Positions 1 to 64,000 of a DNA stretch of 64,000 nt are shown piece by piece (the stretch's first letter is position 1; each line of letters begins with the position of its first letter). Origin of the DNA: Thiothrix subterranea (GTDB lineage: Bacteria > Pseudomonadota > Gammaproteobacteria > Thiotrichales > Thiotrichaceae). The translations under genes and the position numbers were made by a program. The stretch lies in the NCBI RefSeq assembly GCF_016772315.1, contig NZ_CP053482.1, forward strand, positions 2,232,001-2,296,000. The letters run 5' to 3'. The notes beneath the pieces are model-generated. The model ran no database searches, was not told the origin of the DNA, and worked only from the letters and a program-made list of their open reading frames with translations.

Positions 1-592
1 ACAGCAAAAACGCCATGAACATGCCCAGCAAAAAGCCCGCATCCCCCAGCCGATTGGTGACGAACGCCCGCGTCGCATTGATGGTTGCGGTTTTGCTTTG
101 CCAGTTATACGCAATCAACAGGTAAGAACTCGCACCGGCCAATTCCCACCCCACAAACGCCAGCACCGCGCTGCCCGACAAAGCAATCAATTGCATCGCA
201 GCGGTGAACAGTGCCAGCACCATGAAAAAGCGCTGAAACCCGCAATCACGGTGCAAATAATTCACCGAAAAGCGTGTCACCAATAGCGTAATTACCGCTA
301 CCAAGGTCGACATGCTCAAACTCAAACCATCCAGCATGAAACTGATGCTGGCGTTGTAGACGCCACTGTGTAACCAGGGCAATACCATGACGTGTTGGCT
401 ACCGTGCAATAAATATTGCCCATCCGCCCACAACACCAAGACCAGACTCAGCAAGCCCGCACCCAGCACCAACTGTGAACTGAGGCGTTCGCTCGCTTCG
501 CAGCGATTCCAACGCAATACCCGATTCAGCGCCACCAATACAGCGGCTAATAAGGGCAAACCGGGAATCAGTAATAACCAGCCATTAGCCAT
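1..592 (-). CDS. DabB-like proton-channel subunit, partial (runs off left edge)
   Basis: About 197 N-terminal residues of a NuoL-family (proton-conducting membrane transporter) protein; the 3' end lies outside the window. The ATG at 592-590 overlaps the stop of the upstream dabA by eight bases, and a GGAGGTGA ribosome site sits just before it. The translation is strongly hydrophobic and parallels the complete DabB at 3838-5394 throughout: a motif like TRFSVNYLHR, then FVGWE and ATRAFVTNRLGD. By analogy with characterised DabAB pairs it should form the ion-conducting partner of the DabA encoded upstream and energise bicarbonate uptake. Distinction from a true NuoL rests on the dabA neighbour. 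Confidence 0.85.
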   Translation of the reverse strand, partial: MANGWLLLIPGLPLLAAVLVALNRVLRWNRCEASERLSSQLVLGAGLLSLVLVLWADGQYLLHGSQHVMVLPWLHSGVYNASISFMLDGLSLSMSTLVAVITLLVTRFSVNYLHRDCGFQRFFMVLALFTAAMQLIALSGSAVLAFVGWELAGASSYLLIAYNWQSKTATINATRAFVTNRLGDAGFLLGMFMAFLL

Positions 593-3500
593 GTGTCACC
601 TCCGCTGTATTGCGCACCGCAGCGGGCGGCAAATACCCGCGTTGCCCCGCGTACCATTCCTGCGAATGCTGTACCCTTGGCAATTGATGAATTTCGCCTT
701 GCCATTGCGCAAAGCCTTTGCCGGGTTGGAACACATGGATTTCGTTACGCTCCGGCGGTTTTGCTGCCAGCAATACCCAGCCATTGTCCAGCAAGCGCCG
801 CAAGTAATCATGGCGCTGGTAAATCGCCACCAAGGTATCAATCTCGGCTTCGGCAATTGCGAGTAAGCGCATCGGCTCGTGCAATTCCACCATCTGTTGT
901 GCCAGCCCGGTGCGTAAATCGCTCGCGCCGCCTTCCATGACCCCAAACAAGCCAGTGAGATTGTGGGTGGCTTTGCTGCCGGAACCGAAGTAGCCGTTTT
1001 GCATCCGCGAAAAGTAGTAGTCCATCTGAATCCCGACCCCGACCACGCCATTGCCTTGCAATTGCGCTTCTAACATTTTGCCATCGGGGTCATTGTGTGG
1101 GTCATACGAAATCAGGAACGAGCGCCGATCCCAGAAAATCCCTTTGCTCAATTCCCGCCGCCCAATGAAGGCGACCGCACAACCTTGATGCCCTAATTCC
1201 GCCCGTACCTGATCGGGGGAAGCGGCGCGACCTTCCACATGCCGCTTGGCTTGAAGCGGGGTCAGGTGCGGGCTGGCAGAGGCAAATTTGCGGCAACGTT
1301 CTTGCGCGGATAAGCGCACGGCTTGCTCGGTGGCTTGCTGGACATGTGCAAACACGCTGCGATGGCTGGCGGGAATCAAATCGGTGTCAAACCAGTCGAT
1401 GGCATCGCTGGTGGTATCGTGTTCACTGGCGATGAACCAGCAGCCGTCAGGGATGTGAATGCCGTGTTGCGCGACCAATTGCGCCCGCACTTCCGGTTCA
1501 TTGCACATGCTGGTAAAGGCACGCGCATTGGGGCCGCCGAAGCGCCCGCTGCACGCGCCGCAACCGTAGCCGAGAATGTGCGGGTTATTCAAATGGCGCG
1601 AACGGTGTGCCATGAGCACTACCAAGGACGCAAAGCCGCTGGTAAAGCCGGTGAGTTTGAGGAAAGTGGCAACCTTGGTGACTTTTTCCTCGGCGCTGAA
1701 GCCTTGTTGGTTGTGGTCTTTGCTGGGGCATTCCAATGCGTCTTGTGCGGTGTAAGCCACGCGGGTTTTGAGTGGCACACTGGTTTGGCGTTGTACCTTG
1801 CTGATGAAGCGTTGGTAGGCGGCGGGCATGACGCTGCGCCCGACCATTTCCAGCAAGGCAAACGGGGCGAGTAACGGTAATGCCAAGGTCGTGCCGATGA
1901 CGCTGTGGCGCATCCGGTGATTTTTCAGCTTGTGCAGCCAATTGAGCCAGCGTTGGCGGCGTTGGTGGGCGGGTAAGCGCCGTTGGGCGTTCGCGGCGGG
2001 AACTTCGCGGAGTTCGTGAACCGCCGTCACCACGGGTTGTGCCAGTTTTAGCGGACGGGGTGCATCCAGCCCGCGCCAGTTATTGGGTAAGCCGAATACG
2101 CCTGCCGCGCCGAAGGTTTCGAGGTCGGGGGCGAGTTCTTCCAGATGGCGGCGCACGCTTTCTTCGCGGTCATCCATGCAGAAAATCAGTTGCGCATTGG
2201 GCGGGGAAGAGAGGTTAGGCGGGGGTTCTTCCGCGTGTTTGTTCAACAACGCGCTGAAAATTTCTTCTTGGTAATGGTGTTCATACGCCCGCAGCCATAA
2301 GTAGCCACTGGTGTTGGGGTCGTCGAGCTCTTCCAGAATTGCCAGCAGGCGTTTGATGCGCGGGGTTTCCAATTGCGCCACTTGCGGCGCGGCCATGCCT
2401 AAGTGTTGGGCAAGGTGGAATAAGCGCCAAGCCTTGCGGTAAATGTCCGTGCCGACGGGGATCACGGTTTCCGGCGCAAGGTTCCAAGTTAGGATTTGGT
2501 GCGCGAGTTGATGCCAGTCAGCGGGTTGAATGTCTTCTTGGCTGCTTAAGAATTGCTGAGCGAGTTGTTGCAGGAATTCCGGCAAGGTGGTGTTGTAGGC
2601 GTGGTAGCGAACAAAAAACTCATCCTGATGCTGATGGAAATAACCGCGAATGCCGGTGGTGCTGGCGTCGATTTGCCAGTTGTCGCGGGCAACGTGACGG
2701 CAGAAGATGTGTTCCAGCACCAAACGCACCGCGAGGTAATCTTCCATGCTCACCGGTGTGGTTAAACCGTAATAGCCGGGGTTTTTCGCCCGCCAGTTGA
2801 ACATGCCTGACCAGCCCGGCAATTCCAGTGCCAATACCCGCAAGTAGCCGCCCCAATGGGCTTTGTCGATGCCAAGGCGCATCATTTCTTGGTGGATGGT
2901 TTCCAGCGGGTCGTGATGCAGAGAACGCAGGTAATCGTCCCAATCGTCCATGCCAGCGAGGGTGAGGGTGGGGTCGTTGAGGGTGGCTTCGCGCCAATGC
3001 GTGTAAAATCCGTTGGATTGGGAGCGGAAGGCGGCAATGCCTTGGTCGAGCCAGCTTGCCAGATGGCGATCCAGCAGCGGCAGCAGCGAATCCATTACGT
3101 CAACAGCGGTAAGTTTGCTCAGTAAGCCACGCAGGGTGAGGGTTTCGCCGACCTGATCCAGCAAATCATGCAGCAGGTGGCGGCTTTCGGCGTGGATGAA
3201 GCTTTCTGCATCGGGGATGCTGGCGCCGATTTGCCCTTGTTGCTTGATTTGATCCCAGATGCCGTTAATGTCGCTGAGGCGCAGGTTGAGCAAGGCTTCG
3301 GGGTGCGGCAAATCGTAGTGCAGTTCCAGCTTTTGCAGGCAGGTTTCCCACAAGGCACGGATGGCGACGGCTTCGTCTTGTCCGGCGGCTTCGAGTAATT
3401 TTTCGCGCTGCTCAAAGGCAACATCGGCTTGAAAACGTTCCAGCGCGTGGTTTTCTTCCACCTGCCAACGCATTTGCTGGAAGGTAATCGGCTTAATATT

Positions 3501-3824
3501 ATTCGCCAGCGCGGTGAGGTAAATGTCGCGGTCAGCCGCTTTATCGGCTTCGGTGGCGAGTACGCTGAAAATATCGTGGCGATTGATGCGCCCTTCGCGG
3601 AAAAACCGGCGGTATTCGCCGTTCGGCAAATAGCCCAGTGAGCCACTGTGAGCGTGAGCGGTGCGCAGCGCCTCGGCGAATGGCAGGTATTCGTAATTTT
3701 CCAGCGGATTAAAATGCACAAAATCTTGCAGCGGCGCTTGAATCGGCAGCACCGCATTCAGACCGGCAATGGCTTCACGCAAATAGTCACGTTGTGCGTC
3801 GTGTGACTGACTGTGATTCGTCAT
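585..3824 (-). CDS. dabA: DabA-type inorganic carbon transporter subunit (DUF2309), copy 1
   Basis: 1079 residues, full length for the DUF2309/DabA family, a peripheral protein with a beta-carbonic-anhydrase-like active site that works with DabB to hydrate CO2 and accumulate bicarbonate. The expected zinc/active-site set is visible: C549 and D551 in the FCMDDRE motif, H740, and C755 in GCGACSG; the 15-residue H-to-C spacing equals that of the other DabA here. Around H740 the sequence reads MAHRSRH where the paralogue has MGHGSTS, so the copies have diverged near the site. It starts 13 bases after the upstream dabB stop, with AGGAA as a distant ribosome site, and ends overlapping the next dabB by eight bases. 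Function is inferred from family and context. Confidence 0.92.
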   Translation of the reverse strand: MTNHSQSHDAQRDYLREAIAGLNAVLPIQAPLQDFVHFNPLENYEYLPFAEALRTAHAHSGSLGYLPNGEYRRFFREGRINRHDIFSVLATEADKAADRDIYLTALANNIKPITFQQMRWQVEENHALERFQADVAFEQREKLLEAAGQDEAVAIRALWETCLQKLELHYDLPHPEALLNLRLSDINGIWDQIKQQGQIGASIPDAESFIHAESRHLLHDLLDQVGETLTLRGLLSKLTAVDVMDSLLPLLDRHLASWLDQGIAAFRSQSNGFYTHWREATLNDPTLTLAGMDDWDDYLRSLHHDPLETIHQEMMRLGIDKAHWGGYLRVLALELPGWSGMFNWRAKNPGYYGLTTPVSMEDYLAVRLVLEHIFCRHVARDNWQIDASTTGIRGYFHQHQDEFFVRYHAYNTTLPEFLQQLAQQFLSSQEDIQPADWHQLAHQILTWNLAPETVIPVGTDIYRKAWRLFHLAQHLGMAAPQVAQLETPRIKRLLAILEELDDPNTSGYLWLRAYEHHYQEEIFSALLNKHAEEPPPNLSSPPNAQLIFCMDDREESVRRHLEELAPDLETFGAAGVFGLPNNWRGLDAPRPLKLAQPVVTAVHELREVPAANAQRRLPAHQRRQRWLNWLHKLKNHRMRHSVIGTTLALPLLAPFALLEMVGRSVMPAAYQRFISKVQRQTSVPLKTRVAYTAQDALECPSKDHNQQGFSAEEKVTKVATFLKLTGFTSGFASLVVLMAHRSRHLNNPHILGYGCGACSGRFGGPNARAFTSMCNEPEVRAQLVAQHGIHIPDGCWFIASEHDTTSDAIDWFDTDLIPASHRSVFAHVQQATEQAVRLSAQERCRKFASASPHLTPLQAKRHVEGRAASPDQVRAELGHQGCAVAFIGRRELSKGIFWDRRSFLISYDPHNDPDGKMLEAQLQGNGVVGVGIQMDYYFSRMQNGYFGSGSKATHNLTGLFGVMEGGASDLRTGLAQQMVELHEPMRLLAIAEAEIDTLVAIYQRHDYLRRLLDNGWVLLAAKPPERNEIHVFQPGKGFAQWQGEIHQLPRVQHSQEWYAGQRGYLPPAAVRNTAEVTHG

Positions 3825-3837
3825 GTGTTATTGTTTC

Positions 3838-5394
3838 CTACAAAATAACGGCGAGGGTAGCCGCTATCAATAAAATCAGGTAACGCGGTTGGGTGAGCAG
3901 CTCTTCAACCAAATCGAGGTATTCGCCCAATTGCTGCAAATAGCGCCCCAGTTTGCCGCCACCTTTTTGTAATAACAGCCGGTCTTCCAGCCATTCAAAG
4001 CGTTCTGCCACCCATTGCATCAGCTTGCCCAGCAAGCCTGAACCCGTGCCGATGCCGCTTTCCAGCCGCAATTTGCCTTGTTGGAAGTCCTGCATTTCGG
4101 CCAAGGTGGAGAGCATATTGCTGTGCGACGGTGTCCCGGTGAGGCGGTCAATCACGCGGCTATCCAAGGTTTGCACTTCGTGCGCGAGGGCTTGGGTCGG
4201 GCGTACCAGCAACCAGTTTTCCAGTGGTACGAGCCAGAAACGTTGCAGGGCGGCAGTATACAGCCAGCGGCGTTTGCGCAGCCAAGCGGGAGCGGGTTTG
4301 GCGGGTTCCCATTCGGTTTGTTGCAAAAACGAGGGCGAATGCAGGAATTGGTAAGCCCGCCAAATCGCGTGTAGCCCCATGTGGAATGCGGCGAGGGTGT
4401 AAAATCCGAACCCGATTTCAATCAGCATTAGCCCGGTTTGCTGTTGGGTGGAAAAGATCAGCGAGCTTTTAATGTCAGTTTGCACTTGCACGCCTAACCA
4501 GCCGTACAGCACCGTGAGTATGCCTAATAGAATCAGCACGTTGCCCAACAGGGGGGATTCTTCCAGCAAGGGTTCGAGGCGTAACAGCAGGTAAATCCCC
4601 GCGTGTACCATGATCGAGCCGTAAAATACTGCGCTGGATGGGGTGGGGCCTTCCAACGCACGAGTAATCCACGCACTGAACGGAAATTGCGCCGATTTTA
4701 CCAGCGCTGCCAGCATGAAACCCATGCTCATCAAGCCCACTACCATGCCGGACATATCGGGTTTTTCGCCAAACAATACATTCCACTCAACATTGCCCAG
4801 CCAGCTAAAGCCAATGAACATGCCGAACAAATAACCGGTATCGCCGAAACGGTTGGTGACAAACGCACGGGTAGCGCCTTCCGCCGCTGTTTCGCGCTGC
4901 CAGGCATACGCAATCAGCATGTAGGAACTGATTCCCGCCATTTCCCAGCCAATAAAGCCCAGCAAGGCACTGCCCGACAGCACAATCAGCAACATGGCGC
5001 AGGAAAATAGCGACATCACAATGAAAAAGCGCCGAAAACCGGGTTCACGGTGCAAATAGTTGACCGAAAAGCGCGTGACCACCAACGTAATCGTCGCCAT
5101 TACCACGCCAAAGCTTAAGCTGAGCGTATCCAGCATCAAGCTGACCGAGGCTTGGTAATCGCCGCTTTGCAGCCACGGAAACAACATCACATGACCGGGT
5201 GCGCCGTGGGTAAAGTCGTAAATCGCCAGCGCGACCATGGCCAGCAAGCTGAGGGTGTTGGCAGTGACAGCGACCAGCGCGGTTTCGCGTTCGCCTTTTT
5301 CACCGCGATTCCAGCCGAAGATAAAGCCGAGGACAATCCACAGGGCGGCGAGGAAGGGGAGGCCGGGGATGAGGAGGAGTAAGCTGTTAGGCAT
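3838..5394 (-). CDS. dabB: DabB-like proton-conducting membrane subunit
   Basis: 518 residues of the NuoL/Proton_antipo_M family, all of it hydrophobic until a polar C-terminal stretch (about residues 370-490) that ends in one last membrane segment. Conserved features include TRFSVNYLHR, GWEMAGISSY, ATRAFVTNRFGD, a lysine in VKSAQFPFSAW and QTDIKSSL. The ATG at 5394 is preferred over a TTG six bases earlier because GGAGG lies six bases before it. It overlaps the preceding dabA by eight bases, the same arrangement as at 585-592, which fits duplication of a dabA-dabB pair. Predicted ion channel of a DAB bicarbonate pump in the inner membrane; a hydrogenase or complex I subunit is less likely given the neighbours. 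Confidence 0.88.
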   Translation of the reverse strand: MPNSLLLLIPGLPFLAALWIVLGFIFGWNRGEKGERETALVAVTANTLSLLAMVALAIYDFTHGAPGHVMLFPWLQSGDYQASVSLMLDTLSLSFGVVMATITLVVTRFSVNYLHREPGFRRFFIVMSLFSCAMLLIVLSGSALLGFIGWEMAGISSYMLIAYAWQRETAAEGATRAFVTNRFGDTGYLFGMFIGFSWLGNVEWNVLFGEKPDMSGMVVGLMSMGFMLAALVKSAQFPFSAWITRALEGPTPSSAVFYGSIMVHAGIYLLLRLEPLLEESPLLGNVLILLGILTVLYGWLGVQVQTDIKSSLIFSTQQQTGLMLIEIGFGFYTLAAFHMGLHAIWRAYQFLHSPSFLQQTEWEPAKPAPAWLRKRRWLYTAALQRFWLVPLENWLLVRPTQALAHEVQTLDSRVIDRLTGTPSHSNMLSTLAEMQDFQQGKLRLESGIGTGSGLLGKLMQWVAERFEWLEDRLLLQKGGGKLGRYLQQLGEYLDLVEELLTQPRYLILLIAATLAVIL

Positions 5395-8300
5395 GAGCAA
5401 CCTCCGGGGAAACGGCGTTAGCCGTCACCAACGCCGGTGACAAATGCCCATAATCCCCCGAATACCACTCCGCCGACCTATCCACCATCGGCAACTCATG
5501 CAATTCTCCCTCCCAGCGCACAAACCCCGTTCCCTGCACAAACAAATCAATCACCGCACTATCCGGGTCTTTCACCGCCACCATCAGCCACCCGCCACCA
5601 ATCAATTCCTGTAACGGCGCTTGCCGTGCGTAAATCTCACCAACTATCGCCGCTTTCGCCTCCACGATTACCAGCAAGCGCATCGCCTCGTGGATTTCAA
5701 TCATTTGCTGCGGCAAACCAGTACGCAAATCGCTGAATACGCCTTCCATGACCCCAAACAGCCCAGTGAGGTTGTGGGTAACTTTCGTGCCAGCGCCATA
5801 GCGGTCGTTATTCACGGTGGAAAAATAGTATTCGAGGTTAATGCCCGCGCCGACCGGCCCCGCATTCAGCAAAATATTTTCCAGAATCTTGCCATCCGGG
5901 TCGCGGGTGCAGTCATACGAAATCAGGAAACAGCGCCGATCCAGAAAACTACCCCGCGTCACGGCGCGTCGCCCGATCAAGGCGCAAGCGTTGGTGGCAT
6001 GACCCAATTCCGGGCGGGCTTGGCTGTAATCGACGGCACGGCTGGCAATGTGCGCCGCCGCTTGTGCCAGCGTCGGTTGACGTGGGGCAGAGGCCAGTTT
6101 GCGGCAACGTTCGTGCGCGGAATGCCGCGCCGCTTCGGTCAAACTGGCTTGCAAGGTGTGCAACGCATCCTGCAACGCGGCGGGTACTTTGTCGGTGTCA
6201 AACCAAGGAATGTGTTCGTCGCAGGTATCGTGTTCTGCGCCCACAAACCAGGTATCGGTGGGGATGTGAATGCCTTGCGCTGCCAATAGCGTGCGGATTT
6301 CAGCGCGATTCGCCATTGCCGCAAACACCCGTGCATTTGGCCCGCTGTGGCGACCGCTGCACGCGCCGCATTCATACGCCGCCGCATGGGGATTGTTTTG
6401 GCTGGTAGAGCCGTGTCCCATAATCACCACCAGCGGCGCGAAGCCATCGGTTAGCCCGATCATGCGCAAGAACCCGCCGACTTTTTCGGTTTGTTCCGCG
6501 TCGGTGAAGCCCATCTGGTTTTGCTGGCTGGAACGGGTCAGCTCCGGCTGCAAAGCAATAAACTCTAGCTTGGTCGGAATCGGCAGATCGGCTTTGCGGC
6601 GCAAGCGTTTCACCCATTGCCCAAAACCCAAGGGCAGGTAGGATTTGCCTAACATGACACCCAACGAGGCGGGTGCGAGTGCCATTTGACTCACGGTGCC
6701 AAGCAGCAAGTTATGCCGGGTAACGTGTTGCAAGTGGGCAAACAGCCGTTTACGCCACCCGACCCGTAGGGCATGTTGGCGTTGCAATTCTGCTGCTGCA
6801 TCCGCTGGCACTTCGCGCACCAAATGCACCGGGGTAACGGGTACAGGGCAGAGTTTGGTGACGGTTTTGTCGTCCAGCCCTTGCCAGTTCATGGGCAGGT
6901 TGAAAAATGCCGCCGCGCCCAGCGTTTCGATGTGCGGGTTGAGTTCTTCCAGATGGCGGCGAATACCCTCTTCGCGCTCATCCATGCAAAACACCAGTTG
7001 CGCTTGCGGGCGTTGGTGGCGTTGCTGCCAAGTGCCACGCCCGTGGTTATTAATGATAGCGTTGAAGATTTGCTCGCGGTAATGGCGTTCATACGCTTGC
7101 AGCCACAGAAAACCGCTGTGTTCGGCATCCAGTGCGTCGAGACAGGTGAAAATAACTTCAAGTTGCGTGTGGTTCAGTTGGTGTAGCGTTGCCGCATCCA
7201 ACGCCAGATGTTGCGCCAAGCGAAATAAGCGCCAGCCGTGCGCGTAAGCGTTCCAGCCTTGCAGGGTGGCATTCGCGGGGCTGTGCGCCCACGTCCAGAT
7301 TTGGTGCGCCAATTGTTCCCACTGCGCTTCTTCGTTAACACGCGGGCGGCTGTGACGAATCAATTGTTGTGCCGGGGTGAGCAAATATTCGGGCAGGCGG
7401 TGGTTAAAGGTGTAGTAACGCACCCAAAATTCGGTGGGATGTCGCCGAAATCGCCCGCGAATATCGCTAAGGCTGGCTTCCATCCACCAAATTTGACGGC
7501 ATAAGCGCCGCGCAAACAGGTGTTCCATGCTCAAACGCACCGCCAAATAGTCGAGCATGTGGACGTGTGGCGTGGTGATGCCCGCGTAACCGGGGTGTTG
7601 ATCGCGCCACAGGAACATGCCCGACCAGCCGGGCAATTCCAAGGCAAGACGTTCCAGGTAGCTTTCCCAGTGTTCTTTGGGAATACCGATGCGTTGCAAT
7701 TCGGCAATAATCGCGGCTTCAGCCGTATCGGGGAGGGAATTGAGGTGTTCGCTCCAATCGGTTAACCCTTCCAAGGTGCTGGTAAGGTCGTCTTCACTGG
7801 TATTGCGCCATGCGGTGAAAAAGCTGCTGCCCGCCGTGCCGTTGTGCCAAGCCGCCATGCCTTGATCCAGCCAAGAGGCGACTTGCCGGAGGAATAAGGG
7901 GCGGATGTCGTGGAGGATGTCTTCCCCCGTCACCGCTTGCAATAAGTCACGTAAGGTCAGCGTTTCACCGACTTGCTGGGTGAGGCGGAGTAATTGCTGC
8001 TGTGCGTCTTGAGCCACGCGCTCGTGAATGCCCGTGCCTTGCGCATCGAGTTCGGCGGCAAACAAACGGGCGGCACGTTCAGGGGAAAAGTTGAGTAAGT
8101 CTTCGGAATGCAGCAGATGATGATCCAGTTGCAATGCACTCAGGCACGCTGACCACAATTCACCGTCACGTTCCAGCACCCGGTTTTCTTCCACTTGCCA
8201 CACAAATTCGCTGGGGCTAATCGGTTTAATGGGGTGAATCAGGGCGGTGCGGTAAATATCGCCGCGTGTAACCGCTGCACCGTTAGCGGCGCGATTGAAT

Positions 8301-8575
8301 ACAGTTTCTACGCTATTCAGGCCGGAATCGGCTTGCAATACCGAGTCCAAATCATCTGCGGTGATGCGCCCACGCTGAAAATACTCGCGGAATTTTTCGC
8401 TGGGCAAATAGCCGTAAGCGCCGGTAATGTCATGCGCCGCTTTGAGCGCTGCTGGGAAAGGGAGGTGTTGAAAACCGTGCAGGGTATTGTGGTGCACGAA
8501 ATCCCGCAGGGGTGCTTGACCGGGTAAGACGTGTTCCAAATGTTCCAGTAAGTGCTGGAAAATACCCCCACTCAC
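5387..8575 (-). CDS. dabA: DabA-type inorganic carbon transporter subunit (DUF2309), copy 2
   Basis: 1062 residues, a full-length paralogue of the DabA at 585-3824. Active-site residues are in place: C530 and D532 in FCMDERE, H721 in MGHGS, and C736 in ECGACSG. It starts with GTG at 8575; this codon overlaps the TGA that ends the frame-corrected NuoM-like gene (GTGA), so translation is probably coupled. The 3' end overlaps dabB by eight bases. Predicted cytoplasmic-face CO2-hydrating subunit of a vectorial bicarbonate pump. Two different DabA proteins in one operon suggest two complexes or a hetero-complex; the sequence does not decide which. Confidence 0.92.
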   Translation of the reverse strand: MSGGIFQHLLEHLEHVLPGQAPLRDFVHHNTLHGFQHLPFPAALKAAHDITGAYGYLPSEKFREYFQRGRITADDLDSVLQADSGLNSVETVFNRAANGAAVTRGDIYRTALIHPIKPISPSEFVWQVEENRVLERDGELWSACLSALQLDHHLLHSEDLLNFSPERAARLFAAELDAQGTGIHERVAQDAQQQLLRLTQQVGETLTLRDLLQAVTGEDILHDIRPLFLRQVASWLDQGMAAWHNGTAGSSFFTAWRNTSEDDLTSTLEGLTDWSEHLNSLPDTAEAAIIAELQRIGIPKEHWESYLERLALELPGWSGMFLWRDQHPGYAGITTPHVHMLDYLAVRLSMEHLFARRLCRQIWWMEASLSDIRGRFRRHPTEFWVRYYTFNHRLPEYLLTPAQQLIRHSRPRVNEEAQWEQLAHQIWTWAHSPANATLQGWNAYAHGWRLFRLAQHLALDAATLHQLNHTQLEVIFTCLDALDAEHSGFLWLQAYERHYREQIFNAIINNHGRGTWQQRHQRPQAQLVFCMDEREEGIRRHLEELNPHIETLGAAAFFNLPMNWQGLDDKTVTKLCPVPVTPVHLVREVPADAAAELQRQHALRVGWRKRLFAHLQHVTRHNLLLGTVSQMALAPASLGVMLGKSYLPLGFGQWVKRLRRKADLPIPTKLEFIALQPELTRSSQQNQMGFTDAEQTEKVGGFLRMIGLTDGFAPLVVIMGHGSTSQNNPHAAAYECGACSGRHSGPNARVFAAMANRAEIRTLLAAQGIHIPTDTWFVGAEHDTCDEHIPWFDTDKVPAALQDALHTLQASLTEAARHSAHERCRKLASAPRQPTLAQAAAHIASRAVDYSQARPELGHATNACALIGRRAVTRGSFLDRRCFLISYDCTRDPDGKILENILLNAGPVGAGINLEYYFSTVNNDRYGAGTKVTHNLTGLFGVMEGVFSDLRTGLPQQMIEIHEAMRLLVIVEAKAAIVGEIYARQAPLQELIGGGWLMVAVKDPDSAVIDLFVQGTGFVRWEGELHELPMVDRSAEWYSGDYGHLSPALVTANAVSPEVAHA

Positions 8576-10073
8576 GGCATCATTCCCCCCGATACCTGCG
8601 TTACCGTTTCCATTGCGAAACGGCTTACGAGGTGTTGCACCGACATATCCATCATGTCGAGCAGGGGGTAGGGTAAAAGCCCAGCAATAACGTGCCAGTA
8701 ATCAAGCTTCCGGCGGCGACCATTTCCAGTGGGCGCATGTCTTCGACTTGCTGCATATCCAGCCGCATCGGGCCGGTGTAAAGCTGTTTGACGGTGCGAA
8801 TGCTGTAAGTGGCCGTGATCAACACGCCCAGCGACAGCAATACAATGCTCCATCCCCACGCCTCAAAGCCGCCGATCAAGACGTGCAATTCCGCCACAAA
8901 ACCTGCGGTACTCGGCAAGCCTACACCACCGACGAACGCCAAAATAATCAGAAAAGCGAAACGCGGCGTGACTCTAATCAGCGATCCATAATCATTGATG
9001 TCGCGGGTATGGGTACGCTCATACAACAAGCCGATCAGCATGAATGTTGCACCTGCTACCAGCCCGTGCGCCACCATTTGGTATACCGCGCCCGTCATGC
9101 CGGTGACGTTCAAGGTGGAAATTCCAATCAGCACCACGCCCATGTGACTCACGGAGGAGTATGCGATCATTTTTTTCATATCGCTTTGCCGCCATGCCAA
9201 CAAGCCGCCGTAGAGCAAGCCAATCACACCCAAAGTAAACAATAAGCCCTGCATCGCTTGCGCGGCGGCGGGTAAAATATCAATGGCGCGTAATAAGCCA
9301 TACGACCCCATTTTTAACAGGATGCCGGAGAGCAAAATACTCACGGGACTAGGCGCTTCGACGTGCGCCAACGGTAGCCAGCCGTGCAATGGGAACAGGG
9401 GCATTTTTACCCCGAAACCAATCAGTAAGCCGCTGAAAATCAGCACTTGTTCAGCCGTACTCAATTGCCGTGCACCTTCTGCCATGGCCGCAAAGGTGAA
9501 AGAGTGTGCCGGAGTCGCGTCAAACAGCACCAATAATGCCAGCAGCATGAAAATTGAGCCACCCATGGTGTACAACACGAAATTCAATGCCGCTGTTTGA
9601 CGATTTTTGCCACCCCAGCGGTCAATCAGGAAAAACAGCGGAATCAGCACCAGTTCCCAAAAAACGTAAAATAAGCCCCAATCTTGCGCCATAAACACGC
9701 CCATGGTGGCGGCTTCCAGCAAGAGCATCAGCAGGTAATAGCCTTTGACGTGATGCGTGATCATGTGCGAAGCCAGCAACGCCATCAGCACCAGCACGGT
9801 GGTGAGCAACACCATCGGGAACGCTAATCCATCCACGCCTAAGGAAAACGACGTGCCCAGCTTGGGATTCCAGACCACACTGGTCGCCAATTGAATCGCG
9901 GGGTTGCTAAAGTCGATTTGTTGGGTGAGGCTTACGGCATAGGCCAGTGTAACGGCTGCCACCCCAATAGCGGTGTTGCGGATTAAGCCCGGTCGCTCAC
10001 TGGGTAATAATGCCAAGATAAACGCACCTACCGCAGGCAGAAGCAAGAGCAGGATGAGCGGGTGATCCATCAT
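8572..10073 (-). CDS. NuoM-like proton-translocating subunit, apparent -1 base frameshift near the 3' end
   Basis: First gene of the dab operon as seen here. The main frame gives about 473 residues of NuoM/MrpD type: many membrane helices, FWELVLIPLFF, GVKMPLFPLHGWLPLAHVEAPS and MKKMIAYSSVSHMG. This frame ends early at 8652 with FYPTPCST. The frame shifted by one base continues the family-like C-terminus (YPLLDMMDMSVQHLV and on) to a TGA at 8574-8572 that overlaps the dabA GTG. One base therefore seems to be missing in the run around 8663-8675, either a real mutation or a sequence error. ATG at 10073 is preferred to a TTG at 10079. Role: probably an extra ion-translocating subunit for the DAB complex; a separate NDH-type function is possible. 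Confidence 0.8.
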
Positions 10074-10199
10074 ATCCAATGCGCCTTAAAAAGGGGTGGT
10101 CAGGGGAATATAAGCAGGCGATGATACATAAGTTTCGTATCTGTGGGTAGGCGTTAAGCTGTTAACCCACACTGTTTTACAGGATTTTGAGGTAAATAA

Positions 10200-10604
10200 A
10201 TGCAGTATTCCACGCATCAGTTGGTGTTGTTTCCCGTCGCTGCGGCTGATACGCCTGCCGTCGTCTCTTTAGAACCGTGCTTACAAACGCTAGGGTTGCT
10301 AGGTGAGCGCTTGGGTGCAGGGCATTTTGCGGTGGGTGAGGCGTTTTTGTCGTTGGTGTGTTTTCTAGGGTGTTCGCCGGATATTGAATTGGTGCCGCAG
10401 GAAAGCAAGCCATTTTGTTACATACAATTACCTTGCAGTGCAGCAATCGTGGATTTTCAATTGATTCGCAAGCCGCTGGTGCAAGTGCGCGAGTGGGTGA
10501 TTATTGGCAATATTCATGAGGCGGAAGCCGTCCCCGATGCCGCCTTGCTGAGTGCGTTAGAGGCTGCATCGGGGTGTCGTTGGAAATACGCTTACCGGCG
10601 TTGA
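10200..10604 (+). CDS. Conserved-looking hypothetical protein
   Basis: 134 residues, ATG at 10200 after a GAGG site eight bases upstream. No signal peptide, membrane segment or motif I recognise. The protein is a compact mix of short hydrophobic strands with several cysteines (CLQTLG, LVCFLGCS, CYIQLPCS) that form no regular metal motif. It is transcribed away from the dab operon and converges on tolC, ending three bases from it. Upstream is a nested inverted repeat (TGTGGGT at 10142 paired with ACCCACA at 10165). Codon use and length look like a real gene; function unknown. Confidence 0.6.
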   Translation: MQYSTHQLVLFPVAAADTPAVVSLEPCLQTLGLLGERLGAGHFAVGEAFLSLVCFLGCSPDIELVPQESKPFCYIQLPCSAAIVDFQLIRKPLVQVREWVIIGNIHEAEAVPDAALLSALEAASGCRWKYAYRR

Positions 10605-10607
10605 GGC

Positions 10608-12191
10608 TTATTTTTTGCCAACATCTTGCGGGATGATGAAATATGGCGGCGCCGCAGCAGGGGCTTGTTGTACGGGCGCTGGTTTGGCAGGTGCAATTTG
10701 TTCCACAGGCATTGCTGCTTGCGCTACCGGTGGCGTTTCCGCTTCGGCTTTGGCGGTGTCCGCTGCTGTTGGTGCAGCGCTGTAGCTTTCAAAACTGCCA
10801 TTGTCTTCAATATCCGCAGCGGGGGCGCTGGGTTGCAATGCCGCCGCTAATTGCTTAGGCGTTGAGGTCATGAAAGTGTTCATATTGGCAATGTCGGCGT
10901 CGGTCAGAATCCCGGCGGCTTGGCGCAGTTTCAGTGTATTCAGCAAATAGGTGTAGCGCGTTTGTGAATAATCGCGGCGAGCGCTGAACACATTGCGCAG
11001 TGAGGTCAGCACGTCCACCGCTGTGCGGGTGCCGACTTCAAAGCCTGCTTGGGTGGCTTCAGCCGCTGTTTCAGCAGAAGCTAAGGCACGTTGGTTGGCT
11101 TTTACTTGGCTGATACTGGATTGCACGGTCAAAAATGCATTCCGAGCTTGTTGTTCGGTGGTGCGGTTTTGGAACTCAAATTGCTGTTGCGCCTGACGGA
11201 AGTTGTGTTGCGCTTCGCGGATTTTTGAATCCGTGCTGCCGCCGGTATACAGCGGCATACTTACTTGCACGCCCACGCTGGCGCCGTAGTTTTGCGGGTC
11301 TATTTCAGCGCTGCTTTGGGTGTCGTTGCCGGTTTGTCTGGCAACCAGATCCACGACTGGCTTTTTCGCCGCACGCTGAATATCAATCGCTGTTTGCGCT
11401 GCCTGAATCGCGTGCTGGCTGGCAATGAGTTGTTTGTTGTTGGCTTTGGCGGTTTTGACCCATTGTTCAATATCGGCTGGGGTCGGCACCGTCAGCGGGA
11501 GATTGGCTGCTGGCGCATTCAGCGTTTGGTAGAAACCACCCGTTAGCACCCGTAATTGTTCACGACCGAGGTCAAGCTGGTTGACGGCGTTGATTTCCTG
11601 AGCAACCGCGAGATCGTAGCGCGACTCAGCTTCTTTCACGTCGGTAATCGCGGAACGACCAGCATCAAAATAGGCGCGGGTTTGTTCCAGTTGGCGGCTG
11701 ATGGCGTCTTTTTCAGTGCGGGCGAATTCGAGATTATCTTGCGCTAACAGGAAGTTGAAGTAGGCTTCTGCGACGCGCAGGATTAGCCCTTCGCGTTCAG
11801 CTTCCAAACCGGCACTGGCTTGTGCAATGACTGAATCGGCTTGGTCAACCTGGGCGTTCAGAGCTTTGTTATACAGTGACTTGCTGACGTTCACGCTGTA
11901 ACTACTGGCAGTGCTACCGCCTACGTCATCTGAGTCCAATAACGATGCATCGCGTGTGGTGCGCTGGCGGCTTTGGGTAATGGCTCCCGAAACACCCACT
12001 TGTGGCTTGAGCGCAGCAAGTGCTTGCGGTTTGCGCTCCAGAATCGCCAGATAATCGCTTTCCAGCGCCTTGAATTGGGCATCGTAGCCTTTGGCTTGTT
12101 GGTAAACCTGAAGCAGGTTTTCTGCCTGTGCTTGCTGCGTGATGAGTGTCAGGGAGGCTGCTATCAAGAATGCCAGTGTGTGTTGTTTCAT
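10608..12191 (-). CDS. tolC: TolC-family outer membrane efflux protein
   Basis: 527 residues from the ATG at 12191, chosen because it begins a clean signal peptide (MKQHTLAFLIAASLTL to AQA); the longer frame adds 19 residues of no secretory character. The mature part has the two long alpha-helical coiled-coil repeats typical of OEP/TolC proteins (QAKGYDAQFKALES, TAVDVLTSLRNV). The last 80 or so residues are a low-complexity Ala/Pro/Gln tail with no counterpart in E. coli TolC. It is the third gene after pcm and a rhodanese gene, a gene order known from other gammaproteobacteria. Forms the outer membrane channel for tripartite efflux or type I secretion; substrate not indicated. Confidence 0.9.
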   Translation of the reverse strand: MKQHTLAFLIAASLTLITQQAQAENLLQVYQQAKGYDAQFKALESDYLAILERKPQALAALKPQVGVSGAITQSRQRTTRDASLLDSDDVGGSTASSYSVNVSKSLYNKALNAQVDQADSVIAQASAGLEAEREGLILRVAEAYFNFLLAQDNLEFARTEKDAISRQLEQTRAYFDAGRSAITDVKEAESRYDLAVAQEINAVNQLDLGREQLRVLTGGFYQTLNAPAANLPLTVPTPADIEQWVKTAKANNKQLIASQHAIQAAQTAIDIQRAAKKPVVDLVARQTGNDTQSSAEIDPQNYGASVGVQVSMPLYTGGSTDSKIREAQHNFRQAQQQFEFQNRTTEQQARNAFLTVQSSISQVKANQRALASAETAAEATQAGFEVGTRTAVDVLTSLRNVFSARRDYSQTRYTYLLNTLKLRQAAGILTDADIANMNTFMTSTPKQLAAALQPSAPAADIEDNGSFESYSAAPTAADTAKAEAETPPVAQAAMPVEQIAPAKPAPVQQAPAAAPPYFIIPQDVGKK

Positions 12192-12273
12192 AAAAAACGA
12201 TTCCAAGTATGTTGTTAGCCACATGGGGGTTAAGCATGTTTTAGTCAAACGCGAATTATAGCCCTAATCCGTG

Positions 12274-12588
12274 TTAATAGAGTGACATATCGTGGTCAAT
12301 TTCTCTTGCCCACCGGTCAATCCCGCCGGTTAGATTGATCACTTGAAAGCCATTTCGTTCCAAATAATAGCACGCATGGGCGCTGCGGATACCGTGATGG
12401 CACACCACCAGCCACTCGTGCGTTTTATCCAAGTGTGCCATTTTCCCCGCTAATTGCCCCAGGGGAATCAGGGTTGATGGCTCAAAGTGGGCAATATCGT
12501 ATTCCCATTCTTCCCTAACATCCAGTATATGCAGCGGGGATGATGCGCTGAATTGCGCTGCCAGTTCATTAGGTGTCCAGTGACGCAT
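12274..12588 (-). CDS. Single-domain rhodanese-like protein
   Basis: 104 residues forming one rhodanese domain: LDVREEWEYDIAHF near the N-terminus and the active-site loop CHHGIRS with C63 as the persulfide-forming cysteine. No signal peptide, so cytoplasmic. It starts two bases after the pcm stop, hence co-translated. Single-domain rhodaneses carry sulfane sulfur or transfer it from thiosulfate to acceptors. The pcm-rhodanese-tolC order is common outside sulfur oxidisers, so its presence near sox genes need not mean a role in sulfur oxidation. Confidence 0.9.
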   Translation of the reverse strand: MRHWTPNELAAQFSASSPLHILDVREEWEYDIAHFEPSTLIPLGQLAGKMAHLDKTHEWLVVCHHGIRSAHACYYLERNGFQVINLTGGIDRWAREIDHDMSLY

Positions 12589-12590
12589 GA

Positions 12591-13250
12591 TTAAAAAATA
12601 AATGTCCGATCAGTGTCGCTATTAGCACCAGCCAATGCTTTCAAATGGGTTTCAAACAGCTTGGTGCGGGTAAATTCACCGTCTGCTTCGCGGGTGATTA
12701 GCATCGCTTGCATCGCCGCGCCTTGACCCACTACGATGAACAGCCGTCCACCGGGTGCTAATTGATTTTCAAAGTGTGGTAAATAACGGGGGATAGAACC
12801 TGTTACCGCAATTACATCGTATTGCTTGGTGCTTGCGCTGTCGCGTAAGGCATCGGCGGTATGCAAAGTGTGGTTGCGCAGCTTGAGGTTGAACAGGCGT
12901 TCTTCCGCTTGTCGGGTAAAGTCTTCATGAATATCCACACTGTCGACGTGTTTGCTAAGATGGGCAAGACAGGCGGTGACAAACCCGCTGCCTGTGCCAA
13001 TTTCTAGGCAAGTGTCATCGGGCGAAATCTTGAGTGTTTGCAACATACGCGCTTCGACACGGGGGAACATCATGTGTTCACCATGGCCTAGGGGAATTTC
13101 CACATCCGCAAACGCCAGTGCTTGGTGAATTTTAGGCACAAACAGCTCACGTTGGATGAAACCAAACGTTTCCAAAATGGTCTGATCCAATACGTCCCAC
13201 GGGCGTATTTGCTGTTCGATCATATTAAAGCGGGCGTGTTCCAGATTCAT
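12591..13250 (-). CDS. pcm: Protein-L-isoaspartate O-methyltransferase family protein
   Basis: 219 residues from the ATG at 13250, chosen over a start six codons earlier because GGAG lies nine bases before it. The Rossmann SAM-binding motif CLEIGTGSGFVTACLA, the acidic motif VDIHEDF and the PCMT region PGGRLFIVVGQG are visible. PCMT methylates isoaspartyl residues in damaged proteins. This subgroup, found next to tolC, has a divergent N-terminus (EQQIRPWDVLD) and its real substrate is less certain than that of E. coli Pcm. First gene of the pcm-rhodanese-tolC operon. Confidence 0.87.
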   Translation of the reverse strand: MNLEHARFNMIEQQIRPWDVLDQTILETFGFIQRELFVPKIHQALAFADVEIPLGHGEHMMFPRVEARMLQTLKISPDDTCLEIGTGSGFVTACLAHLSKHVDSVDIHEDFTRQAEERLFNLKLRNHTLHTADALRDSASTKQYDVIAVTGSIPRYLPHFENQLAPGGRLFIVVGQGAAMQAMLITREADGEFTRTKLFETHLKALAGANSDTDRTFIF

Positions 13251-13349
13251 GCGGCAGGCTCCAGACAAAGAATGGGATAAGAGTACGGATTACCGCTGTG
13301 TGTCGCAAGTGATTGCGTACTGCCCAAATCAATCTAAGGCGAGGTTTTT

Positions 13350-13649
13350 ATGAAAAGCTTGGGAATGCTGCTGTTAGCGGGCATGTTATTGATGACAGCC
13401 CTATCGGGGTGTAGCCGTTCCAATGCAGCCGAGGGCATGGCAAATATGGCAGCGTTTCAACAATGCCGTGAGCCGCGCCCGGAAATTTGTTACGAAGTGT
13501 TTGCGCCAGTGTGCGCTCAGTTGCGCGACCCGCTGACTCGTTGTGTGAATGCGCCGTGCCCTTCCACACTTCAGGCGACGTATGTCAACGATTGTAAGGC
13601 GTGTGCTGATCCGCAGGTACAAGGGTTTGTGCCGGGGCAGTGTCAGTAA
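13350..13649 (+). CDS. Small lipoprotein with a Kazal-like domain
   Basis: 99 residues with a type II signal peptide: MKSLGMLLLAGMLLMTAL followed by the lipobox LSGC (C21). The mature part has eight cysteines in a Kazal-like pattern (EICYEVFAPVC, then TYVNDCKAC and GFVPGQC). Kazal domains in eukaryotes inhibit serine proteases; in bacteria such small lipoproteins are mostly uncharacterised. ATG at 13350 follows GCGAGG by five bases. Transcribed divergently from pcm and followed by a C-rich repeat. The family call rests on cysteine spacing and the APVC/TY.N.C signature only. Confidence 0.7.
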   Translation: MKSLGMLLLAGMLLMTALSGCSRSNAAEGMANMAAFQQCREPRPEICYEVFAPVCAQLRDPLTRCVNAPCPSTLQATYVNDCKACADPQVQGFVPGQCQ

Positions 13650-13693
13650 GAACCCCTCACCCCAACCCCTCTCCCTCAAGGGACGAGGGGCTA
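13650..13693. repeat. C-rich dispersed intergenic repeat (REP-like)
   Basis: A block of CCCTCACCCCAACCCCTCTC type ending in CAAGGGACGAGGGGC. It resembles the CCCTCACCCTAACCCTCTCCC repeats seen between genes in many proteobacterial genomes. CCCCTC at the left can pair with GAGGGG at the right. It lies between the convergent lipoprotein and soxB genes and may help end transcription. I see only one copy in this window. Confidence 0.55.
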
Positions 13694-13702
13694 AGAATGG
13701 CG

Positions 13703-15448
13703 TTAGGCTAAGCCTTCGTTGCCGTCCACGTTTTTGAGTTTCGGCGTATTCAGCTCGATCTTGCCAATGGTCTTTTTGTCGCGCAGGTAATCGGCGACGA
13801 CTTCCCAGATTTGCTTGTTAGGCTTTACTTCTTCTTGGACACTTGCCCAGCCTGCGACCGGGTAAGTTTTCGCCGCATCCAAGGGTTTGCCGCCAAGTTC
13901 CATGTCAGAGACGCGGTTGCCCATTTTCGCGGTTGGGTCAAACGTGAATTTCAAACCACCCACGCGCACCATGTCGCCGCCTTGCTGGTAGTAAGGGTCT
14001 TCGTTGAAGAGGTTATCGGCTACGTCTTCGAGGATCGTTTTAATGGTTTCGCCAGTCATTTCGTTACGTGTGACCGTGCCGTAAGTAATCGCGGTTTGGT
14101 CAGCAACGTGTTCAAACGTGATCGGTTGCCCTGGCAGTACGCTTGTACCCCAACGGAAACCCGGTGAAAACGCCATCGGTGCATCCAAACCTTGCATCAG
14201 CGCGTCGCAGATTAGTTGGTCGAAAGTGCCGTTGAAATTGCCACGCCGGTACAGCACGTCATCACATACCGCGAGTTCTTCCGCCAATTCTTTCTTGTAC
14301 GGTTCGCGGATTTTGTCGATCAGGGTTTGCATATCCTTGTTGGCTTCCAACAAGTTGGAGAAGACCGGCAGCAATTTGTAACGGAAATCCGCCACTTTGC
14401 CGTCTTTCACATCCAGATCGAGCACGCCGAGGAATTTGCCGTTAGAACCCGCATTCGTGACCAGTGTTTTACCGCCTGCATTTTCAACAACCACCGGCTG
14501 GAATACGCCATCGTGCGTATGACCGCCCATGATCGCGTCAATGCCGGTGACTTTGCTGGCCATTTTCAGGTCAACGTCCATGCCGTTGTGCGACAGCATA
14601 ATGACGACTTTCGCACCTTTGCTACGCGCATCGTCAACCGCTTGCTGCATGTCGTCGTCACGGATACCGAAGCTCCAGTCTGCGACCATGTGTTTGGGGT
14701 TAGCAACTGGCACATACGGGAATGCCTGTCCAATAATCGCCACGGGTACGCCGTTGATTTCTTTGATCACGAACGGTTCAAACACGCGCTCGTCAAAATC
14801 GTTGCTGAAAACGTTTTGCGCAACGAAATCAATTTTGCCCGCGAAATCTTTCTCGACGATTTCTTTAACACGATCCGCGCCGAAGGTCATTTCCCAGTGC
14901 GGGGTCATCACGTCCACGCCGAGGGCAAGCTGTGCATCCACCATGTCTTGCGCATTGGTTTTCAGAGCTGTCCACGAACCTTGCCAAGTATCACCGCCGT
15001 CCAGCAGCAATGAACCGGGGCGTTGCGCACGTACTTGGTCAACCAAGGTTTTCAGGTGGGCAAACCCGCCGACTTTGCCGTATTTTTTCGCGGCTTCAAC
15101 GTAATCAATGTAGGTGAAAGCGTGCGCATCCATCGTACCGGCTTCGATGCCGTACTTTTTCAGGAAATGTTCGCCGACCAAGTGCGGCACTGCACCTTTC
15201 ATGCTGCCGATACCCAAGTTGACGTTCGGCTCACGGAAGTAAATCGGCAATAATTGTGCGTGGCAGTCGGTGTAATGCATCAACGATACGTTACCGAAGG
15301 CGGGCAGTTCATACGGGTTGCTGGGGGCTTTGACAGCGGTTTTGTCGCCTTCTTTGCTGGCATCTGCTGCAAAAGCGTTATTCAGGCTGAAACCGGCAAC
15401 GCTGGCGGCGGCCAACATTTGCATAAATTCACGACGGGTTAGACTCAC
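13703..15448 (-). CDS. soxB: SoxB, dimanganese thiosulfohydrolase
   Basis: 581 residues. SoxB releases sulfate by hydrolysing the cysteine-S-sulfonate on SoxYZ in the periplasm. The start is GTG at 15448, preceded by GAGGAGAG at five to six bases; the longer frame adds residues across the promoter region. The N-terminus has a Tat signal (RREFMQMLAAASVAGF). Metallophosphoesterase motifs appear in order: DCHAQLLP, DGGDTWQG, LSHNGMDVD, GGHTHDG, followed by the 5'-nucleotidase C-terminal domain. It is divergent from the ECF sigma gene and has a candidate ECF promoter 73 bases before the start. It stands alone, about 5 kb from the other sox genes. Confidence 0.96.
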   Translation of the reverse strand: MSLTRREFMQMLAAASVAGFSLNNAFAADASKEGDKTAVKAPSNPYELPAFGNVSLMHYTDCHAQLLPIYFREPNVNLGIGSMKGAVPHLVGEHFLKKYGIEAGTMDAHAFTYIDYVEAAKKYGKVGGFAHLKTLVDQVRAQRPGSLLLDGGDTWQGSWTALKTNAQDMVDAQLALGVDVMTPHWEMTFGADRVKEIVEKDFAGKIDFVAQNVFSNDFDERVFEPFVIKEINGVPVAIIGQAFPYVPVANPKHMVADWSFGIRDDDMQQAVDDARSKGAKVVIMLSHNGMDVDLKMASKVTGIDAIMGGHTHDGVFQPVVVENAGGKTLVTNAGSNGKFLGVLDLDVKDGKVADFRYKLLPVFSNLLEANKDMQTLIDKIREPYKKELAEELAVCDDVLYRRGNFNGTFDQLICDALMQGLDAPMAFSPGFRWGTSVLPGQPITFEHVADQTAITYGTVTRNEMTGETIKTILEDVADNLFNEDPYYQQGGDMVRVGGLKFTFDPTAKMGNRVSDMELGGKPLDAAKTYPVAGWASVQEEVKPNKQIWEVVADYLRDKKTIGKIELNTPKLKNVDGNEGLA

Positions 15449-15490
15449 GTTTTCTCTCCTCAAACGGGCTGAAGTTATTCTAGCTACAGG

Positions 15491-15521
15491 GGTAGTGACG
15501 GGGTGCAGGTGAAAATATTCC
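15491..15521 (-). promoter_or_regulatory. Candidate ECF-type promoter of soxB
   Basis: On the - strand: GGAATATTTT from 15521, then CGTCAC starting 21 bases after the first G, followed by TACC. The same two boxes with 15-16 bases between GGAATA and the second box occur upstream of the ECF gene and of the second soxY. Predicted start of transcription is about 40 bases before the soxB GTG. Inferred from comparison of three sites inside this window. Confidence 0.6.
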
Positions 15522-15529
15522 ATCTTTTT

Positions 15530-15557
15530 GGAATATTTCGTCAATTTTCTGCATCAT
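15530..15557 (+). promoter_or_regulatory. Candidate autoregulatory ECF promoter of the sigma factor gene
   Basis: GGAATATTT at 15530, CATCAT at 15552 (16 bases between GGAATA and CATCAT). The upstream box forms a 9-bp inverted repeat with the soxB box (AAATATTCC at 15513-15521, eight bases apart), so two -35-like elements stand back to back and could drive divergent transcription. The sigma gene ATG is 64 bases from the first G. Confidence 0.55.
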
Positions 15558-15593
15558 GTGCAATAGAACCGCTAAGAGAAACTTATAAACCAC

Positions 15594-16133
15594 ATGTTTA
15601 GTCAGTATTTTCGTTTTAACCGTCTCGACCAGCAGTTGTCGGAACACCGCGCCAAGCTGCATCGCATGGCAGTGGCATGGTGTGGCGATAGCGCGTTAGC
15701 CGACGATCTGGTGCAAGACACCCTTGCAAAAGCCCTAGAAAAACAAGAACAACTGAAAGATGAAGCGCGTTTAGGCGCGTGGCTGTACAAAATCCTCCAC
15801 AACTGCTGGATGGAGCATTTGCGTACCCAAAAGCCGACGCTGGACATCGACGACATGGAGCTAACCTGTACGGATTGCCCTGAAAAACACTTCGCCGATG
15901 ATCAACTGGTCACGCAAGTGCGCACTGCTGTGGAATCGCTTCCGGTGAATCAGTGCCAAGTGATGACCTTGGTGGATTTGGAGGGGTGCAGCTACGAACA
16001 AGTTGCCGCGATCCTCGATATTCCGGTAGGAACGGTGATGAGCCGTCTCAGCCGCGCCCGCGAAACCATGAAAAAACGCCTGCAAGGTATCCGTCAAACT
16101 GACAACGTTCACTATTTACGGAGAGTGAAATGA
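15594..16133 (+). CDS. ECF-family RNA polymerase sigma factor
   Basis: 179 residues, the usual size of an ECF sigma. Region 2 is visible as HRMAVAWCGDSALADDLVQDTLAKALEK (residues about 23-50), and region 4 near residues 108-160: LPVNQCQVMTLVDLEGCSYEQVA with the helix-turn-helix IPVGTVMSRLSRAR. ATG at 15594 has only a weak ribosome site. The stop overlaps the start of the downstream anti-sigma gene (ATGA). It faces soxB across a shared promoter region, and matching boxes lie before soxB and the second soxYZ, so these are likely targets along with its own gene. The ECF assignment is secure; the regulon is inference. Confidence 0.93.
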   Translation: MFSQYFRFNRLDQQLSEHRAKLHRMAVAWCGDSALADDLVQDTLAKALEKQEQLKDEARLGAWLYKILHNCWMEHLRTQKPTLDIDDMELTCTDCPEKHFADDQLVTQVRTAVESLPVNQCQVMTLVDLEGCSYEQVAAILDIPVGTVMSRLSRARETMKKRLQGIRQTDNVHYLRRVK

Positions 16134-16825
16134 ATCCCGATCAGCTAACCATCCACGATCGTCTGCACGCATTGGCAGATGGGCAATTGGATGCTGAACA
16201 AACCCGTTACGTGTTAGCTCAAGTGGAAACTGACCTTGAGCTGCAAAAAGAATTGTGTGAAATCCAGCGCATCAAACATCTGGTTAAATCGGCTTACCCC
16301 TTGCCCGCTTTGACCCGTCAGCCCGTGCGCCGCTCGCAGGTATGGCAACAAGCGGCGATGTACTTATTGGTGTTCGGCCTCATCTTTCTTGCTGGCGCAG
16401 GCAGCAGTCACTACGCCCCGAAATTGTGGCAACCTGAAGGCTTGACGCTGGAAAATGCGGCGGCATACGACGACCGTTTCATTGTGTTTTTGGACTCGCA
16501 CGAGCCAGCCAAACTGGAAAAAGCCTTGGTGAAAGCCGAAAATCTAGCGCAACAAGTTGAAGCCAAAGACGGCAGCGTTTACGTCGTGACCAGCGCGGAA
16601 GGCATTGATTTATTACGCCTTGGCACAACCCAGCACGAAGGGCGTATTTTGCAGATGAGCGAGCAATACCCGCATTTGAAATTTGTGGCGTGCAGCAATA
16701 CCTTGTATTTGTTCAAACAACGTAACGAATTCGTTGAACTGGTCGATGACACCGAAGTTGCCCCATCCGCTGTGGAATTTGTGGTAAACCACATGCGCGA
16801 TGGGTGGCGTTATATTGCGATTTGA
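16130..16825 (+). CDS. Transmembrane anti-sigma factor with periplasmic DsrE-like domain
   Basis: 231 residues, starting inside the sigma gene stop (ATGA overlap; GGAG six bases before). Residues 1-65 are a charged helical cytoplasmic domain (HDRLHALADGQLDAEQ) typical of anti-sigma factors, without the HxxxCxxC zinc motif. One membrane helix lies near 70-92 (AAMYLLVFGLIFLAGAG). Residues about 110-231 resemble the DsrE fold and align by eye with the periplasmic DsrE-like protein at 18348-18917; C188 in ACSNTL matches C146 in ICYNTL there. A sulfane-sulfur-binding sensor domain on an anti-sigma factor is my inference. The 3' end overlaps the convergent PIN gene by 16 bases. Confidence 0.8.
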   Translation: MNPDQLTIHDRLHALADGQLDAEQTRYVLAQVETDLELQKELCEIQRIKHLVKSAYPLPALTRQPVRRSQVWQQAAMYLLVFGLIFLAGAGSSHYAPKLWQPEGLTLENAAAYDDRFIVFLDSHEPAKLEKALVKAENLAQQVEAKDGSVYVVTSAEGIDLLRLGTTQHEGRILQMSEQYPHLKFVACSNTLYLFKQRNEFVELVDDTEVAPSAVEFVVNHMRDGWRYIAI

Positions 16826-17244
16826 ATAGACTGCATTCCCAGCATTTTGGCGGCTAAGTTCAGACGTTTGTCGAAACAAGCAAACAATAGCGGTAATCGC
16901 GTTTGTTGCTGCAAATGCCGTGCTGCTGCGAGATGCACGCTGTCATAGGCACGCAGGGAAAAGGCTTCCGCCAATTCTGCGGCACTTTGCAGTAAGCTCA
17001 GGTCAGTTTCGACTTGCAAATAATCGACCCAATCCTCTGCGAATGCCTGTTTCAATGCTTCAAAGGTGGGCGTGTCCACATCATTTTCACGGTGACGGCG
17101 TGCTAATGCCGCATGAAATTCAACAAAGGCAATTTGGTGCGAGGCGATAACGTCCGCTTGCTGTTGAAGTTCGTTAACTACATCAGAATAGGCTTCCTGC
17201 ACATACAACTTCACGAGGGCGGAAGTGTCCAGATAGAGTAGCAT
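16810..17244 (-). CDS. PIN-domain toxin (VapC-like)
   Basis: 144 residues with the PIN endoribonuclease pattern: LDTSALVKLY at the N-terminus, FVEFHAALARR in the middle, then RAYDSVHLAAA and CFDKRL carrying the later acidic residues. Its ATG shares one base with the antitoxin stop (TAATG), the standard toxin-antitoxin layout. It ends inside the 3' end of the anti-sigma gene, read from the opposite strand. VapC-type PIN proteins cut tRNA or rRNA; the target is not indicated. Confidence 0.87.
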   Translation of the reverse strand: MLLYLDTSALVKLYVQEAYSDVVNELQQQADVIASHQIAFVEFHAALARRHRENDVDTPTFEALKQAFAEDWVDYLQVETDLSLLQSAAELAEAFSLRAYDSVHLAAARHLQQQTRLPLLFACFDKRLNLAAKMLGMQSIQIAI

Positions 17245-17498
17245 TAGCGCATTTCCAACACAGTATCGGCAAGGGATTTGCCGCGTAATGTGGGGCGTGG
17301 TCGATTCAGATTGGGTTTTTTACCCAGCCAATGCACATTGGGAATATTGCCCAGCAATGTTTGAGAAGCAGGAGCCGCGACCGATACGAGACGTGCTACC
17401 ACCTGTTTGTGGGAAGTCAGCCATACAGTATGCCCCGCCTGTGCTTGCCGGATGTAATGGGAGGGGTTTACTTTTAGTTCACGGATAGAGATTTGCAT
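17244..17498 (-). CDS. Phd/VapB-like antitoxin
   Basis: 84 residues. The N-terminus (MQISIRELKVNPSHYIRQAQAG, then VARLV) is the Phd/YefM DNA-binding fold; the C-terminal half is Pro/Arg rich and would bind the toxin (RPRPTLRGKSLADTVLE). It precedes and touches the PIN gene. A -10 element (TATAAT) and an inverted repeat just upstream suggest autorepression. Confidence 0.85.
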   Translation of the reverse strand: MQISIRELKVNPSHYIRQAQAGHTVWLTSHKQVVARLVSVAAPASQTLLGNIPNVHWLGKKPNLNRPRPTLRGKSLADTVLEMR

Positions 17499-17509
17499 GA
17501 TATACCTAA

Positions 17510-17542
17510 TGAGACTACGTTTTTCAGATAATTATAGTCTCA
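17510..17542 (-). promoter_or_regulatory. Promoter/operator of the antitoxin-toxin pair
   Basis: Inverted repeat TGAGACTA (17510-17517) and TAGTCTCA (17535-17542), 17 bases apart. A TATAAT on the - strand (17536-17531) lies between and partly within the arms, about 33 bases before the antitoxin ATG. This geometry fits an antitoxin operator covering its own promoter. Confidence 0.5.
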
Positions 17543-17555
17543 AGTAGGATTTTTA

Positions 17556-18278
17556 CTAGAGCTTTTTACTGGTGGCCTCACCCCAATCCAGATTGTTGCA
17601 AGCCTCGCATTCTTCTTGCAGCAGACCCATCCGCACCAGCAAGGAATGCATTTTGCAGCCCACACAGAAACCCAGCACTGTTTCCATCCACATAAACCCA
17701 AAGCATACCCACACCAGTACCAGTGGAATCCATGAGGGCATGTAGTTGTACGTTTCCGGCAACTGTTCGCTACCTGCTATGGCATTCACCCAGCCTGCGA
17801 AAATTTCGGGGTTGAAGAAAATCAGGCAAGTGACAATAAAACTTGCGCCAATCGACCAAGCAAAACGTTTGGGCAGCAACGGTTTCCACACCGGGCGCAG
17901 GTTTTTCGCCAGAAAGCTGCTGAGCAAAATGGTGGGGGAAAGCCGCGAAGTGCTTACAAACATGCCGGAAATCATTTCAAACAACGCATAAAACAACACC
18001 CATGTTTGTGTGCTGTAATCAAACGTGCGCTTGACGGCTTCGACGCTGTAAATAATGCGCCCATCAAAATCGGTTTCGAGCGTGTCGGTAATGACCTCGC
18101 CGGTGATGACCCAATCCGAACCAAAGATGGCATCAAACAGCGTGAACGCCATGTAGATGGGAATCGCGAGCAACAGCCCGGCGCGAATACGCACGGCGGT
18201 GTCGTTAATGTAGGGGCTGACTTCGTTGCGGTCGCGAAACCACAAATCCTTGCAGCAAGTGATGATCCAATTGACCAT
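17556..18278 (-). CDS. DUF4395-like integral membrane protein
   Basis: 240 residues with about four to five membrane segments. The C-terminal part has the DUF4395 signature GFCVGCKMHSLLVRMG (a CxxC at a membrane face); a second CxxC (CEACNNLDW) follows near the end. An N-terminal Cys pair (ITCCKDLW) is also present. Family function is unknown; thiol motifs and the sox neighbours make a redox or sulfur-transfer role possible, but this is inference. Last gene of the minus-strand run that begins with the second soxY. Confidence 0.7.
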   Translation of the reverse strand: MVNWIITCCKDLWFRDRNEVSPYINDTAVRIRAGLLLAIPIYMAFTLFDAIFGSDWVITGEVITDTLETDFDGRIIYSVEAVKRTFDYSTQTWVLFYALFEMISGMFVSTSRLSPTILLSSFLAKNLRPVWKPLLPKRFAWSIGASFIVTCLIFFNPEIFAGWVNAIAGSEQLPETYNYMPSWIPLVLVWVCFGFMWMETVLGFCVGCKMHSLLVRMGLLQEECEACNNLDWGEATSKKL

Positions 18279-18305
18279 GGGCGGTAATTCCTAGCGTGGT
18301 AGGGC

Positions 18306-18337
18306 AGCATGGAGCGGAATAAATTTCGCTCCATGCT
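18306..18337. repeat. 11-bp inverted repeat between dsrE-like and DUF4395 genes
   Basis: AGCATGGAGCG (18306-18316) and CGCTCCATGCT (18327-18337) with a 10-base A/T-rich loop. No T-run follows on either strand, so it is more likely an RNA processing or stabilising hairpin, or a weak terminator, than a strong intrinsic terminator. Confidence 0.5.
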
Positions 18338-18347
18338 TGTGCTGCGA

Positions 18348-18917
18348 TTACGGTTTCAGTAGCTGATAGCCTTGCGATTGCAAGCGGCCTGCTTCCGCCA
18401 CACCGGAGGGAATCACGTCTTCCGGTTTGGCATCGTACAAGTCAGCAAACTTGATTTTGCGCCCGGTCAGCGTGTTGTAGCAGATTTGGAATTTTACGCC
18501 TTGTTCCTTCAGTTCCAAAATTTTGCCGGGCAGTTTAGCGTCGGCGTCCATTTCTACTTGCTTAGCCGTGGTTAGCAAGCCTAAGCCATCGCCGTTCATT
18601 ACAATGACGGCATCGGTTTTTTTGCCGGTTTGATCCAGTGCTTTCATGTAATTGCTGACATTGCCCAGCACGCCGAGGTATTTCTTCTCGTCACCCTCCA
18701 TTGTGACGTGAACTACCACTTTTTCAGCTCCGGCGTAATAGTCGTCAGCGACTTTGGGTGCAGGTACGCCGGGGTCAAACTTGGCTTCGGCGGGCTTAGC
18801 AGCCGGAGCCGGGGCAGCTTCTGCTTTCGGTTCAGCCGGTTTGGTATCGTCAGCGATTGCAAGACCAGCAACGCTGCTGGCAGTCATCAATAAACCCAGT
18901 ATGATTGGTTTTAACAT
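18348..18917 (-). CDS. Periplasmic DsrE-like protein
   Basis: 189 residues: signal peptide (MLKPIILGLLMTASSVAGLAIA), an Ala/Pro/Lys-rich linker to about residue 50, then a DsrE-fold domain (VVVHVTMEGDEKKY, AVIVMNGDGLGLL, VKFQICYNTLTGRK). C146 sits where DsrE/TusD-type proteins bind persulfide. Cytoplasmic DsrE proteins pass sulfur between carriers; an exported version next to sox genes could bind sulfane sulfur in the periplasm. It lies 49 bases after the SoxH-like gene, with GGAGGAGAC before its ATG. The family is clear; the role is inferred. Confidence 0.82.
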   Translation of the reverse strand: MLKPIILGLLMTASSVAGLAIADDTKPAEPKAEAAPAPAAKPAEAKFDPGVPAPKVADDYYAGAEKVVVHVTMEGDEKKYLGVLGNVSNYMKALDQTGKKTDAVIVMNGDGLGLLTTAKQVEMDADAKLPGKILELKEQGVKFQICYNTLTGRKIKFADLYDAKPEDVIPSGVAEAGRLQSQGYQLLKP

Positions 18918-18966
18918 GGGTCGTCTCCTCCTACGGTTGATAAAATTGTTCTAATTCAAATTTTGT

Positions 18967-19917
18967 TTATTGCATTCCTTCCTGTTCCAGCGACAGGTAA
19001 ACCTGATAAGCATTGCGGCGGTTGGCTTCTTCAAATGCAGGCAGGTGGATGAAATCGCCCCAGTCGGTGGCGGCATAAGCTTCGTCAAACGGGGTCATGT
19101 CTTCGACGGCTTTGCCCATGGTTTCACGCAGGAATTCGATGTATTGCACCGTGGTTTTAATCACTTCCTGCGGTTTTTTGGACATCGGGCCGTGACCGGG
19201 AACCATCGCAGTGAGCTTGCCTTGCGCCATGTCTTTTAAGCGTTCCAGCCAGATTTTGGTATTGGCATCGCCAACGAAAGGCACGCGCCCTTCAAAAATC
19301 AAATCGCCAATCAGCAATACGCCATCCGGCTCGACCAGCACGCTTTGGTCGCCATCAGAATGCGCTTTGCCGTTAAAAAGGAGTTTGAGGGTAACACCAC
19401 CAAGGGTGATTTCTTCATTGCCATCGACGTAACGGTCGGGTTTAACCAAGCGGGTGTCAGCATTGACCCACGGGGCAAGCTCTTCGCGACGCGAAGCCAG
19501 CAAGGTTTCGGCGTTTTCAGAATTGAGGTATTCCTCAGCACCGGCAGGGGCGATAATTTCCGCGCCCAAATCTTTGAATACTTGTAAACCGTAAATATGA
19601 TCGGCGTGATAATGGCTGACAATCACCTTTTTCACCGGCTTGTCAGTCACTTTTTTGAGTTTTTGCAGGAATAATTGCGCTAACGCTGGTGTGCCAAGGG
19701 TATCGAATAAAATTACACCTTCGTCAGTGACAATCACCGCAGCGTTGGAAATGAAACCGTGGTTTTGGGTGGCTGCACCGGGTGCGCCTTGCACGTAGTA
19801 AACGTGTTCGGACACTTTAATCAGTTCCATCACGACTGGGGGGAGTTTGTCATCAGCACGGGCATTCAACCCCATGGTTAAACAGAGAAGGGTGAAGAAT
19901 GCAGCGATAACGCGCAT
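18967..19917 (-). CDS. SoxH-like exported metallo-beta-lactamase-fold hydrolase
   Basis: 316 residues with a signal peptide (MRVIAAFFTLLCLTMGLNARA). Metal motif HYHADH near residues 102-107, a later histidine in GKAHSDGD, GDLIFEGRVPF and GHGP are all present. Such proteins occur in many sox clusters as SoxH, whose activity is not settled (dispensable for thiosulfate oxidation where tested, to my knowledge). Located 112 bases after the second soxZ with a perfect palindrome in between. GGAGG lies just before the ATG. Confidence 0.83.
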   Translation of the reverse strand: MRVIAAFFTLLCLTMGLNARADDKLPPVVMELIKVSEHVYYVQGAPGAATQNHGFISNAAVIVTDEGVILFDTLGTPALAQLFLQKLKKVTDKPVKKVIVSHYHADHIYGLQVFKDLGAEIIAPAGAEEYLNSENAETLLASRREELAPWVNADTRLVKPDRYVDGNEEITLGGVTLKLLFNGKAHSDGDQSVLVEPDGVLLIGDLIFEGRVPFVGDANTKIWLERLKDMAQGKLTAMVPGHGPMSKKPQEVIKTTVQYIEFLRETMGKAVEDMTPFDEAYAATDWGDFIHLPAFEEANRRNAYQVYLSLEQEGMQ

Positions 19918-19988
19918 GAGTCCTCCGGTAAAGCGTGACAGTTGGGGGCGTGTGTGGGGCAGTGATCAGTGGTTATGATTGTTGTGGC

Positions 19989-20012
19989 AGAGACGCAAAA
20001 TTTTGCGTCTCT
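19989..20012. repeat. 24-bp perfect palindrome, copy 1
   Basis: AGAGACGCAAAA followed directly by its reverse complement, TTTTGCGTCTCT. A near-identical element occurs at 49022-49049. It lies just after the second soxZ and may act as a bidirectional terminator, but the repetition at an unrelated locus points to a dispersed palindromic repeat family. Confidence 0.75.
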
Positions 20013-20029
20013 ACGGGCGGTAGCGCAGA

Positions 20030-20338
20030 TTACGCTACGTCAGCTTCGGCAGAGTCTTTCTCGCCTTTGTTGTCAGTCCAAGCGAGTTTCACTTTGTCGC
20101 CTGCCTTGCCCGCATAGTTGAACGCGAGGTAAGGGTTTTTGGAGACAGAGCCGCCCCATTTGGCGGTCAGGATAGTCTTGTCACCCGCCGTGACCACGAT
20201 GTCCTGAATGAAATGCGCCGGAACCAGTTCGCCGGTTTTCTTGTCTTTGCGCTGCCCGGTTTCCATTGGGTGTGTCATCAGTGCTTTGACTTCGACAGTG
20301 CCGTCTTTCACCGCAGCTTTAAGTTTAATACTAGACAT
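20030..20338 (-). CDS. soxZ: SoxZ, copy 2
   Basis: 102 residues, full length. SoxZ pairs with SoxY to form the sulfur-carrier complex of the periplasmic Sox cycle; it has no signal peptide and is exported with SoxY. It starts 18 bases after soxY with AGGAG upstream. It differs from the copy at 21837-22145 by one visible residue (QDIV here, QDII there). The soxY-soxZ spacer differs between copies (CGATTCTCC here, GTGTGCTCC there). Confidence 0.95.
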   Translation of the reverse strand: MSSIKLKAAVKDGTVEVKALMTHPMETGQRKDKKTGELVPAHFIQDIVVTAGDKTILTAKWGGSVSKNPYLAFNYAGKAGDKVKLAWTDNKGEKDSAEADVA

Positions 20339-20356
20339 GATCGATTCTCCTCTGAA

Positions 20357-20812
20357 TTAGCCGCCGCAGCCGCCGATGGTGACTTTAACTTCTTGCTTGG
20401 CGGTGTACGATTTGTCACCGGCTTTAGCAATTGCCACGACGTTAGCGGTCTTGCCCATTTTGATACGGGTAGAGGCTTCCGGTTGCGTGCCTTCACCCAT
20501 GATGAACGTTGCCGCCAGTGGGGTAGGGTTGCCATCTACCAGAATGCTGATTTCAGTCGTTCCAGCAACGCCGGAAGTAACAGTGACAGGGACAACTGCA
20601 CCGTTTTCAGCAATTTCAGGGGCTTTGATTTTAATGTCAGCGGAATCTTCCGGGGTCAATGCCATGGTTTTCAGGGCATCTTCCATGGTTTTGGCGTCAA
20701 ATGCGCCGCCGCCTTCTGCCATAACCATGCTGGGTGTCAGCAGGCCAGCGCTAACCGCAAGGCCAGCGGCACTGGCGGCTAAAGTGCCTTGCAAAAATGT
20801 TCTGCGTTTCAT
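20357..20812 (-). CDS. soxY: SoxY, copy 2
   Basis: 151 residues from the ATG at 20812, the first one after a GAGAGAGGAA site. Tat signal (MKRRTFLQGTLAASAAG), then the SoxY domain and the C-terminal GGCGG arm whose Cys149 carries the sulfur. The protein is identical to copy 1 at 22163-22618, and the DNA differs at only a handful of bases. It sits behind a terminator and has its own candidate ECF promoter, so it is probably expressed separately from soxXYZA. Confidence 0.95.
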   Translation of the reverse strand: MKRRTFLQGTLAASAAGLAVSAGLLTPSMVMAEGGGAFDAKTMEDALKTMALTPEDSADIKIKAPEIAENGAVVPVTVTSGVAGTTEISILVDGNPTPLAATFIMGEGTQPEASTRIKMGKTANVVAIAKAGDKSYTAKQEVKVTIGGCGG

Positions 20813-20855
20813 AATTCCTCTCTCCAGAGATGTGTTGTGAGTGTGAGCATTCAGA

Positions 20856-20887
20856 GGTAATGATGTGTTGAACGCTAAAAATATTCC
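20856..20887 (-). promoter_or_regulatory. Candidate ECF-type promoter of the second soxYZ
   Basis: On the - strand: GGAATATTTT from 20887, CATCAT 22 bases after the first G, followed by TACC. Matches the soxB site in both boxes and in the trailing TACC. The first G is 75 bases before the soxY ATG (73 for soxB). Confidence 0.6.
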
Positions 20888-20908
20888 GTCTTTTTTAAGA
20901 ACTCGCAT

Positions 20909-20933
20909 AAAAAACCCGGCGAAAGGCCGGGTT
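20909..20933 (-). terminator. Intrinsic terminator after soxA
   Basis: AACCCGGC (20913-20920) pairs with GCCGGGTT (20926-20933); read on the - strand the hairpin is followed by a run of T. It lies 34 bases after the soxA stop and separates soxXYZA from the second soxYZ. Confidence 0.85.
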
Positions 20934-20966
20934 CAAGTCGATTGTCAGATCGAACGTAAGGCTTGC

Positions 20967-21824
20967 TTACTTACGTGAGCCAGGGCCGTTCCACTCTTGA
21001 CCGTTAGACATATAAGTCAGGAAATATTCCAGTGCTTTATAGCTATCAGCTTGAGCTTTATCGTTAGCCGCACGCACCATGGTGTTGCAGCCCATGAAAC
21101 GGTTGTGCAGCGTAGTAATTTCACCATCGGCTGAACGGTAAGTAGGCCAATGGGTCACATGACCCAGTGCTGGGCTAAGCATGTCTGCACGGATCATTTT
21201 ACCAGCATTATTGGTATGGCAGTCCGCACAAGACATATTCAACTGACCACGCTTGGCGTAGTAGTAGTTTTTGCCTTTCTCGTACCAATCCACGGCTTTG
21301 CCTTCAGGGGTTGCGACGTTGATTTTGCCACCGCGATTTTCCATCGCAATGTAAGCCATCAGTTGCGCAATTTTGCCTTTGTTTAACAGTGGCTTACCTT
21401 CCTTGTCCACGAAGCCTTCGCCATCACCGTCGGTTTTGCAGGCGTTTAACGCGCCTTCTGCCGTGACGATGGTGTCTTTCTCAGCATCATAGTAAGGGTA
21501 TTTGGTACGGATGGATTTGATGTCACCCATGCAATCTGCGTAGGTTTTGCCATTTTTGAATGGCGTTTCCCAAATGGTTTTACCCGCATCAATGTCAGGC
21601 TCGTAAGGAGGGAATGACGATTCCATTTCTTCCCATTGGGCTTTCAAGTTGGCATCCAAGGCATAAGCACCGTCTTTGAAATCTTCAAACGGTACATCTT
21701 TGAATGCTGTCTTGAAATGGTCTTGGAATGCAGTCAAATCTTCGGCAGGGCCTGCTTGTACGGCGCTGAATGCGGCGACGGACAAAGACATCGCAACGGC
21801 TACTGCGGTCAATACTTTTTTCAT
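20967..21824 (-). CDS. soxA: SoxA, monoheme c-type cytochrome subunit
   Basis: 285 residues from the ATG at 21824 (GGAGG five bases before). SoxAX attaches thiosulfate to SoxY as a cysteine S-thiosulfonate. Signal peptide (MKKVLTAVAVAMSLSVAAFSAVQA); one CxxCH heme site, CADCH at 199-203; the active-site cysteine that also ligates heme is C246 in FMGCNTM. The N-terminal domain keeps lone cysteines (TYADCMGDIK) but no CxxCH, so this is the single-heme type, unlike diheme SoxA proteins. It lies between the two soxYZ copies. Confidence 0.95.
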   Translation of the reverse strand: MKKVLTAVAVAMSLSVAAFSAVQAGPAEDLTAFQDHFKTAFKDVPFEDFKDGAYALDANLKAQWEEMESSFPPYEPDIDAGKTIWETPFKNGKTYADCMGDIKSIRTKYPYYDAEKDTIVTAEGALNACKTDGDGEGFVDKEGKPLLNKGKIAQLMAYIAMENRGGKINVATPEGKAVDWYEKGKNYYYAKRGQLNMSCADCHTNNAGKMIRADMLSPALGHVTHWPTYRSADGEITTLHNRFMGCNTMVRAANDKAQADSYKALEYFLTYMSNGQEWNGPGSRK

Positions 21825-21836
21825 GAAAACCTCCAA

Positions 21837-22145
21837 TTAAGCAACGTCAGCTTCGGCAGAGTCTTTCTCGCCTTTGTTGTCAGTCCAAGCGAGTTTCACT
21901 TTGTCGCCTGCCTTGCCCGCATAGTTGAACGCGAGGTAAGGGTTTTTGGAGACAGAGCCGCCCCATTTGGCGGTCAGGATAGTCTTGTCACCCGCTGTGA
22001 CGATGATGTCCTGAATGAAATGCGCCGGAACCAGTTCGCCGGTTTTCTTGTCTTTGCGCTGCCCGGTTTCCATCGGGTGTGTCATCAGTGCTTTGACTTC
22101 GACAGTGCCGTCTTTCACCGCAGCTTTAAGTTTAATACTAGACAT
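21837..22145 (-). CDS. soxZ: SoxZ, copy 1
   Basis: 102 residues, the partner of SoxY in the sulfur carrier. It follows soxY by 17 bases and precedes soxA by 12, so it belongs to a soxX-Y-Z-A operon. One residue differs from copy 2 (Ile for Val in QDIIVTAG). GAGGAG before the ATG. Confidence 0.95.
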   Translation of the reverse strand: MSSIKLKAAVKDGTVEVKALMTHPMETGQRKDKKTGELVPAHFIQDIIVTAGDKTILTAKWGGSVSKNPYLAFNYAGKAGDKVKLAWTDNKGEKDSAEADVA

Positions 22146-22162
22146 GTGTGTGCTCCTCTGAA

Positions 22163-22618
22163 TTAGCCGCCGCAGCCGCCGATAGTGACTTTAACTTCTT
22201 GCTTGGCGGTGTACGATTTGTCACCGGCTTTAGCAATTGCCACGACGTTAGCGGTCTTGCCCATTTTGATACGGGTAGAGGCTTCCGGTTGCGTGCCTTC
22301 ACCCATGATGAACGTTGCCGCCAGTGGGGTAGGGTTGCCATCTACCAGAATGCTGATTTCAGTCGTGCCAGCAACGCCGGAGGTGACAGTGACAGGGACA
22401 ACTGCACCGTTTTCAGCAATTTCAGGGGCTTTGATTTTAATGTCAGCGGAATCTTCCGGGGTCAATGCCATGGTTTTCAGGGCATCTTCCATGGTTTTGG
22501 CGTCAAATGCGCCGCCGCCTTCTGCCATAACCATGCTGGGTGTCAGCAGGCCAGCGCTAACCGCAAGGCCAGCGGCACTGGCGGCTAAAGTGCCTTGCAA
22601 AAATGTTCTACGTTTCAT
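22163..22618 (-). CDS. soxY: SoxY, copy 1
   Basis: 151 residues, Tat signal with RR at 3-4 and the C-terminal GGCGG carrier arm (Cys149). Same protein sequence as copy 2 (20357-20812). Located 35 bases after soxX. Near-identity of DNA as well as protein implies a recent duplication or ongoing gene conversion. Confidence 0.95.
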   Translation of the reverse strand: MKRRTFLQGTLAASAAGLAVSAGLLTPSMVMAEGGGAFDAKTMEDALKTMALTPEDSADIKIKAPEIAENGAVVPVTVTSGVAGTTEISILVDGNPTPLAATFIMGEGTQPEASTRIKMGKTANVVAIAKAGDKSYTAKQEVKVTIGGCGG

Positions 22619-22653
22619 AAGTTCCTCTCTCCAAAATTCAGCAAATCTAGGTA

Positions 22654-23064
22654 TTACAGACCTGAAATGAATTCGACAACTTTATCGAGTTGTTCGTCGT
22701 TCAAAATTCCCATTGGACCAAATGGAATCATAATGGTGTCGGGGTTTGCGACCCGTGCATCATAGATTTGGGCTTTGAGTTTTTCTTTATCGGGAAAACG
22801 CGCTGCCATGGCAACCAATGGCGGGCCAATGTTACCGGGCAATTCGCCGCCTGCGATCATGTGGCAGGCCAGACAGTTGCCGATATCCCGATCAAATGCC
22901 AAGTCTTTACCTGTCATTTCTTTTTTAGCTTCAGCGGGTTTTGCGTCAGGCTTTGCAGCCTCTGCTTTTTTGTCATCGGCGGCATAAGCCGATGTGAAAC
23001 CCGTGGTTAGAGCCAACACGGAAACCGCTGCTGACATTGCTAAAGTGCGAAAAAGTTTCCGCAT
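22654..23064 (-). CDS. soxX: SoxX, c-type cytochrome subunit
   Basis: 136 residues from the ATG at 23064, chosen because GGAGG sits five bases before it and a signal peptide follows (MRKLFRTLAMSAAVSVLAL). One heme site CLACH at 64-68, followed by GNIGPPL. An Ala/Lys-rich linker separates the signal from the cytochrome domain. Together with SoxA it forms the SoxAX enzyme. First gene of the soxXYZA operon. Confidence 0.93.
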   Translation of the reverse strand: MRKLFRTLAMSAAVSVLALTTGFTSAYAADDKKAEAAKPDAKPAEAKKEMTGKDLAFDRDIGNCLACHMIAGGELPGNIGPPLVAMAARFPDKEKLKAQIYDARVANPDTIMIPFGPMGILNDEQLDKVVEFISGL

Positions 23065-23118
23065 AACTACCTCCTCTCCTAAACGAAACATTTCAATGAA
23101 ACGTGCTTCTCTGTGCTT

Positions 23119-23146
23119 GTTAGATGATTGATATAACATATCTAAC
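23119..23146 (-). promoter_or_regulatory. Operator-like inverted repeat upstream of soxX
   Basis: GTTAGAT (23119-23125) and ATCTAAC (23140-23146), 14 A/T-rich bases apart, 55-82 bases before the soxX ATG. The AT-rich surroundings (23150-23280) probably hold the soxXYZA promoter and the end of bepA transcription. No GGAATA box is present, unlike soxB and the second soxY. Possibly a repressor site; no regulator gene for it is in the window. Confidence 0.35.
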
Positions 23147-23279
23147 TAAACATTGAGAAATATCAACATTCGGAGTGGGAGCTTAACTGATTGTGGTAAA
23201 ACACGCAAAAAAACTTTAATAAAACCAACAGCTTATATAAGTATATTATTATATGCTTATTTTCTAGGTTTGGTTCATG

Positions 23280-24701
23280 TCAAAATTTATCCAATTGTTT
23301 TTCTTTGGTTTCCAGTTGCTCAATTTCGCGTGCCATGGTTTGCAAACGGGCGCTGGTCGTCGCGGGATTGCCCGGAAGTCGTGCGGCTTGTTCCAGAATA
23401 GCGCGGGCGTGTTTGTATTCGCCCATGCGAATGCTGCGTTCGGCGGCGGAACGGTAAGCTTCAGCCGCTTGTCCCGCTTGCTCGGCTACCCGTTGGCGGA
23501 TTTCGAGGAATTCTAGGCTGGTTTGTTCGGTTAATTGGGTACGGCTCAGCAGTTGCCAAGCTTGTGACGCTTTTTGGTTGGCAAGCAAGGCTTCCGCCAA
23601 CACACTGAGAATGTCCTCCTGACTGGGGTAGGCGTCTGCCAGCGGCGTCAGCAGCGCTTCGGTTTCAGCGTAACGGCGTGTCGCATTCAATGCCGCCGCA
23701 ATCGTGAGGGCAAGCGGCAATTGGCGGGATTGTGTGCCAAGGGTTTGCAGGGTGGCATTGGGGTTGCCGCGCCGCAATTGGCTCACCGCTTGGGCGTATT
23801 GCGTGAGTTGGGGATTGCCATCGGTAATGGCGGGTGAATTCGGAGCGGTGAGGGCGCGAAGTTTTTCACGAGCATAGGCGTAATCGCTGTCTTCACGGAC
23901 ACCGCGTTTGCCCATTTGATTGGCTTGAGCGCGGGTGTCACTTAAGCGGTCGATGCTCGGCGGGTGCGTGCGCAAATATTGGGTAATGTCACCGTGCAAA
24001 TCCGAGGTGCGCCGATCCAGTTTTTCCATGAACAAGGGCATGGCTTGTGGGTCAAGCCCAGCACCCGCGAGAATGCGTAAGCCGGTACGATCCGCTTCGG
24101 TTTCCATCTGGCGGCTGAAGCTCAGTTGGCGGTGCAATTGCGTGGCAATGGTGCTGGTGATAATGGCTTGAGCGGCTTCTGGGCTTTTGCTGGCGGCGGC
24201 GGCTCCGGCGAGTACGCCCAGCCCAGTCATGAGCGGATTGCCTTTGCGTTCGGCTAACATTCGCGCAATGTGGCGCTGGGAAACGTGGGCAATTTCGTGT
24301 GCGACGACAGCGGCTAATTCACTTTCTGAGCGCGTATTCAAAATCAACCCAGAATGAATGACGATAACGCCACCGGGCATGGCGTAGGCGTTGATTTCCG
24401 GGTTTTTGACAATCAGAAAGTAATAATTGCCGCCACCGGGTGCGTGGGTTGCGAGGCGGTTGCCAAGGGCGCGTAACCAACCGCTGAGTTCGGGGTCTTC
24501 CACTATCGGGTTATTGCCACGCAATTCGCGGATGAGCTTGGTGCCAAGTAAGGATTCTTGCGTGCTGCTGAGCGTATTGTTGGCAGAATTACCCAAGTCG
24601 GGGATATTGATGCTGGGAACTTCCAGATCCAGCCCGGCGTGGCTGGCAGCCGTCAGGCTCAAGCTAAGGGCAATCAGGCTGGCGTGTATCAGGTATTTCA
24701 T
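23280..24701 (-). CDS. bepA: BepA-like periplasmic M48 metalloprotease with TPR domain
   Basis: 473 residues. Signal peptide (MKYLIHASLIALSLSLTAASHA), M48 zinc site HEIAH (135-139) with the downstream Glu in EADRTG, and a TPR-rich C-terminal half (about 290-470) ending in a short coiled coil. Length and layout match BepA (YfgC), a chaperone/protease that helps assemble LptD and other outer membrane proteins. Same strand as soxX, but 215 bases separate the two starts-to-stops, so probably a separate unit. Confidence 0.92.
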   Translation of the reverse strand: MKYLIHASLIALSLSLTAASHAGLDLEVPSINIPDLGNSANNTLSSTQESLLGTKLIRELRGNNPIVEDPELSGWLRALGNRLATHAPGGGNYYFLIVKNPEINAYAMPGGVIVIHSGLILNTRSESELAAVVAHEIAHVSQRHIARMLAERKGNPLMTGLGVLAGAAAASKSPEAAQAIITSTIATQLHRQLSFSRQMETEADRTGLRILAGAGLDPQAMPLFMEKLDRRTSDLHGDITQYLRTHPPSIDRLSDTRAQANQMGKRGVREDSDYAYAREKLRALTAPNSPAITDGNPQLTQYAQAVSQLRRGNPNATLQTLGTQSRQLPLALTIAAALNATRRYAETEALLTPLADAYPSQEDILSVLAEALLANQKASQAWQLLSRTQLTEQTSLEFLEIRQRVAEQAGQAAEAYRSAAERSIRMGEYKHARAILEQAARLPGNPATTSARLQTMAREIEQLETKEKQLDKF

Positions 24702-24867
24702 TCATCAAGTCGGTTTGTGGGTGTGAAGGCTTAACTATAATCGGAATGCGGGCGAAAGTATGCTTTCCCCCAGTATTTGGGGTTGCGGGGCAACGTTAGG
24801 CTCAGGAAATTTGTATTCTGGCGATTGTATGCTGTAATCGGTGTTTCGTTTGAATCGGGAGACCGCT

Positions 24868-26466
24868 GTGTACCACCTGTTGGAACAACGCCTACGTGAA
24901 ATTGATGCCCACCATTTGCACCCTTACCTGCGCAATGCCCGTACCGGGCTGGAAAAAGAAAGCCTGCGGGTGTCGTCTGAGGGGCGCTTATCGCAGCGGG
25001 ATCATCCGGCAGTGCTAGGGTCTGCCTTAACCCACCCGTGGATTACCACCGATTACGCCGAATCGTTGCTGGAGTTAATTACCCCACCGCAGGAACGTGC
25101 GGCAGAGGCATTGGATTTTCTGCTCAATATCGAAACGTTTGTGTACCAGCAACTCAACGATGAATTGCTGTGGACAACCAGTATGCCGTGTGTGCTGAGC
25201 GGCGAACGCGATATTCGGATTGCTGAATACGGCAGCTCCAATGCGGGGCGCATGAAACACATTTACCGCGAAGGGCTGGCTTGGCGCTACGGCAAGGCGA
25301 TGCAGGTCATTGCCGGAATTCACTTCAACTATTCCATCGACGAGGCTTTTTGGCAGCCTTGGCAGCAAGTGCAGGGGGATGCGAGGGAATTGCGAACGTT
25401 CCGTGATGCGCAATACATGGGCTTAGTGCGCAATTTGCAGCGTTATGGCTGGCTGATTATTTACCTGTTTGGTACGTCGCCTGCGATTTGCAAAAGCTTT
25501 CTCGGTGGCAGAAAAGCACCGGACGGCATGGAGGAGTTCAACGAATACACGCTGTATGAGCCTTTTGGCACGTCGTTGCGCATGGGCAATATTGGTTATA
25601 CCAATAGCAAGGAAAACAAAACCGGCGTGAGCGTGTGTTACAACGATCTTGACAGTTACGTGAGCAGCTTGCGGCAAGCGATTAACACGCCTTGCCCGGA
25701 ATACGCCAATATCGGGGTGAAAGTAGCAGGGCAATACCGCCAATTAAACGCCAATATTCTGCAAATCGAGAACGAATATTACAGCACGGTACGCCCTAAA
25801 CAGCCGCTGCAAGGCTTTGAGAAACCGACTGATGCACTGGATCGGCGTGGCATTGCGTATGTGGAATTGCGCTCAATTGATGTGAATGCCTTCCACCCCG
25901 CCGGTTTAACGCGCCGCCAGCTCTTTTTCCTCGAAGTCTTTATGCATTTCTGCTTGTTACAGGAAAGCCCGCTGGTGTCTGCCGATGAGTTTCACGCCAT
26001 CAATCAGAATCAGATGTTGACAGCGCATCGCGGGCGTGACCCTGAAGTGCGTTTAAGCTGTTTGGGTAAGAGCGTATTGTTGCGCGATCAGGCCAGAGAT
26101 TTGCTACAAGCGATGCGCCCCGTGGCAGAAATGCTGAACGCGGTACACGCAGAAGACTGTTACACCGATTGTTTGGATAGCCAGATTCAGCTTGCCTACA
26201 ACCCCGACATCACCCCATCGGCACGGATGCTGGAAGAGATGCAGGCTAACCACGAGAGCTTTTTCGCGTTTGCACAGCGTAAATCCTTAGAACACCGTGA
26301 GTATTTTCTGCAACGGGCGCTTGACCCGGCTTTGACCGGTGAGTTCCAACAGCAGGCTAAAGCCTCATTAGCCCGCCAGCAAGTGCTTGAAGCCGGTGAA
26401 AAAATGGATTTTGACAGCTTCCTAAAGGCTTATCTTTCAGGGACTTTGGCTGATGTGAAAAATTAA
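24868..26466 (+). CDS. gshA: Glutamate-cysteine ligase
   Basis: 532 residues from the GTG at 24868 (GGGAG seven bases before); an in-frame GTG at 24841 lacks such a site. First enzyme of glutathione synthesis. Proteobacterial type I features: TGLEKESLRVSSEGRLS, ALTHPWITTDYAESLLELITPP, HFNYS and RYGWLIIYLFG. Divergent from bepA. Glutathione matters for sulfane-sulfur handling (GSSH) in sulfur oxidisers, although the gene is universal in related bacteria. Confidence 0.95.
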   Translation: MYHLLEQRLREIDAHHLHPYLRNARTGLEKESLRVSSEGRLSQRDHPAVLGSALTHPWITTDYAESLLELITPPQERAAEALDFLLNIETFVYQQLNDELLWTTSMPCVLSGERDIRIAEYGSSNAGRMKHIYREGLAWRYGKAMQVIAGIHFNYSIDEAFWQPWQQVQGDARELRTFRDAQYMGLVRNLQRYGWLIIYLFGTSPAICKSFLGGRKAPDGMEEFNEYTLYEPFGTSLRMGNIGYTNSKENKTGVSVCYNDLDSYVSSLRQAINTPCPEYANIGVKVAGQYRQLNANILQIENEYYSTVRPKQPLQGFEKPTDALDRRGIAYVELRSIDVNAFHPAGLTRRQLFFLEVFMHFCLLQESPLVSADEFHAINQNQMLTAHRGRDPEVRLSCLGKSVLLRDQARDLLQAMRPVAEMLNAVHAEDCYTDCLDSQIQLAYNPDITPSARMLEEMQANHESFFAFAQRKSLEHREYFLQRALDPALTGEFQQQAKASLARQQVLEAGEKMDFDSFLKAYLSGTLADVKN

Positions 26467-26705
26467 CCGGACAATTATCCGATTTTTGTTACCCGCAGTG
26501 AAAAACTGGGGTACACTCCAAATAACTTGCCTGATACTTGAAAGTTCCGTGAGCCTTGTTAGTTTGATGCCACGTTTTTACTTGCAGGTTTCACAGTGCA
26601 TAACCTATTGACCACAGTGGTCGATCGTTATCAGGTAATTTGGTGTGACTGATTATCTATAACGTAAATTCCCAAGCAGCACACGCTTTTATGAGATGAC
26701 ATACA
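26467..26705 (+). promoter_or_regulatory. Leader region before the RRM-protein gene
   Basis: 239 bases without a gene. It begins with a short hairpin (CGGA...TCCG, then ATTTTTG) that may end gshA transcription. A small palindrome GACCACAGTGGTC lies near 26609. The long leader would suit an RNA-binding or cold-responsive gene, but no known riboregulator is recognised. Confidence 0.35.
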
Positions 26706-27212
26706 GTGAATATTTACGTTGGCAACCTGCCCTATAAAATTACCGAAAACGACTTGCGCGACCTGTTCTCCGCTTATGGCGAAGTAACTAGCGTTAGCAT
26801 GATCAAAGACAAAATGACGGGGCAATCCAAGGGCTTCGGTTTTGTTGACATGCCAGACGGTGCTGAAGGCAATGCAGCTATTCAAGGTTTGAACGAGCAA
26901 GCCGTTCAAGGCCGTAACATCAAAGTTAACGAAGCAAAACCACGCGAAGATCGTCCACGTGAAGGTGGCGGCGGTCGTGGCGGCTTCGGTGGCGGCAGCG
27001 GCGGTGGTCGTGGCGGCTTCGGTGGCGGTGGTGATCGTGGCGGCTTCGGCGGCGGCGGTGATCGCGGTGGCTTCGGCGGCGGCAACAGCGGCGGCGGTGA
27101 TCGTGGTGGCTTCGGCGGCGGTCGTGGTGGTGATCGTGGCGGCTTCGGCGGCGGTGATCGCGGCGGTCGCGGTGGTGATCGTGGCGGCAATAGCGGCGGC
27201 GGCTACCGTTAA
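26706..27212 (+). CDS. RRM RNA-binding protein with long glycine-rich tail
   Basis: 168 residues starting with GTG at 26706. Residues 1-80 form one RRM with RNP2 (IYVGNL) and RNP1 (KGFGFVDM). From about residue 82 to the end is a low-complexity tail built from units such as GGDRGGFGGG. Resembles cold-inducible glycine-rich RNA-binding proteins. A second RRM protein with a much shorter tail is at 52472-52798. The tail's repetitive DNA is prone to length change. The ribosome site before GTG is weak. Confidence 0.88.
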   Translation: MNIYVGNLPYKITENDLRDLFSAYGEVTSVSMIKDKMTGQSKGFGFVDMPDGAEGNAAIQGLNEQAVQGRNIKVNEAKPREDRPREGGGGRGGFGGGSGGGRGGFGGGGDRGGFGGGGDRGGFGGGNSGGGDRGGFGGGRGGDRGGFGGGDRGGRGGDRGGNSGGGYR

Positions 27213-27229
27213 TCTCTAGCGGTTGTGTG

Positions 27230-27262
27230 GAGCAGGTTGATGCTGTATCAGCCTGCTCTTTC
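27230..27262 (+). terminator. Terminator after the RRM-protein gene
   Basis: GAGCAGGTTGAT (27230-27241) pairs with ATCAGCCTGCTC (27247-27258), one G-U pair allowed, followed by TTTC. It overlaps the 3' end of the convergent DUF167 gene. Confidence 0.6.
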
Positions 27263-27538
27263 AATACCTGCCGGTAAGCAAACCGGGGACTCAACACACA
27301 AGTGTTTGTTCCTGCCGGTTTCGCCGTTCTTGATCTGCACATTGGATTTGGCAACGCCACAAGCTTTTGCCACGAATTTCAGCAGATGTGCATTGGCTTT
27401 GCCATCCACGGGCGGGGCAGTAATTCTTATGCGAATGCGGTCTTCCTGCACTTCTGCAAATTCATCTTTGCTTGCTTTTGGCTGCACCCGTACAAACAGG
27501 TGCAACACATCGTCTTCCCAGCGGTAAAACGCAGTCAT
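27248..27538 (-). CDS. DUF167/YggU family protein
   Basis: 96 residues from the ATG at 27538, four bases after the yggT stop; the longer frame reads into yggT. Family signature: HLFVRVQPKASKDEF, RIRITAPPVDGKANAHLLKFVAK. Structure known for E. coli YggU, function not. The order proC-yggT-yggU is conserved in gammaproteobacteria. The C-terminus is slightly longer than usual. Confidence 0.88.
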   Translation of the reverse strand: MTAFYRWEDDVLHLFVRVQPKASKDEFAEVQEDRIRIRITAPPVDGKANAHLLKFVAKACGVAKSNVQIKNGETGRNKHLCVESPVCLPAGIERAG

Positions 27539-27542
27539 TGCA

Positions 27543-28091
27543 TTACAATCCGAACGATTGCAGCACAATCAATACAATATACAGTAGCAACATCGCCACC
27601 ATCGGCGCGAAGTCCATCATGCCTACCACGGGTACAAATTGGCGCACAGGGCGCAACAATGGTTCGGTTAAGCTGTGCAGTAGGTCAGCCAGTGGATTGC
27701 CTTGGCTATTGCCCACCCAACTGAGTACGGCTTGAATGATGAGGGCGGCTATGTAGATGTAGATCACTGTGCGTAACAAATCAATGATCGCGTACACAAA
27801 CACCACCGGTAAATTGGCTTCACTGCCTTGCAAGGCGACAAGCAGTAGGGTTTGAATAATTTTCAAACTCAGCGCTAATACAATCGAGGCTGTATCCAGT
27901 TTGCCAATCGCCGGAATCATTCGCCGCAGCGGGACTAGTACCGGGTTGGTAATTTTCACTAACGATTGTGAAAGTGGGTTGTAAAAATTAGCCCGCGATA
28001 ATGCCAGCAAAAAACGGATCAGTATTGCGCCAATATAGAACGAAAATAAGACCTCGACCAAAAGAATGCCGATATTTTGAAGTGCTTCCAT
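27543..28091 (-). CDS. yggT: YggT family integral membrane protein
   Basis: 182 residues with two YGGT repeats, each a pair of membrane helices: FYNPLSQSLVKITNPVLVPLRRMIP in the first half and NPLADLLHSLTEPLLRPVRQFVP in the second. Involved in osmotic tolerance or membrane organisation by family report; mechanism unknown. Lies between proC and the DUF167 gene. Confidence 0.9.
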   Translation of the reverse strand: MEALQNIGILLVEVLFSFYIGAILIRFLLALSRANFYNPLSQSLVKITNPVLVPLRRMIPAIGKLDTASIVLALSLKIIQTLLLVALQGSEANLPVVFVYAIIDLLRTVIYIYIAALIIQAVLSWVGNSQGNPLADLLHSLTEPLLRPVRQFVPVVGMMDFAPMVAMLLLYIVLIVLQSFGL

Positions 28092-28119
28092 GAGCCACTG
28101 TCCCCTGTTTGGTGTGTAT

Positions 28120-28962
28120 TTAGCTGTTAGCGGCTGCTAATTCGTGTGAACGGCTGGCGGCCGCTTGCAAGGCTTGCGCAAACAAATCGTGCAAGCCGCC
28201 GGATGTTAGTACGTTCAGTGCCGCTTCGGTGGTGCCGCCTTTGGAGGTGACTTTTTGGCGCAATTCACCGGGTAAATCATCACTTTCCAGTGCCAGTTTT
28301 GCGGCACCGAGAGCGGTTTGCACAATCAGCAAGTGCGCTTCTTCGGGGCGTAAACCGAGCTGTTCAGCGGCGGCTTGCATGGCTTCCATGACCAAAAAGA
28401 AGTAGGCGGGGCCACTGCCAGAAATGGCGGTGACGGCATCCAGTTTGGTTTCATCATCGAACCAGACGGTAATGCCGACAGCACGTAACAGGCTTTCGGC
28501 TGCACTGCGTTGCGAGTCAGATACGTGCTGATTCGCGTATAAACCCGTTGCACCGGCTTGCACCAAAGCGGGGGTGTTGGGCATACAACGCACAATCGCT
28601 TGATTGCCACCCAACCAGCGGTTGAGCGCTTCCTCGCGAATGCCTGCGGCGATGGAAACAAACAGCGGGCGGCTGAGTTGCGCATGGCTGGCAATGTTTT
28701 CGGTCACATTGCGCATGATTTGCGGTTTGACAGCGAGTACCACCACGTCGGCACCTTGCATGGCTTCGAGATTGTCGGTGGTGGTGGTGACTTCCGGCCA
28801 ATGCTTGCGGATGGCATCGAGTTGGTGTTCGTCAGGGTCAGCGACACGCAATACGACATTCGCTTGGTCTTGCAAGAGACCGACGATTAGGCTACGTGCC
28901 ATATTGCCTGCGCCAATGAAAGTGATGGTGGTAGGTTTTTGGGCGAGTTTGGGTGTGTCCAT
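28120..28962 (-). CDS. proC: Pyrroline-5-carboxylate reductase
   Basis: 280 residues. NAD(P)-binding FIGAGNMARSLI at the N-terminus, VVLAVKPQ, VRCMPNTPALV, and the C-terminal signature TAISGSGPAYFFLVMEA with SKGGTTEAAL. Catalyses the last step of proline synthesis. First gene of proC-yggT-DUF167; divergent from the DUF3301 gene, with AAGAGC before the ATG. Confidence 0.95.
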   Translation of the reverse strand: MDTPKLAQKPTTITFIGAGNMARSLIVGLLQDQANVVLRVADPDEHQLDAIRKHWPEVTTTTDNLEAMQGADVVVLAVKPQIMRNVTENIASHAQLSRPLFVSIAAGIREEALNRWLGGNQAIVRCMPNTPALVQAGATGLYANQHVSDSQRSAAESLLRAVGITVWFDDETKLDAVTAISGSGPAYFFLVMEAMQAAAEQLGLRPEEAHLLIVQTALGAAKLALESDDLPGELRQKVTSKGGTTEAALNVLTSGGLHDLFAQALQAAASRSHELAAANS

Positions 28963-29036
28963 AAAAGCTCTTTACTGTGTATCCGTTAGCAGATTTCCGT
29001 AATAATGGGTGCATTCTACTATTTTCAAGGACAAAA

Positions 29037-29366
29037 ATGGAAAATTTGCTGCTATTGGGGTTGTTAGGGCTGGGTCTTTGGTTCTGGATTGATTCGATGA
29101 ATGCCCGCGAACGTGCGATAACGGCAGCGATGCGGGCCTGTCGGGAGATTGATGTGCAGCTTTTAGATCAAACCGTATCCTTGGAAAGCATGAAACCTAC
29201 CCGTAATCGCCAGGGACATTTGGTGTGGCGACGCATCTACGGGTTTGAATTCAGTGCGCAAGGGGTGGAACGGCGGCATGGTCGTGCCATCTTGCGCGGG
29301 CGCGTGTTGGAGCAGGTGCAGTTGGATCAAGATGATGGCACAACGATCGAGCAGCACGAATTATAA
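29037..29366 (+). CDS. DUF3301 small membrane-anchored protein
   Basis: 109 residues from the ATG at 29037 (AAGGA seven bases before). One N-terminal membrane helix (LLLLGLLGLGLWFWID) then a basic soluble part with NARERAITAAMRACRE, LVWRRIYGFEFSAQG and RRHGRAILRG, the DUF3301 pattern. Function unknown. Converges on trhP with a six-base overlap. Confidence 0.8.
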   Translation: MENLLLLGLLGLGLWFWIDSMNARERAITAAMRACREIDVQLLDQTVSLESMKPTRNRQGHLVWRRIYGFEFSAQGVERRHGRAILRGRVLEQVQLDQDDGTTIEQHEL

Positions 29367-30716
29367 AAACCGGCTGACCAAAATCATATTCCCATCTACC
29401 CCGTCCGGCAGCGGAATACGCATTTTATGCCCGCTACCCGGCGCGGTGGTGACAGGAATGCCATCCATCGTTTCCATACGTTCCAATACCAGTTCACGAT
29501 TGCCGTTGGGTAGCACTATTTCTAGCCGATCACCCACGCTGAAACGGTTTTTCACATCCAACTCAATCCAGCCGTTGTCACGGTCAACGCGCATGGCTTC
29601 GGCAACGAATTGCTGCTGATGCCCCATCGACGCGCCTTGGATGTAGTTTTGGTAGTCGTGGGTGTGGTGGCGTTCGTAAAAGCCATCGGTGTAACCGCGA
29701 TTCGCCAGATTTTCCAAGACGCCCAGCAATTTCGTGTCGAAACTGCGCCCCGCCATTGCGTCATCAATCGCCTGTTTATACGTCTGCGCAGTCCGCGCCA
29801 CGTAGTAGTGCGATTTGGTGCGCCCTTCAATTTTCAGGCAATCCACACCGATTTCGGTGAGTTTTTGGACGTGTTCGACGGCGCGTAAATCTTTGGAATT
29901 CATGATATACGTGCCGTGTTCATCTTCCATGACGGGCATCAATTCACCGGGGCGGTTGGTTTCTTCGAGGAAGTACACCTTGTCTGCGAGTGGATGGCGT
30001 TCTTGATTGCCGCAACTGCCCATGCTTTGCGCTTGGTTGAACAAATCCATCGACAACACGGCTTCTTTGGGAACAAATTTGCCTTCTGCCGCTTCAACCG
30101 CTTCGGTGGTTTTGTATTCCCAGCGGCAGGCATTGGTGCAAGTACCTTGATTCGGGTCGCGGTGGTTGAAGTAGCCGGAGAGCAGACAACGCCCAGAATA
30201 GGCAATGCATAACGCGCCGTGGACGAAGACTTCCAGCTCCATATCCGGGCATTCTTGGCGGATTTCGGCGATTTCATCCAACGATAATTCGCGCGACAAA
30301 ATCACACGGGTCAAGCCGAGGCTTTGCCAGAATTTGACGGTGGCGTAGTTGACGGTGTTAGCTTGCACGGAAAGGTGGATGGGCATGTCCGGCCACTTTT
30401 CGCGTACCAACATAATCAAGCCGGGGTCTGCCATGATCAGCGCGTCGGGATTCATCGCGATCACCGGGGCAAGGTCTTCCATGAAGGTTTTGATCTTGCT
30501 GTTGTGCGGGGAAATGTTTGCCGCGACGAAAAATTGCTTGCCCAACGAATGCGCTTCGGCAATGCCGAGTGCGAGGTTGTCGTTTTTGAATTCGTTATTG
30601 CGCACCCGCAGCGAGTAGCGCGGTTGACCGGCGTAGACCGCATCCGCACCGTAGGCGAAGGCGTGGCGCATGGATTTGAGTGTACCCGCAGGGGCAAGCA
30701 GTTCAGGGCGTTTCAT
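29361..30716 (-). CDS. trhP: Prephenate-dependent tRNA uridine(34) hydroxylase (YegQ, U32 family)
   Basis: 451 residues. U32 family features: PELLAPAGTLKSMRHAFAYGADAVYAG, LSVQANTVNY, FVHGALCIAYSGRC, and cysteines CLLSGYFNHRDPNQGTCTNACRW that would ligate an iron-sulfur cluster. A C-terminal barrel domain follows (about 370-451). TrhP/YegQ makes 5-hydroxyuridine at the wobble position of some tRNAs; older annotation as a protease is outdated. Monocistronic here. Confidence 0.92.
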   Translation of the reverse strand: MKRPELLAPAGTLKSMRHAFAYGADAVYAGQPRYSLRVRNNEFKNDNLALGIAEAHSLGKQFFVAANISPHNSKIKTFMEDLAPVIAMNPDALIMADPGLIMLVREKWPDMPIHLSVQANTVNYATVKFWQSLGLTRVILSRELSLDEIAEIRQECPDMELEVFVHGALCIAYSGRCLLSGYFNHRDPNQGTCTNACRWEYKTTEAVEAAEGKFVPKEAVLSMDLFNQAQSMGSCGNQERHPLADKVYFLEETNRPGELMPVMEDEHGTYIMNSKDLRAVEHVQKLTEIGVDCLKIEGRTKSHYYVARTAQTYKQAIDDAMAGRSFDTKLLGVLENLANRGYTDGFYERHHTHDYQNYIQGASMGHQQQFVAEAMRVDRDNGWIELDVKNRFSVGDRLEIVLPNGNRELVLERMETMDGIPVTTAPGSGHKMRIPLPDGVDGNMILVSRFL

Positions 30717-30803
30717 GGGGGAGTATCCGCTGTGTGTGAGTTCAAGCGGGGATTATATTCCCAAGTGTGGCACTAGGCTAATTTACTGCGAGGGTAGGGC
30801 GGT

Positions 30804-33800
30804 TTAGGCAGCCCACTTACGCCGATTAGCCGCAAAGTCCAGCACCAACGCAAACACGTTGTCGCATTTGGTTTTAAAGGTCACGCGGTCATAGCTGTCG
30901 GGTAAATCCTTATCCAGCACGTCCTCAATTGCGTTTTTCACCGCGAGCTGGGTTTGGCTGTCTTTCCACCAATCTTGCACCAAGACTTTGGGGTGTTCTT
31001 GGAGCAAGCGGATCAGCAGGTCTTTTGCCGCCAGTTTCACCCGCTGTTCTTCCGTCTGGGTGAGCTTGTCTTTTTTCAACAGATCGTAAAGCTCCAGCTC
31101 ATCCTCGCTCAAGCCTTCGCGCACATGGCGTTCATCCTCGGTTTGCATCGCTTGGGTGAAATGCACCAAATCGTCAAAATAGTTGTCGGCGGATGAACTG
31201 CCTGCATTGTAACGCTCGATAATCGCCTGCAAGCGTGCCGCAAACGCCACCCGTGTGCTGTTTTGCGCCATCATGTTATGCAATTTGGCTTCAATGAATG
31301 CCCGCATATCCGCAATTTCGATATTCTTGTATTGCGCTGTGCTGAAATCTTCGCGCAGCTTGTCGAAGTCGATCTTGCTTAAATCCCACGTCCGCCCTTT
31401 TTGGATAATGCGGTATTCCACGCTGTATTCACGCTGGCGAAACTCGTCGGCATCATCCACCACCACGCTTTCATCCAGCAATTCGGCAATGCGCTGGCTG
31501 ACGGCTTCAATATCTGCACCTTCCACCAAGCTATCCACCACCCCGCGCAAGTATTGGATCGCGGCAATGTCCAGCCGTGGTGCTTGCTGGTAAATCTCTG
31601 GTTTGCAGGCTTCGTACAAGGCAGTCACAGTGTTGTCGTAGACGTTGAAGGCTTTGCGCCATTCCTCATTGCCCAGCAAAATGTCGGTAAAAGCGTTGAA
31701 TTTCGCAATATTTTTGAAAGTGTCTTGCGTACCCAGTACAGCATTCAGGTCAATGTCACGCTCACGGCAAAAGGTCAGCGTTTGGGCAACCGCATCATCC
31801 AACAACACCAGCAATTCGGTTTTTTCCTGCACCGGCACGGTTTCGCCAGTGTCGCCTTGCGCGTAGTCTTTCAACGCTTTTTTCATATTGCGGAACACGT
31901 TGTAGTAATCGACGATTTCACCGTGCTGTTTTTCCACGGGTTTGCCGCTGTAACCCTGAATGCTGTAAGACGCGACGCGGTTGGCACGGGCGATGGTTTG
32001 CATCAGGGTGTGGCCTTTCATTGGTTTGTCGAGGTACAGCGTTGAAACGGTGGGCGCATCAAATCCGGTCAGCCACATAGCGCACACAAATACCAGTTGC
32101 AGCGGGTGTTCGGGGTCTTTGAAATTGTGCTCAATATCGTGACCGTTGGTATCCAACTGGTCGAGTCGCGTAATGTGCGGTTTGATGTCGAGCTTTTGCT
32201 GGGCGAAACGCGCTTCATCGGCTTTGGGATCGCTGATAACCACTGCCATTTCCACCGACTTCATCCATTCCAGCCGTTTTTTCAGGCGGGCTTTTTCAAC
32301 TTCATTGGTGGTGCTATTGATGCGCCCGCGCAGGTTTTTCAGTTCAGCTTTCCAATGCTGCTGCACTTTGTCGTACATGGTCACGGCGGTGAATTTATCG
32401 ACGGTAATCACCATGCCCTTGCCCAGATAACCACGCTGCGGGAAGTGGTACACGATGTCTTGCGCAATCATATCCAGCCGGTCGTCGCGTTTGATCACTT
32501 CCATTTCAGTGGCGAATTTGCGTTCCAGCTTGTCCTGTTGCGCCGCATCCAGCTCCTCGTCTTCCAGCAAGGCACAGAATTCTTCGCTCAAATCCTCATT
32601 CTGAATCAATACCTTGGGGACGCGCTTTTCGTAGAACAGTGGCACGGTGGCTTTATCGTCCATCGCCTGCTGGAAGTTGTATTCCGAGACGTAACCGCCG
32701 AACCATGCACTGGTTTTACGTTCTTTGCCCAACAGTGGCGTACCCGTGAAAGCGAGGAAATGTGCGCCCTTGAGTCCGGCACGCATGTTTTCCGCCAGAT
32801 TTTGGTATTGGGTGCGGTGCGCTTCATCCACCATCACAATGACTTCGCGTCCGCCGTTGGGGTCAAACAGGCGCGGGTAGGCTTTGCCCTTGTCGTAGCG
32901 GAATTTCTGGATCAGGGTGAACATCACCTTTTTGTTCTGCCCCAGAAACTTGCGCATTTCTTCGGCGTTACTGGGTTGCGCGGCATCTTCTTCTTGCACC
33001 GTGCCGGTATTCAGGAAGTTGCGGTAAATCTGCCCGTCCAAATCCTGCCGATCCGTCACCACCACAAAGCTGAAATTGCCGCTGACCTTGCGGAAGATTT
33101 TGCGCACGTAAAAAATCATCGAAAAACTTTTGCCCGACCCTTGGGTGTGCCAAAATACCCCCAGTTTGCCGTCGTGCTGCTCACGTTGCAGGAAACGCTG
33201 GTAGGCACTGTTCACCCCCAGAAACTGGTGGTTTTGCGCAATGATTTTGGTGCTGCCCTTGTGGTAAATCACGAAGTTTTCCACGTAATCCAGCAAGCGG
33301 CTGCGCTCACACAAACCCGCGATAGCGTATTCCAAGGACGTGCCTTGCGCTTCGATTTGCGGGCGGTTGACCACTTCTTTTTCATCCGCCACCCGCAACC
33401 AATGGAAGAAATGTTCCCAACCGGCGGTAAAGCTGCCCACGCGGGTTTCTAGCGCGTTGGAGAGAATGCAAAACGCATTGCAGTGGAACAGTTGCGGAAT
33501 ATCGTGCAGGTAATTGGTCAGGTTGTCGTCAAACGCACTGCGCAATTTGACGTTGGAATTTTTCAACTCAATGAACACCAGCGGTAAGCCATTGACGTAC
33601 AAAATCACATCCGGGCGGCGGTACGCGGCTTTCGGGGCTTGCCCCAATGACTTGATCCATAATTGCGCCACGGCGAGGTAGCGGTTATTGGCGGGTATGT
33701 TGAAGTCGATCAGGCGCACGAAGTCGTGTTGTTTCACGCCCTTGGCATCTTCAAAAGTGACGGGTACGCCATCGCGGATAAACTGATCGAGTTCCTGATT

Positions 33801-34073
33801 GGCTTTGAGCGGTGAAAGCGCGATACGGCGATCCATCAGCGTTGCCACCACCTCGGTGACAACGCTGGCGGGAATGTGCGGATTCAAGCGTTCGCAGGCT
33901 TCCCGTAAACGCTCGGCGAGAATCACATCGCGCTTGTCACGGCGTTGCGAACCGTCGTTGAGATCGTCGGGGTTGGCGGTGTGGCACACCAGTACATCGA
34001 AACCGTGCAAGTGTTGCAGCTTTTGCAACAAAGCCCGCTCGATGTCATCTTCGGATATAAAATTTCTTGCCAT
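30804..34073 (-). CDS. hsdR: Type I restriction enzyme, R subunit
   Basis: 1089 residues. N-terminal nuclease motif near 150-175 (RPDVILYVNGLPLVFIELKN, PD-ExK type). SF2 motor: Walker A QGSGKSFS with K315, Walker B VDEAHRTQ, TGTPLLGKE, and later motif VI-like QTIARANRVA. A helical C-terminal part binds the methylase. It cuts DNA lacking the HsdM/HsdS methylation after ATP-driven translocation. It is separated from hsdS by about 1.8 kb of toxin-antitoxin genes although all three hsd genes are on the - strand. Intact by reading frame. Confidence 0.95.
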   Translation of the reverse strand: MARNFISEDDIERALLQKLQHLHGFDVLVCHTANPDDLNDGSQRRDKRDVILAERLREACERLNPHIPASVVTEVVATLMDRRIALSPLKANQELDQFIRDGVPVTFEDAKGVKQHDFVRLIDFNIPANNRYLAVAQLWIKSLGQAPKAAYRRPDVILYVNGLPLVFIELKNSNVKLRSAFDDNLTNYLHDIPQLFHCNAFCILSNALETRVGSFTAGWEHFFHWLRVADEKEVVNRPQIEAQGTSLEYAIAGLCERSRLLDYVENFVIYHKGSTKIIAQNHQFLGVNSAYQRFLQREQHDGKLGVFWHTQGSGKSFSMIFYVRKIFRKVSGNFSFVVVTDRQDLDGQIYRNFLNTGTVQEEDAAQPSNAEEMRKFLGQNKKVMFTLIQKFRYDKGKAYPRLFDPNGGREVIVMVDEAHRTQYQNLAENMRAGLKGAHFLAFTGTPLLGKERKTSAWFGGYVSEYNFQQAMDDKATVPLFYEKRVPKVLIQNEDLSEEFCALLEDEELDAAQQDKLERKFATEMEVIKRDDRLDMIAQDIVYHFPQRGYLGKGMVITVDKFTAVTMYDKVQQHWKAELKNLRGRINSTTNEVEKARLKKRLEWMKSVEMAVVISDPKADEARFAQQKLDIKPHITRLDQLDTNGHDIEHNFKDPEHPLQLVFVCAMWLTGFDAPTVSTLYLDKPMKGHTLMQTIARANRVASYSIQGYSGKPVEKQHGEIVDYYNVFRNMKKALKDYAQGDTGETVPVQEKTELLVLLDDAVAQTLTFCRERDIDLNAVLGTQDTFKNIAKFNAFTDILLGNEEWRKAFNVYDNTVTALYEACKPEIYQQAPRLDIAAIQYLRGVVDSLVEGADIEAVSQRIAELLDESVVVDDADEFRQREYSVEYRIIQKGRTWDLSKIDFDKLREDFSTAQYKNIEIADMRAFIEAKLHNMMAQNSTRVAFAARLQAIIERYNAGSSSADNYFDDLVHFTQAMQTEDERHVREGLSEDELELYDLLKKDKLTQTEEQRVKLAAKDLLIRLLQEHPKVLVQDWWKDSQTQLAVKNAIEDVLDKDLPDSYDRVTFKTKCDNVFALVLDFAANRRKWAA

Positions 34074-34197
34074 TTGCCCAGCCCCGTTTATGCGTCCGTA
34101 TTTGGGGAAGTTTAGCGCAGATATGAGGCATAGGAATACAAAAAATAAGTATTGTGTTAAGATCAGGTACTACGCCAACGCAGTATTTGGAGGCATC

Positions 34198-34527
34198 ATG
34201 AATACCATCGGCATCAAAGAATTACAAACCAACCCCGGCAAACTTAGCCATGCCTTGTTGCATAATGAATACCTGCTCATTACCCGTCGCGGCGAACCGC
34301 TGGGGGTTGCCCTGCCATTTGGCTTGCCCTTGCTGGAAAATGGCATGAAAAACTGGGTGGCACTCAAGGCGTTTCAAGCAGGTGACATTAGCCTTGGGCA
34401 ACTCGGTAAGGTTCTGGGAAAAAACAAGCACGATACACTGGCGTTACTCGGTGAGTTGAACATTCCCTTTGCCGATTACGATTTGCAGGAGGATTTGCAA
34501 ACGCTGGAGGCTCTGTTTAACGCATGA
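34198..34527 (+). CDS. Antitoxin: Phd-like N-terminus plus UPF0175-like C-terminus
   Basis: 109 residues from the ATG at 34198 (GGAGG five bases before). N-terminal MNTIGIKELQTNPGKLSHAL with LLITRRGEPLGVAL is Phd/YefM-like; the C-terminal part (VALKAFQAGDISLGQLGKVL) is a UPF0175-like helix-turn-helix. Overlaps the toxin gene by four bases (ATGA). Stands on the + strand, against the hsd genes. Confidence 0.83.
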   Translation: MNTIGIKELQTNPGKLSHALLHNEYLLITRRGEPLGVALPFGLPLLENGMKNWVALKAFQAGDISLGQLGKVLGKNKHDTLALLGELNIPFADYDLQEDLQTLEALFNA

Positions 34528-35021
34528 AAACCGTGATTGTCAGTGATACCACCAGCTTGATTGTGCTGGAAAAACTTCAGGCAATGGATTTGTTGTGCAA
34601 GCTGTTTGATCGCGTGCTAATACCTGCGGTGGTCGTGGCTGAAATACAGGTGGGTTCACCGCACATTAAACAAACCTTACAAACCTTGCCCTGCTTAGAA
34701 ACGGTTGAAGTATTACCCTCAAAACGGCTGGCTTCGCTGTTGCTGCTGCTGGATGCCGGTGAAGCTAATGCCATTGAATTGGCTGCTTGCCGTCAGTTGC
34801 CTCTCATTATTGACGAACGTAAAGGGCGGCAGGTTGCACAGCAATTGGGCTTGAGGGTCACGGGGTTTGCGGGCTTGCTGATTCAAGCGACGCGCAGCCA
34901 AATTATGACCGCCAGTGCCGCCCTTGAGCTGTTGGAATGGGCGGTAGCTAATGGTTTGCGCTTGTCATCTGCGTTGCAGCAACAGGTGCGGGATGAGTTG
35001 AGTAAGCAAAATACTGGCTGA
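34524..35021 (+). CDS. DUF3368 PIN-like toxin
   Basis: 165 residues. PIN-like acidic residues in IVSDTTSLIVLEKL, LLDAGEANAIELA and LIIDERKGRQVA, with the family motif GLRVTGFAGLL. DUF3368 proteins pair with UPF0175-type antitoxins, as here (ATGA overlap). Predicted ribonuclease toxin; target unknown. Confidence 0.85.
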   Translation: MKTVIVSDTTSLIVLEKLQAMDLLCKLFDRVLIPAVVVAEIQVGSPHIKQTLQTLPCLETVEVLPSKRLASLLLLLDAGEANAIELAACRQLPLIIDERKGRQVAQQLGLRVTGFAGLLIQATRSQIMTASAALELLEWAVANGLRLSSALQQQVRDELSKQNTG

Positions 35022-35060
35022 CATGTGCTATCATAATGCAAGCAGATAAAGGAAAAGCGT

Positions 35061-35297
35061 ATGCCACAATTACTGATCCGTAACTTTGAAGAAGAAACCG
35101 TGACCCGCCTGAAACGCAGGGCATTGGTCAATCACCGCTCATTGCAGGCGGAGGTACAATTGATTCTGGAAAATGCCGCCAAAGTACAACCCGGCAACTT
35201 CTGGGCAAATGCCAACAGGATTCGCGCCCACCTACAAACGAGCCAACAGGTCTTTTCCGATAGTGCGGAACTGGTGCGGGAAGACCGCGACGCATGA
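35061..35297 (+). CDS. FitA-like antitoxin without a toxin partner
   Basis: 78 residues. Ribbon-helix-helix N-terminus (LLIRNFEEETVTRLKRRALVNHRSLQAEVQ) and a toxin-binding tail ending in ELVREDRDA, a full-length FitA-like protein. Its TGA overlaps an ATG, where fitB normally begins, but that frame stops after seven codons (35294-35317). The toxin gene has been lost at a junction just downstream. AAGG upstream of the ATG. Confidence 0.8.
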   Translation: MPQLLIRNFEEETVTRLKRRALVNHRSLQAEVQLILENAAKVQPGNFWANANRIRAHLQTSQQVFSDSAELVREDRDA

Positions 35298-35474
35298 ATC
35301 TGAGTAACATTGTTTGATTTGCTGGATGCGTTGCAGGATTTGCTGACGTGTCAGAGCATCAAGATCGACTTCTTTTTCAGGTACTGTGGTGAAGCCTTCC
35401 AGCCGTAAACTGGCTTGGTAATTGCGGTTACGGGTGGCGTGGAAGTAGATAATTTTTTGTTCTTTAGTCAGCAT
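35232..35474 (-). CDS. YhfG-like protein with an aberrant C-terminus
   Basis: 80 residues from the ATG at 35474. Residues 1-57 match the small YhfG family (LTKEQKIIYFHATRNRNYQAS, LRLEG, then a short helix ending QQIKQCYS), the partner of Fic toxins in E. coli. YhfG normally ends about there; here the frame runs on for some 23 residues, antisense to the end of the fitA-like gene. No fic gene follows. This looks like a remnant whose original 3' end was lost in a rearrangement; it may still be translated. Confidence 0.65.
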   Translation of the reverse strand: MLTKEQKIIYFHATRNRNYQASLRLEGFTTVPEKEVDLDALTRQQILQRIQQIKQCYSDSCVAVFPHQFRTIGKDLLARL

Positions 35475-35544
35475 CAGATAGCCTTGTGTGCTTCTCAATC
35501 AAGTAAATGACGATACAAGCATCCAGATAGATGCGCTGGCTCAT
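35464..35544 (-). pseudogene. Truncated PIN-toxin gene (N-terminal remnant)
   Basis: 26 codons from the ATG at 35544: a PIN N-terminus (MSQRIYLDACIVIYLIEKH) that then stops at 35464. The ATG overlaps the antitoxin stop (ATGA), the normal layout, so this was the cognate toxin gene. The remaining 100 or so codons are missing, replaced by the yhfG-like segment. Confidence 0.75.
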
Positions 35545-35813
35545 TCATCACCCCAAGCATCACGATTTTCCCGGATAGTTTCTTCCATTGCCGCTGGATT
35601 TCCAGCCGGACGCTGTTGGTAACGTGGCGATTTCAGCAAAGCCAATACAGCCGCCACGTCACCTTTACGCGCTGCCCAAATAGAGTGGGGAAGCTCACTG
35701 AGCTTGCCGGGAAGTAAGGTCAAGATCACGCGGGTGGGCTGTGTCACCTTCAGGTTTTCCAGCAAATGCACCGTCCCATCAGGATGAATGACTGCTTCAA
35801 TTGCTTGTAACAT
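35541..35813 (-). CDS. Antitoxin of a lost PIN toxin
   Basis: 90 residues. N-terminal AVIHPDGTVHLLENLKV and TRVILTLLPG resemble the swapped-barrel antitoxins of the DUF104/VapB-like type; the C-terminal half (PRYQQRPAGNPAAMEETIRENRDAWGDE) would bind the toxin. Followed by the 26-codon toxin remnant. 81 bases from the hsdS stop. Confidence 0.7.
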   Translation of the reverse strand: MLQAIEAVIHPDGTVHLLENLKVTQPTRVILTLLPGKLSELPHSIWAARKGDVAAVLALLKSPRYQQRPAGNPAAMEETIRENRDAWGDE

Positions 35814-35894
35814 AACGATTCCCCTCTGTGTTTATCATCTCAACAAGTGTAACGCATCTTTCTCTCTATCGCCCATTTTGCGGGAGAGTTAGAT

Positions 35895-37154
35895 CTAGGC
35901 TATCTTTGGATGCATCGACGGCGGCAACTGCACCGCCAAATCCTCCACCGCCAACTTCCCCGAAATCAAACGCGGCAACAACGCATTCTTTGTCTTCGCC
36001 AGCATGTTATTTATCTGCGTGAGACGTTGGATTTCTTTAAACATGGGGCATGTCAGCATGTGGTATTCATCTCTTAAATATTTAGGCACACAAATAAATT
36101 TTAATCCAGAGAATTTTCCTTTACTAAGATTTGTCATTGTAGTTCCTGTGGAGCCAAATGCATAAATGGTTTCTTTTAGTCCTTTAACAGTATAAAAAGC
36201 CCATTCCAAGTCATTCTCATTTTTCAAAACGATACTATTAATTTGTTGATTTGTGCAGCAACGTTGCGTTGTAATGCTTGTTATTCCACCTGTCCCGATA
36301 CAACTAACACTGATTGCATTTTTAGGTAGTATTTGTGATGGCTGTGATTTTAACCCATCCTCTGTAAGCTTCTCTTCTGTTTCGTAAATGAACATATTTC
36401 CGTGCATATCTGGTGTTTTTATGAAATGTATATTGCCAAGGTAATACTTTTCATTAGAGGTTAGAGGTGTTTTTCCCGTAATAATCTTTCCGAGTGAATC
36501 AACTCGTTGCAATTCCCATCCCTTCGGAATCCCCTTCTCAAACTCAGCCTCACGCCAGCCGGGGAAACGGAAGCGCACAAACCATTCGCGGTAGAGTTCT
36601 TCCGCCATGTTTTCCAGCAAGGCAATACGCCGATTGTTGTTCTCGATTAGATCGTCGTAGGCGGAGAGAATGCCCGCAATTTTGTTCTGAATCTCCAAAG
36701 ATACATTGGGAATATCAAACGTCAATAACTTGGAAACACTTAGATTATCTTGAGTTGCCCCCATAGTTATAGACTTTATCTGGGGCTTAATAACATCAAG
36801 ATAATACTTAACAAAAAGAACATTGCATTTTGACTTATCTGCTATGAAACCAATAACACTATCAGGAAAACAGGCTTTAAAGCCCAAAATAGCATTATCA
36901 CCAGTATTAACACCCGCATTTGCTATACATAGCGTTCCAGCATCCCAAAGGCGGCTTTGTGATAACCCTGCTTCAGTATATGTTTGAGAATAGCTTGTTA
37001 TATACAAATCACTTTTTGTAATATCTGCTGTCTGGATAAATGGATATTTTCCGTCATAAAGATGCGGTGCATTTCTTGGCCTATGCTGTGAGCGACCTCT
37101 GGAAACATATCCCAGATCATTAAGCCTAACGTATTTTTTCATTGAATCGCTCAT
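35895..37154 (-). CDS. hsdS: Type I restriction-modification specificity subunit
   Basis: 419 residues with the usual two target recognition domains. TRD1 is about residues 1-150, a central conserved helix follows (IAGILSAYDDLIENNNRRIALLENMAEELYREWF), TRD2 about 220-365, and a second helical repeat (INNMLAKTKNALLPRLISGKL). Overlaps hsdM by four bases. The TRD segments (about 36060-36490 and 36700-37140) are much richer in A/T than the conserved helices, as expected of exchanged TRDs. Determines the bipartite DNA target; the target cannot be read from sequence. Confidence 0.94.
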   Translation of the reverse strand: MSDSMKKYVRLNDLGYVSRGRSQHRPRNAPHLYDGKYPFIQTADITKSDLYITSYSQTYTEAGLSQSRLWDAGTLCIANAGVNTGDNAILGFKACFPDSVIGFIADKSKCNVLFVKYYLDVIKPQIKSITMGATQDNLSVSKLLTFDIPNVSLEIQNKIAGILSAYDDLIENNNRRIALLENMAEELYREWFVRFRFPGWREAEFEKGIPKGWELQRVDSLGKIITGKTPLTSNEKYYLGNIHFIKTPDMHGNMFIYETEEKLTEDGLKSQPSQILPKNAISVSCIGTGGITSITTQRCCTNQQINSIVLKNENDLEWAFYTVKGLKETIYAFGSTGTTMTNLSKGKFSGLKFICVPKYLRDEYHMLTCPMFKEIQRLTQINNMLAKTKNALLPRLISGKLAVEDLAVQLPPSMHPKIA

Positions 37155-39253
37155 TCTGACTCTGTGATATTAGAAATAGACTTCTTTATTAGCTCTTCCA
37201 ACTTCCTTGATTCAGAAGTCAATACATTGAACTCGTCGTTCATGGCGATGAGGTCGGCGAGGAATTCTTCTTCGGTCTTGCCGTCTTCTTCGATGACCAC
37301 GCCGACGTACCGCCCCGGATTCAGCGAGTAATCCTGTTCCCGTACCTCGGCAGGGGACGCGAGTTTGCACAGCCCAGTCACGTCTTCGTAACGCGCCGCC
37401 GGAAACCGTTCCTGCAACCAGTGGATGTGTTGAAAGGTGCTTTCCGCGCTGCTGACTTCCTTGTGCAATTGCTCCAACACCGCTTTAAGCTGCTTGGTGT
37501 CGCGGTCAGTCCCTGCCCGTTTGCCTTCCGCTTTCGCCAACTCCGCCTTGGCCTTTTCGTGGGTGCGGATAATCTTGTCGAGCTTTTTCAAACCCGCGTG
37601 CAAGCCCACAAAAAACGGATCAAACGTCGCCCGCAACCCGTGTTGCAACGCATTCATTTCATCCAGCGCGGCATCATCGCCCGCCATGTCTTCGGTGCGC
37701 TCCACATAATCCTGATACGCCTGTTCCAAAGCCGCCAAGCCCTGCCATTGTGCCAGCAAATCCTGCACCGCCTGCTTGCCCTGTTCCTCTGCCAACACCG
37801 CCAATAATTGCGCACTCACGGGTTCAACCTGCTGCTGGTTTTCCGCTAACCGCGCCATGCCGTCGGTGAAATAGCCGTCAATCAAGCCCAGGAATTCGGC
37901 ACGTTCGCCCTTGTGCAGCTTGCTGATAATCGCAATGTTCTGGATTTGCGCCTCGGTAAATTCGCGGTGCGCCCGGTCAATCTGGGTAAAAATATTCCGC
38001 GCATCAATGAACAGAATCTGCTTATCCGCCTTCGCCTTGTCGAAAAACCACAAGGTCGCAGGCAGCGTCACGGTGTAAAACATATTCGAGGGCAGCGTCA
38101 ACATCGCGTAAATCAGGTTGTTATCCACCAGTTTCTGGCGCATGTCCGCTTCCGAATGCCGCGCATCACTCGCCGAATTCGCCATGACCAACGCAGCCCG
38201 CCCCTTGGCTTTCAACGAAGTAGCGAACAAGCTGATCCACAAATAATTGGCATTCGGCACGGTTTCCTTGCCCTGATCCACCTGCTTGAGCTTGGTCTTG
38301 TTGCGCGGGATGCCGTAAGTGTTGAAACGCGGGTCATTTTCCACCGTCGCCACCGGCACATCATCGACATTGAACGGCGGATTCGCCATCACGAAATCAA
38401 ACTTGCCGAAGCCGTCAAACGGGTTTTCGCTGTAACTGTTCGCCAGCCGGATGTCGCCGCGCAAACCATTCACCGCGAGGTTCATCTTCGCCAGCTTGAC
38501 GCTATCGAGAGTCTTTTCCTGACCGTACACAAACAACTGGTCGCCAGCATCCTGCTTGCCTGCCTTGCTCAACGCCGCCCGCCGCCGCTGCACAAAATGC
38601 TGGGACTGCACAAACATCCCGCCCGACCCACACGCCGGGTCATACACCGAGCCATGATGCGGCTCGATGATTTCCACCATTAGCTTGACCACCGATGTTG
38701 GGGTGAAGAACTCGCCGCCCTTTTGCCCCTCACTCAAGGCAAACTTGCCGAGGAAAAATTCGTAGATTTTGCCGAACACATCGCCACTGGCATCCAGCGG
38801 AATGTTGGAAAAGCTTTTCACCAGATCAAACAATACCGTGCGGCTTTCCGGGGTGCGGTTGAAGGAAAAGTATTCTTCCTTGGGCAACACGCCTTCCAGT
38901 TCCGGCTTGTATTGCTCCATCGCCTCCATCGCCAGCTTGATGGCTTTGGCAATGTCTTCCTGCCCCGGCAAATTCAGCAAATGCGCGTAACGCGCTTGTT
39001 CCGGCAGGTAAAAGCCGCATTTTTCCCGCGCAATCTCCGCCAGCGATTTCTCGCGCCGCCCGCCTTGCAAACGCTGGTATTCCGCCACAATATCGGCTTC
39101 CGCATGGCGGTATTTGTTATCGGCAAACTTGAGGAAAATCAGCCCCAGCACCGGGGTGGCGTATTCGCTGGACTTCAGCCCGGTATTGGCACGGAGGTTG
39201 TCGGCGGCAGACCAAAGGTCGGTTTCAAGCTGTTTGAGCTGTTCGGCATTCAT
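37151..39253 (-). CDS. hsdM: Type I restriction-modification N6-adenine methylase
   Basis: 700 residues, about 200 longer than the common HsdM size. SAM motif DPACGSGGMF (C208), catalytic NPPF in FVMANPPFNVDD, and GEFFTPTSVVKLMVEII. The extension beyond about residue 480 holds a coiled coil (KAKAELAKAEGKRA onward) and a C-terminal segment LNPGRYVGV that likely contacts HsdS. First gene of the hsdM-hsdS unit; ATG at 39253, with overlap ATGA at the end. Confidence 0.94.
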   Translation of the reverse strand: MNAEQLKQLETDLWSAADNLRANTGLKSSEYATPVLGLIFLKFADNKYRHAEADIVAEYQRLQGGRREKSLAEIAREKCGFYLPEQARYAHLLNLPGQEDIAKAIKLAMEAMEQYKPELEGVLPKEEYFSFNRTPESRTVLFDLVKSFSNIPLDASGDVFGKIYEFFLGKFALSEGQKGGEFFTPTSVVKLMVEIIEPHHGSVYDPACGSGGMFVQSQHFVQRRRAALSKAGKQDAGDQLFVYGQEKTLDSVKLAKMNLAVNGLRGDIRLANSYSENPFDGFGKFDFVMANPPFNVDDVPVATVENDPRFNTYGIPRNKTKLKQVDQGKETVPNANYLWISLFATSLKAKGRAALVMANSASDARHSEADMRQKLVDNNLIYAMLTLPSNMFYTVTLPATLWFFDKAKADKQILFIDARNIFTQIDRAHREFTEAQIQNIAIISKLHKGERAEFLGLIDGYFTDGMARLAENQQQVEPVSAQLLAVLAEEQGKQAVQDLLAQWQGLAALEQAYQDYVERTEDMAGDDAALDEMNALQHGLRATFDPFFVGLHAGLKKLDKIIRTHEKAKAELAKAEGKRAGTDRDTKQLKAVLEQLHKEVSSAESTFQHIHWLQERFPAARYEDVTGLCKLASPAEVREQDYSLNPGRYVGVVIEEDGKTEEEFLADLIAMNDEFNVLTSESRKLEELIKKSISNITESE

Positions 39254-39431
39254 GCGTGGGGCTACTTGTCTGAGTGGGAGAGCCGCGCATTATAGACCAA
39301 GCCGCCCGATCTTCCTCAACTAAACGCCCTGCACGAATGACACCGCCAAAACCCTTGCATAGCCAAAGGAGAAACACTAAGCTGCATACACGTCAATTAT
39401 AAAAAACACTGATAAATGGTGAGATAACCCC

Positions 39432-40625
39432 ATGTCCCTTACCAAGCACCAGGCCGCGTTGCGTTCGCGCCGCGACCAAGCCGAAATACAAAAAGAGCGC
39501 TTTGTTCAAGGTTTGTCTTTGTGTCATGGCAAATCAACTTGCCAAGGGCAATCTGCCCAACAGGTCAACGCCACGACGGTTGCATCTTGGCAGCGCAGCC
39601 CAGCCGCCTTGCAATCCCAGCCAATCGCTACGCCACGCGAAGATGAGTACAGTATTTTAGCGATGTGGGAAGCATCCCCCTTACGTCAAGCCGTATCCCC
39701 TGAGCTGGATAAACTCAACCGGCTGGTGCAGGAAGATACTTTCGTCGCCGCCATCGCCGACCCCAATGGCAAATTGCTCTGGACTGCCGAACACCCATCC
39801 CTGCGGCCCTTTACCGAAACCATTAACTTCATTCCGGGCGGTCAATGGGCAGAATCCATCAGCGGCACGAACGGTGTCGGTTTGGCATTGAGCTTGTGCC
39901 GCCCGTGCACGGTGTTTGCGACCGAGCATTATTGGCCTGCTTGCCATGACATTGTGTGCTACGCCGCCCCGATTATTCACCCGCAATCCGGGCAATTGCT
40001 GGGGGTGTTGGACTTAACGACACATTGGCAGCGGCATGTTCCCTTTGCGGAAAGCGTAGTGGCGCACATAGCCAATGATATTGCGCGGCGTTTGCCGATT
40101 TACTTGCCGAGAGCTGACCTCGAAATTCACGCTTTGGGGCAAGCCAAAGTCTTGTTTCAGGGGCAATGCTTACAGCTTAACCAGCGTCAGCTTGAAATCC
40201 TCTGCATCCTCGCCCTGAACCCACAAGGCATCACCCTAGAAACCTTGTATCAAGCGTTATGCCCTCATGCGCACACGCATCCCGCCACCATCAAGACCAT
40301 TCTCACCTCATTGCGCCATCTATTGAAGGGGGAAATCAGCAGCCATCCTTACCGCTTGGGCATGTCCGTATGGGCGGATTTCGTGGAATTGTCACAGGTG
40401 CTCCAGCAGAACAACCGTATTGCAGACGCGCTCAAGCTGTATCACGGCTCGCTGTTACCGAATTCCACCGCCCCGGCATTGGAAGACGCACGAAACCACC
40501 TTGAAGCGGGTATGGAAGCGTTGTTATACCGCTGTCAGGATGCTCAAACCTTGCTCGATCACGCCAACAACCTGCTGTGTAACCCGTTGGTACGGGAACG
40601 CTTGCTGGAATTGCTGGCCTGCTGA
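39432..40625 (+). CDS. GAF-domain transcriptional regulator with C-terminal winged helix, long form
   Basis: 397 residues. The N-terminal half resembles the AcoR-type GAF sensor (LRQAVSPELDKLNRLV, ISGTNGVGLALSLCRPC, ATEHYWPACHDIVCYAAPI, GQLLGVLDLTTHW). From about 235 a winged-helix-like segment follows (LNQRQLEILCILALNPQGITLETLYQAL, then ATIKTILTSLRHLL). No AAA+ sigma-54 domain, so it differs from AcoR proper. The ligand is unknown. A paralogue lies 0.9 kb downstream. Four cysteines near the GAF core could bind metal or sense redox, an inference. Confidence 0.75.
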   Translation: MSLTKHQAALRSRRDQAEIQKERFVQGLSLCHGKSTCQGQSAQQVNATTVASWQRSPAALQSQPIATPREDEYSILAMWEASPLRQAVSPELDKLNRLVQEDTFVAAIADPNGKLLWTAEHPSLRPFTETINFIPGGQWAESISGTNGVGLALSLCRPCTVFATEHYWPACHDIVCYAAPIIHPQSGQLLGVLDLTTHWQRHVPFAESVVAHIANDIARRLPIYLPRADLEIHALGQAKVLFQGQCLQLNQRQLEILCILALNPQGITLETLYQALCPHAHTHPATIKTILTSLRHLLKGEISSHPYRLGMSVWADFVELSQVLQQNNRIADALKLYHGSLLPNSTAPALEDARNHLEAGMEALLYRCQDAQTLLDHANNLLCNPLVRERLLELLAC

Positions 40626-40635
40626 TGACCACCAA

Positions 40636-40687
40636 GGTTTAACAAAGGTTGGTGAACAAAACGCCCATTACCAACCTTTGTTAAACC
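40636..40687. repeat. 18-bp perfect inverted repeat between regulator and secreted-protein gene
   Basis: GGTTTAACAAAGGTTGGT (40636-40653) and its exact reverse complement at 40670-40687, separated by 16 bases. It begins 11 bases after the regulator stop. No T-run follows, so an attenuator, RNA-stability hairpin or protein-binding site is as likely as a terminator. Confidence 0.7.
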
Positions 40688-40757
40688 CCTTTCCCGGTAA
40701 ATTAGGTACTGTCGGCAACCGATAACAAATCCTAATAAAGTCGCAAGGAGCAATGCC

Positions 40758-41510
40758 ATGAAACCCCTAACATCCATCCATGCCACCCTCATCACACTGG
40801 CGTTGACAGCAAGCGCACCAGCGGTTGCGGGTGTCCAGTTCCGTATTAGCCATGAAACCAGTAGTAATGAATACGTGGTCTACATGACCCCGGACGCCGT
40901 ACCCACGCCCGACATGGTATTGTCAGCGCAAGTCAGCTTGGTCGTGCCGCGCTCAACGGATGGCAACGGTTTTGTTATCAACAGCCTGAAAAGTGCTGTC
41001 AAGGGCATTAGCTGGGTTAACCATTCACAGGTAAAAGCTCCCACCGAAAACCGCCAAGCGGATTATTTGTCATTCGGGTTGTTATACAGCGGTGGTCGCC
41101 CGCCCGCATTCGGTTGGCAGGCAGGCAAGGAACAGCGCATCTTTTCCTTCACCAGCCCATCCGGGTGCGTGCCGGGAGTGGCTTTGTTGGAGAATAGCGA
41201 CCCATTCAGCCAGTTACCCAATTCAGTCAATACCAACCCCGGCAATGAATTTACCAATGTCGGCTGGTTGGGTGGCAATGCTTATACCGGTAACTATGGC
41301 GGCGCGGTGCAGTGTGGAACCGCTGCTACCTTACCTGAGCCGATTATTTCCGCTATTCCGGCATGTGAAAAGAATGCGGCTAAATTGGGCGGAATCAGCC
41401 GTCAAATTCAAATGTTGTCTACCTTGCTCAATAAGTTGAGTGTTTCCACCCAACGTACTAATCTGCAACAACAGTTGGATGAGCTACGCACTGCTTTGAA
41501 GTGTTCCTGA
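40758..41510 (+). CDS. Secreted protein of unknown function
   Basis: 250 residues with a signal peptide (MKPLTSIHATLITLALTASAPAVA). AAGGAG seven bases before the ATG. The mature protein begins with a beta-rich region (VQFRISHETSSNEYVVYM) and contains a Gly/Asn-rich segment near 150-190 (VNTNPGNEFTNVGWLGGN) somewhat like cohesin/surface-protein folds, then a helical tail (IQMLSTLLNKLSVS) and a terminal cysteine. Cys pairs suggest disulfides. I do not recognise a family. It is flanked by two related regulators, which suggests dedicated control. Confidence 0.7.
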   Translation: MKPLTSIHATLITLALTASAPAVAGVQFRISHETSSNEYVVYMTPDAVPTPDMVLSAQVSLVVPRSTDGNGFVINSLKSAVKGISWVNHSQVKAPTENRQADYLSFGLLYSGGRPPAFGWQAGKEQRIFSFTSPSGCVPGVALLENSDPFSQLPNSVNTNPGNEFTNVGWLGGNAYTGNYGGAVQCGTAATLPEPIISAIPACEKNAAKLGGISRQIQMLSTLLNKLSVSTQRTNLQQQLDELRTALKCS

Positions 41511-41565
41511 GCTTTTATAAAAATTAATCATAACCATGAGCCAATGATTTGCGAGGTTCTCACTG

Positions 41566-42399
41566 ATGAGTGTCATCAAAACCCATAGCGGACTTGTTAC
41601 ACATCGCAAGCAATATGACGATAGTTGGCAACCTTGGGATTCCACCCCTTTGCAATTGGCAGCCGCGCCATCGTTGGAAAAAATCAGCCAATTGGTGCAT
41701 ACCAACGAATTGCTGATTACGCTGGCTGATCAGCATGGGCGGCTGTTGTGGACTTACGCCAGCAAAGCCAATTGGACACTTTTATCGGATTGGGTGTGTT
41801 ATTCAGCGCCGATTCTCCATCCGCAATCCGGCGAATTGCATGGCGTGTTAAGTTTGGGCATGAATGGGGAACGCCATTCTGTCGCCGGTGAACTCATGGC
41901 TGGCTCATTGGCGCAAGACATTGCGCAACATTTGCCACGCCATGTGCCGCGTGCGCAATTGGAAATCCATGCCTTGGGTCAGCCTTGGGTGCGTTTTCGC
42001 GGTAAAATCTTGCACGTCACTCCCCGCATGGTCGAAATCCTCTGCATCCTAGCGCTGAACCCAGACGGACTAACCTTGGAAGCCTGCCATGCCGCTTTAT
42101 ACGGTGATGTGCCGGTGGCGACCACGACCTTGAAAGCCGAGTTATCCCATTTGCGCACCTTGCTGGATGGGTCTATCAGTTCCCGTACTTACCGCCTGTT
42201 GTGTACGGTATGGGTCGATTTCGTCGAATTGTGGACAGCCTTGCGCCTGCATCAAGACGAGGTAGCCCGCAGTTTGCGTAGCGGGGAATTATTGCCAGCG
42301 TCGCAATCGCCAGAGATTCGGGAATGGCGCAATTGCCTCAATGCCGTCAGTTCCGCCAATGCGCGTCACGGCGCTTCCACAGGCCGTTTCAGCCCGTGA
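41566..42399 (+). CDS. GAF/winged-helix regulator, short paralogue with degenerate GAF
   Basis: 277 residues, paralogous to 39432-40625. The DNA-binding half matches closely (EILCILALNPDGLTLE, HALGQPWVRF, WVDFVELW). In the GAF half, the segment that in the long form reads SGTNGVGLALSLCRPC to CHDI is missing, so SDWVCYSAPILHP joins directly to the upstream strand. Sensor function may be lost or changed. GAGG nine bases before the ATG. Confidence 0.7.
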   Translation: MSVIKTHSGLVTHRKQYDDSWQPWDSTPLQLAAAPSLEKISQLVHTNELLITLADQHGRLLWTYASKANWTLLSDWVCYSAPILHPQSGELHGVLSLGMNGERHSVAGELMAGSLAQDIAQHLPRHVPRAQLEIHALGQPWVRFRGKILHVTPRMVEILCILALNPDGLTLEACHAALYGDVPVATTTLKAELSHLRTLLDGSISSRTYRLLCTVWVDFVELWTALRLHQDEVARSLRSGELLPASQSPEIREWRNCLNAVSSANARHGASTGRFSP

Positions 42400-42414
42400 A
42401 CGCTTTCTTCCACA

Positions 42415-42987
42415 TTAGTAATTCGGTTCATTGCCCGCTTTCCACTTAATATTGCAGCCTAGCGAGGGTTTTTGCTCATCGGGCGGGTACATATTGTCGA
42501 GTAAGCGATCCAGTGCATGGCGCAAATCATTGCCGGTCACGGGTACATCTCCACGCGGGCGGGCATCATCAAATTGCCCACGGTAGAACAACTGGTGGTG
42601 TTCGTCGAAGAGGAAGAGGTCAGGGGTGCAAGCCGCTTTATACGCTTTAGCCACCGCTTGAGTGTCGTCATACAAATACGGAAAGGTGTAGCCGTGTGCG
42701 TGTACGGCTTCGATCATTTTTTCGGGGCTATCATCGGTATAATTGTCGACATCGTTAGCATTGATGGCGACCACGGCGACGCCGCGTTCTTGATAATCTT
42801 TTGCCAATTGCGTGAAAACGTCGCGGATTAAAATCACGTAGGGGCAATGGTTACAAATAAAAATAACCAATAATGGTTTGCCTGAAAAATCTTGTTTACT
42901 GATGAGATTGCCGCTGGCTGGCTCTAATAGTGTGAAATCAGGTGCATCGGTGCCAAGTTCTAACATGGTGGATGGGGTGCGTGCCAT
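42415..42987 (-). CDS. Thioredoxin-fold (redoxin/AhpC-TSA type) protein
   Basis: 190 residues, no signal peptide. Redoxin fold with LGTDAPDFTLLEP, an active-site-like CNHCPYV (CxxC) near 45-51, and a conserved CTPDLFLFD. This cytoplasmic subgroup is widespread and poorly characterised; disulfide exchange is likely. GGAGG five bases before the ATG. Converges on the short GAF regulator. Confidence 0.85.
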   Translation of the reverse strand: MARTPSTMLELGTDAPDFTLLEPASGNLISKQDFSGKPLLVIFICNHCPYVILIRDVFTQLAKDYQERGVAVVAINANDVDNYTDDSPEKMIEAVHAHGYTFPYLYDDTQAVAKAYKAACTPDLFLFDEHHQLFYRGQFDDARPRGDVPVTGNDLRHALDRLLDNMYPPDEQKPSLGCNIKWKAGNEPNY

Positions 42988-43119
42988 AGCCGCCTCCTTG
43001 AATCTGACTGTAATGGTAGGGCATTTCGATTATACGCAAATTGTTGCCGCACGTGACAAATTCCGCGCATTTCAGTTTATACTGCTGCACTGCAACAGCA
43101 ATTTCTTGGAGGAATGGGT

Positions 43120-44079
43120 ATGGCGGCACGTTACGAAGACTTGGGTTACGGTGTTTATTGTATTGATACCGATCTTTACCGCGCTCAGATGGCGGCGTGT
43201 TATTTGATCCGCGAAGGCGATGCGGTGGCGTTTGTCGATACCGGCACTTATCACACCATTCCTTGGTTGATGGCGGTATTGGCTGAGCTGGGCTTGAGTG
43301 CTGACAATGTGCGTTACGTCATTCCTACCCATGTGCATTTGGATCACGCGGGCGGGGCGGGTGAGCTGATGGCGCGTTGCCCGAATGCGACGATGATTGT
43401 GCATCCCAAAGGCGCACCGCACATGATTGATCCTTCCAAATTGCAAGCGGGTGCTACGGCGGTTTACGGTGCGGAAGGTTTTGCCAAAGATTATGGCAAA
43501 TTAATCCCTGTGTCTGCGGAGCGCGTTATCACCGCCGCCGATGGTTATGCGGTGGAATTGAATGGACGGTGCTTGACGTTTTACGACACACCGGGGCACG
43601 CCAATCACCACGGTTGTATTTTTGATGCAAGCAGCCGCTATTGTTTCACCGGCGACACGTTCGGGATTTGTTACCGCGAGTTTGCAACGGCTAAGGGCGC
43701 ATGGATCTTTGCCCCGACAACACCTGTGGCATTTTCACCCAGCGAGTGGCAACAAAGCCTCGATACATTGGAGGCGTTGCAACCCAGCGCGATGCTGCTA
43801 ACGCATTACGGGCAGGTGACGGATGTCGCTGGTTTATTCCCCAAACTACGCGCCAGCATCGAAGCTTTGAGCAACCTAGCGTTAACCCTGAAAAATGCAC
43901 CAGAAGGGCGCGTTGACGCACTCAAAGAACAGATTTTTTTGACCTGGCTTGAAGAGATAGCCACACACGGCGTTAACCTTCCCGAAGGGGATATTCGCGA
44001 GCTATTGCGTGTTGACGCTACCCTGAATGCACAGGGGCTGGATGTGTGGTTGCAACGGCTCGCAAAAGCCAAAACCTGA
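43120..44079 (+). CDS. MBL-fold metallo-hydrolase
   Basis: 319 residues from the ATG at 43120, seven bases after GGAGG; an ATG at 43114 is too close to that site. Metal motif THVHLDHAGG, then DTPGHANHH, FTGDTFG and LTHYGQV. No signal peptide. It does not have the ETHE1/persulfide dioxygenase pattern I would expect, so I leave the substrate open. Its last quarter is helical. Lies just upstream of the sat leader. Confidence 0.83.
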   Translation: MAARYEDLGYGVYCIDTDLYRAQMAACYLIREGDAVAFVDTGTYHTIPWLMAVLAELGLSADNVRYVIPTHVHLDHAGGAGELMARCPNATMIVHPKGAPHMIDPSKLQAGATAVYGAEGFAKDYGKLIPVSAERVITAADGYAVELNGRCLTFYDTPGHANHHGCIFDASSRYCFTGDTFGICYREFATAKGAWIFAPTTPVAFSPSEWQQSLDTLEALQPSAMLLTHYGQVTDVAGLFPKLRASIEALSNLALTLKNAPEGRVDALKEQIFLTWLEEIATHGVNLPEGDIRELLRVDATLNAQGLDVWLQRLAKAKT

Positions 44080-44385
44080 TGTATATTCAGGTAATTGCGA
44101 ATAACCTAGTAATAAAATCAACTAATTCAATGTAAGCATATTGCTATATAACAATATAATTATATTCTTTAAATATAAGCATTTAGAGGCTTATTTAATA
44201 GATTTTGCTTATCGTATCGAAGAAACAAACCCATTGGTTTATGCACTAAAATTGTATAGAGTGTGCGTGGTTCAAAATTTCAAGCAAGTGGCTAATGAAA
44301 TTTTTCTATGCTAGATAGAATTGGTGTTGGTCACTTAAAAATCGACACAAGATTTTGGCGAGTACCACACTTACGGGAGATTGGC
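44080..44385 (+). promoter_or_regulatory. AT-rich leader/promoter region of sat-aprBA
   Basis: 306 bases without a clear gene, far richer in A/T than the surroundings (44100-44230 especially). It contains TATAAT at 44155-44160 and several TATA-like runs. An in-frame ATG at 44308 would extend Sat by 26 residues with no family likeness, so it is taken as leader. Promoter position not resolved. Confidence 0.45.
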
Positions 44386-45579
44386 ATGATCAAGCCTCAT
44401 GGTTCTGAGGAACTGAATCCATTATTCGTATACGACAGCGCTGAAAACGAAGCGCTGCAAAAAGAAGCAGAAGGTTTGCCTTCAATCGTCGTTAGCTCGG
44501 CGACCGCAGCAAATGCTGTGATGCTTGGCGGTGGTTACTTCAACCCGCTCACTGGTTACATGAACAAGGCTGATGCACTGTCAGTTGCTGCCACGATGCA
44601 CACCACGTCTGGCTTATTTTGGCCAACGCCAGTGTTGAACCTGGTTGAAGATGCTGGCAGTCTCAAAGCGGGTGATCGCATTGCCTTGAGAGACCCTAAC
44701 GTCGAAGGGCATCCGGTACTTGCGGTCATGGATGTCGAAGCTGTTGAAGAATTCAGCGCTGAAAACATGGCTACCATGACCCAGCAGATTTACCGTCCTG
44801 CTGAAGGTGAAGCGCACATCGGCGCGGATACATTCAATTCCCAAGGCAAGTTTTGCCTGTCAGGGCCGATCAAAGTCCTGAACTTCTCCTACTTCCAAAG
44901 CGAATTCCCGGATACTTTCCGTACTGCGGTTGAAATTCGCAACGAAATTACCGAGCGCGGCTGGAAAAAGGTCGTTGCCTTCCAAACCCGTAATCCAATG
45001 CACTTAGCACACGAAGAGCTGTGCCACATGGCGATGGATCGTCTCGGCTGTGATGGCTTGGTCATCCACATGTTACTGGGCAAGCTGAAGAAGGGCGACA
45101 TCCCTGCGCCAGTCCGTGATGCCGCCATCCGCAAGATGGTGGAACTGTACTTCCCAGCGAACAGCGCGATGGTAACGGGTTACGGTTTCGACATGTTGTA
45201 TGCGGGGCCAAAAGAAGCGGTATTACATGCCGTATTCCGCCAAAACATGGGGGCGACGCATTTCATTATTGGTCGTGACCATGCAGGTGTTGGCGATCAT
45301 TACGGTGCATTTGATGCTCAGGAAATTTTCGATAATGAAGTGCCTAAAGATGCCCTCGCGATCGAAATCTTCCGTGCAGACCACACGGCTTACTCCAAGA
45401 AGTTGGATAAGGTTGTGATGATGTGTGAGGCACCGGATCATAAGAAGGAAGATTTTGTACTTCTTTCTGGTACCAAAGTTCGTGAAATGCTGGGTCAAGG
45501 CATTGCACCACCAAAGGAATTTTCTCGTCCTGAAGTGGCTCAGATTTTGATCGAGTATTACCAAAGTGAAAACGGCTAA
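44386..45579 (+). CDS. sat: ATP sulfurylase (sulfate adenylyltransferase)
   Basis: 397 residues from the ATG at 44386 (GGGAG before it). Homo-oligomeric dissimilatory-type Sat: in sulfur oxidisers it works as APS + PPi to ATP + sulfate. Nucleotide-binding QTRNPMHLAHE with H206 and H209, GRDHAGVGDHYG, and LSGTKVREML are visible. Followed by aprB and aprA in the same direction, the standard reverse-APS layout. Confidence 0.96.
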   Translation: MIKPHGSEELNPLFVYDSAENEALQKEAEGLPSIVVSSATAANAVMLGGGYFNPLTGYMNKADALSVAATMHTTSGLFWPTPVLNLVEDAGSLKAGDRIALRDPNVEGHPVLAVMDVEAVEEFSAENMATMTQQIYRPAEGEAHIGADTFNSQGKFCLSGPIKVLNFSYFQSEFPDTFRTAVEIRNEITERGWKKVVAFQTRNPMHLAHEELCHMAMDRLGCDGLVIHMLLGKLKKGDIPAPVRDAAIRKMVELYFPANSAMVTGYGFDMLYAGPKEAVLHAVFRQNMGATHFIIGRDHAGVGDHYGAFDAQEIFDNEVPKDALAIEIFRADHTAYSKKLDKVVMMCEAPDHKKEDFVLLSGTKVREMLGQGIAPPKEFSRPEVAQILIEYYQSENG

Positions 45580-45695
45580 GGCTGTTTAGAAAGTATCTCT
45601 GGTGCAGCCTGAGCTTTGAGGAAAGGGCAATAGGCTTCACTGGTTGAGTTCTGTGACCGTATGTAGCAATACAATTAATTTGAAGGAGTTACACA

Positions 45696-46166
45696 ATGCC
45701 TACGTTTGTACGTACTGACAAATGTGATGGCTGCAAGGGCGGCGATCGCACCGCTTGCATGTACATCTGCCCGCACAACCTGATGAAGCTGGACGTTGAT
45801 GGTTCTGCCACAGGTCACGCGATGAAAGCGTATAACCAAGAGCCGGATCAATGCTGGGAATGCTATTCCTGCGTTAAAATCTGCCCTTCTAACGCAATCG
45901 AAGCACGTCACTATGCTGACGTTGTACCACTCGGTGGTTCTGTACAGCCTTTGCGCGGTCAAGACTCCATTATGTGGTCTATCAAATTCCGTAACGGCGT
46001 AATGAAGCGTTTCAAATTCCCGATCCGCACTACCCCAGAAGGTTCCATTGATTGCTACGGCGGCAAGCCTAAAGCTGATCTGGCTAACTTGGGTAAAGCA
46101 CTGTTGACTCGTGATGTCATGGGCGGCTACCGCGCTGGCAACCCGGCTGAACTGATCTGCAAGTAA
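45696..46166 (+). CDS. aprB: Adenylylsulfate reductase, beta subunit
   Basis: 156 residues. Two [4Fe-4S] cluster motifs: CDGCKGGDRTACMYICP near the start and CWECYSCVKICP near 50-62. The C-terminal tail wraps around AprA in known structures. AAGGAG before the ATG. Passes electrons from the AprA flavin, probably on to the QmoAB-HdrBC proteins encoded at 53951-59014. Confidence 0.96.
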   Translation: MPTFVRTDKCDGCKGGDRTACMYICPHNLMKLDVDGSATGHAMKAYNQEPDQCWECYSCVKICPSNAIEARHYADVVPLGGSVQPLRGQDSIMWSIKFRNGVMKRFKFPIRTTPEGSIDCYGGKPKADLANLGKALLTRDVMGGYRAGNPAELICK

Positions 46167-46207
46167 TTACGCTTCGTTATTAACATTTAAGCATTGAGGA
46201 AACACAA

Positions 46208-48235
46208 ATGGCAGGTACATTTGGTAATCCAGAAGTTGTCCAAGAAGAAGTGGACATCCTGATCATCGGTGGCGGTATGGCCGCGTGTGGCGCGGCGTAT
46301 GAAATCATGCCGTGGATCGGCGCAGCGAAAGACGCTGGCGTTGACATCACCGTTAAGTTGGTTGACAAAGCAGCAATGGATCGTTCCGGCGCAGTTGCAC
46401 AAGGTTTGTCTGCAATCAACACTTACATCGGTCCAAACCAAGACCCAGCGGACTACGCTCGCATGGTCTCCAACGACCTGATGGGTATCACCCGTGACGA
46501 CTTGGCTTACGACTTAGGCCGTAACGTTGACGATTCCGTGCATTTGTTTGAAGAATGGGGTCTCCCAATCTGGAAAACGGTAAACGGCGAGCGTTTTGAC
46601 GGTGCTACTTGGCCGAAAGAAGGCGGCAAGCTGTTGAAAGACGGCGGCGATCCAGTCCGTTCCGGTAAATGGCAGATCATGATCAACGGCGAATCCTACA
46701 AGTGGATCGTTGCTGAAGCTGCGAAGAAAGCACTGGGTTCTGACAACATTCAGGAACGTGTTTTCATCGTTAAGCTGGTCAATGATGCTAACGACAAAAA
46801 CCGCGTGGCGGGTGCTGTTGGCTTCTCGACTCGTGAAGACAAAGTATACGTTTACAAATTCAAGGCTTGCCTGCTGGTAGCCGGTGGTTGCGTAAACATC
46901 TTCCGTCCACGTTCCGTTGGTGAAGGCCAAGGTCGTGCATGGTATCCAGTATGGAACGCAGGTTCCACCTACACCATGGCTGCTGAAGCCGGTGCAGAAC
47001 TGACCATGATGGAAAACCGTTTCGTTCCAGCCCGTTTCAAAGACGGCTACGGCCCGGTTGGCGCATGGTTCCTGCTGTTCAAAGCACAAGCGACTAACGC
47101 CTACGGCGAAGTCTACATGACCAAGAACAAAGAATTGCTGAACGACTATCCTCCGTATGGTCAAGCAGCGGTTCCGGCATCTTGCTTGCGTAACCACTTG
47201 ATGCTCAAGGAAATGAAAGAAGGTCGCGGTCCAATCTATATGGATACCGTTACCGCTTTGGCAAAACTGCGTGAAACACTGTCTCCTCGTGAAGTAAAGC
47301 ACTTGGAAGCAGAAGCGTGGGAAGACTTCCTTGACATGTGTATCGGTCAGTGCGGTATCTGGGTTGGTGAAAACATCGAGCCAGAAAAGAAAAACTCCGA
47401 ACTGATGCCTACCGAACCGTACCTGCTGGGTTCACACTCAGGCTGCTGCGGTATCTGGGCTTCTGGTCCAGAAGACGTCGGCGCTCCAACCACTGAAGAG
47501 CATCCTGAAGCAGACAAAATCCCTGCTCACCTGCCACAAGGCTGGAACTGGGGCTACCGCTCCATGACCACAGTACGTGGTCTGTTCACAGCGGGTGACG
47601 GTGTTGGTGCTTCTGGTCACAAGTTCTCTTCTGGTTCACACACTGAAGGTCGTATGTGTGCACAGTCTATGGTTAAGTTCGTTATGGACAACAAAGACTG
47701 GGTGCCTACACTGGATACGTCTGTTGACGATCTCGTTAACGAAATCTACCAGCCAGTCCGTACTTTCCTTGAGCACAAAGACTACACCACGGCGATTGAT
47801 GTAAACCCACACTACATCACTCCACGTATGTTGCAGTTCCGTCTCCAGAAAATCATGGACGAGTATGTTGCAGGTGTTGCGACTTACTACACTACCAACG
47901 GTCACATGTTGGCAGTAGCGGAAGAAAAGCTGGGTATGTTGAAAGAAGATGCGATGAAAATGCGTGCAAAAGACCTGCACGAATTGCTCCGCGCATGGGA
48001 AAACTATCACCGTATCCTGACGGCGGAAGCGCACATGAAGCACATCCAATTCCGTCAAGAAAGCCGTTACCCTGGTTTCTACTACCGTATGGACCACAAC
48101 TACGTGGACGAAGAAAACTGGCATTGCTTCGTAAACTCTGTTTACGACAAAGAAACCAAGACTTGGAACGTGTTCAAACGCGCTCACAAAGACTTGGTTG
48201 ATAAGTCCAAGCTGTTTAAAGCCGCTGCCCACTAA
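46208..48235 (+). CDS. aprA: Adenylylsulfate reductase, alpha subunit
   Basis: 675 residues. FAD-binding ILIIGGGMAACGAAYEI; DRSGAVAQGLSAINTY and RPRSVGEGQGRAWYPVWNAGS belong to the succinate dehydrogenase-like flavoprotein fold; active-site region includes FTAGDGVGASGHKFSSGS. In this pathway it oxidises sulfite with AMP to APS. Codons are strongly biased toward C-ending forms, suggesting high expression. TTGAGG before the ATG; 41 bases after aprB. Confidence 0.96.
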   Translation: MAGTFGNPEVVQEEVDILIIGGGMAACGAAYEIMPWIGAAKDAGVDITVKLVDKAAMDRSGAVAQGLSAINTYIGPNQDPADYARMVSNDLMGITRDDLAYDLGRNVDDSVHLFEEWGLPIWKTVNGERFDGATWPKEGGKLLKDGGDPVRSGKWQIMINGESYKWIVAEAAKKALGSDNIQERVFIVKLVNDANDKNRVAGAVGFSTREDKVYVYKFKACLLVAGGCVNIFRPRSVGEGQGRAWYPVWNAGSTYTMAAEAGAELTMMENRFVPARFKDGYGPVGAWFLLFKAQATNAYGEVYMTKNKELLNDYPPYGQAAVPASCLRNHLMLKEMKEGRGPIYMDTVTALAKLRETLSPREVKHLEAEAWEDFLDMCIGQCGIWVGENIEPEKKNSELMPTEPYLLGSHSGCCGIWASGPEDVGAPTTEEHPEADKIPAHLPQGWNWGYRSMTTVRGLFTAGDGVGASGHKFSSGSHTEGRMCAQSMVKFVMDNKDWVPTLDTSVDDLVNEIYQPVRTFLEHKDYTTAIDVNPHYITPRMLQFRLQKIMDEYVAGVATYYTTNGHMLAVAEEKLGMLKEDAMKMRAKDLHELLRAWENYHRILTAEAHMKHIQFRQESRYPGFYYRMDHNYVDEENWHCFVNSVYDKETKTWNVFKRAHKDLVDKSKLFKAAAH

Positions 48236-48285
48236 GAAGGGGTTGCTTGACTACAGCGCTAAACCTTACTATCGGGTTTAGGCCA

Positions 48286-49004
<719 letters not shown>

Positions 49005-49021
49005 ATCGGTAGTGTTGGGGG

Positions 49022-49049
49022 GTAGAGACGCAAGATTTTGCGTCTCTAC
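49022..49049. repeat. Palindromic repeat, copy 2
   Basis: GTAGAGACGCAA - GATT - TTGCGTCTCTAC, 12-bp perfect arms. Same core as the palindrome at 19989-20012 (AGAGACGCAA, TTGCGTCTCT). Lies between adk and the SlyD-like gene. Confidence 0.75.
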
Positions 49050-49086
49050 GTCTTGTGTCACTAAACGTAAAATATCAGGAGCAACA

Positions 49087-49599
49087 ATGACTGCATCTCC
49101 CGAAAAAGTGGCTGCTGGCAAGGTAGTCCAGTTCACTTACCGCATCGCTGACCGTCATGGTGAGATTATGGAGCAAGTGGATTTACCCTTGAGCATGGTG
49201 TTCATGCGCCATAACCGCTTGTATGACGTGGTGGAAAAAGCCTTAGTGGGTTGCCGCGTGGGTGATGAAGTGTCTGTTGATGTTCCAGCCGTTGATGGTG
49301 CGTGGGGCGAAGCCGATGCTGACCTGATTTTGGTGCAAGACATTGAGCATGTGCCACCGCCTTATCGCAAAATCGGTGCGGAAGCGCAGTTTCAAGCCGA
49401 AAACGGCGAAATCAAAGCCTTCCGCGTGACCAGTGTGACTGAAGAATCCGTGACCTTGGATGGCAATCACCCGTTTGCTGGGCAAACCATGACGTTCCAC
49501 GTCAAAGTGATTGCGATCCGCGATGCCAGCAAGGATGAGTTATTGCACGGCATTGAATCCGGTGCACCGACCGATTTTGGCAGCACTACCATTCACTAA
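49087..49599 (+). CDS. SlyD-like FKBP-type peptidyl-prolyl isomerase
   Basis: 170 residues from the ATG at 49087 (CAGGAGC before). FKBP core with the IF insertion of SlyD type: VVQFTYRIADRHGEIME, VEKALVGCRVGDEVSV, then NHPFAGQTMTFHVKV. No His-rich metal tail. Cytoplasmic chaperone/isomerase. Wedged between adk and pfp. Confidence 0.88.
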   Translation: MTASPEKVAAGKVVQFTYRIADRHGEIMEQVDLPLSMVFMRHNRLYDVVEKALVGCRVGDEVSVDVPAVDGAWGEADADLILVQDIEHVPPPYRKIGAEAQFQAENGEIKAFRVTSVTEESVTLDGNHPFAGQTMTFHVKVIAIRDASKDELLHGIESGAPTDFGSTTIH

Positions 49600-49617
49600 C
49601 AACAGAGGCAGCACGTT

Positions 49618-49971
49618 ATGGCTATTCCTGATCTGACCGCCCTCGAAAAATCCATTATCCAACAAAGCATTAATGAGCGTTGGCGCAAAGGCGGTATCGT
49701 CGCTGAAGAAGTTGAAGTCGAACTGCGACTGTTCAAAGGCGACCGCGAAGTCACTGCTTGCCCCGCGCTGTATTGGGAACATGACGGTTGTACTTTCCTC
49801 GTCGCCAAGACCGGCGAGAACCGCTACCGTTCTCAATTTTTCTACTCTGCCAAAGAACAATTCAGCACCGGCATTGAAGAATACACCGATTTAGGCGACT
49901 GCGTTCTCTTCCTGCTGCGTTTGCAGGCAGACCATGAGAGCGAGCGCAAGAAGAATTTTCCCACAGCTTGA
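49618..49971 (+). CDS. Hypothetical protein in the adk-pfp interval
   Basis: 117 residues starting 18 bases after the SlyD-like gene. Predicted soluble, mixed alpha/beta (LTALEKSIIQQSINERWRKGG, EVELRLFKGDREVTACPALYWEHDGCTF). Two cysteines, no known motif. Context suggests co-transcription with slyD-like and perhaps pfp. No family recognised. Confidence 0.7.
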   Translation: MAIPDLTALEKSIIQQSINERWRKGGIVAEEVEVELRLFKGDREVTACPALYWEHDGCTFLVAKTGENRYRSQFFYSAKEQFSTGIEEYTDLGDCVLFLLRLQADHESERKKNFPTA

Positions 49972-50017
49972 AGAATCCACACGTTAGTTTGAGAGATTGC
50001 ATAGAGGAGTTTGTGTT

Positions 50018-51277
50018 ATGACCGTTAAGAATGCTTTTTACGCACAGTCCGGTGGTGTTACCGCCGTCATCAACGCTTCAGCCTGCGGCGTGATTGAAAC
50101 CGCCCGCCAGCACAGTGACAAGATCGGCACGGTATACGCGGGTCAAAACGGCATTATCGGCGCATTGCTGGAAAACCTGATTGATACCAGCAAGGTTTCC
50201 GACGCGGATGTTGCAGCTTTACGCCACACCCCATCCGGTGCATTCGGTTCTTGCCGCTACAAGATGAAAAGTCTGGAAAAGAACAAGCGTGAATACGATC
50301 GTCTGATCGAAGTCTTCAAAGCGCATAACATCGGTTACTTCTTCTATAATGGCGGCGGTGACTCAGCGGATACTTGTTTGAAAGTTTCGCAATTGGCGGA
50401 TTCAATGGGCTTCCCGATTCAAGCCATTCACGTTCCTAAGACTGTGGATAACGATTTGCCTGTGACGGACAACTGCCCCGGTTTTGGTTCAGTCGCGAAA
50501 TACATCGCGGTGTCTACCCGTGAAGCGAGCTACGATGTAGCCTCCATGTGCGCCACCTCCACCAAGATTTTCGTGTTGGAAGTGATGGGTCGTCACGCAG
50601 GCTGGATTGCCGCAGCGGGCGGTTTGGCGACGGATGCCAACAACGATATTCCGGTCGTTATCTTGTTCCCGGAAATCGAGTTCAATCAGGAAAAATTCCT
50701 TGCGACCGTTGACGCAAAAGTGAAACAGTACGGCTATTGCAGCATCGTGGTATCCGAAGGTTGCCATTACCCAGACGGTACGTTCCTTGCAGAACAAGGT
50801 ACGCGCGACTCGTTCGGTCATGCGCAATTGGGCGGTGCTGCGCCGGTTGTTGCCAATATGATCAAAGACGCGCTGGGGTATAAATTCCACTGGGCGGTTG
50901 CGGATTATCTGCAACGTGCGGCGCGTCACTTGTCGTCTAAGTCTGACGTGGAACAAGCCTACGCACTGGGTAAGGCGGCGGTTGAGCTGGCGTTGGAAGG
51001 CAAAAACTCCGTCATGCCAGCAGTTATCCGTGATTCCAACAATCCGTACACTTGGCACATTGGTTCGGGCGAGTTGAAAGACATTGCCAATGTCGAAAAA
51101 ATGATGCCGCTGGAATACATTTCTGAAGACGGCTACGGCATTACCGATGCTTGCCGCGAATACCTGCTGCCGTTGATCGAAGGTGAAGATTATCCGCCTT
51201 ATGAAAACGGTATGCCAAAATACGTGACATTGAAGCACGTATTGCTGGATAAGAAATTGCCAGCGTTCGAGCTGTAA
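50018..51277 (+). CDS. pfp: Pyrophosphate-dependent 6-phosphofructokinase
   Basis: 419 residues from the ATG at 50018 (GAGGAG before). PPi specificity is indicated by GGGDS with D115 and by PKTVDNDLP with K141 (ATP enzymes have GGDGS and PGTIDND). Also EVMGRHAGWIAA. The reaction is reversible, and in autotrophs it can run fructose-1,6-bisphosphate + Pi to F6P + PPi. That PPi is the co-substrate of Sat encoded 5 kb upstream (inference). Ends at a strong terminator. Confidence 0.95.
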   Translation: MTVKNAFYAQSGGVTAVINASACGVIETARQHSDKIGTVYAGQNGIIGALLENLIDTSKVSDADVAALRHTPSGAFGSCRYKMKSLEKNKREYDRLIEVFKAHNIGYFFYNGGGDSADTCLKVSQLADSMGFPIQAIHVPKTVDNDLPVTDNCPGFGSVAKYIAVSTREASYDVASMCATSTKIFVLEVMGRHAGWIAAAGGLATDANNDIPVVILFPEIEFNQEKFLATVDAKVKQYGYCSIVVSEGCHYPDGTFLAEQGTRDSFGHAQLGGAAPVVANMIKDALGYKFHWAVADYLQRAARHLSSKSDVEQAYALGKAAVELALEGKNSVMPAVIRDSNNPYTWHIGSGELKDIANVEKMMPLEYISEDGYGITDACREYLLPLIEGEDYPPYENGMPKYVTLKHVLLDKKLPAFEL

Positions 51278-51301
51278 CACCCCGCCCACCCTATAAAAAC
51301 T

Positions 51302-51333
51302 GCCCCTGTTTGCACAACAGGGGCGTTCTTTTT
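51302..51333 (+). terminator. Intrinsic terminator after pfp
   Basis: GCCCCTGTT (51302-51310) and AACAGGGGC (51316-51324) with a 5-base loop, followed by GTTCTTTTT. Confidence 0.9.
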
Positions 51334-51374
51334 ATACTGATTCCTTCACAGTACATACCCCGGTAATAAAGATC

Positions 51375-52292
51375 ATGGCTGAAAAACTCGACATTCCTGA
51401 GGAATTCCAAAGCTCCCTTGTCCCCGAACTGCTGACGGATGACACCACCATTCAGTTTAACTGCCACCCCGGTGTTTCGTGTTTCAACAGTTGCTGCAAA
51501 GCGGCGGATGTGACGCTTGCACCGTATGATATTTTGCGCCTGAAAAAGCGTTTGGGGATGACATCCAGCGAGTTCCTCGACAAACATACCGTGCCGTTTG
51601 AGACGGATGGACACGGTACACCCGGCATTAAATTGCGTACTGACGACAACAAAACGTGTCTGTTTGTGCGTGAAGAAGGCTGTAGCGTGTATGAAGATCG
51701 CCCCGCCGCCTGCCGTTATTATGGGCTGGGGCTGTTGTCGCATCGCGCCTCCGGCTCGTCAGAAGACAAGCAATATTATTTCCGCAACAAGGAAGCGCAT
51801 TGCGAAGGCTGGAAAAGCGAACAGGTAATCACCGTGCGTGATTACCGCGAGCAGCAAGGCGTGCCGGAATACGACGAAATCAACCGCGAATGGATGCAGT
51901 TGATGCTGAAAAAGAAATCAGCAGGCCCTGCGATTGGCAAGCCCGATCCGCTGAGTTTTCAGTTGTATTTCATGGCAAGTTTCGACATTGACCGTTTCCG
52001 CCGTTTTGTGGAAAGCCCGTCATTTGCCAAGGCTTACATGATCAGTGACGACGAGCGTGCTGCGTTTCAAGATGACGTGATCTTGCAAAAATTCGCGTTC
52101 CGTTTGCTGCGCCAAGTGTTGTTTGATGAGCAAACCATTCCGACGCATGAAAATGTACTCGAAAAACGTTGGGAAGAGCGCAAGGACATTATCGAACTGC
52201 GCCACAAAGCTGCTGTTGAATTGCATTTAAAACGTGCTGAAGAAGAACGCCAAGCTGCCTTGAACAGTGGCTTAGAACCCGGCGCTGTTTAG
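51375..52292 (+). CDS. YkgJ-family cysteine cluster protein
   Basis: 305 residues. Cysteine cluster near 37-50 (CHPGVSCFNSCCKAADV) and a second set near 95-115 (CLFVREEGCSVYEDRPAACRYYG), the YkgJ/UPF0153 pattern thought to bind zinc or an iron-sulfur cluster. The C-terminal 150 residues are helical and charged, ending in a coiled coil (HLKRAEEERQAAL). Function unknown; longer than typical YkgJ. Confidence 0.85.
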   Translation: MAEKLDIPEEFQSSLVPELLTDDTTIQFNCHPGVSCFNSCCKAADVTLAPYDILRLKKRLGMTSSEFLDKHTVPFETDGHGTPGIKLRTDDNKTCLFVREEGCSVYEDRPAACRYYGLGLLSHRASGSSEDKQYYFRNKEAHCEGWKSEQVITVRDYREQQGVPEYDEINREWMQLMLKKKSAGPAIGKPDPLSFQLYFMASFDIDRFRRFVESPSFAKAYMISDDERAAFQDDVILQKFAFRLLRQVLFDEQTIPTHENVLEKRWEERKDIIELRHKAAVELHLKRAEEERQAALNSGLEPGAV

Positions 52293-52471
52293 TGAGTCCT
52301 AAGCTTCGCGCATAAATTTCTGGGTTATTTCGGTTTTATCCGACTGGCGGGCTATCTACCCGCCGGAAAACCTGTATACTTAGCACTTCAATTTACATCG
52401 TTTCTTTCGAGTCTGCGGGCATCCTGTCTACATCCTCTTGAACGGTTTACGAAAACCTTATGGAGGTTATC

Positions 52472-52798
52472 ATGGCTACTAAACTTTACGTTGGCAATTT
52501 GCCTTATTCTGTTACTCAACAAGGTCTGGAAGAAAAGTTCGCTGCATACGGCGAAGTGACTTCTGTTAGCGTTATCACTGACCGTGATACCGGGCAAAAC
52601 AAAGGCTTTGCGTTCGTAGAAATGTCCAACAGCGGCGAAGCTCAAAAAGCTATCGACGGTCTGAATGGCGCTGATATGGGCGGTCGCGGTATGAAAGTTA
52701 ACGAAGCAAAACCACAAGCGCCACGCGATAACAATCGCAGCGGTGGTGGTGGTTTTGGCGGCGGCAACGGTGGTGGTTCACGCGGTGGTCGCTGGTAA
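52472..52798 (+). CDS. RRM RNA-binding protein with short glycine-rich tail
   Basis: 108 residues from the ATG at 52472, with GGAGG five bases before; an ATG 12 bases earlier overlaps that site. RRM with RNP2 (LYVGNL) and RNP1 (KGFAFVEM), then a 25-residue Gly/Arg tail. Paralogue of 26706-27212, which has a far longer tail. Likely RNA chaperone. Confidence 0.92.
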   Translation: MATKLYVGNLPYSVTQQGLEEKFAAYGEVTSVSVITDRDTGQNKGFAFVEMSNSGEAQKAIDGLNGADMGGRGMKVNEAKPQAPRDNNRSGGGGFGGGNGGGSRGGRW

Positions 52799-52826
52799 TA
52801 AGCCTTCGGCTTAACCAAGCATTCCA

Positions 52827-52855
52827 AAAAACCCGGCCTTGTGCCGGGTTTTTGT
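52827..52855 (+). terminator. Intrinsic terminator after the short RRM gene
   Basis: AACCCGGC-type stem: ACCCGGC (52831-52837) with GCCGGGT (52843-52849), loop CTTGT, then TTTTTG. Confidence 0.88.
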
Positions 52856-52906
52856 TGTTGTGATAATTTAATAGAATTTTTGTTCTAGGGCATAGGGTGT
52901 ATAACC

Positions 52907-53398
52907 ATGACTGTTTCTGTCGCTATTATTTCCGATACGCACGGTCATCTTGATCAGCGTATCATCGACATTATCCGCGAGTGCGATTACGCCATTCATG
53001 CGGGGGATATTTGCGGGGAAAATGTTCTCGCGGCAATGCAGCCGAAAAGCGCGATGGTGATTGCGGTGGCGGGTAACAATGAGCCGCGTTGCATGGTCGA
53101 TTTCCCACTGCCATCCATTAGCGAGCTGGAATTGCCGGGTGGCAAAATTTGCATTGAGCATGGGCATGAGCACGGGCATCACACCCCTTGCCACGATTCC
53201 TTACGGGCGCAACACCCTGATGCGCGAATGATCGTGTACGGGCATACCCATAAAATGGTGCAAGATAAAAGTGCATTGCCGTGGGTGGTGAACCCCGGTG
53301 CAGCAGGGCTGACCCGCAATCACGGCGGGCCATCCTGTTTAGTGCTGACCGCGAACGATCAAGCGTGGGATGTGCGGGAAATCCGCTTCGCCGATTAG
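52907..53398 (+). CDS. YfcE/MJ0936-type metallophosphoesterase
   Basis: 163 residues. Metal-binding motifs in order: SDTHGH, HAGD, GNNEPR, HGH and YGHTHK, then NPGA. A His-rich insertion ([14 protein letters not shown]) stands near residues 84-97. Small phosphodiesterase family; natural substrate unknown. Converges on the FKBP gene, overlapping it by four bases. Confidence 0.88.
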
Positions 53399-53871
53399 TT
53401 AACGCCGAGCAGCTCAACGTCAAAGATCAGGGTGGCGTTAGGTGGAATCACGCCGCCCGCGCCACGTGCACCGTAGCCCATTTCCGCAGGAATGACTAAA
53501 GTGCGTTGCCCGCCGATTTTCATGCCTTGTACGCCGTCATCCCAGCCTTTGATAACACGCCCACCGCCGAGTGGGAATTCAAAAGGCTGACCGCGATCAC
53601 GGGAGCTATCGAATTTCGTGCCGTGCTTGTCGGCGGCTTTTTCGTCGTACAACCAGCCTGTGTAATGCACAGAAACCATCTTGCCAGCGGTAGCTTCCGT
53701 GCCGTCGCCTACTTTTACATCCGTTTTAACTAAATCGACCATTTTAATATCCGTTGCTTGTGGGGAAGAAGTGCCAGTGGTACTCGTTGTGGCAGTTTTG
53801 TCCGAACATGCTGCCATAAAAACGCTGCCGGAGAGTGCCACAGCCAGTGCTAATAATGTGGTTGTTTTCAT
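53395..53871 (-). CDS. FKBP-type peptidyl-prolyl isomerase lipoprotein
   Basis: 158 residues from the ATG at 53871. Lipoprotein signal ([22 protein letters not shown]), Thr/Ser-rich linker, then one FKBP domain: [59 protein letters not shown]. Acts in the periplasm on folding proteins. TTG at 53880 would be an alternative start without a better ribosome site. Confidence 0.92.
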
Positions 53872-53892
53872 GTTTATCAATTCCTTGGCAAG

Positions 53893-53920
53893 AAAAAAGG
53901 GGCATTATGCCCCCTTTTCC
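53893..53920 (-). terminator. Intrinsic terminator of the qmoAB-hdrCB operon
   Basis: Hairpin GGGGCA-TTA-TGCCCC with flanking A/T pairing; on the - strand it is followed by a run of T. Lies 31 bases after the hdrB stop. Confidence 0.85.
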
Positions 53921-53950
53921 CTAAACGTGCGATAAACGGTTGGTTAGCGC

Positions 53951-54850
53951 TTATTTGTCCGCAATTTCACGCAGTCGCTTGGATTGGATGATATTGCCAT
54001 TCAGCGCCGCATCCAGCGCGGAACGCCCAAACGCCACGTCCATCAACTGGCTGTAGTACATGACCGGCATATCGAAATTGGTCTTGTAACGCGCGTTGAT
54101 GTCATCTTGGTAGATTTCAACGTTGGCTTGGCACAGTGGGCAAGGGGTGACGATCATGTTCGCACCGCTATCGTAAGCGGATTCGATGATGTCCTTGACC
54201 AATGCCTGACCTTTTTCGGGTTCGGAGAACATCAGCGCACCGCTACAGCAAGCCACTTTTTTGTCGTACTTGGTGAGGGCTTCCGCGCCGAGGGTTTCGA
54301 CCATCTTATCCAGATACATCGGGTTCTCGAACGATTCGCCGTCAATCCCGAATGGGCGGTTGGTTTGGCAACCGACGTAACCGGCGATTTTCAGACCTTC
54401 CAGCGGCTTTTTGACCTTAGAACCCAGCACGTCGTAACCGATGTCTTCGATCAACACTTCCACCATGTGGCGGACTTTTTTGTTGCCCTTGTATTCCAGC
54501 TTCACCGATTGCAGCGCAATATTGGTTTCGGCTTTCAGGGCAGGGTTGTGGTTCAAGCGTTCCTGCACTTCGCGGGTGTTGAGCCAGCAAGCGGCGCACG
54601 TGGCTACCACGTCCTGATCCGGGTGATGCTTTTCGGACAACGCCAAGTTACGTGCGGAAAGCGTCATGCGTGGCAGTTCGCCACCGCCAGCATAACCGAT
54701 GGATGCGCCGCAGCAGTTCCAATCCGGGATTGGGTTCAGCTTGATGTCCAGCTCTTCGCACAGGGTTACGACCGACTTTTCCAAGTTGGAAGACGATGCT
54801 CCCTTCTGGGAAGAACAGCCGGGGTAGTAAGAATATTCATGCTTTGCCAT
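53951..54850 (-). CDS. hdrB: HdrB-like heterodisulfide reductase subunit
   Basis: 299 residues from the ATG at 54850 (GAGG five bases before). Two CCG domains: YYPGCSS...DWNCCGA...CAACW and GYVGCQTN...VACCSGA...CPLCQ, which bind the noncubane [4Fe-4S] clusters that reduce disulfides in methanogen HdrB. In organisms lacking QmoC, HdrB and HdrC partner QmoAB with the APS reductase. Last gene of the operon. Confidence 0.9.
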   Translation of the reverse strand: MAKHEYSYYPGCSSQKGASSSNLEKSVVTLCEELDIKLNPIPDWNCCGASIGYAGGGELPRMTLSARNLALSEKHHPDQDVVATCAACWLNTREVQERLNHNPALKAETNIALQSVKLEYKGNKKVRHMVEVLIEDIGYDVLGSKVKKPLEGLKIAGYVGCQTNRPFGIDGESFENPMYLDKMVETLGAEALTKYDKKVACCSGALMFSEPEKGQALVKDIIESAYDSGANMIVTPCPLCQANVEIYQDDINARYKTNFDMPVMYYSQLMDVAFGRSALDAALNGNIIQSKRLREIADK

Positions 54851-54866
54851 TGTTACCTCATCCTCC

Positions 54867-55502
54867 TCATTTCGCGTCAGTATTTGCGCCGACACGTGCT
54901 GCTTCCAGCTCTTCGGCTTTTTTCAGCATGGCGTGGAAGCCAGAAAGATCCTTAACGCCATGCCCACCGAGCATTTCCATCGGTGACATACGCTTGGCTT
55001 TCATCATGTTTAACCCTAGCTTTTGCTTGCCCATCGACACTTTCACGCCTTCGGCGAAACCGTCTTTGAAGTACAAGCCCAGACCCAGTTTCAGCTCGTT
55101 GACACGACCTTTCTTGATCAGGTTATCCCAGAACATTTGCCCGAACTTTTCTGTCGGCTGGTTCTTGGGTTTCATGCCCATGCGCTTACCGTAGTGCGCC
55201 AAGCCGTGCATGATGTGCGTAATCGGCAGACCACGCGGGCAACGCGCCACGCAGTTGTAGCAGGACGTACACATCCACATTGAGGTGGATGACAACACTT
55301 CCTCACGCTTGTTGGCGCGGATCATCATGAACAGCTCTTGCGGCGGGTGATCCCAGTGCGGCCCCAGCGGGCACGAACCGGAACACACGCCACACTGCAT
55401 ACACATTTTGACCCAGTTGCCTTCCTCGACGTTATCCGTCACTTCTTTGAGGAAGTTGCCTTTGTATTTTTCAACCATCGCTTGATTGACAGCAGTAGTC
55501 AT
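54867..55502 (-). CDS. hdrC: HdrC-like iron-sulfur subunit
   Basis: 211 residues from the ATG at 55502 (GGAGG eight bases before). Two ferredoxin-type clusters: CMQCGVCSGSCPLG and CTSCYNCVARCPRG. No membrane helices, unlike QmoC, which fuses HdrC to a membrane HdrE-like part. Carries electrons between QmoAB and HdrB. 16 bases before hdrB, 13 after qmoB. Confidence 0.9.
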   Translation of the reverse strand: MTTAVNQAMVEKYKGNFLKEVTDNVEEGNWVKMCMQCGVCSGSCPLGPHWDHPPQELFMMIRANKREEVLSSTSMWMCTSCYNCVARCPRGLPITHIMHGLAHYGKRMGMKPKNQPTEKFGQMFWDNLIKKGRVNELKLGLGLYFKDGFAEGVKVSMGKQKLGLNMMKAKRMSPMEMLGGHGVKDLSGFHAMLKKAEELEAARVGANTDAK

Positions 55503-55515
55503 TCCAGCATCCTCC

Positions 55516-57732
55516 TTAGAACTTGAACGGGCTGAGACCGACGCGGTTGATGACTGCCACCATTTCGTCGAGCAATTTCGGGGCGCGGTCGATGTCGGTA
55601 ATGGCGACTTCATGCACCGCGACGCGATCGGCTTCAAGGTTCATGGTCGACAGGGTGTCGCCGATTTTTGCCATCCTAACATGCGCCATTTCCGAGCCTT
55701 TGACAAAATGGCACTGATAATCTGCGCCTTTTTTGCAGCCCATCATCACCACGCCGTCGTAACCGCTACCCAACGCATCTTTAATCCAGATGGTATTGGT
55801 TGAACCGAGGCAACGTACCGGAATCACGCGGATAAACGCGCTGGATTCGTTACGCTTCATCGCTGCCATATCGAGTGCGGGGTAAGCATCGTTTTCACAC
55901 GCCAGTACCAGAATACGCGGCTTTTCTTGGAACTCATCCGGCACATCGACGGCTTTCAACTGCGCTCCGACGGTTTCGATGGAGTAGTTCTTGAAGGAAA
56001 TAACCTGTACCGGGCAAGCACCCATGCATGTACCGCAACGGCGGCAACGCGCTTCGTTGTATTGCGGGTAGCCTTTTGCGTCTTCGTCAATCGCCCCGAA
56101 CGGGCATTCCACGGTGCAGCGTTTGCACTGGGTACAGCCTTCTTTACGGAACGATGGGAAGCTCAAATCGCCGGAACGTGGATGTGCAGCACGCCCAATC
56201 GCCGAGTTCTCAATCGCTTGGATGGCTTTCATCACCGCGCCCATCGCGTCGGTTTGCGCTTGCGCGGCATCCATCGGGCGACGTACCGGGCCTGCGCTGT
56301 AGATACCTGTGCGGCGGGTTTCATACGGGAAGCAGATGAAATGCGAATCGGTGAAACCGTTCACCAATTGCGGCATATCCGGCCCTTGGCGGTAGTTCAG
56401 GTTGAGGATGGATTCGACGGAGACTTTCACTTCGCCGCTGGCATCCTTGTCCTTCATGGTGTCGATGTCAGTACCGGAGTTGGGTAACATGCCGGTCGCC
56501 AATACCACCAGATCTGCACCCATGTGCGCGTCTTCGTCAAGGATCAAGTCTTTGAAATTGACTTGCAGCTCATTGCCCTTAACGTCAACAGTGGAGACTT
56601 TGCCTTTACGGAAGGTCACGAATTTATCTTGCGCACTGCGGTAGAAGTTTTCGCCGCCTGCACCCGGTGTACGGATGTCGTCAAACAATACGGTGGTTTC
56701 AATGTCAGGGTTGCTGTCTTTGAAATACATCGCTTGCTTGATGCTGGTAGCGCAGCAATGACCCGAACAGTAGGACAAATGCCCTTCCTTGGTACTGCGT
56801 TGACCCGCGCATTGCACGAAGACCACGTTTTCGACCACTTTGCCGTCAGCACGTTTGATTGGGCCATCGCCTGCGGCGCGAGCCAGTGCTTCCAGTTCCA
56901 GTTGGGTCACAACGTTCGGCGATTTGCCGTAGCTGAATTCCGGCAGGTTATTCGCATCGTAAGGGGTGAAACCCGTGGCTTGCACAATCGCGCCAAACTC
57001 AGCGTGTGTGCCTGCGCCTACGGTAGAGGCAATATCCACCTCGAAACGACCCGGTGCACCAGCGGTTTTCGCGATGGTTGAACTCAGGTAAACCGTGATT
57101 TTGTCATCCGCTTCCACCGCCGCGATCAGGGCAGCAACGCCGGTATCTTGCGGGTTTTGGAACGGGGAATGTTCAGGCTGGCGTTGCTTGAGTTGCCCCA
57201 TCACACCGCCCAAACGGTCGGACTTTTCGATAATGCTGGCGTAGTAACCGGCTTTGGAAGCTTCGAGCGCCGCCGTCATGCCCGTAATACCGCCACCGAC
57301 CACCATAATGTGGTTGTTTTTGCTTTGCTCGCCGCTGGCATCGGCTTGGTGCATTGCCTTGACTTCGGCGCAACCCATGCGGATGTAGTCGGCTGCCATT
57401 TCCTGCGTGGTTTCGTCGTGTTCGCTGCCTTCGGGACGAATCCAGATGACACCTTCACGCAAATTCACGCGGGAAACCGGCACTGCGCCGAAGTTGAAAC
57501 TTTCGGTTTTGGCACGGCGCGAACACGCCATAATGACCGCTTTGGTCACTTGGTCGTCGCCTTCTAACGCCATGTCGGCTTTGATCATGTCCACGCCTGC
57601 CTGACTGCACAGGAAGTCGTGGGTCTTGCAGAAGCCAATCCGACCTTCGCGCACGGCTACTGATTCGAGGGATTTAGTGTCAAGACGGTCGCCAATACCG
57701 CAACCCGTACACAGATAACCACCAATTTTCAT
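55516..57732 (-). CDS. qmoB: QmoB-like HdrA/MvhD flavoprotein
   Basis: 738 residues. N-terminal cysteine segment (YLCTGCGIGD), HdrA-type FAD domain starting at VVGGGITGMTAALEASKAG, two ferredoxin motifs (CTQCKRCTVECPFGA and CRRCGTCMGACPVQV) near 535-580, and an MvhD-like C-terminal domain (VMMGCKKGADYQCH). In the sulfite-oxidation direction it should take electrons from AprBA. One base after qmoA. Confidence 0.93.
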   Translation of the reverse strand: MKIGGYLCTGCGIGDRLDTKSLESVAVREGRIGFCKTHDFLCSQAGVDMIKADMALEGDDQVTKAVIMACSRRAKTESFNFGAVPVSRVNLREGVIWIRPEGSEHDETTQEMAADYIRMGCAEVKAMHQADASGEQSKNNHIMVVGGGITGMTAALEASKAGYYASIIEKSDRLGGVMGQLKQRQPEHSPFQNPQDTGVAALIAAVEADDKITVYLSSTIAKTAGAPGRFEVDIASTVGAGTHAEFGAIVQATGFTPYDANNLPEFSYGKSPNVVTQLELEALARAAGDGPIKRADGKVVENVVFVQCAGQRSTKEGHLSYCSGHCCATSIKQAMYFKDSNPDIETTVLFDDIRTPGAGGENFYRSAQDKFVTFRKGKVSTVDVKGNELQVNFKDLILDEDAHMGADLVVLATGMLPNSGTDIDTMKDKDASGEVKVSVESILNLNYRQGPDMPQLVNGFTDSHFICFPYETRRTGIYSAGPVRRPMDAAQAQTDAMGAVMKAIQAIENSAIGRAAHPRSGDLSFPSFRKEGCTQCKRCTVECPFGAIDEDAKGYPQYNEARCRRCGTCMGACPVQVISFKNYSIETVGAQLKAVDVPDEFQEKPRILVLACENDAYPALDMAAMKRNESSAFIRVIPVRCLGSTNTIWIKDALGSGYDGVVMMGCKKGADYQCHFVKGSEMAHVRMAKIGDTLSTMNLEADRVAVHEVAITDIDRAPKLLDEMVAVINRVGLSPFKF

Positions 57733-57733
57733 C

Positions 57734-59014
57734 TTATGCTCCTGCTACCTGATTGACGACTTGCACCGCACGCAACGCGGCGGCTGTGGCGTGTTGCACG
57801 GCGCGGTTTACGTCCAGCGCGTCGGAGGCAACCCCAGCCGCAAAAATGCCGCCGTTGCTGTCGTCATGTTCGATGAAGCCTTCATCGTTGACCAGAATCT
57901 TGATCGGGAAACCTTTGAAATCCACGCTGGGTTCCATGCCCGTTGCCAATACCACCAGATCGTGCTGGTTGGCGTAACGCTTGTAACCTTCGGTATCCAC
58001 GCCGTGCAGCACGGGGTTGCCAGTCGCTTTGTCTTCTTCAACCTTTGCCACTTTGGACTTGATGAAGCTGACGTTCGGGTTGGCTTGCACGTTTTGGTAG
58101 AAATCGTCAAAACGGTCAATCGCCCGCATGTCGATGTAGTAAATCGTGGATTTACCGTCGTCACCAAACTTTTCTTGCACGTAGTTGGTTTGCTTGAGGG
58201 AAGCCATACAGCAAATGCGTGAGCAATGTGCCAGATGGTTTTTGTCCCGCGAACCCGCGCACTGAATGAAGGCGATGTTTTTCGCTTCTTTACCGTCGGA
58301 TGGGCGCAGCAATTTGCCGCCCGTGGGACCGTGTGGATCCATCAAGCGTTCAAATTCGACATTGGTAATGACGTTAGCAAAACGGTCGTAGCCGTAAGCC
58401 TGAATCTTGTTCGCGTCGTAAGGTTTCCAGCCTGTCGCAAATACCACCGCACCGGCTTTCAGGTCGAGGATTTCGACTTGCTGATCCAGTTCGATTGCAC
58501 CGTATTTGCAGGCAGCTTTGGCAGCGTCGGCTTCGGCAGTGCCAATGATGCGCTGGTCAATCACGTATTGCTGCGGGAATGCCATCGCGTTGGGCAGGTA
58601 AACGCTCTTGCGCTTGCCGAGGTTGTAGTTGAATTCGTCGTCAAATTCAGTCGTGGCAGCCTTGGCGCAGTCGCCGCAAGCGGTGCAATGGCTGTTGACG
58701 TAACGCGGGGTAATGGTCACGGAAACCGTGTAATCGCCCTTTTCTCCGCTGATGTTGGACACTTCCGCCTGCGTAATCACCGTGAGATTTTTGTTCATCT
58801 TAATGCGGCGTTGATTGATTTCTTGACCGCAGGTCGGGTGACACATTTTAGGGAAGTATTTGTAAAGCTGGGAAACACGTCCCCCTAAGTAAGGGCGTTT
58901 TTCTAGCAAAATGACCTGCTTACCCGTTTCGGCTGCTTCGAGTGCAGTGGTCATGCCACTGATACCGCCGCCGACGACGATAATGGTCTGGTTGGTTGCA
59001 ACGACATCCGTCAT
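57734..59014 (-). CDS. qmoA: QmoA-like HdrA flavoprotein
   Basis: 426 residues from the ATG at 59014 (GGAGGAG before). FAD motif VVGGGISGMTTALEAAETG with EKRPYLGGRV, the segment CHPTCGQEINQRRIKMNKN, and CTACGDCAKA as part of an iron-sulfur site; HCSRICCMASLKQ follows. Soluble HdrA-family electron carrier associated with AprBA. First gene of qmoA-qmoB-hdrC-hdrB. Confidence 0.93.
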   Translation of the reverse strand: MTDVVATNQTIIVVGGGISGMTTALEAAETGKQVILLEKRPYLGGRVSQLYKYFPKMCHPTCGQEINQRRIKMNKNLTVITQAEVSNISGEKGDYTVSVTITPRYVNSHCTACGDCAKAATTEFDDEFNYNLGKRKSVYLPNAMAFPQQYVIDQRIIGTAEADAAKAACKYGAIELDQQVEILDLKAGAVVFATGWKPYDANKIQAYGYDRFANVITNVEFERLMDPHGPTGGKLLRPSDGKEAKNIAFIQCAGSRDKNHLAHCSRICCMASLKQTNYVQEKFGDDGKSTIYYIDMRAIDRFDDFYQNVQANPNVSFIKSKVAKVEEDKATGNPVLHGVDTEGYKRYANQHDLVVLATGMEPSVDFKGFPIKILVNDEGFIEHDDSNGGIFAAGVASDALDVNRAVQHATAAALRAVQVVNQVAGA

Positions 59015-59059
59015 TGAGGCTCCTCCGTCAAAGACATTTTGGAATCCTATGAGATGCAC

Positions 59060-59267
59060 CGTTGTTTAGCCCAATGTGTACAGATTGGGCGGTGGTGCAT
59101 TCCTAAAGTGGCAAGCAGCATACTATATTTTATGCGCCTGATTCCAGCGTGTACCCTGATAGGGATACGCGCTTTTATTGATTTGCAAATCAAATAAATT
59201 TATGAAATAGTGAAAGCGTGATAAATATCAATTATTCGTTATATTCCCATATTCTCATGTACTTGGC
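59060..59267 (-). promoter_or_regulatory. Intergenic region before qmoA
   Basis: 208 bases, A/T-rich in 59160-59265, between the deacetylase gene stop and the qmo operon. On the - strand GGGAATATAACG occurs near 59249, a weak partial match to the GGAATA box of the sox sites but without the second box at the right distance. Presumed qmo promoter region. Confidence 0.4.
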
Positions 59268-60197
59268 TTAGTGAAATTCCGCCAATTCTTTGATATGCGC
59301 CGTTACCGCCCGCCCCAGCGGTGATAATTCATAGCCACCTTCCAAGCATGACACCACGCGACCTGCGGCAAACTCCTTGGCAATCTGGCACAACGCTTTG
59401 GTGATCCAAATATAATCGCGTTCCACCAGATTAAAGCCGCCCATATCGTCTTCCAGATGCGAATCAAACCCGGCGGAAATCATCACCAATTCCGGTTTAA
59501 ACTCACGCAAGGCGGGCAGCCAACTGGCTTCCACCGCTTCACGCCATGCCGCACCCCCCGTTCCGGCAGGCAGCGGCAGGTTGCGAATATTGGGAACATC
59601 GGTATCTGCACCGCTAAACGGGTAAAACGGGTGCTGGAACGATGAGCAGAACATTACCTTGTCATTGCCGCTGAAAATTTCTTCCGTGCCATCACCGTGG
59701 TGTACGTCGAAATCAATAATCGCCACCCGTTCAATGCCATACACCTCAATGGCATGAGCAGCGCCCACCGCGACATTGTTGAAAATGCAAAAACCCGCCG
59801 CACGGTTGCGCCCAGCATGATGACCGGGCGGGCGAATCGCGCAAAACGTGTGTTTGTGCGAGCCTGCCATTACCAAATCGACCGCCATGACCGCAGCACC
59901 CGCTGCGTGCAAAGCAGCATCCAGCGAATGCGGATTCATGCCCGTATCACCATCCAGCACGGTATGCCCTGAAGCAGGCGCGGTAGCAAACACGCGCTCC
60001 ACGTATTCTGCATCATGCACCCGCAACAGGTGTTCGCGCTCAGCACAATGCGAGTCGTAATGGCGTGAAATCCAGTCCACACCCGACATAATCATGCGGT
60101 TGTTAATGGCATCCAGACGTTCCGCACATTCGGGATGGTGAGGTGAGCCATTATCGTGCAAATGGCAATGCGAATGGGTAATTACAGCGACGGTCAT
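59268..60197 (-). CDS. Histone deacetylase family protein (class II-like)
   Basis: 309 residues from the ATG at 60197. Family hallmarks: HPECAERL, RPPGHHAGRNRAAGFCIFNN, IIDFDVHHGDGTEEIF, SAGFDSHLEDDMGGF, and CLEGGYEL with the catalytic zinc ligands Asp, His, Asp and the active tyrosine after GGY. Bacterial members act on acetyl-lysine, acetylpolyamines or acetoin-related substrates. It is divergent, 93 bases start to start, from a Pat-like lysine acetyltransferase. Confidence 0.92.
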   Translation of the reverse strand: MTVAVITHSHCHLHDNGSPHHPECAERLDAINNRMIMSGVDWISRHYDSHCAEREHLLRVHDAEYVERVFATAPASGHTVLDGDTGMNPHSLDAALHAAGAAVMAVDLVMAGSHKHTFCAIRPPGHHAGRNRAAGFCIFNNVAVGAAHAIEVYGIERVAIIDFDVHHGDGTEEIFSGNDKVMFCSSFQHPFYPFSGADTDVPNIRNLPLPAGTGGAAWREAVEASWLPALREFKPELVMISAGFDSHLEDDMGGFNLVERDYIWITKALCQIAKEFAAGRVVSCLEGGYELSPLGRAVTAHIKELAEFH

Positions 60198-60290
60198 ATT
60201 CTTTTCACACAAATCAGAGTAAGATATGTTGCAATGCAGCAAAAGCCGGTTTTCGCGCTTTTGCAACTGTTCATCATAGAGGTTTTGGCC

Positions 60291-63002
60291 ATGAGCCACC
60301 ATTACTTAAATCAATTATTTGCCCCGCAAAGCGTCGCGGTATTCGGTGCGAGTGAGCGGGAAAAAGCCGTGGGAACCGTGGTGTTCCAGAATTTATTGTC
60401 CGCAGGGTTTAAAGGGGCATTATACCCCATCAACCCCAAGCACACGGAGATTCAAGGTCAAGCAGCTTATCCGACTTTAGTCGCGTTGAACAAGCCGGTT
60501 GACCTAGCAGTGGTAGCAACGCCTGCTGCGACTGTCCCTAGTATTATTCGCCAATGCGGTGAACACGGGGTCAAGGGTGTGGTGGTGCTGTCCGCTGGGT
60601 TTGCCGAAGCGGGTAATCGCGGGCAGCGTTTGCAAAAAGACATTACCGATATTGCCCGCCAATACGCGATGCACATCATTGGCCCGAATTGTTTGGGCAT
60701 TATGCGTCCCTCCGTCGGTTTGAATGCCACGTTTAGCCGTAATCAGGCGCAAGCCGGTAATCTGGCGTTGGTGTCGCAATCCGGCGCGATGTGTACCGCG
60801 ATTTTGGATTGGGCAGCCACGCAAGGTATTGGTTTTTCCACCGTGATTACCTTGGGCGATACGGCGGATGTGGATTTCGGTGATACGCTGGATTATTTGG
60901 CGCTTGACCCCAAAACCGACAGCATTTTGCTGTATGTGGAAGGCATTCACGATGCACGCGGCTTCATGAGCGGTTTGCGCACGGCTTCGCGCATGAAGCC
61001 GGTGATTGTGTTGAAAGCAGGGCGTTACGAAGAAGGTTCTCGTGCAGTAATGTCGCACACGGGCGCGATTGTGGGCGGCGATGATGCCTTTGATGCCGCG
61101 CTGGAACGTGCCGGTGTGGTACGCGCCAATACCATTGCGCAACTGTTTTCGGCGGCACAAATCCTTTCCTCCGGCATTCGCGTGCAGCAAGACCGCTTGC
61201 TAATTATCACCAATGGCGGCGGCCCCGGAGTGATGGCGACGGATCGGGCGGTGGAAATGGGTTTGCGCATGGCAGAGGTTTCCCCCACTACTTTGGCAGA
61301 ATTGAATAAAGTATTGCCATTCACGTGGTCGCACGGCAATCCGGTGGATATTCTCGGTGATGCTGACCCGGAACGTTACGCGGCGGCGCTGAAAATTTGT
61401 ATGCAGGATGACAACCTCGACGGCATTCTGGTGATGTTGACCCCACAAGCCATGACCGACCCCGCTGGTGTGGCTGCCACGGTGATCGGCACATGCGATG
61501 CCAATAAAAAAGGTAAGCATTGCAAGCCGATTCTCACTTGTTGGATGGGTGAACAACAGGTCGCTGCTGGGCGCAAGCTTTTGGCAGAAGCCGGTGTGCC
61601 GCATTTCCGTACCCCGGAAGCAGCGGTGGAGGCGTTTGCTTACCTCACCCAATACCGCAGTAATCAGAAATTGCTGATGCAAGTCCCGCCGTCGGTGCAG
61701 GAGCAAAAAACCGAGCCGGACGTGGACGGGGCGCGGTTAATCATCGAAAGCGTGCTGGCAGAAGGGCGGCGGGCACTGTCTACCACCGAATCGCGGGCGA
61801 TTTTGTCGGCGTTTCGCATTCCTGCATTACCCACTATTTTGGTGCGTAGCCCAGCAGAAGCTTTGGTTGCAGCGGAATCCTTGGGGTATCCGGTGGTGCT
61901 GAAAATCAGTTCCCCCGATATTCACCACAAGTCGGACGTGGATGGGGTGCGCCTCAACGTTGCCAGCGCCCACGCGGTGCGCAGCGTTTACCAAGAATTG
62001 CTGGAGACCACCCGCCGTAATTTGCCGGAAGCGCGGATTGATGGCGTGACCGTGGAAAGCATGTACCACAGCAATTCCTCGCGGGAACTGATGATCGGCG
62101 TGGTGCGTGACCCGGTATTCGGCCCGGTGATAAGTTTCGGCATGGGCGGCACCTCGGTGGAAATTCACCGCGACCGCGCCGTGGCATTGCCACCCTTGAA
62201 CGATTACATGATTAAGAAAACCGTGTGCCGTACCCGTGTGGCGCGTTTGCTGGGTAAATTCCGCAATATGCCGCCGATCCATTTCGATTCCTTGTGGAAA
62301 GTGATGCAGCGCGTCTCCGAAATGGTGTGTGAATTGCCGGAAATAGTGGAAATGGACATCAATCCACTGATGGCGGATGCTAACGGGGTAATGGCGGTGG
62401 ATGCGCGTTTCATCATCAACTACCCGCCAACCACGGCGCGGCGTTATGATCACATGGCGATTCACCCCTACCCGAATGATTTGGTGAAGCGTCAGCAGTT
62501 GCCGGATGGCACGGATATTGTGATTCGCCCGATTCGCCCCGAAGACGCGGAAATGGAGCAAGAGTTCGTGCGCAACTTGTCGAAAGAATCGCGTTACATG
62601 CGTTTCATGCAGGCATTGCGCGAACTCACGCCCGACATGTTGGTGCGTCTTACGCAAATTGATTATGACCGTGAAATGGCGTTTCTGGCGCTGACCCGTC
62701 AAGACGGGCAGGAAGTGGAAATGGGGGTGGCGCGTTACGCGATTAACCCCGATAAAATGAGTTGCGAATTTGCGCTGGTGATTGCCGATGGCTGGCAGAA
62801 CCGGGGCTTGGGTGGCTTGATGATGCAAACCTTGATTGATGCGGCACGGGCAAAAGGCTTGCGTACCATTGAGGGCGAGGTATTGCCGCATAACCACGGG
62901 ATGCTGAAATTGATGCAGCGTTTGGGGTTCACCCGTCATCAGGATGGGATGGACGATGGTGTCGTGATGGTGAGTAAACGGTTAGGAGATTCCTGTTGCT
63001 AA
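60291..63002 (+). CDS. pat: Pat-like protein lysine acetyltransferase (ACD + GNAT)
   Basis: 903 residues from the ATG at 60291. N-terminal CoA-binding domain (VAVFGASEREKAVGTVVFQN), succinyl-CoA-ligase-like part (GPNCLGIM, SQSGAMC), ATP-grasp (LGYPVVLKISSPDIHHKSDVDGV at about 530) and a C-terminal GNAT domain (about 735-895; WQNRGLGGLMMQTLIDAA). This layout is that of YfiQ/Pat, which acetylates acetyl-CoA synthetase and other proteins. The histidine that ADP-forming enzymes phosphorylate (expected after SHTG) has to be checked. Overlaps thiD by seven bases. Confidence 0.92.
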   Translation: MSHHYLNQLFAPQSVAVFGASEREKAVGTVVFQNLLSAGFKGALYPINPKHTEIQGQAAYPTLVALNKPVDLAVVATPAATVPSIIRQCGEHGVKGVVVLSAGFAEAGNRGQRLQKDITDIARQYAMHIIGPNCLGIMRPSVGLNATFSRNQAQAGNLALVSQSGAMCTAILDWAATQGIGFSTVITLGDTADVDFGDTLDYLALDPKTDSILLYVEGIHDARGFMSGLRTASRMKPVIVLKAGRYEEGSRAVMSHTGAIVGGDDAFDAALERAGVVRANTIAQLFSAAQILSSGIRVQQDRLLIITNGGGPGVMATDRAVEMGLRMAEVSPTTLAELNKVLPFTWSHGNPVDILGDADPERYAAALKICMQDDNLDGILVMLTPQAMTDPAGVAATVIGTCDANKKGKHCKPILTCWMGEQQVAAGRKLLAEAGVPHFRTPEAAVEAFAYLTQYRSNQKLLMQVPPSVQEQKTEPDVDGARLIIESVLAEGRRALSTTESRAILSAFRIPALPTILVRSPAEALVAAESLGYPVVLKISSPDIHHKSDVDGVRLNVASAHAVRSVYQELLETTRRNLPEARIDGVTVESMYHSNSSRELMIGVVRDPVFGPVISFGMGGTSVEIHRDRAVALPPLNDYMIKKTVCRTRVARLLGKFRNMPPIHFDSLWKVMQRVSEMVCELPEIVEMDINPLMADANGVMAVDARFIINYPPTTARRYDHMAIHPYPNDLVKRQQLPDGTDIVIRPIRPEDAEMEQEFVRNLSKESRYMRFMQALRELTPDMLVRLTQIDYDREMAFLALTRQDGQEVEMGVARYAINPDKMSCEFALVIADGWQNRGLGGLMMQTLIDAARAKGLRTIEGEVLPHNHGMLKLMQRLGFTRHQDGMDDGVVMVSKRLGDSCC

Positions 63003-63799
63003 CAGAGCATAGCGTTGCATCGGCAGTGCCGGTGGTAATGACCTTGGCGGGGCATGACCCCACGGGTGGGGCAGGCATTCAAGCAGACAGTGAGGCGATT
63101 GCCAGTCAAGGCTGTCATGCGGTGAGTGTGATTACCTGTTTGACCGTACAAGATACCCGCAATGTGCAACGCATTGAGCCGCTGGCGGATTATTTGATTG
63201 AGCAGCAAGCAGAGGCGTTGTTGGCGGATATGCCAATTGCGGCATTCAAAATCGGTTTGCTGGGCAGTGTGGAAGTGGTGCAAGCGGTGCATCGCATTCT
63301 GTTGCAAGCGCCGGATGTGCCGGTGATTCTTGACCCGGTGTTGGCGGCTGGGGGTGGCAAGGACTTTGCCAATGCGCAATTGTTGGGGGCAATTCGTGAG
63401 TATTTGTTGCCCCTTACCACGTTACTGACGCCGAATGTGCCGGAAGCTACGCAACTGGCGGTACGTGGTGAGGCGCTGGATGAACAAGCCTTTTCCTTGC
63501 TGGATCAGGGTTGTGAATACGTGTTGCTGACCGGTACTCATGCCGAAACTGAGCGCGTGGAAAATGCGCTGTATGGCGATGGTAAGCGCTTGCGTACTTG
63601 GTTGTGGGAACGGCTGCCGGAAACTTACCACGGTTCGGGTTGTACGCTGGCTTCGGCGTGCGCGGCGAATCTGGCGAAGGGGATGGAAATGAGCAAAGCG
63701 GTGGCGGCGGCGCAGGCGTATACGTGGGGTAGCTTGCAGGCGGGGCGGAAGATCGGGCGTGGGCAGTGGATGCCGGATCGGTTTTATTGGACGAAGTAG
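62996..63799 (+). CDS. thiD: Hydroxymethylpyrimidine/phosphomethylpyrimidine kinase
   Basis: 267 residues from a TTG at 62996, preferred because AGGAG stands about eight bases before it; the next candidates are internal. ThiD motifs: AGHDPTGGAGIQAD, FKIGLLGS, DPVLAAGGG, LLTPNVPEA, and GSGCTLASACAA. Phosphorylates HMP to HMP-PP in thiamine synthesis. Overlaps the pat stop, so translationally coupled. No TPP riboswitch is seen nearby. Confidence 0.92.
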   Translation: MLTEHSVASAVPVVMTLAGHDPTGGAGIQADSEAIASQGCHAVSVITCLTVQDTRNVQRIEPLADYLIEQQAEALLADMPIAAFKIGLLGSVEVVQAVHRILLQAPDVPVILDPVLAAGGGKDFANAQLLGAIREYLLPLTTLLTPNVPEATQLAVRGEALDEQAFSLLDQGCEYVLLTGTHAETERVENALYGDGKRLRTWLWERLPETYHGSGCTLASACAANLAKGMEMSKAVAAAQAYTWGSLQAGRKIGRGQWMPDRFYWTK

Positions 63800-63810
63800 G
63801 GTACATCACC

Positions 63811-64000
63811 TTACGGATTGAGAGGCTTGAAGGGGTTGAGAATAGTCAGGCTACCAATTTTCAAGCCGTGTTGCATGTCTTCAGAATAGACGATTGAACA
63901 GCTTGCATCTTGTGCTGTGGCAATGATCAAACTGTCCCAATAGGACAAACGATAAGCTTCCCGCAATGAGGATGCTCGCTGGATAATAGCCAGCGATACA
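63811..64000 (-). CDS. PIN-domain protein, C-terminal part (runs off right edge)
   Basis: About 63 codons, ending at the TAA at 63813-63811. The translation (YRLSYWDSLIIATAQDASC, VYSEDMQHG) has the C-terminal acidic motifs of VapC-type PIN toxins. The start lies outside the window. Convergent with thiD. Confidence 0.8.
   Translation of the reverse strand, partial: VSLAIIQRASSLREAYRLSYWDSLIIATAQDASCSIVYSEDMQHGLKIGSLTILNPFKPLNP

Follow-up and report, generated by a model that had tools for sequence, protein, structure and literature searches.

The window analysed in this study comprises 64,000 nucleotides of Thiothrix subterranea DNA, and the features with which we are concerned are collected in Table 1. 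Two genes stand at its focus. The upstream gene encodes an ECF sigma factor in which sigma regions 2 and 4, both required of this class, are significant Pfam matches. The second gene encodes a 231-residue protein, P0002, and, as the original prediction stated, overlaps the sigma gene; the overlap is four bases. This overlap, together with the presence of a homologue of the window sigma factor upstream of 86 of 87 homologous fusion genes, places the two genes in one operon; the single exception begins 125 bases into its contig.

Table 1. Features of the window, with coordinates, strand and supporting evidence.
Feature	Coordinates	Strand	Evidence
soxB	13703..15445	-	TIGR04486 1.2e-260
Predicted divergent soxB promoter, GGAATA-N15-CGTC	15497..15521	-	Motif search
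Predicted promoter of sigma/anti-sigma operon, GGAATA-N16-CATC	15530..15555	+	In all 6 Thiothrix loci
ECF sigma factor gene, 179 aa	15594..16133	+	Pfam Sigma70_r2 5.4e-13, Sigma70_r4_2 1.6e-15
Anti-sigma/DsrE fusion gene, protein P0002, 231 aa	16130..16825	+	4-base overlap with sigma gene
Cytoplasmic anti-sigma-like part, residues 1-57	16130..16300	+	Family Pfam matches; weak PDB matches to MucA, RseA
Single membrane helix, about residues 71-89	16340..16396	+	Model helix H71-87; hydropathy in 73/87 homologues
Periplasmic DsrE-type domain, residues 116-231	16475..16822	+	Profile vs 1l1s E=2.6e-23; Foldseek 2pd2/1l1s prob 1.00
Codon of invariant Cys188	16691..16693	+	Kept in 87/87 homologues
DUF4395 membrane protein, last gene of run	17556..18278	-	Pfam DUF4395 1.5e-15
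Exported stand-alone DsrE-type protein, Cys146	18348..18917	-	Pfam DsrE 5.2e-7
SoxH-like metallo-beta-lactamase-fold hydrolase	18967..19917	-	SoxH_rel_PQQ_2 7.6e-55, below model cut-off
soxZ, same run	20030..20338	-	Pfam SoxZ 2.1e-37
soxY behind predicted promoter, ATG at 20815	20357..20815	-	Pfam SoxY 7.3e-32
Predicted promoter of soxY 20357-20815, GGAATA-N16-CATC	20862..20887	-	Matching site in L031 at 10089

The start of soxB is likely the GTG at 15445, judged by eye from where the TIGR match begins and from a GAGGAGAG ribosome site. Adjoining soxB at 13350-13649 (+) is a gene for a small exported cysteine-rich protein, which is found in six loci (cluster c7). The soxY, soxZ, SoxH-like, dsrE and DUF4395 genes lie on the same strand, no terminator-like site was found on the minus strand between 20815 and 17556, and these five genes probably form one operon. 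The SoxH-like hydrolase has an apparent signal peptide by eye. The soxYZ pair occurs twice within 2 kb, at 20030-20815 and 21837-22618 (-), and by eye the two copies are identical in SoxY and one residue apart in SoxZ. A promoter of the sigma type is found only at the 20030-20815 copy, and the 21837-22618 copy sits behind soxX. A further gene pair (144 and 84 amino acids), which by eye resembles PIN toxins and their antitoxins, occupies 16810-17498 (-) and overlaps the 3' end of the fusion gene on the opposite strand. No such pair is present at the equivalent place in locus L031.

Searches with single sequences yielded weak evidence on the nature of P0002. The best Pfam match was zf-HC2 (E=0.18, below the curated cut-off), no Pfam DsrE match to P0002 alone was found at E≤5, NCBIfam did not name the protein, and a protein search of its own genome at E≤0.001 returned only P0002 itself. 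The likeness to the exported 18348-18917 protein, which the original prediction drew by eye, is also weak pairwise (BLASTP over 73 residues, E=1e-4, a single comparison), and profiles of the P0002 domain and of that protein built from Thiothrix only were matched with a probability of 14%. These single-sequence results (Pfam/NCBIfam, BLASTP to the neighbour and Thiothrix-only profiles) were given no weight. Relatives of P0002 occur in five Thiothrix genomes with 68-89% identity, and profile iteration over the fetched loci, in which start codons of over-long ORFs were trimmed, produced 87 full-length fusion ORFs in 85 loci and 60 stand-alone DsrE ORFs. The fetched set of 87 fusion genes leaves out part of the full-length matches from the search of the class described below. 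The alignment A2 omits three of the 60 stand-alone ORFs, namely L090, L108 and L069, which were long, overlapping or truncated.

The N-terminal part of the fusion family has a weak resemblance to known anti-sigma factors. Among the 87 homologues, 56 match Pfam zf-HC2 (best 5.6e-4) and 13 match RseA_N (best 7.5e-4) at E≤1, and the family profile of this part has weak PDB matches to MucA (6in7, E=0.15) and RseA (8z6g, E=0.19). The HxxxCxxC zinc motif is absent from the N-terminal part of every one of the 87, which rules out a zinc anti-sigma (ZAS) factor and agrees with the zinc-less N-terminus originally described. The single membrane helix and outer domain of that description are also supported. 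The best hydrophobic 19-mer has a median position of residue 77 and a mean hydropathy of at least 1.6 in 73 of the 87 homologues, and in 84 of them the part preceding the helix holds more lysine plus arginine than the part following it, so the N-terminus is placed inside and the C-terminal domain outside. In the class I anti-sigma factors RseA and MucA, which act on RpoE and AlgU, a zinc-less cytoplasmic sigma-binding domain is followed by one helix and a periplasmic sensor, the gene stands beside the sigma gene, and envelope stress is sensed by proteolysis. P0002 shares the zinc-less N-terminus, the one helix, the periplasmic sensor, the sigma-adjacent gene and a predicted autoregulation, and we infer an RseA/MucA-like anti-sigma activity for its N-terminus from these sequence features. 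The periplasmic sensor of P0002, however, is of DsrE type and has an invariant cysteine.

The assignment of the periplasmic domain is confirmed by comparisons at the level of the family, in which it is closest by sequence profile and by predicted fold to the solved protein MTH1491 (1l1s). First, Pfam DsrE matches 41 of the 87 homologues at E≤1 (best 2.1e-8). Secondly, the family profile matches MTH1491 at E=2.6e-23 and ST0148 (2pd2) at E=7.3e-13. Third, a modest AlphaFold2 model built from five Thiothrix sequences (pLDDT 65, pTM 0.45) has 2pd2 and 1l1s as its top PDB matches in Foldseek (prob 1.00, TMt 0.82-0.84), followed by other DsrE proteins, with DsrEFH (2hy5_B) at rank 8 (E=0.014). A profile match to the SarA-homologue 1p4x (E=0.0034) covers only the linker and the first strand-helix and was taken as chance. 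Lastly, the fusion family and the exported stand-alone DsrE family align in hhalign with 99.8% probability (E=4.5e-30), cysteine on cysteine. Thus the by-eye likeness between P0002 and its neighbour, weak for the pair of proteins, is clear for the whole families, and on this profile comparison the sensor domain and the 18348-18917 protein are paralogues, members of one family.

The two cysteines, C188 of P0002 and C146 of its paralogue, occupy the positions that had been given for them. C188 and W226 are invariant among the 87 homologues, D17, L20, A187, G225 and Y228 are nearly so, and C188 is the sole cysteine after the helix in 85 of the 87. This conservation is not circular because the homologues were gathered by similarity and not by cysteine. 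The corresponding cysteine of the stand-alone DsrE proteins is kept in 56 of 57 sequences. The loss of C188 in orthologues, or a fold other than DsrE, had been named as grounds for abandoning the prediction, and neither was observed. The conservation also bears on whether the fusion is a functionless relic or a chance likeness. Only the weak pairwise similarity was found to speak for this. It is refuted by the 87 homologues, in which residues are invariant and the linkage is conserved, and we regard it as extremely improbable.

The proteins closest to the sensor domain, MTH1491 and ST0148, share its fold, its cysteine (CACSNTL in 1l1s) and the C-terminal GW.Y motif, which reads GW.YI in both 1l1s and the fusion family. 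They differ in being free-standing proteins, named hypothetical in the PDB, and are not membrane regulators. DsrEFH, TusBCD and DsrE3A, which are cytoplasmic carriers, belong to the same superfamily, and in these carriers the cysteine carries sulfur. However, the similarity of DsrEFH to P0002 is remote and structural only, the DsrE unit of P0002 is a single fused domain behind a membrane helix, and the neighbouring genes listed do not include a cytoplasmic E-F-H or B-C-D set such as makes up the DsrEFH and TusBCD complexes. DsrE3A has been reported to react with tetrathionate to form a Cys-S-thiosulfonate (PMC4175335).

The fusion, predicted from one locus, proved to be widespread. When 369 genomes of the class were searched at the protein level, 80 contained matches and 65 contained full-length fusions (a match from residue 20 or before to residue 225 or beyond), the latter being about one sixth of the sampled genomes and two fifths of those bearing soxB (64 of 151). 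SoxB, called at E≤1e-60, is encoded in 64 of the 65 fusion genomes versus 87 of the 304 others (Fisher p=3e-28, kinship ignored), and the only fusion genome without it, G055, is 93% complete. A profile re-search of 80 of the 87 soxB-bearing genomes outside the 65 found one more full-length fusion (G223), giving SoxB in 65 of 66, and a fusion in unjoined pieces (G090). These searches suggest that the device is nearly confined to soxB-bearing genomes. There are many soxB-bearing genomes without the fusion, and these must therefore regulate otherwise. In a draw of 398 genomes from the phylum, with at most seven candidates scored per genome so that misses are possible, the matches listed included full-length fusions in three genomes (the window's own, G569 and G620), all of the same class. 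The other matches listed contained part of the architecture only and have the appearance of free DsrE proteins or of further anti-sigma factors. When plasmids were searched with one homologue, only partial matches came up, in seven records, all from Azospirillum.

The neighbours of the fusion agree in part with those first described. In Thiothrix soxB stands beside the pair, but elsewhere the usual neighbours are an exported DsrE protein and a porin, which commonly point away from the sigma and anti-sigma genes, and soxB takes their place in Thiothrix. Of the 87 fusions, many of them in truncated loci, 55 have a stand-alone DsrE gene within 5 kb, 39 have a porin belonging to a single family and 11 have soxB; the one porin tested is a Porin_O_P member. 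The porin often accompanies the exported DsrE in the predicted regulon, and it may possibly serve as an entry pore for sulfur anions. Tandem sigma/anti-sigma-DsrE pairs with DsrE genes on their flanks occur at two loci (L047 and L051) from two genomes.

The frequent stand-alone paralogue raises the question of where the sulfur chemistry takes place. DsrE-type proteins form trimers or hetero-hexamers, and the sensor domain might dock the soluble exported DsrE protein instead of reacting itself, with the loading or depletion of this carrier as the signal and C188 serving as a contact. Such docking fits the occurrence of the paralogue near 55 of the 87 fusions and in the same predicted regulon, and the membership of sensor and soluble protein in one family. 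On the other hand, 32 of the 87 fusions have no stand-alone DsrE gene within 5 kb (some of these loci are truncated), and the invariance of C188 and its match to the MTH1491 cysteine argue for chemistry at the sensor. We consider docking a possibility, and a somewhat unlikely one.

The association with Sox extends to promoter sequences. Of 85 regions upstream of sigma genes, 68 contain the motif GGAA[TC]-N16/17-C[GA]TC, 67 of them reading GGAATA, versus a Markov expectation of 0.5 on average and 3 at most (50 resamplings). In each of the six Thiothrix loci a mirrored pair of sites lies between soxB and the sigma gene, the soxB promoter blocks TGACGG and AAATATTCC are invariant in all six, and the -35 and -10 blocks of the Thiothrix sites are, by eye, better conserved than the spacers. 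The sigma gene is accordingly placed among its own predicted targets, with autoregulation through an ECF-type promoter. The fusion loci together contain 141 copies of the motif, compared with 6-26 for reversed, scrambled and spacing-shifted controls. The motif precedes 9 of 11 soxB genes (controls 0 or 1), 4 of 32 porin genes (controls 0) and 21 of 49 stand-alone dsrE genes (controls 0), the last number falling to 20 once a site within the fusion coding sequence is set aside. These statistics suggest that the sigma factor reads the motif and that its regulon includes sox and dsrE genes. The link to Sox in the original prediction is supported by the near-exclusive co-occurrence with SoxB and by a promoter motif common to the sigma gene, soxB and soxY.

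Sox loci apart from the fusion were scored with a matrix trained on sigma promoters alone, and 300 column-permuted matrices served as the control. Scores of at least 14 before soxB (11) or soxX (7) were found in 12 of 40 separate sox loci of fusion genomes, whereas the permuted matrices reached a mean of 0.13 and a maximum of 2 loci; in the other 28 loci no match of at least 14 precedes a sox gene. Among control sox loci from soxB-bearing genomes in which no fusion was found, 2 of 20 score, a difference that is not significant alone (Fisher p=0.11). Because 28 of the 40 loci have no match and 2 of the 20 controls score, control of Sox would be not universal or not always through this motif. 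No match of at least 9 precedes soxX in the soxX-soxY-soxZ-soxA run of the window. In G305, a genome of the window's family without a full-length fusion, no site of at least 14 is present in the sox stretch (L211). A sigma-type motif does precede soxX at L205 (G366, score 25.6) and L198 (G064, score 16.2), where a full-length fusion was not found; either the fusion was missed in draft contigs or another sigma factor reads the motif.

A stricter motif, GGAATAA-N14/15-CGTCT, is present in 53 of the 65 fusion genomes (115 sites), versus 19 sites in 17 genomes for the reversed control. The 78 soxB-bearing genomes without a found full-length fusion (the 80 re-searched genomes minus G223 and G090) show no excess, with 23 sites in 19 genomes versus 31 for the reversed control. 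Additional sites lie ahead of genes for two cytochromes c, one of them SoxX-like, for a YeeE-type (Sulf_transp) protein and for a stand-alone DsrE protein, and some precede genes without an evident sulfur role, such as isocitrate dehydrogenase-like and ribosomal S1-like genes (named by eye). In the window's own genome the loose motif has 52 sites versus 13 for the reversed control. It is too loose for naming targets there, so only sites starting GGAATATTT were used, and these precede soxB, the sigma gene and soxY, with one more at C1:3978463 that is followed by no gene of evident sulfur role.

The neighbourhoods and the motif also allow the general job of the system to be control of the outer membrane, its porins or the envelope, with Sox added to the regulon in particular lineages only, Thiothrix among them. 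The common porin-dsrE arrangement facing away from the pair, the greater number of fusions near a porin than near soxB, and the 28 distant sox loci lacking the motif would all be expected in that case. However, SoxB is encoded in all but one of the 65 host genomes, the partner gene of the porin is itself a DsrE gene, and the extra motif sites precede cytochrome genes, SoxX-like ones among them, and the sulfur transport gene. For these reasons we judge envelope control unlikely to be the primary function.

The preferred reading has parts of different strength. We hold it very likely that the locus encodes an ECF sigma factor and a membrane anti-sigma factor with a receptor of sulfur-carrier fold, which together control Sox and DsrE genes. 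A reasonably probable step beyond this is that C188 lets the pair read sulfur chemistry in the periplasm and so induce these genes. It is conjecture, although somewhat favoured, that C188 is the receiving atom and that sulfane sulfur or a polythionate is the signal, since C188 is a lone invariant cysteine and cysteines of this family bind sulfur; we know of no case of sulfur bound to any of these proteins.

In the proposed mechanism the anti-sigma N-terminus would keep the sigma factor bound on the cytoplasmic side of the membrane, and the DsrE-type sulfur-carrier domain would be borne on the outer face. Sulfur substrates in the periplasm would load Cys188 as a persulfide or thiosulfonate, either without an intermediary or by way of the exported stand-alone DsrE protein. 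Loading would weaken the grip on the sigma factor, which could be released by cleavage or by conformational change. The freed sigma factor would then transcribe its own operon, soxB and the soxY-soxZ-soxH-like-dsrE-DUF4395 run. We tentatively suggest that this represents a new class of transcription control, in which a periplasmic receptor for sulfane sulfur (persulfide or polythionate), based on a sulfur-carrier fold, takes up its load at its one cysteine and releases an ECF sigma factor; the exported DsrE paralogue may do the loading, in mixed oligomers. Such a system could be in wide use among gammaproteobacterial sulfur oxidisers for switching on Sox, DsrE-porin and sulfur-transport genes. 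If this is true, the sensor sits in the periplasm, where Sox works, and a sulfur-carrier fold serves as a receptor. The hypothesis is testable, as it comes down to one cysteine, one promoter motif and named targets.

ECF control of sulfur oxidation is already known from two systems, one of them in Arcobacter butzleri, a member of a different phylum. The ECF sigma-2 (AB1044) of A. butzleri was found experimentally to activate the sox operon; its regulon overlaps nap and tct, and DsrE is absent from the main text of the report (PMC3445524). In Sinorhizobium meliloti the ECF26 factors RpoE1 and RpoE4 respond to sulfite, and RpoE4 is encoded beside sorT and controls it (PMC3511301). These too are ECF sigma/anti-sigma pairs, with RpoE4 adjoining an oxidative sulfur gene, but the target is a sulfite oxidase, no DsrE sensor appears in the main text, and the authors assume the signal to be sulfite of intracellular origin (PMC3511301). 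Among repressors, SoxR has been called sulfane-sulfur-responsive (PMC10451225), and SoxR and sHdrR together with SoxT1B are described as signalling external sulfur and controlling sox genes, in a report that states that the sensing of external sulfur by regulators of sulfur oxidisers is poorly understood (PMC11582611). SoxR and sHdrR are presented there as cytoplasmic repressors fed by a membrane transporter and not as sigma/anti-sigma pairs with an outside sensor. The main text of a survey of class I anti-sigma factors, including those with fused domains, does not contain the term DsrE (PMC7406223). In agreement with the original statement that no described example was known, no DsrE-bearing anti-sigma factor was found in searches of open-access PMC text, which does not prove absence from print.

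The cysteine could also have another signal. C188 might sense thiol-reactive stress, such as oxidants, hypochlorous acid, arsenite, copper or tellurite, with Sox and DsrE proteins induced for repair or detoxification. ECF/anti-sigma pairs often report stress of this kind. However, the predicted targets are sulfur-oxidation genes and the device is almost confined to soxB-bearing genomes, and we think a general stress function improbable. Consistent with such a function, arsenite shifts DsrE/F-like genes of unclear role in two Thioalkalivibrio strains, genes whose identity with the fusion system is not established (PMC6620896). A thiol-based sensor could, as speculation, be the cause of this response. 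In the same report, sox genes rose in one strain, whereas in the other they were stable or slightly lowered and a porin was strongly lowered (PMC6620896).
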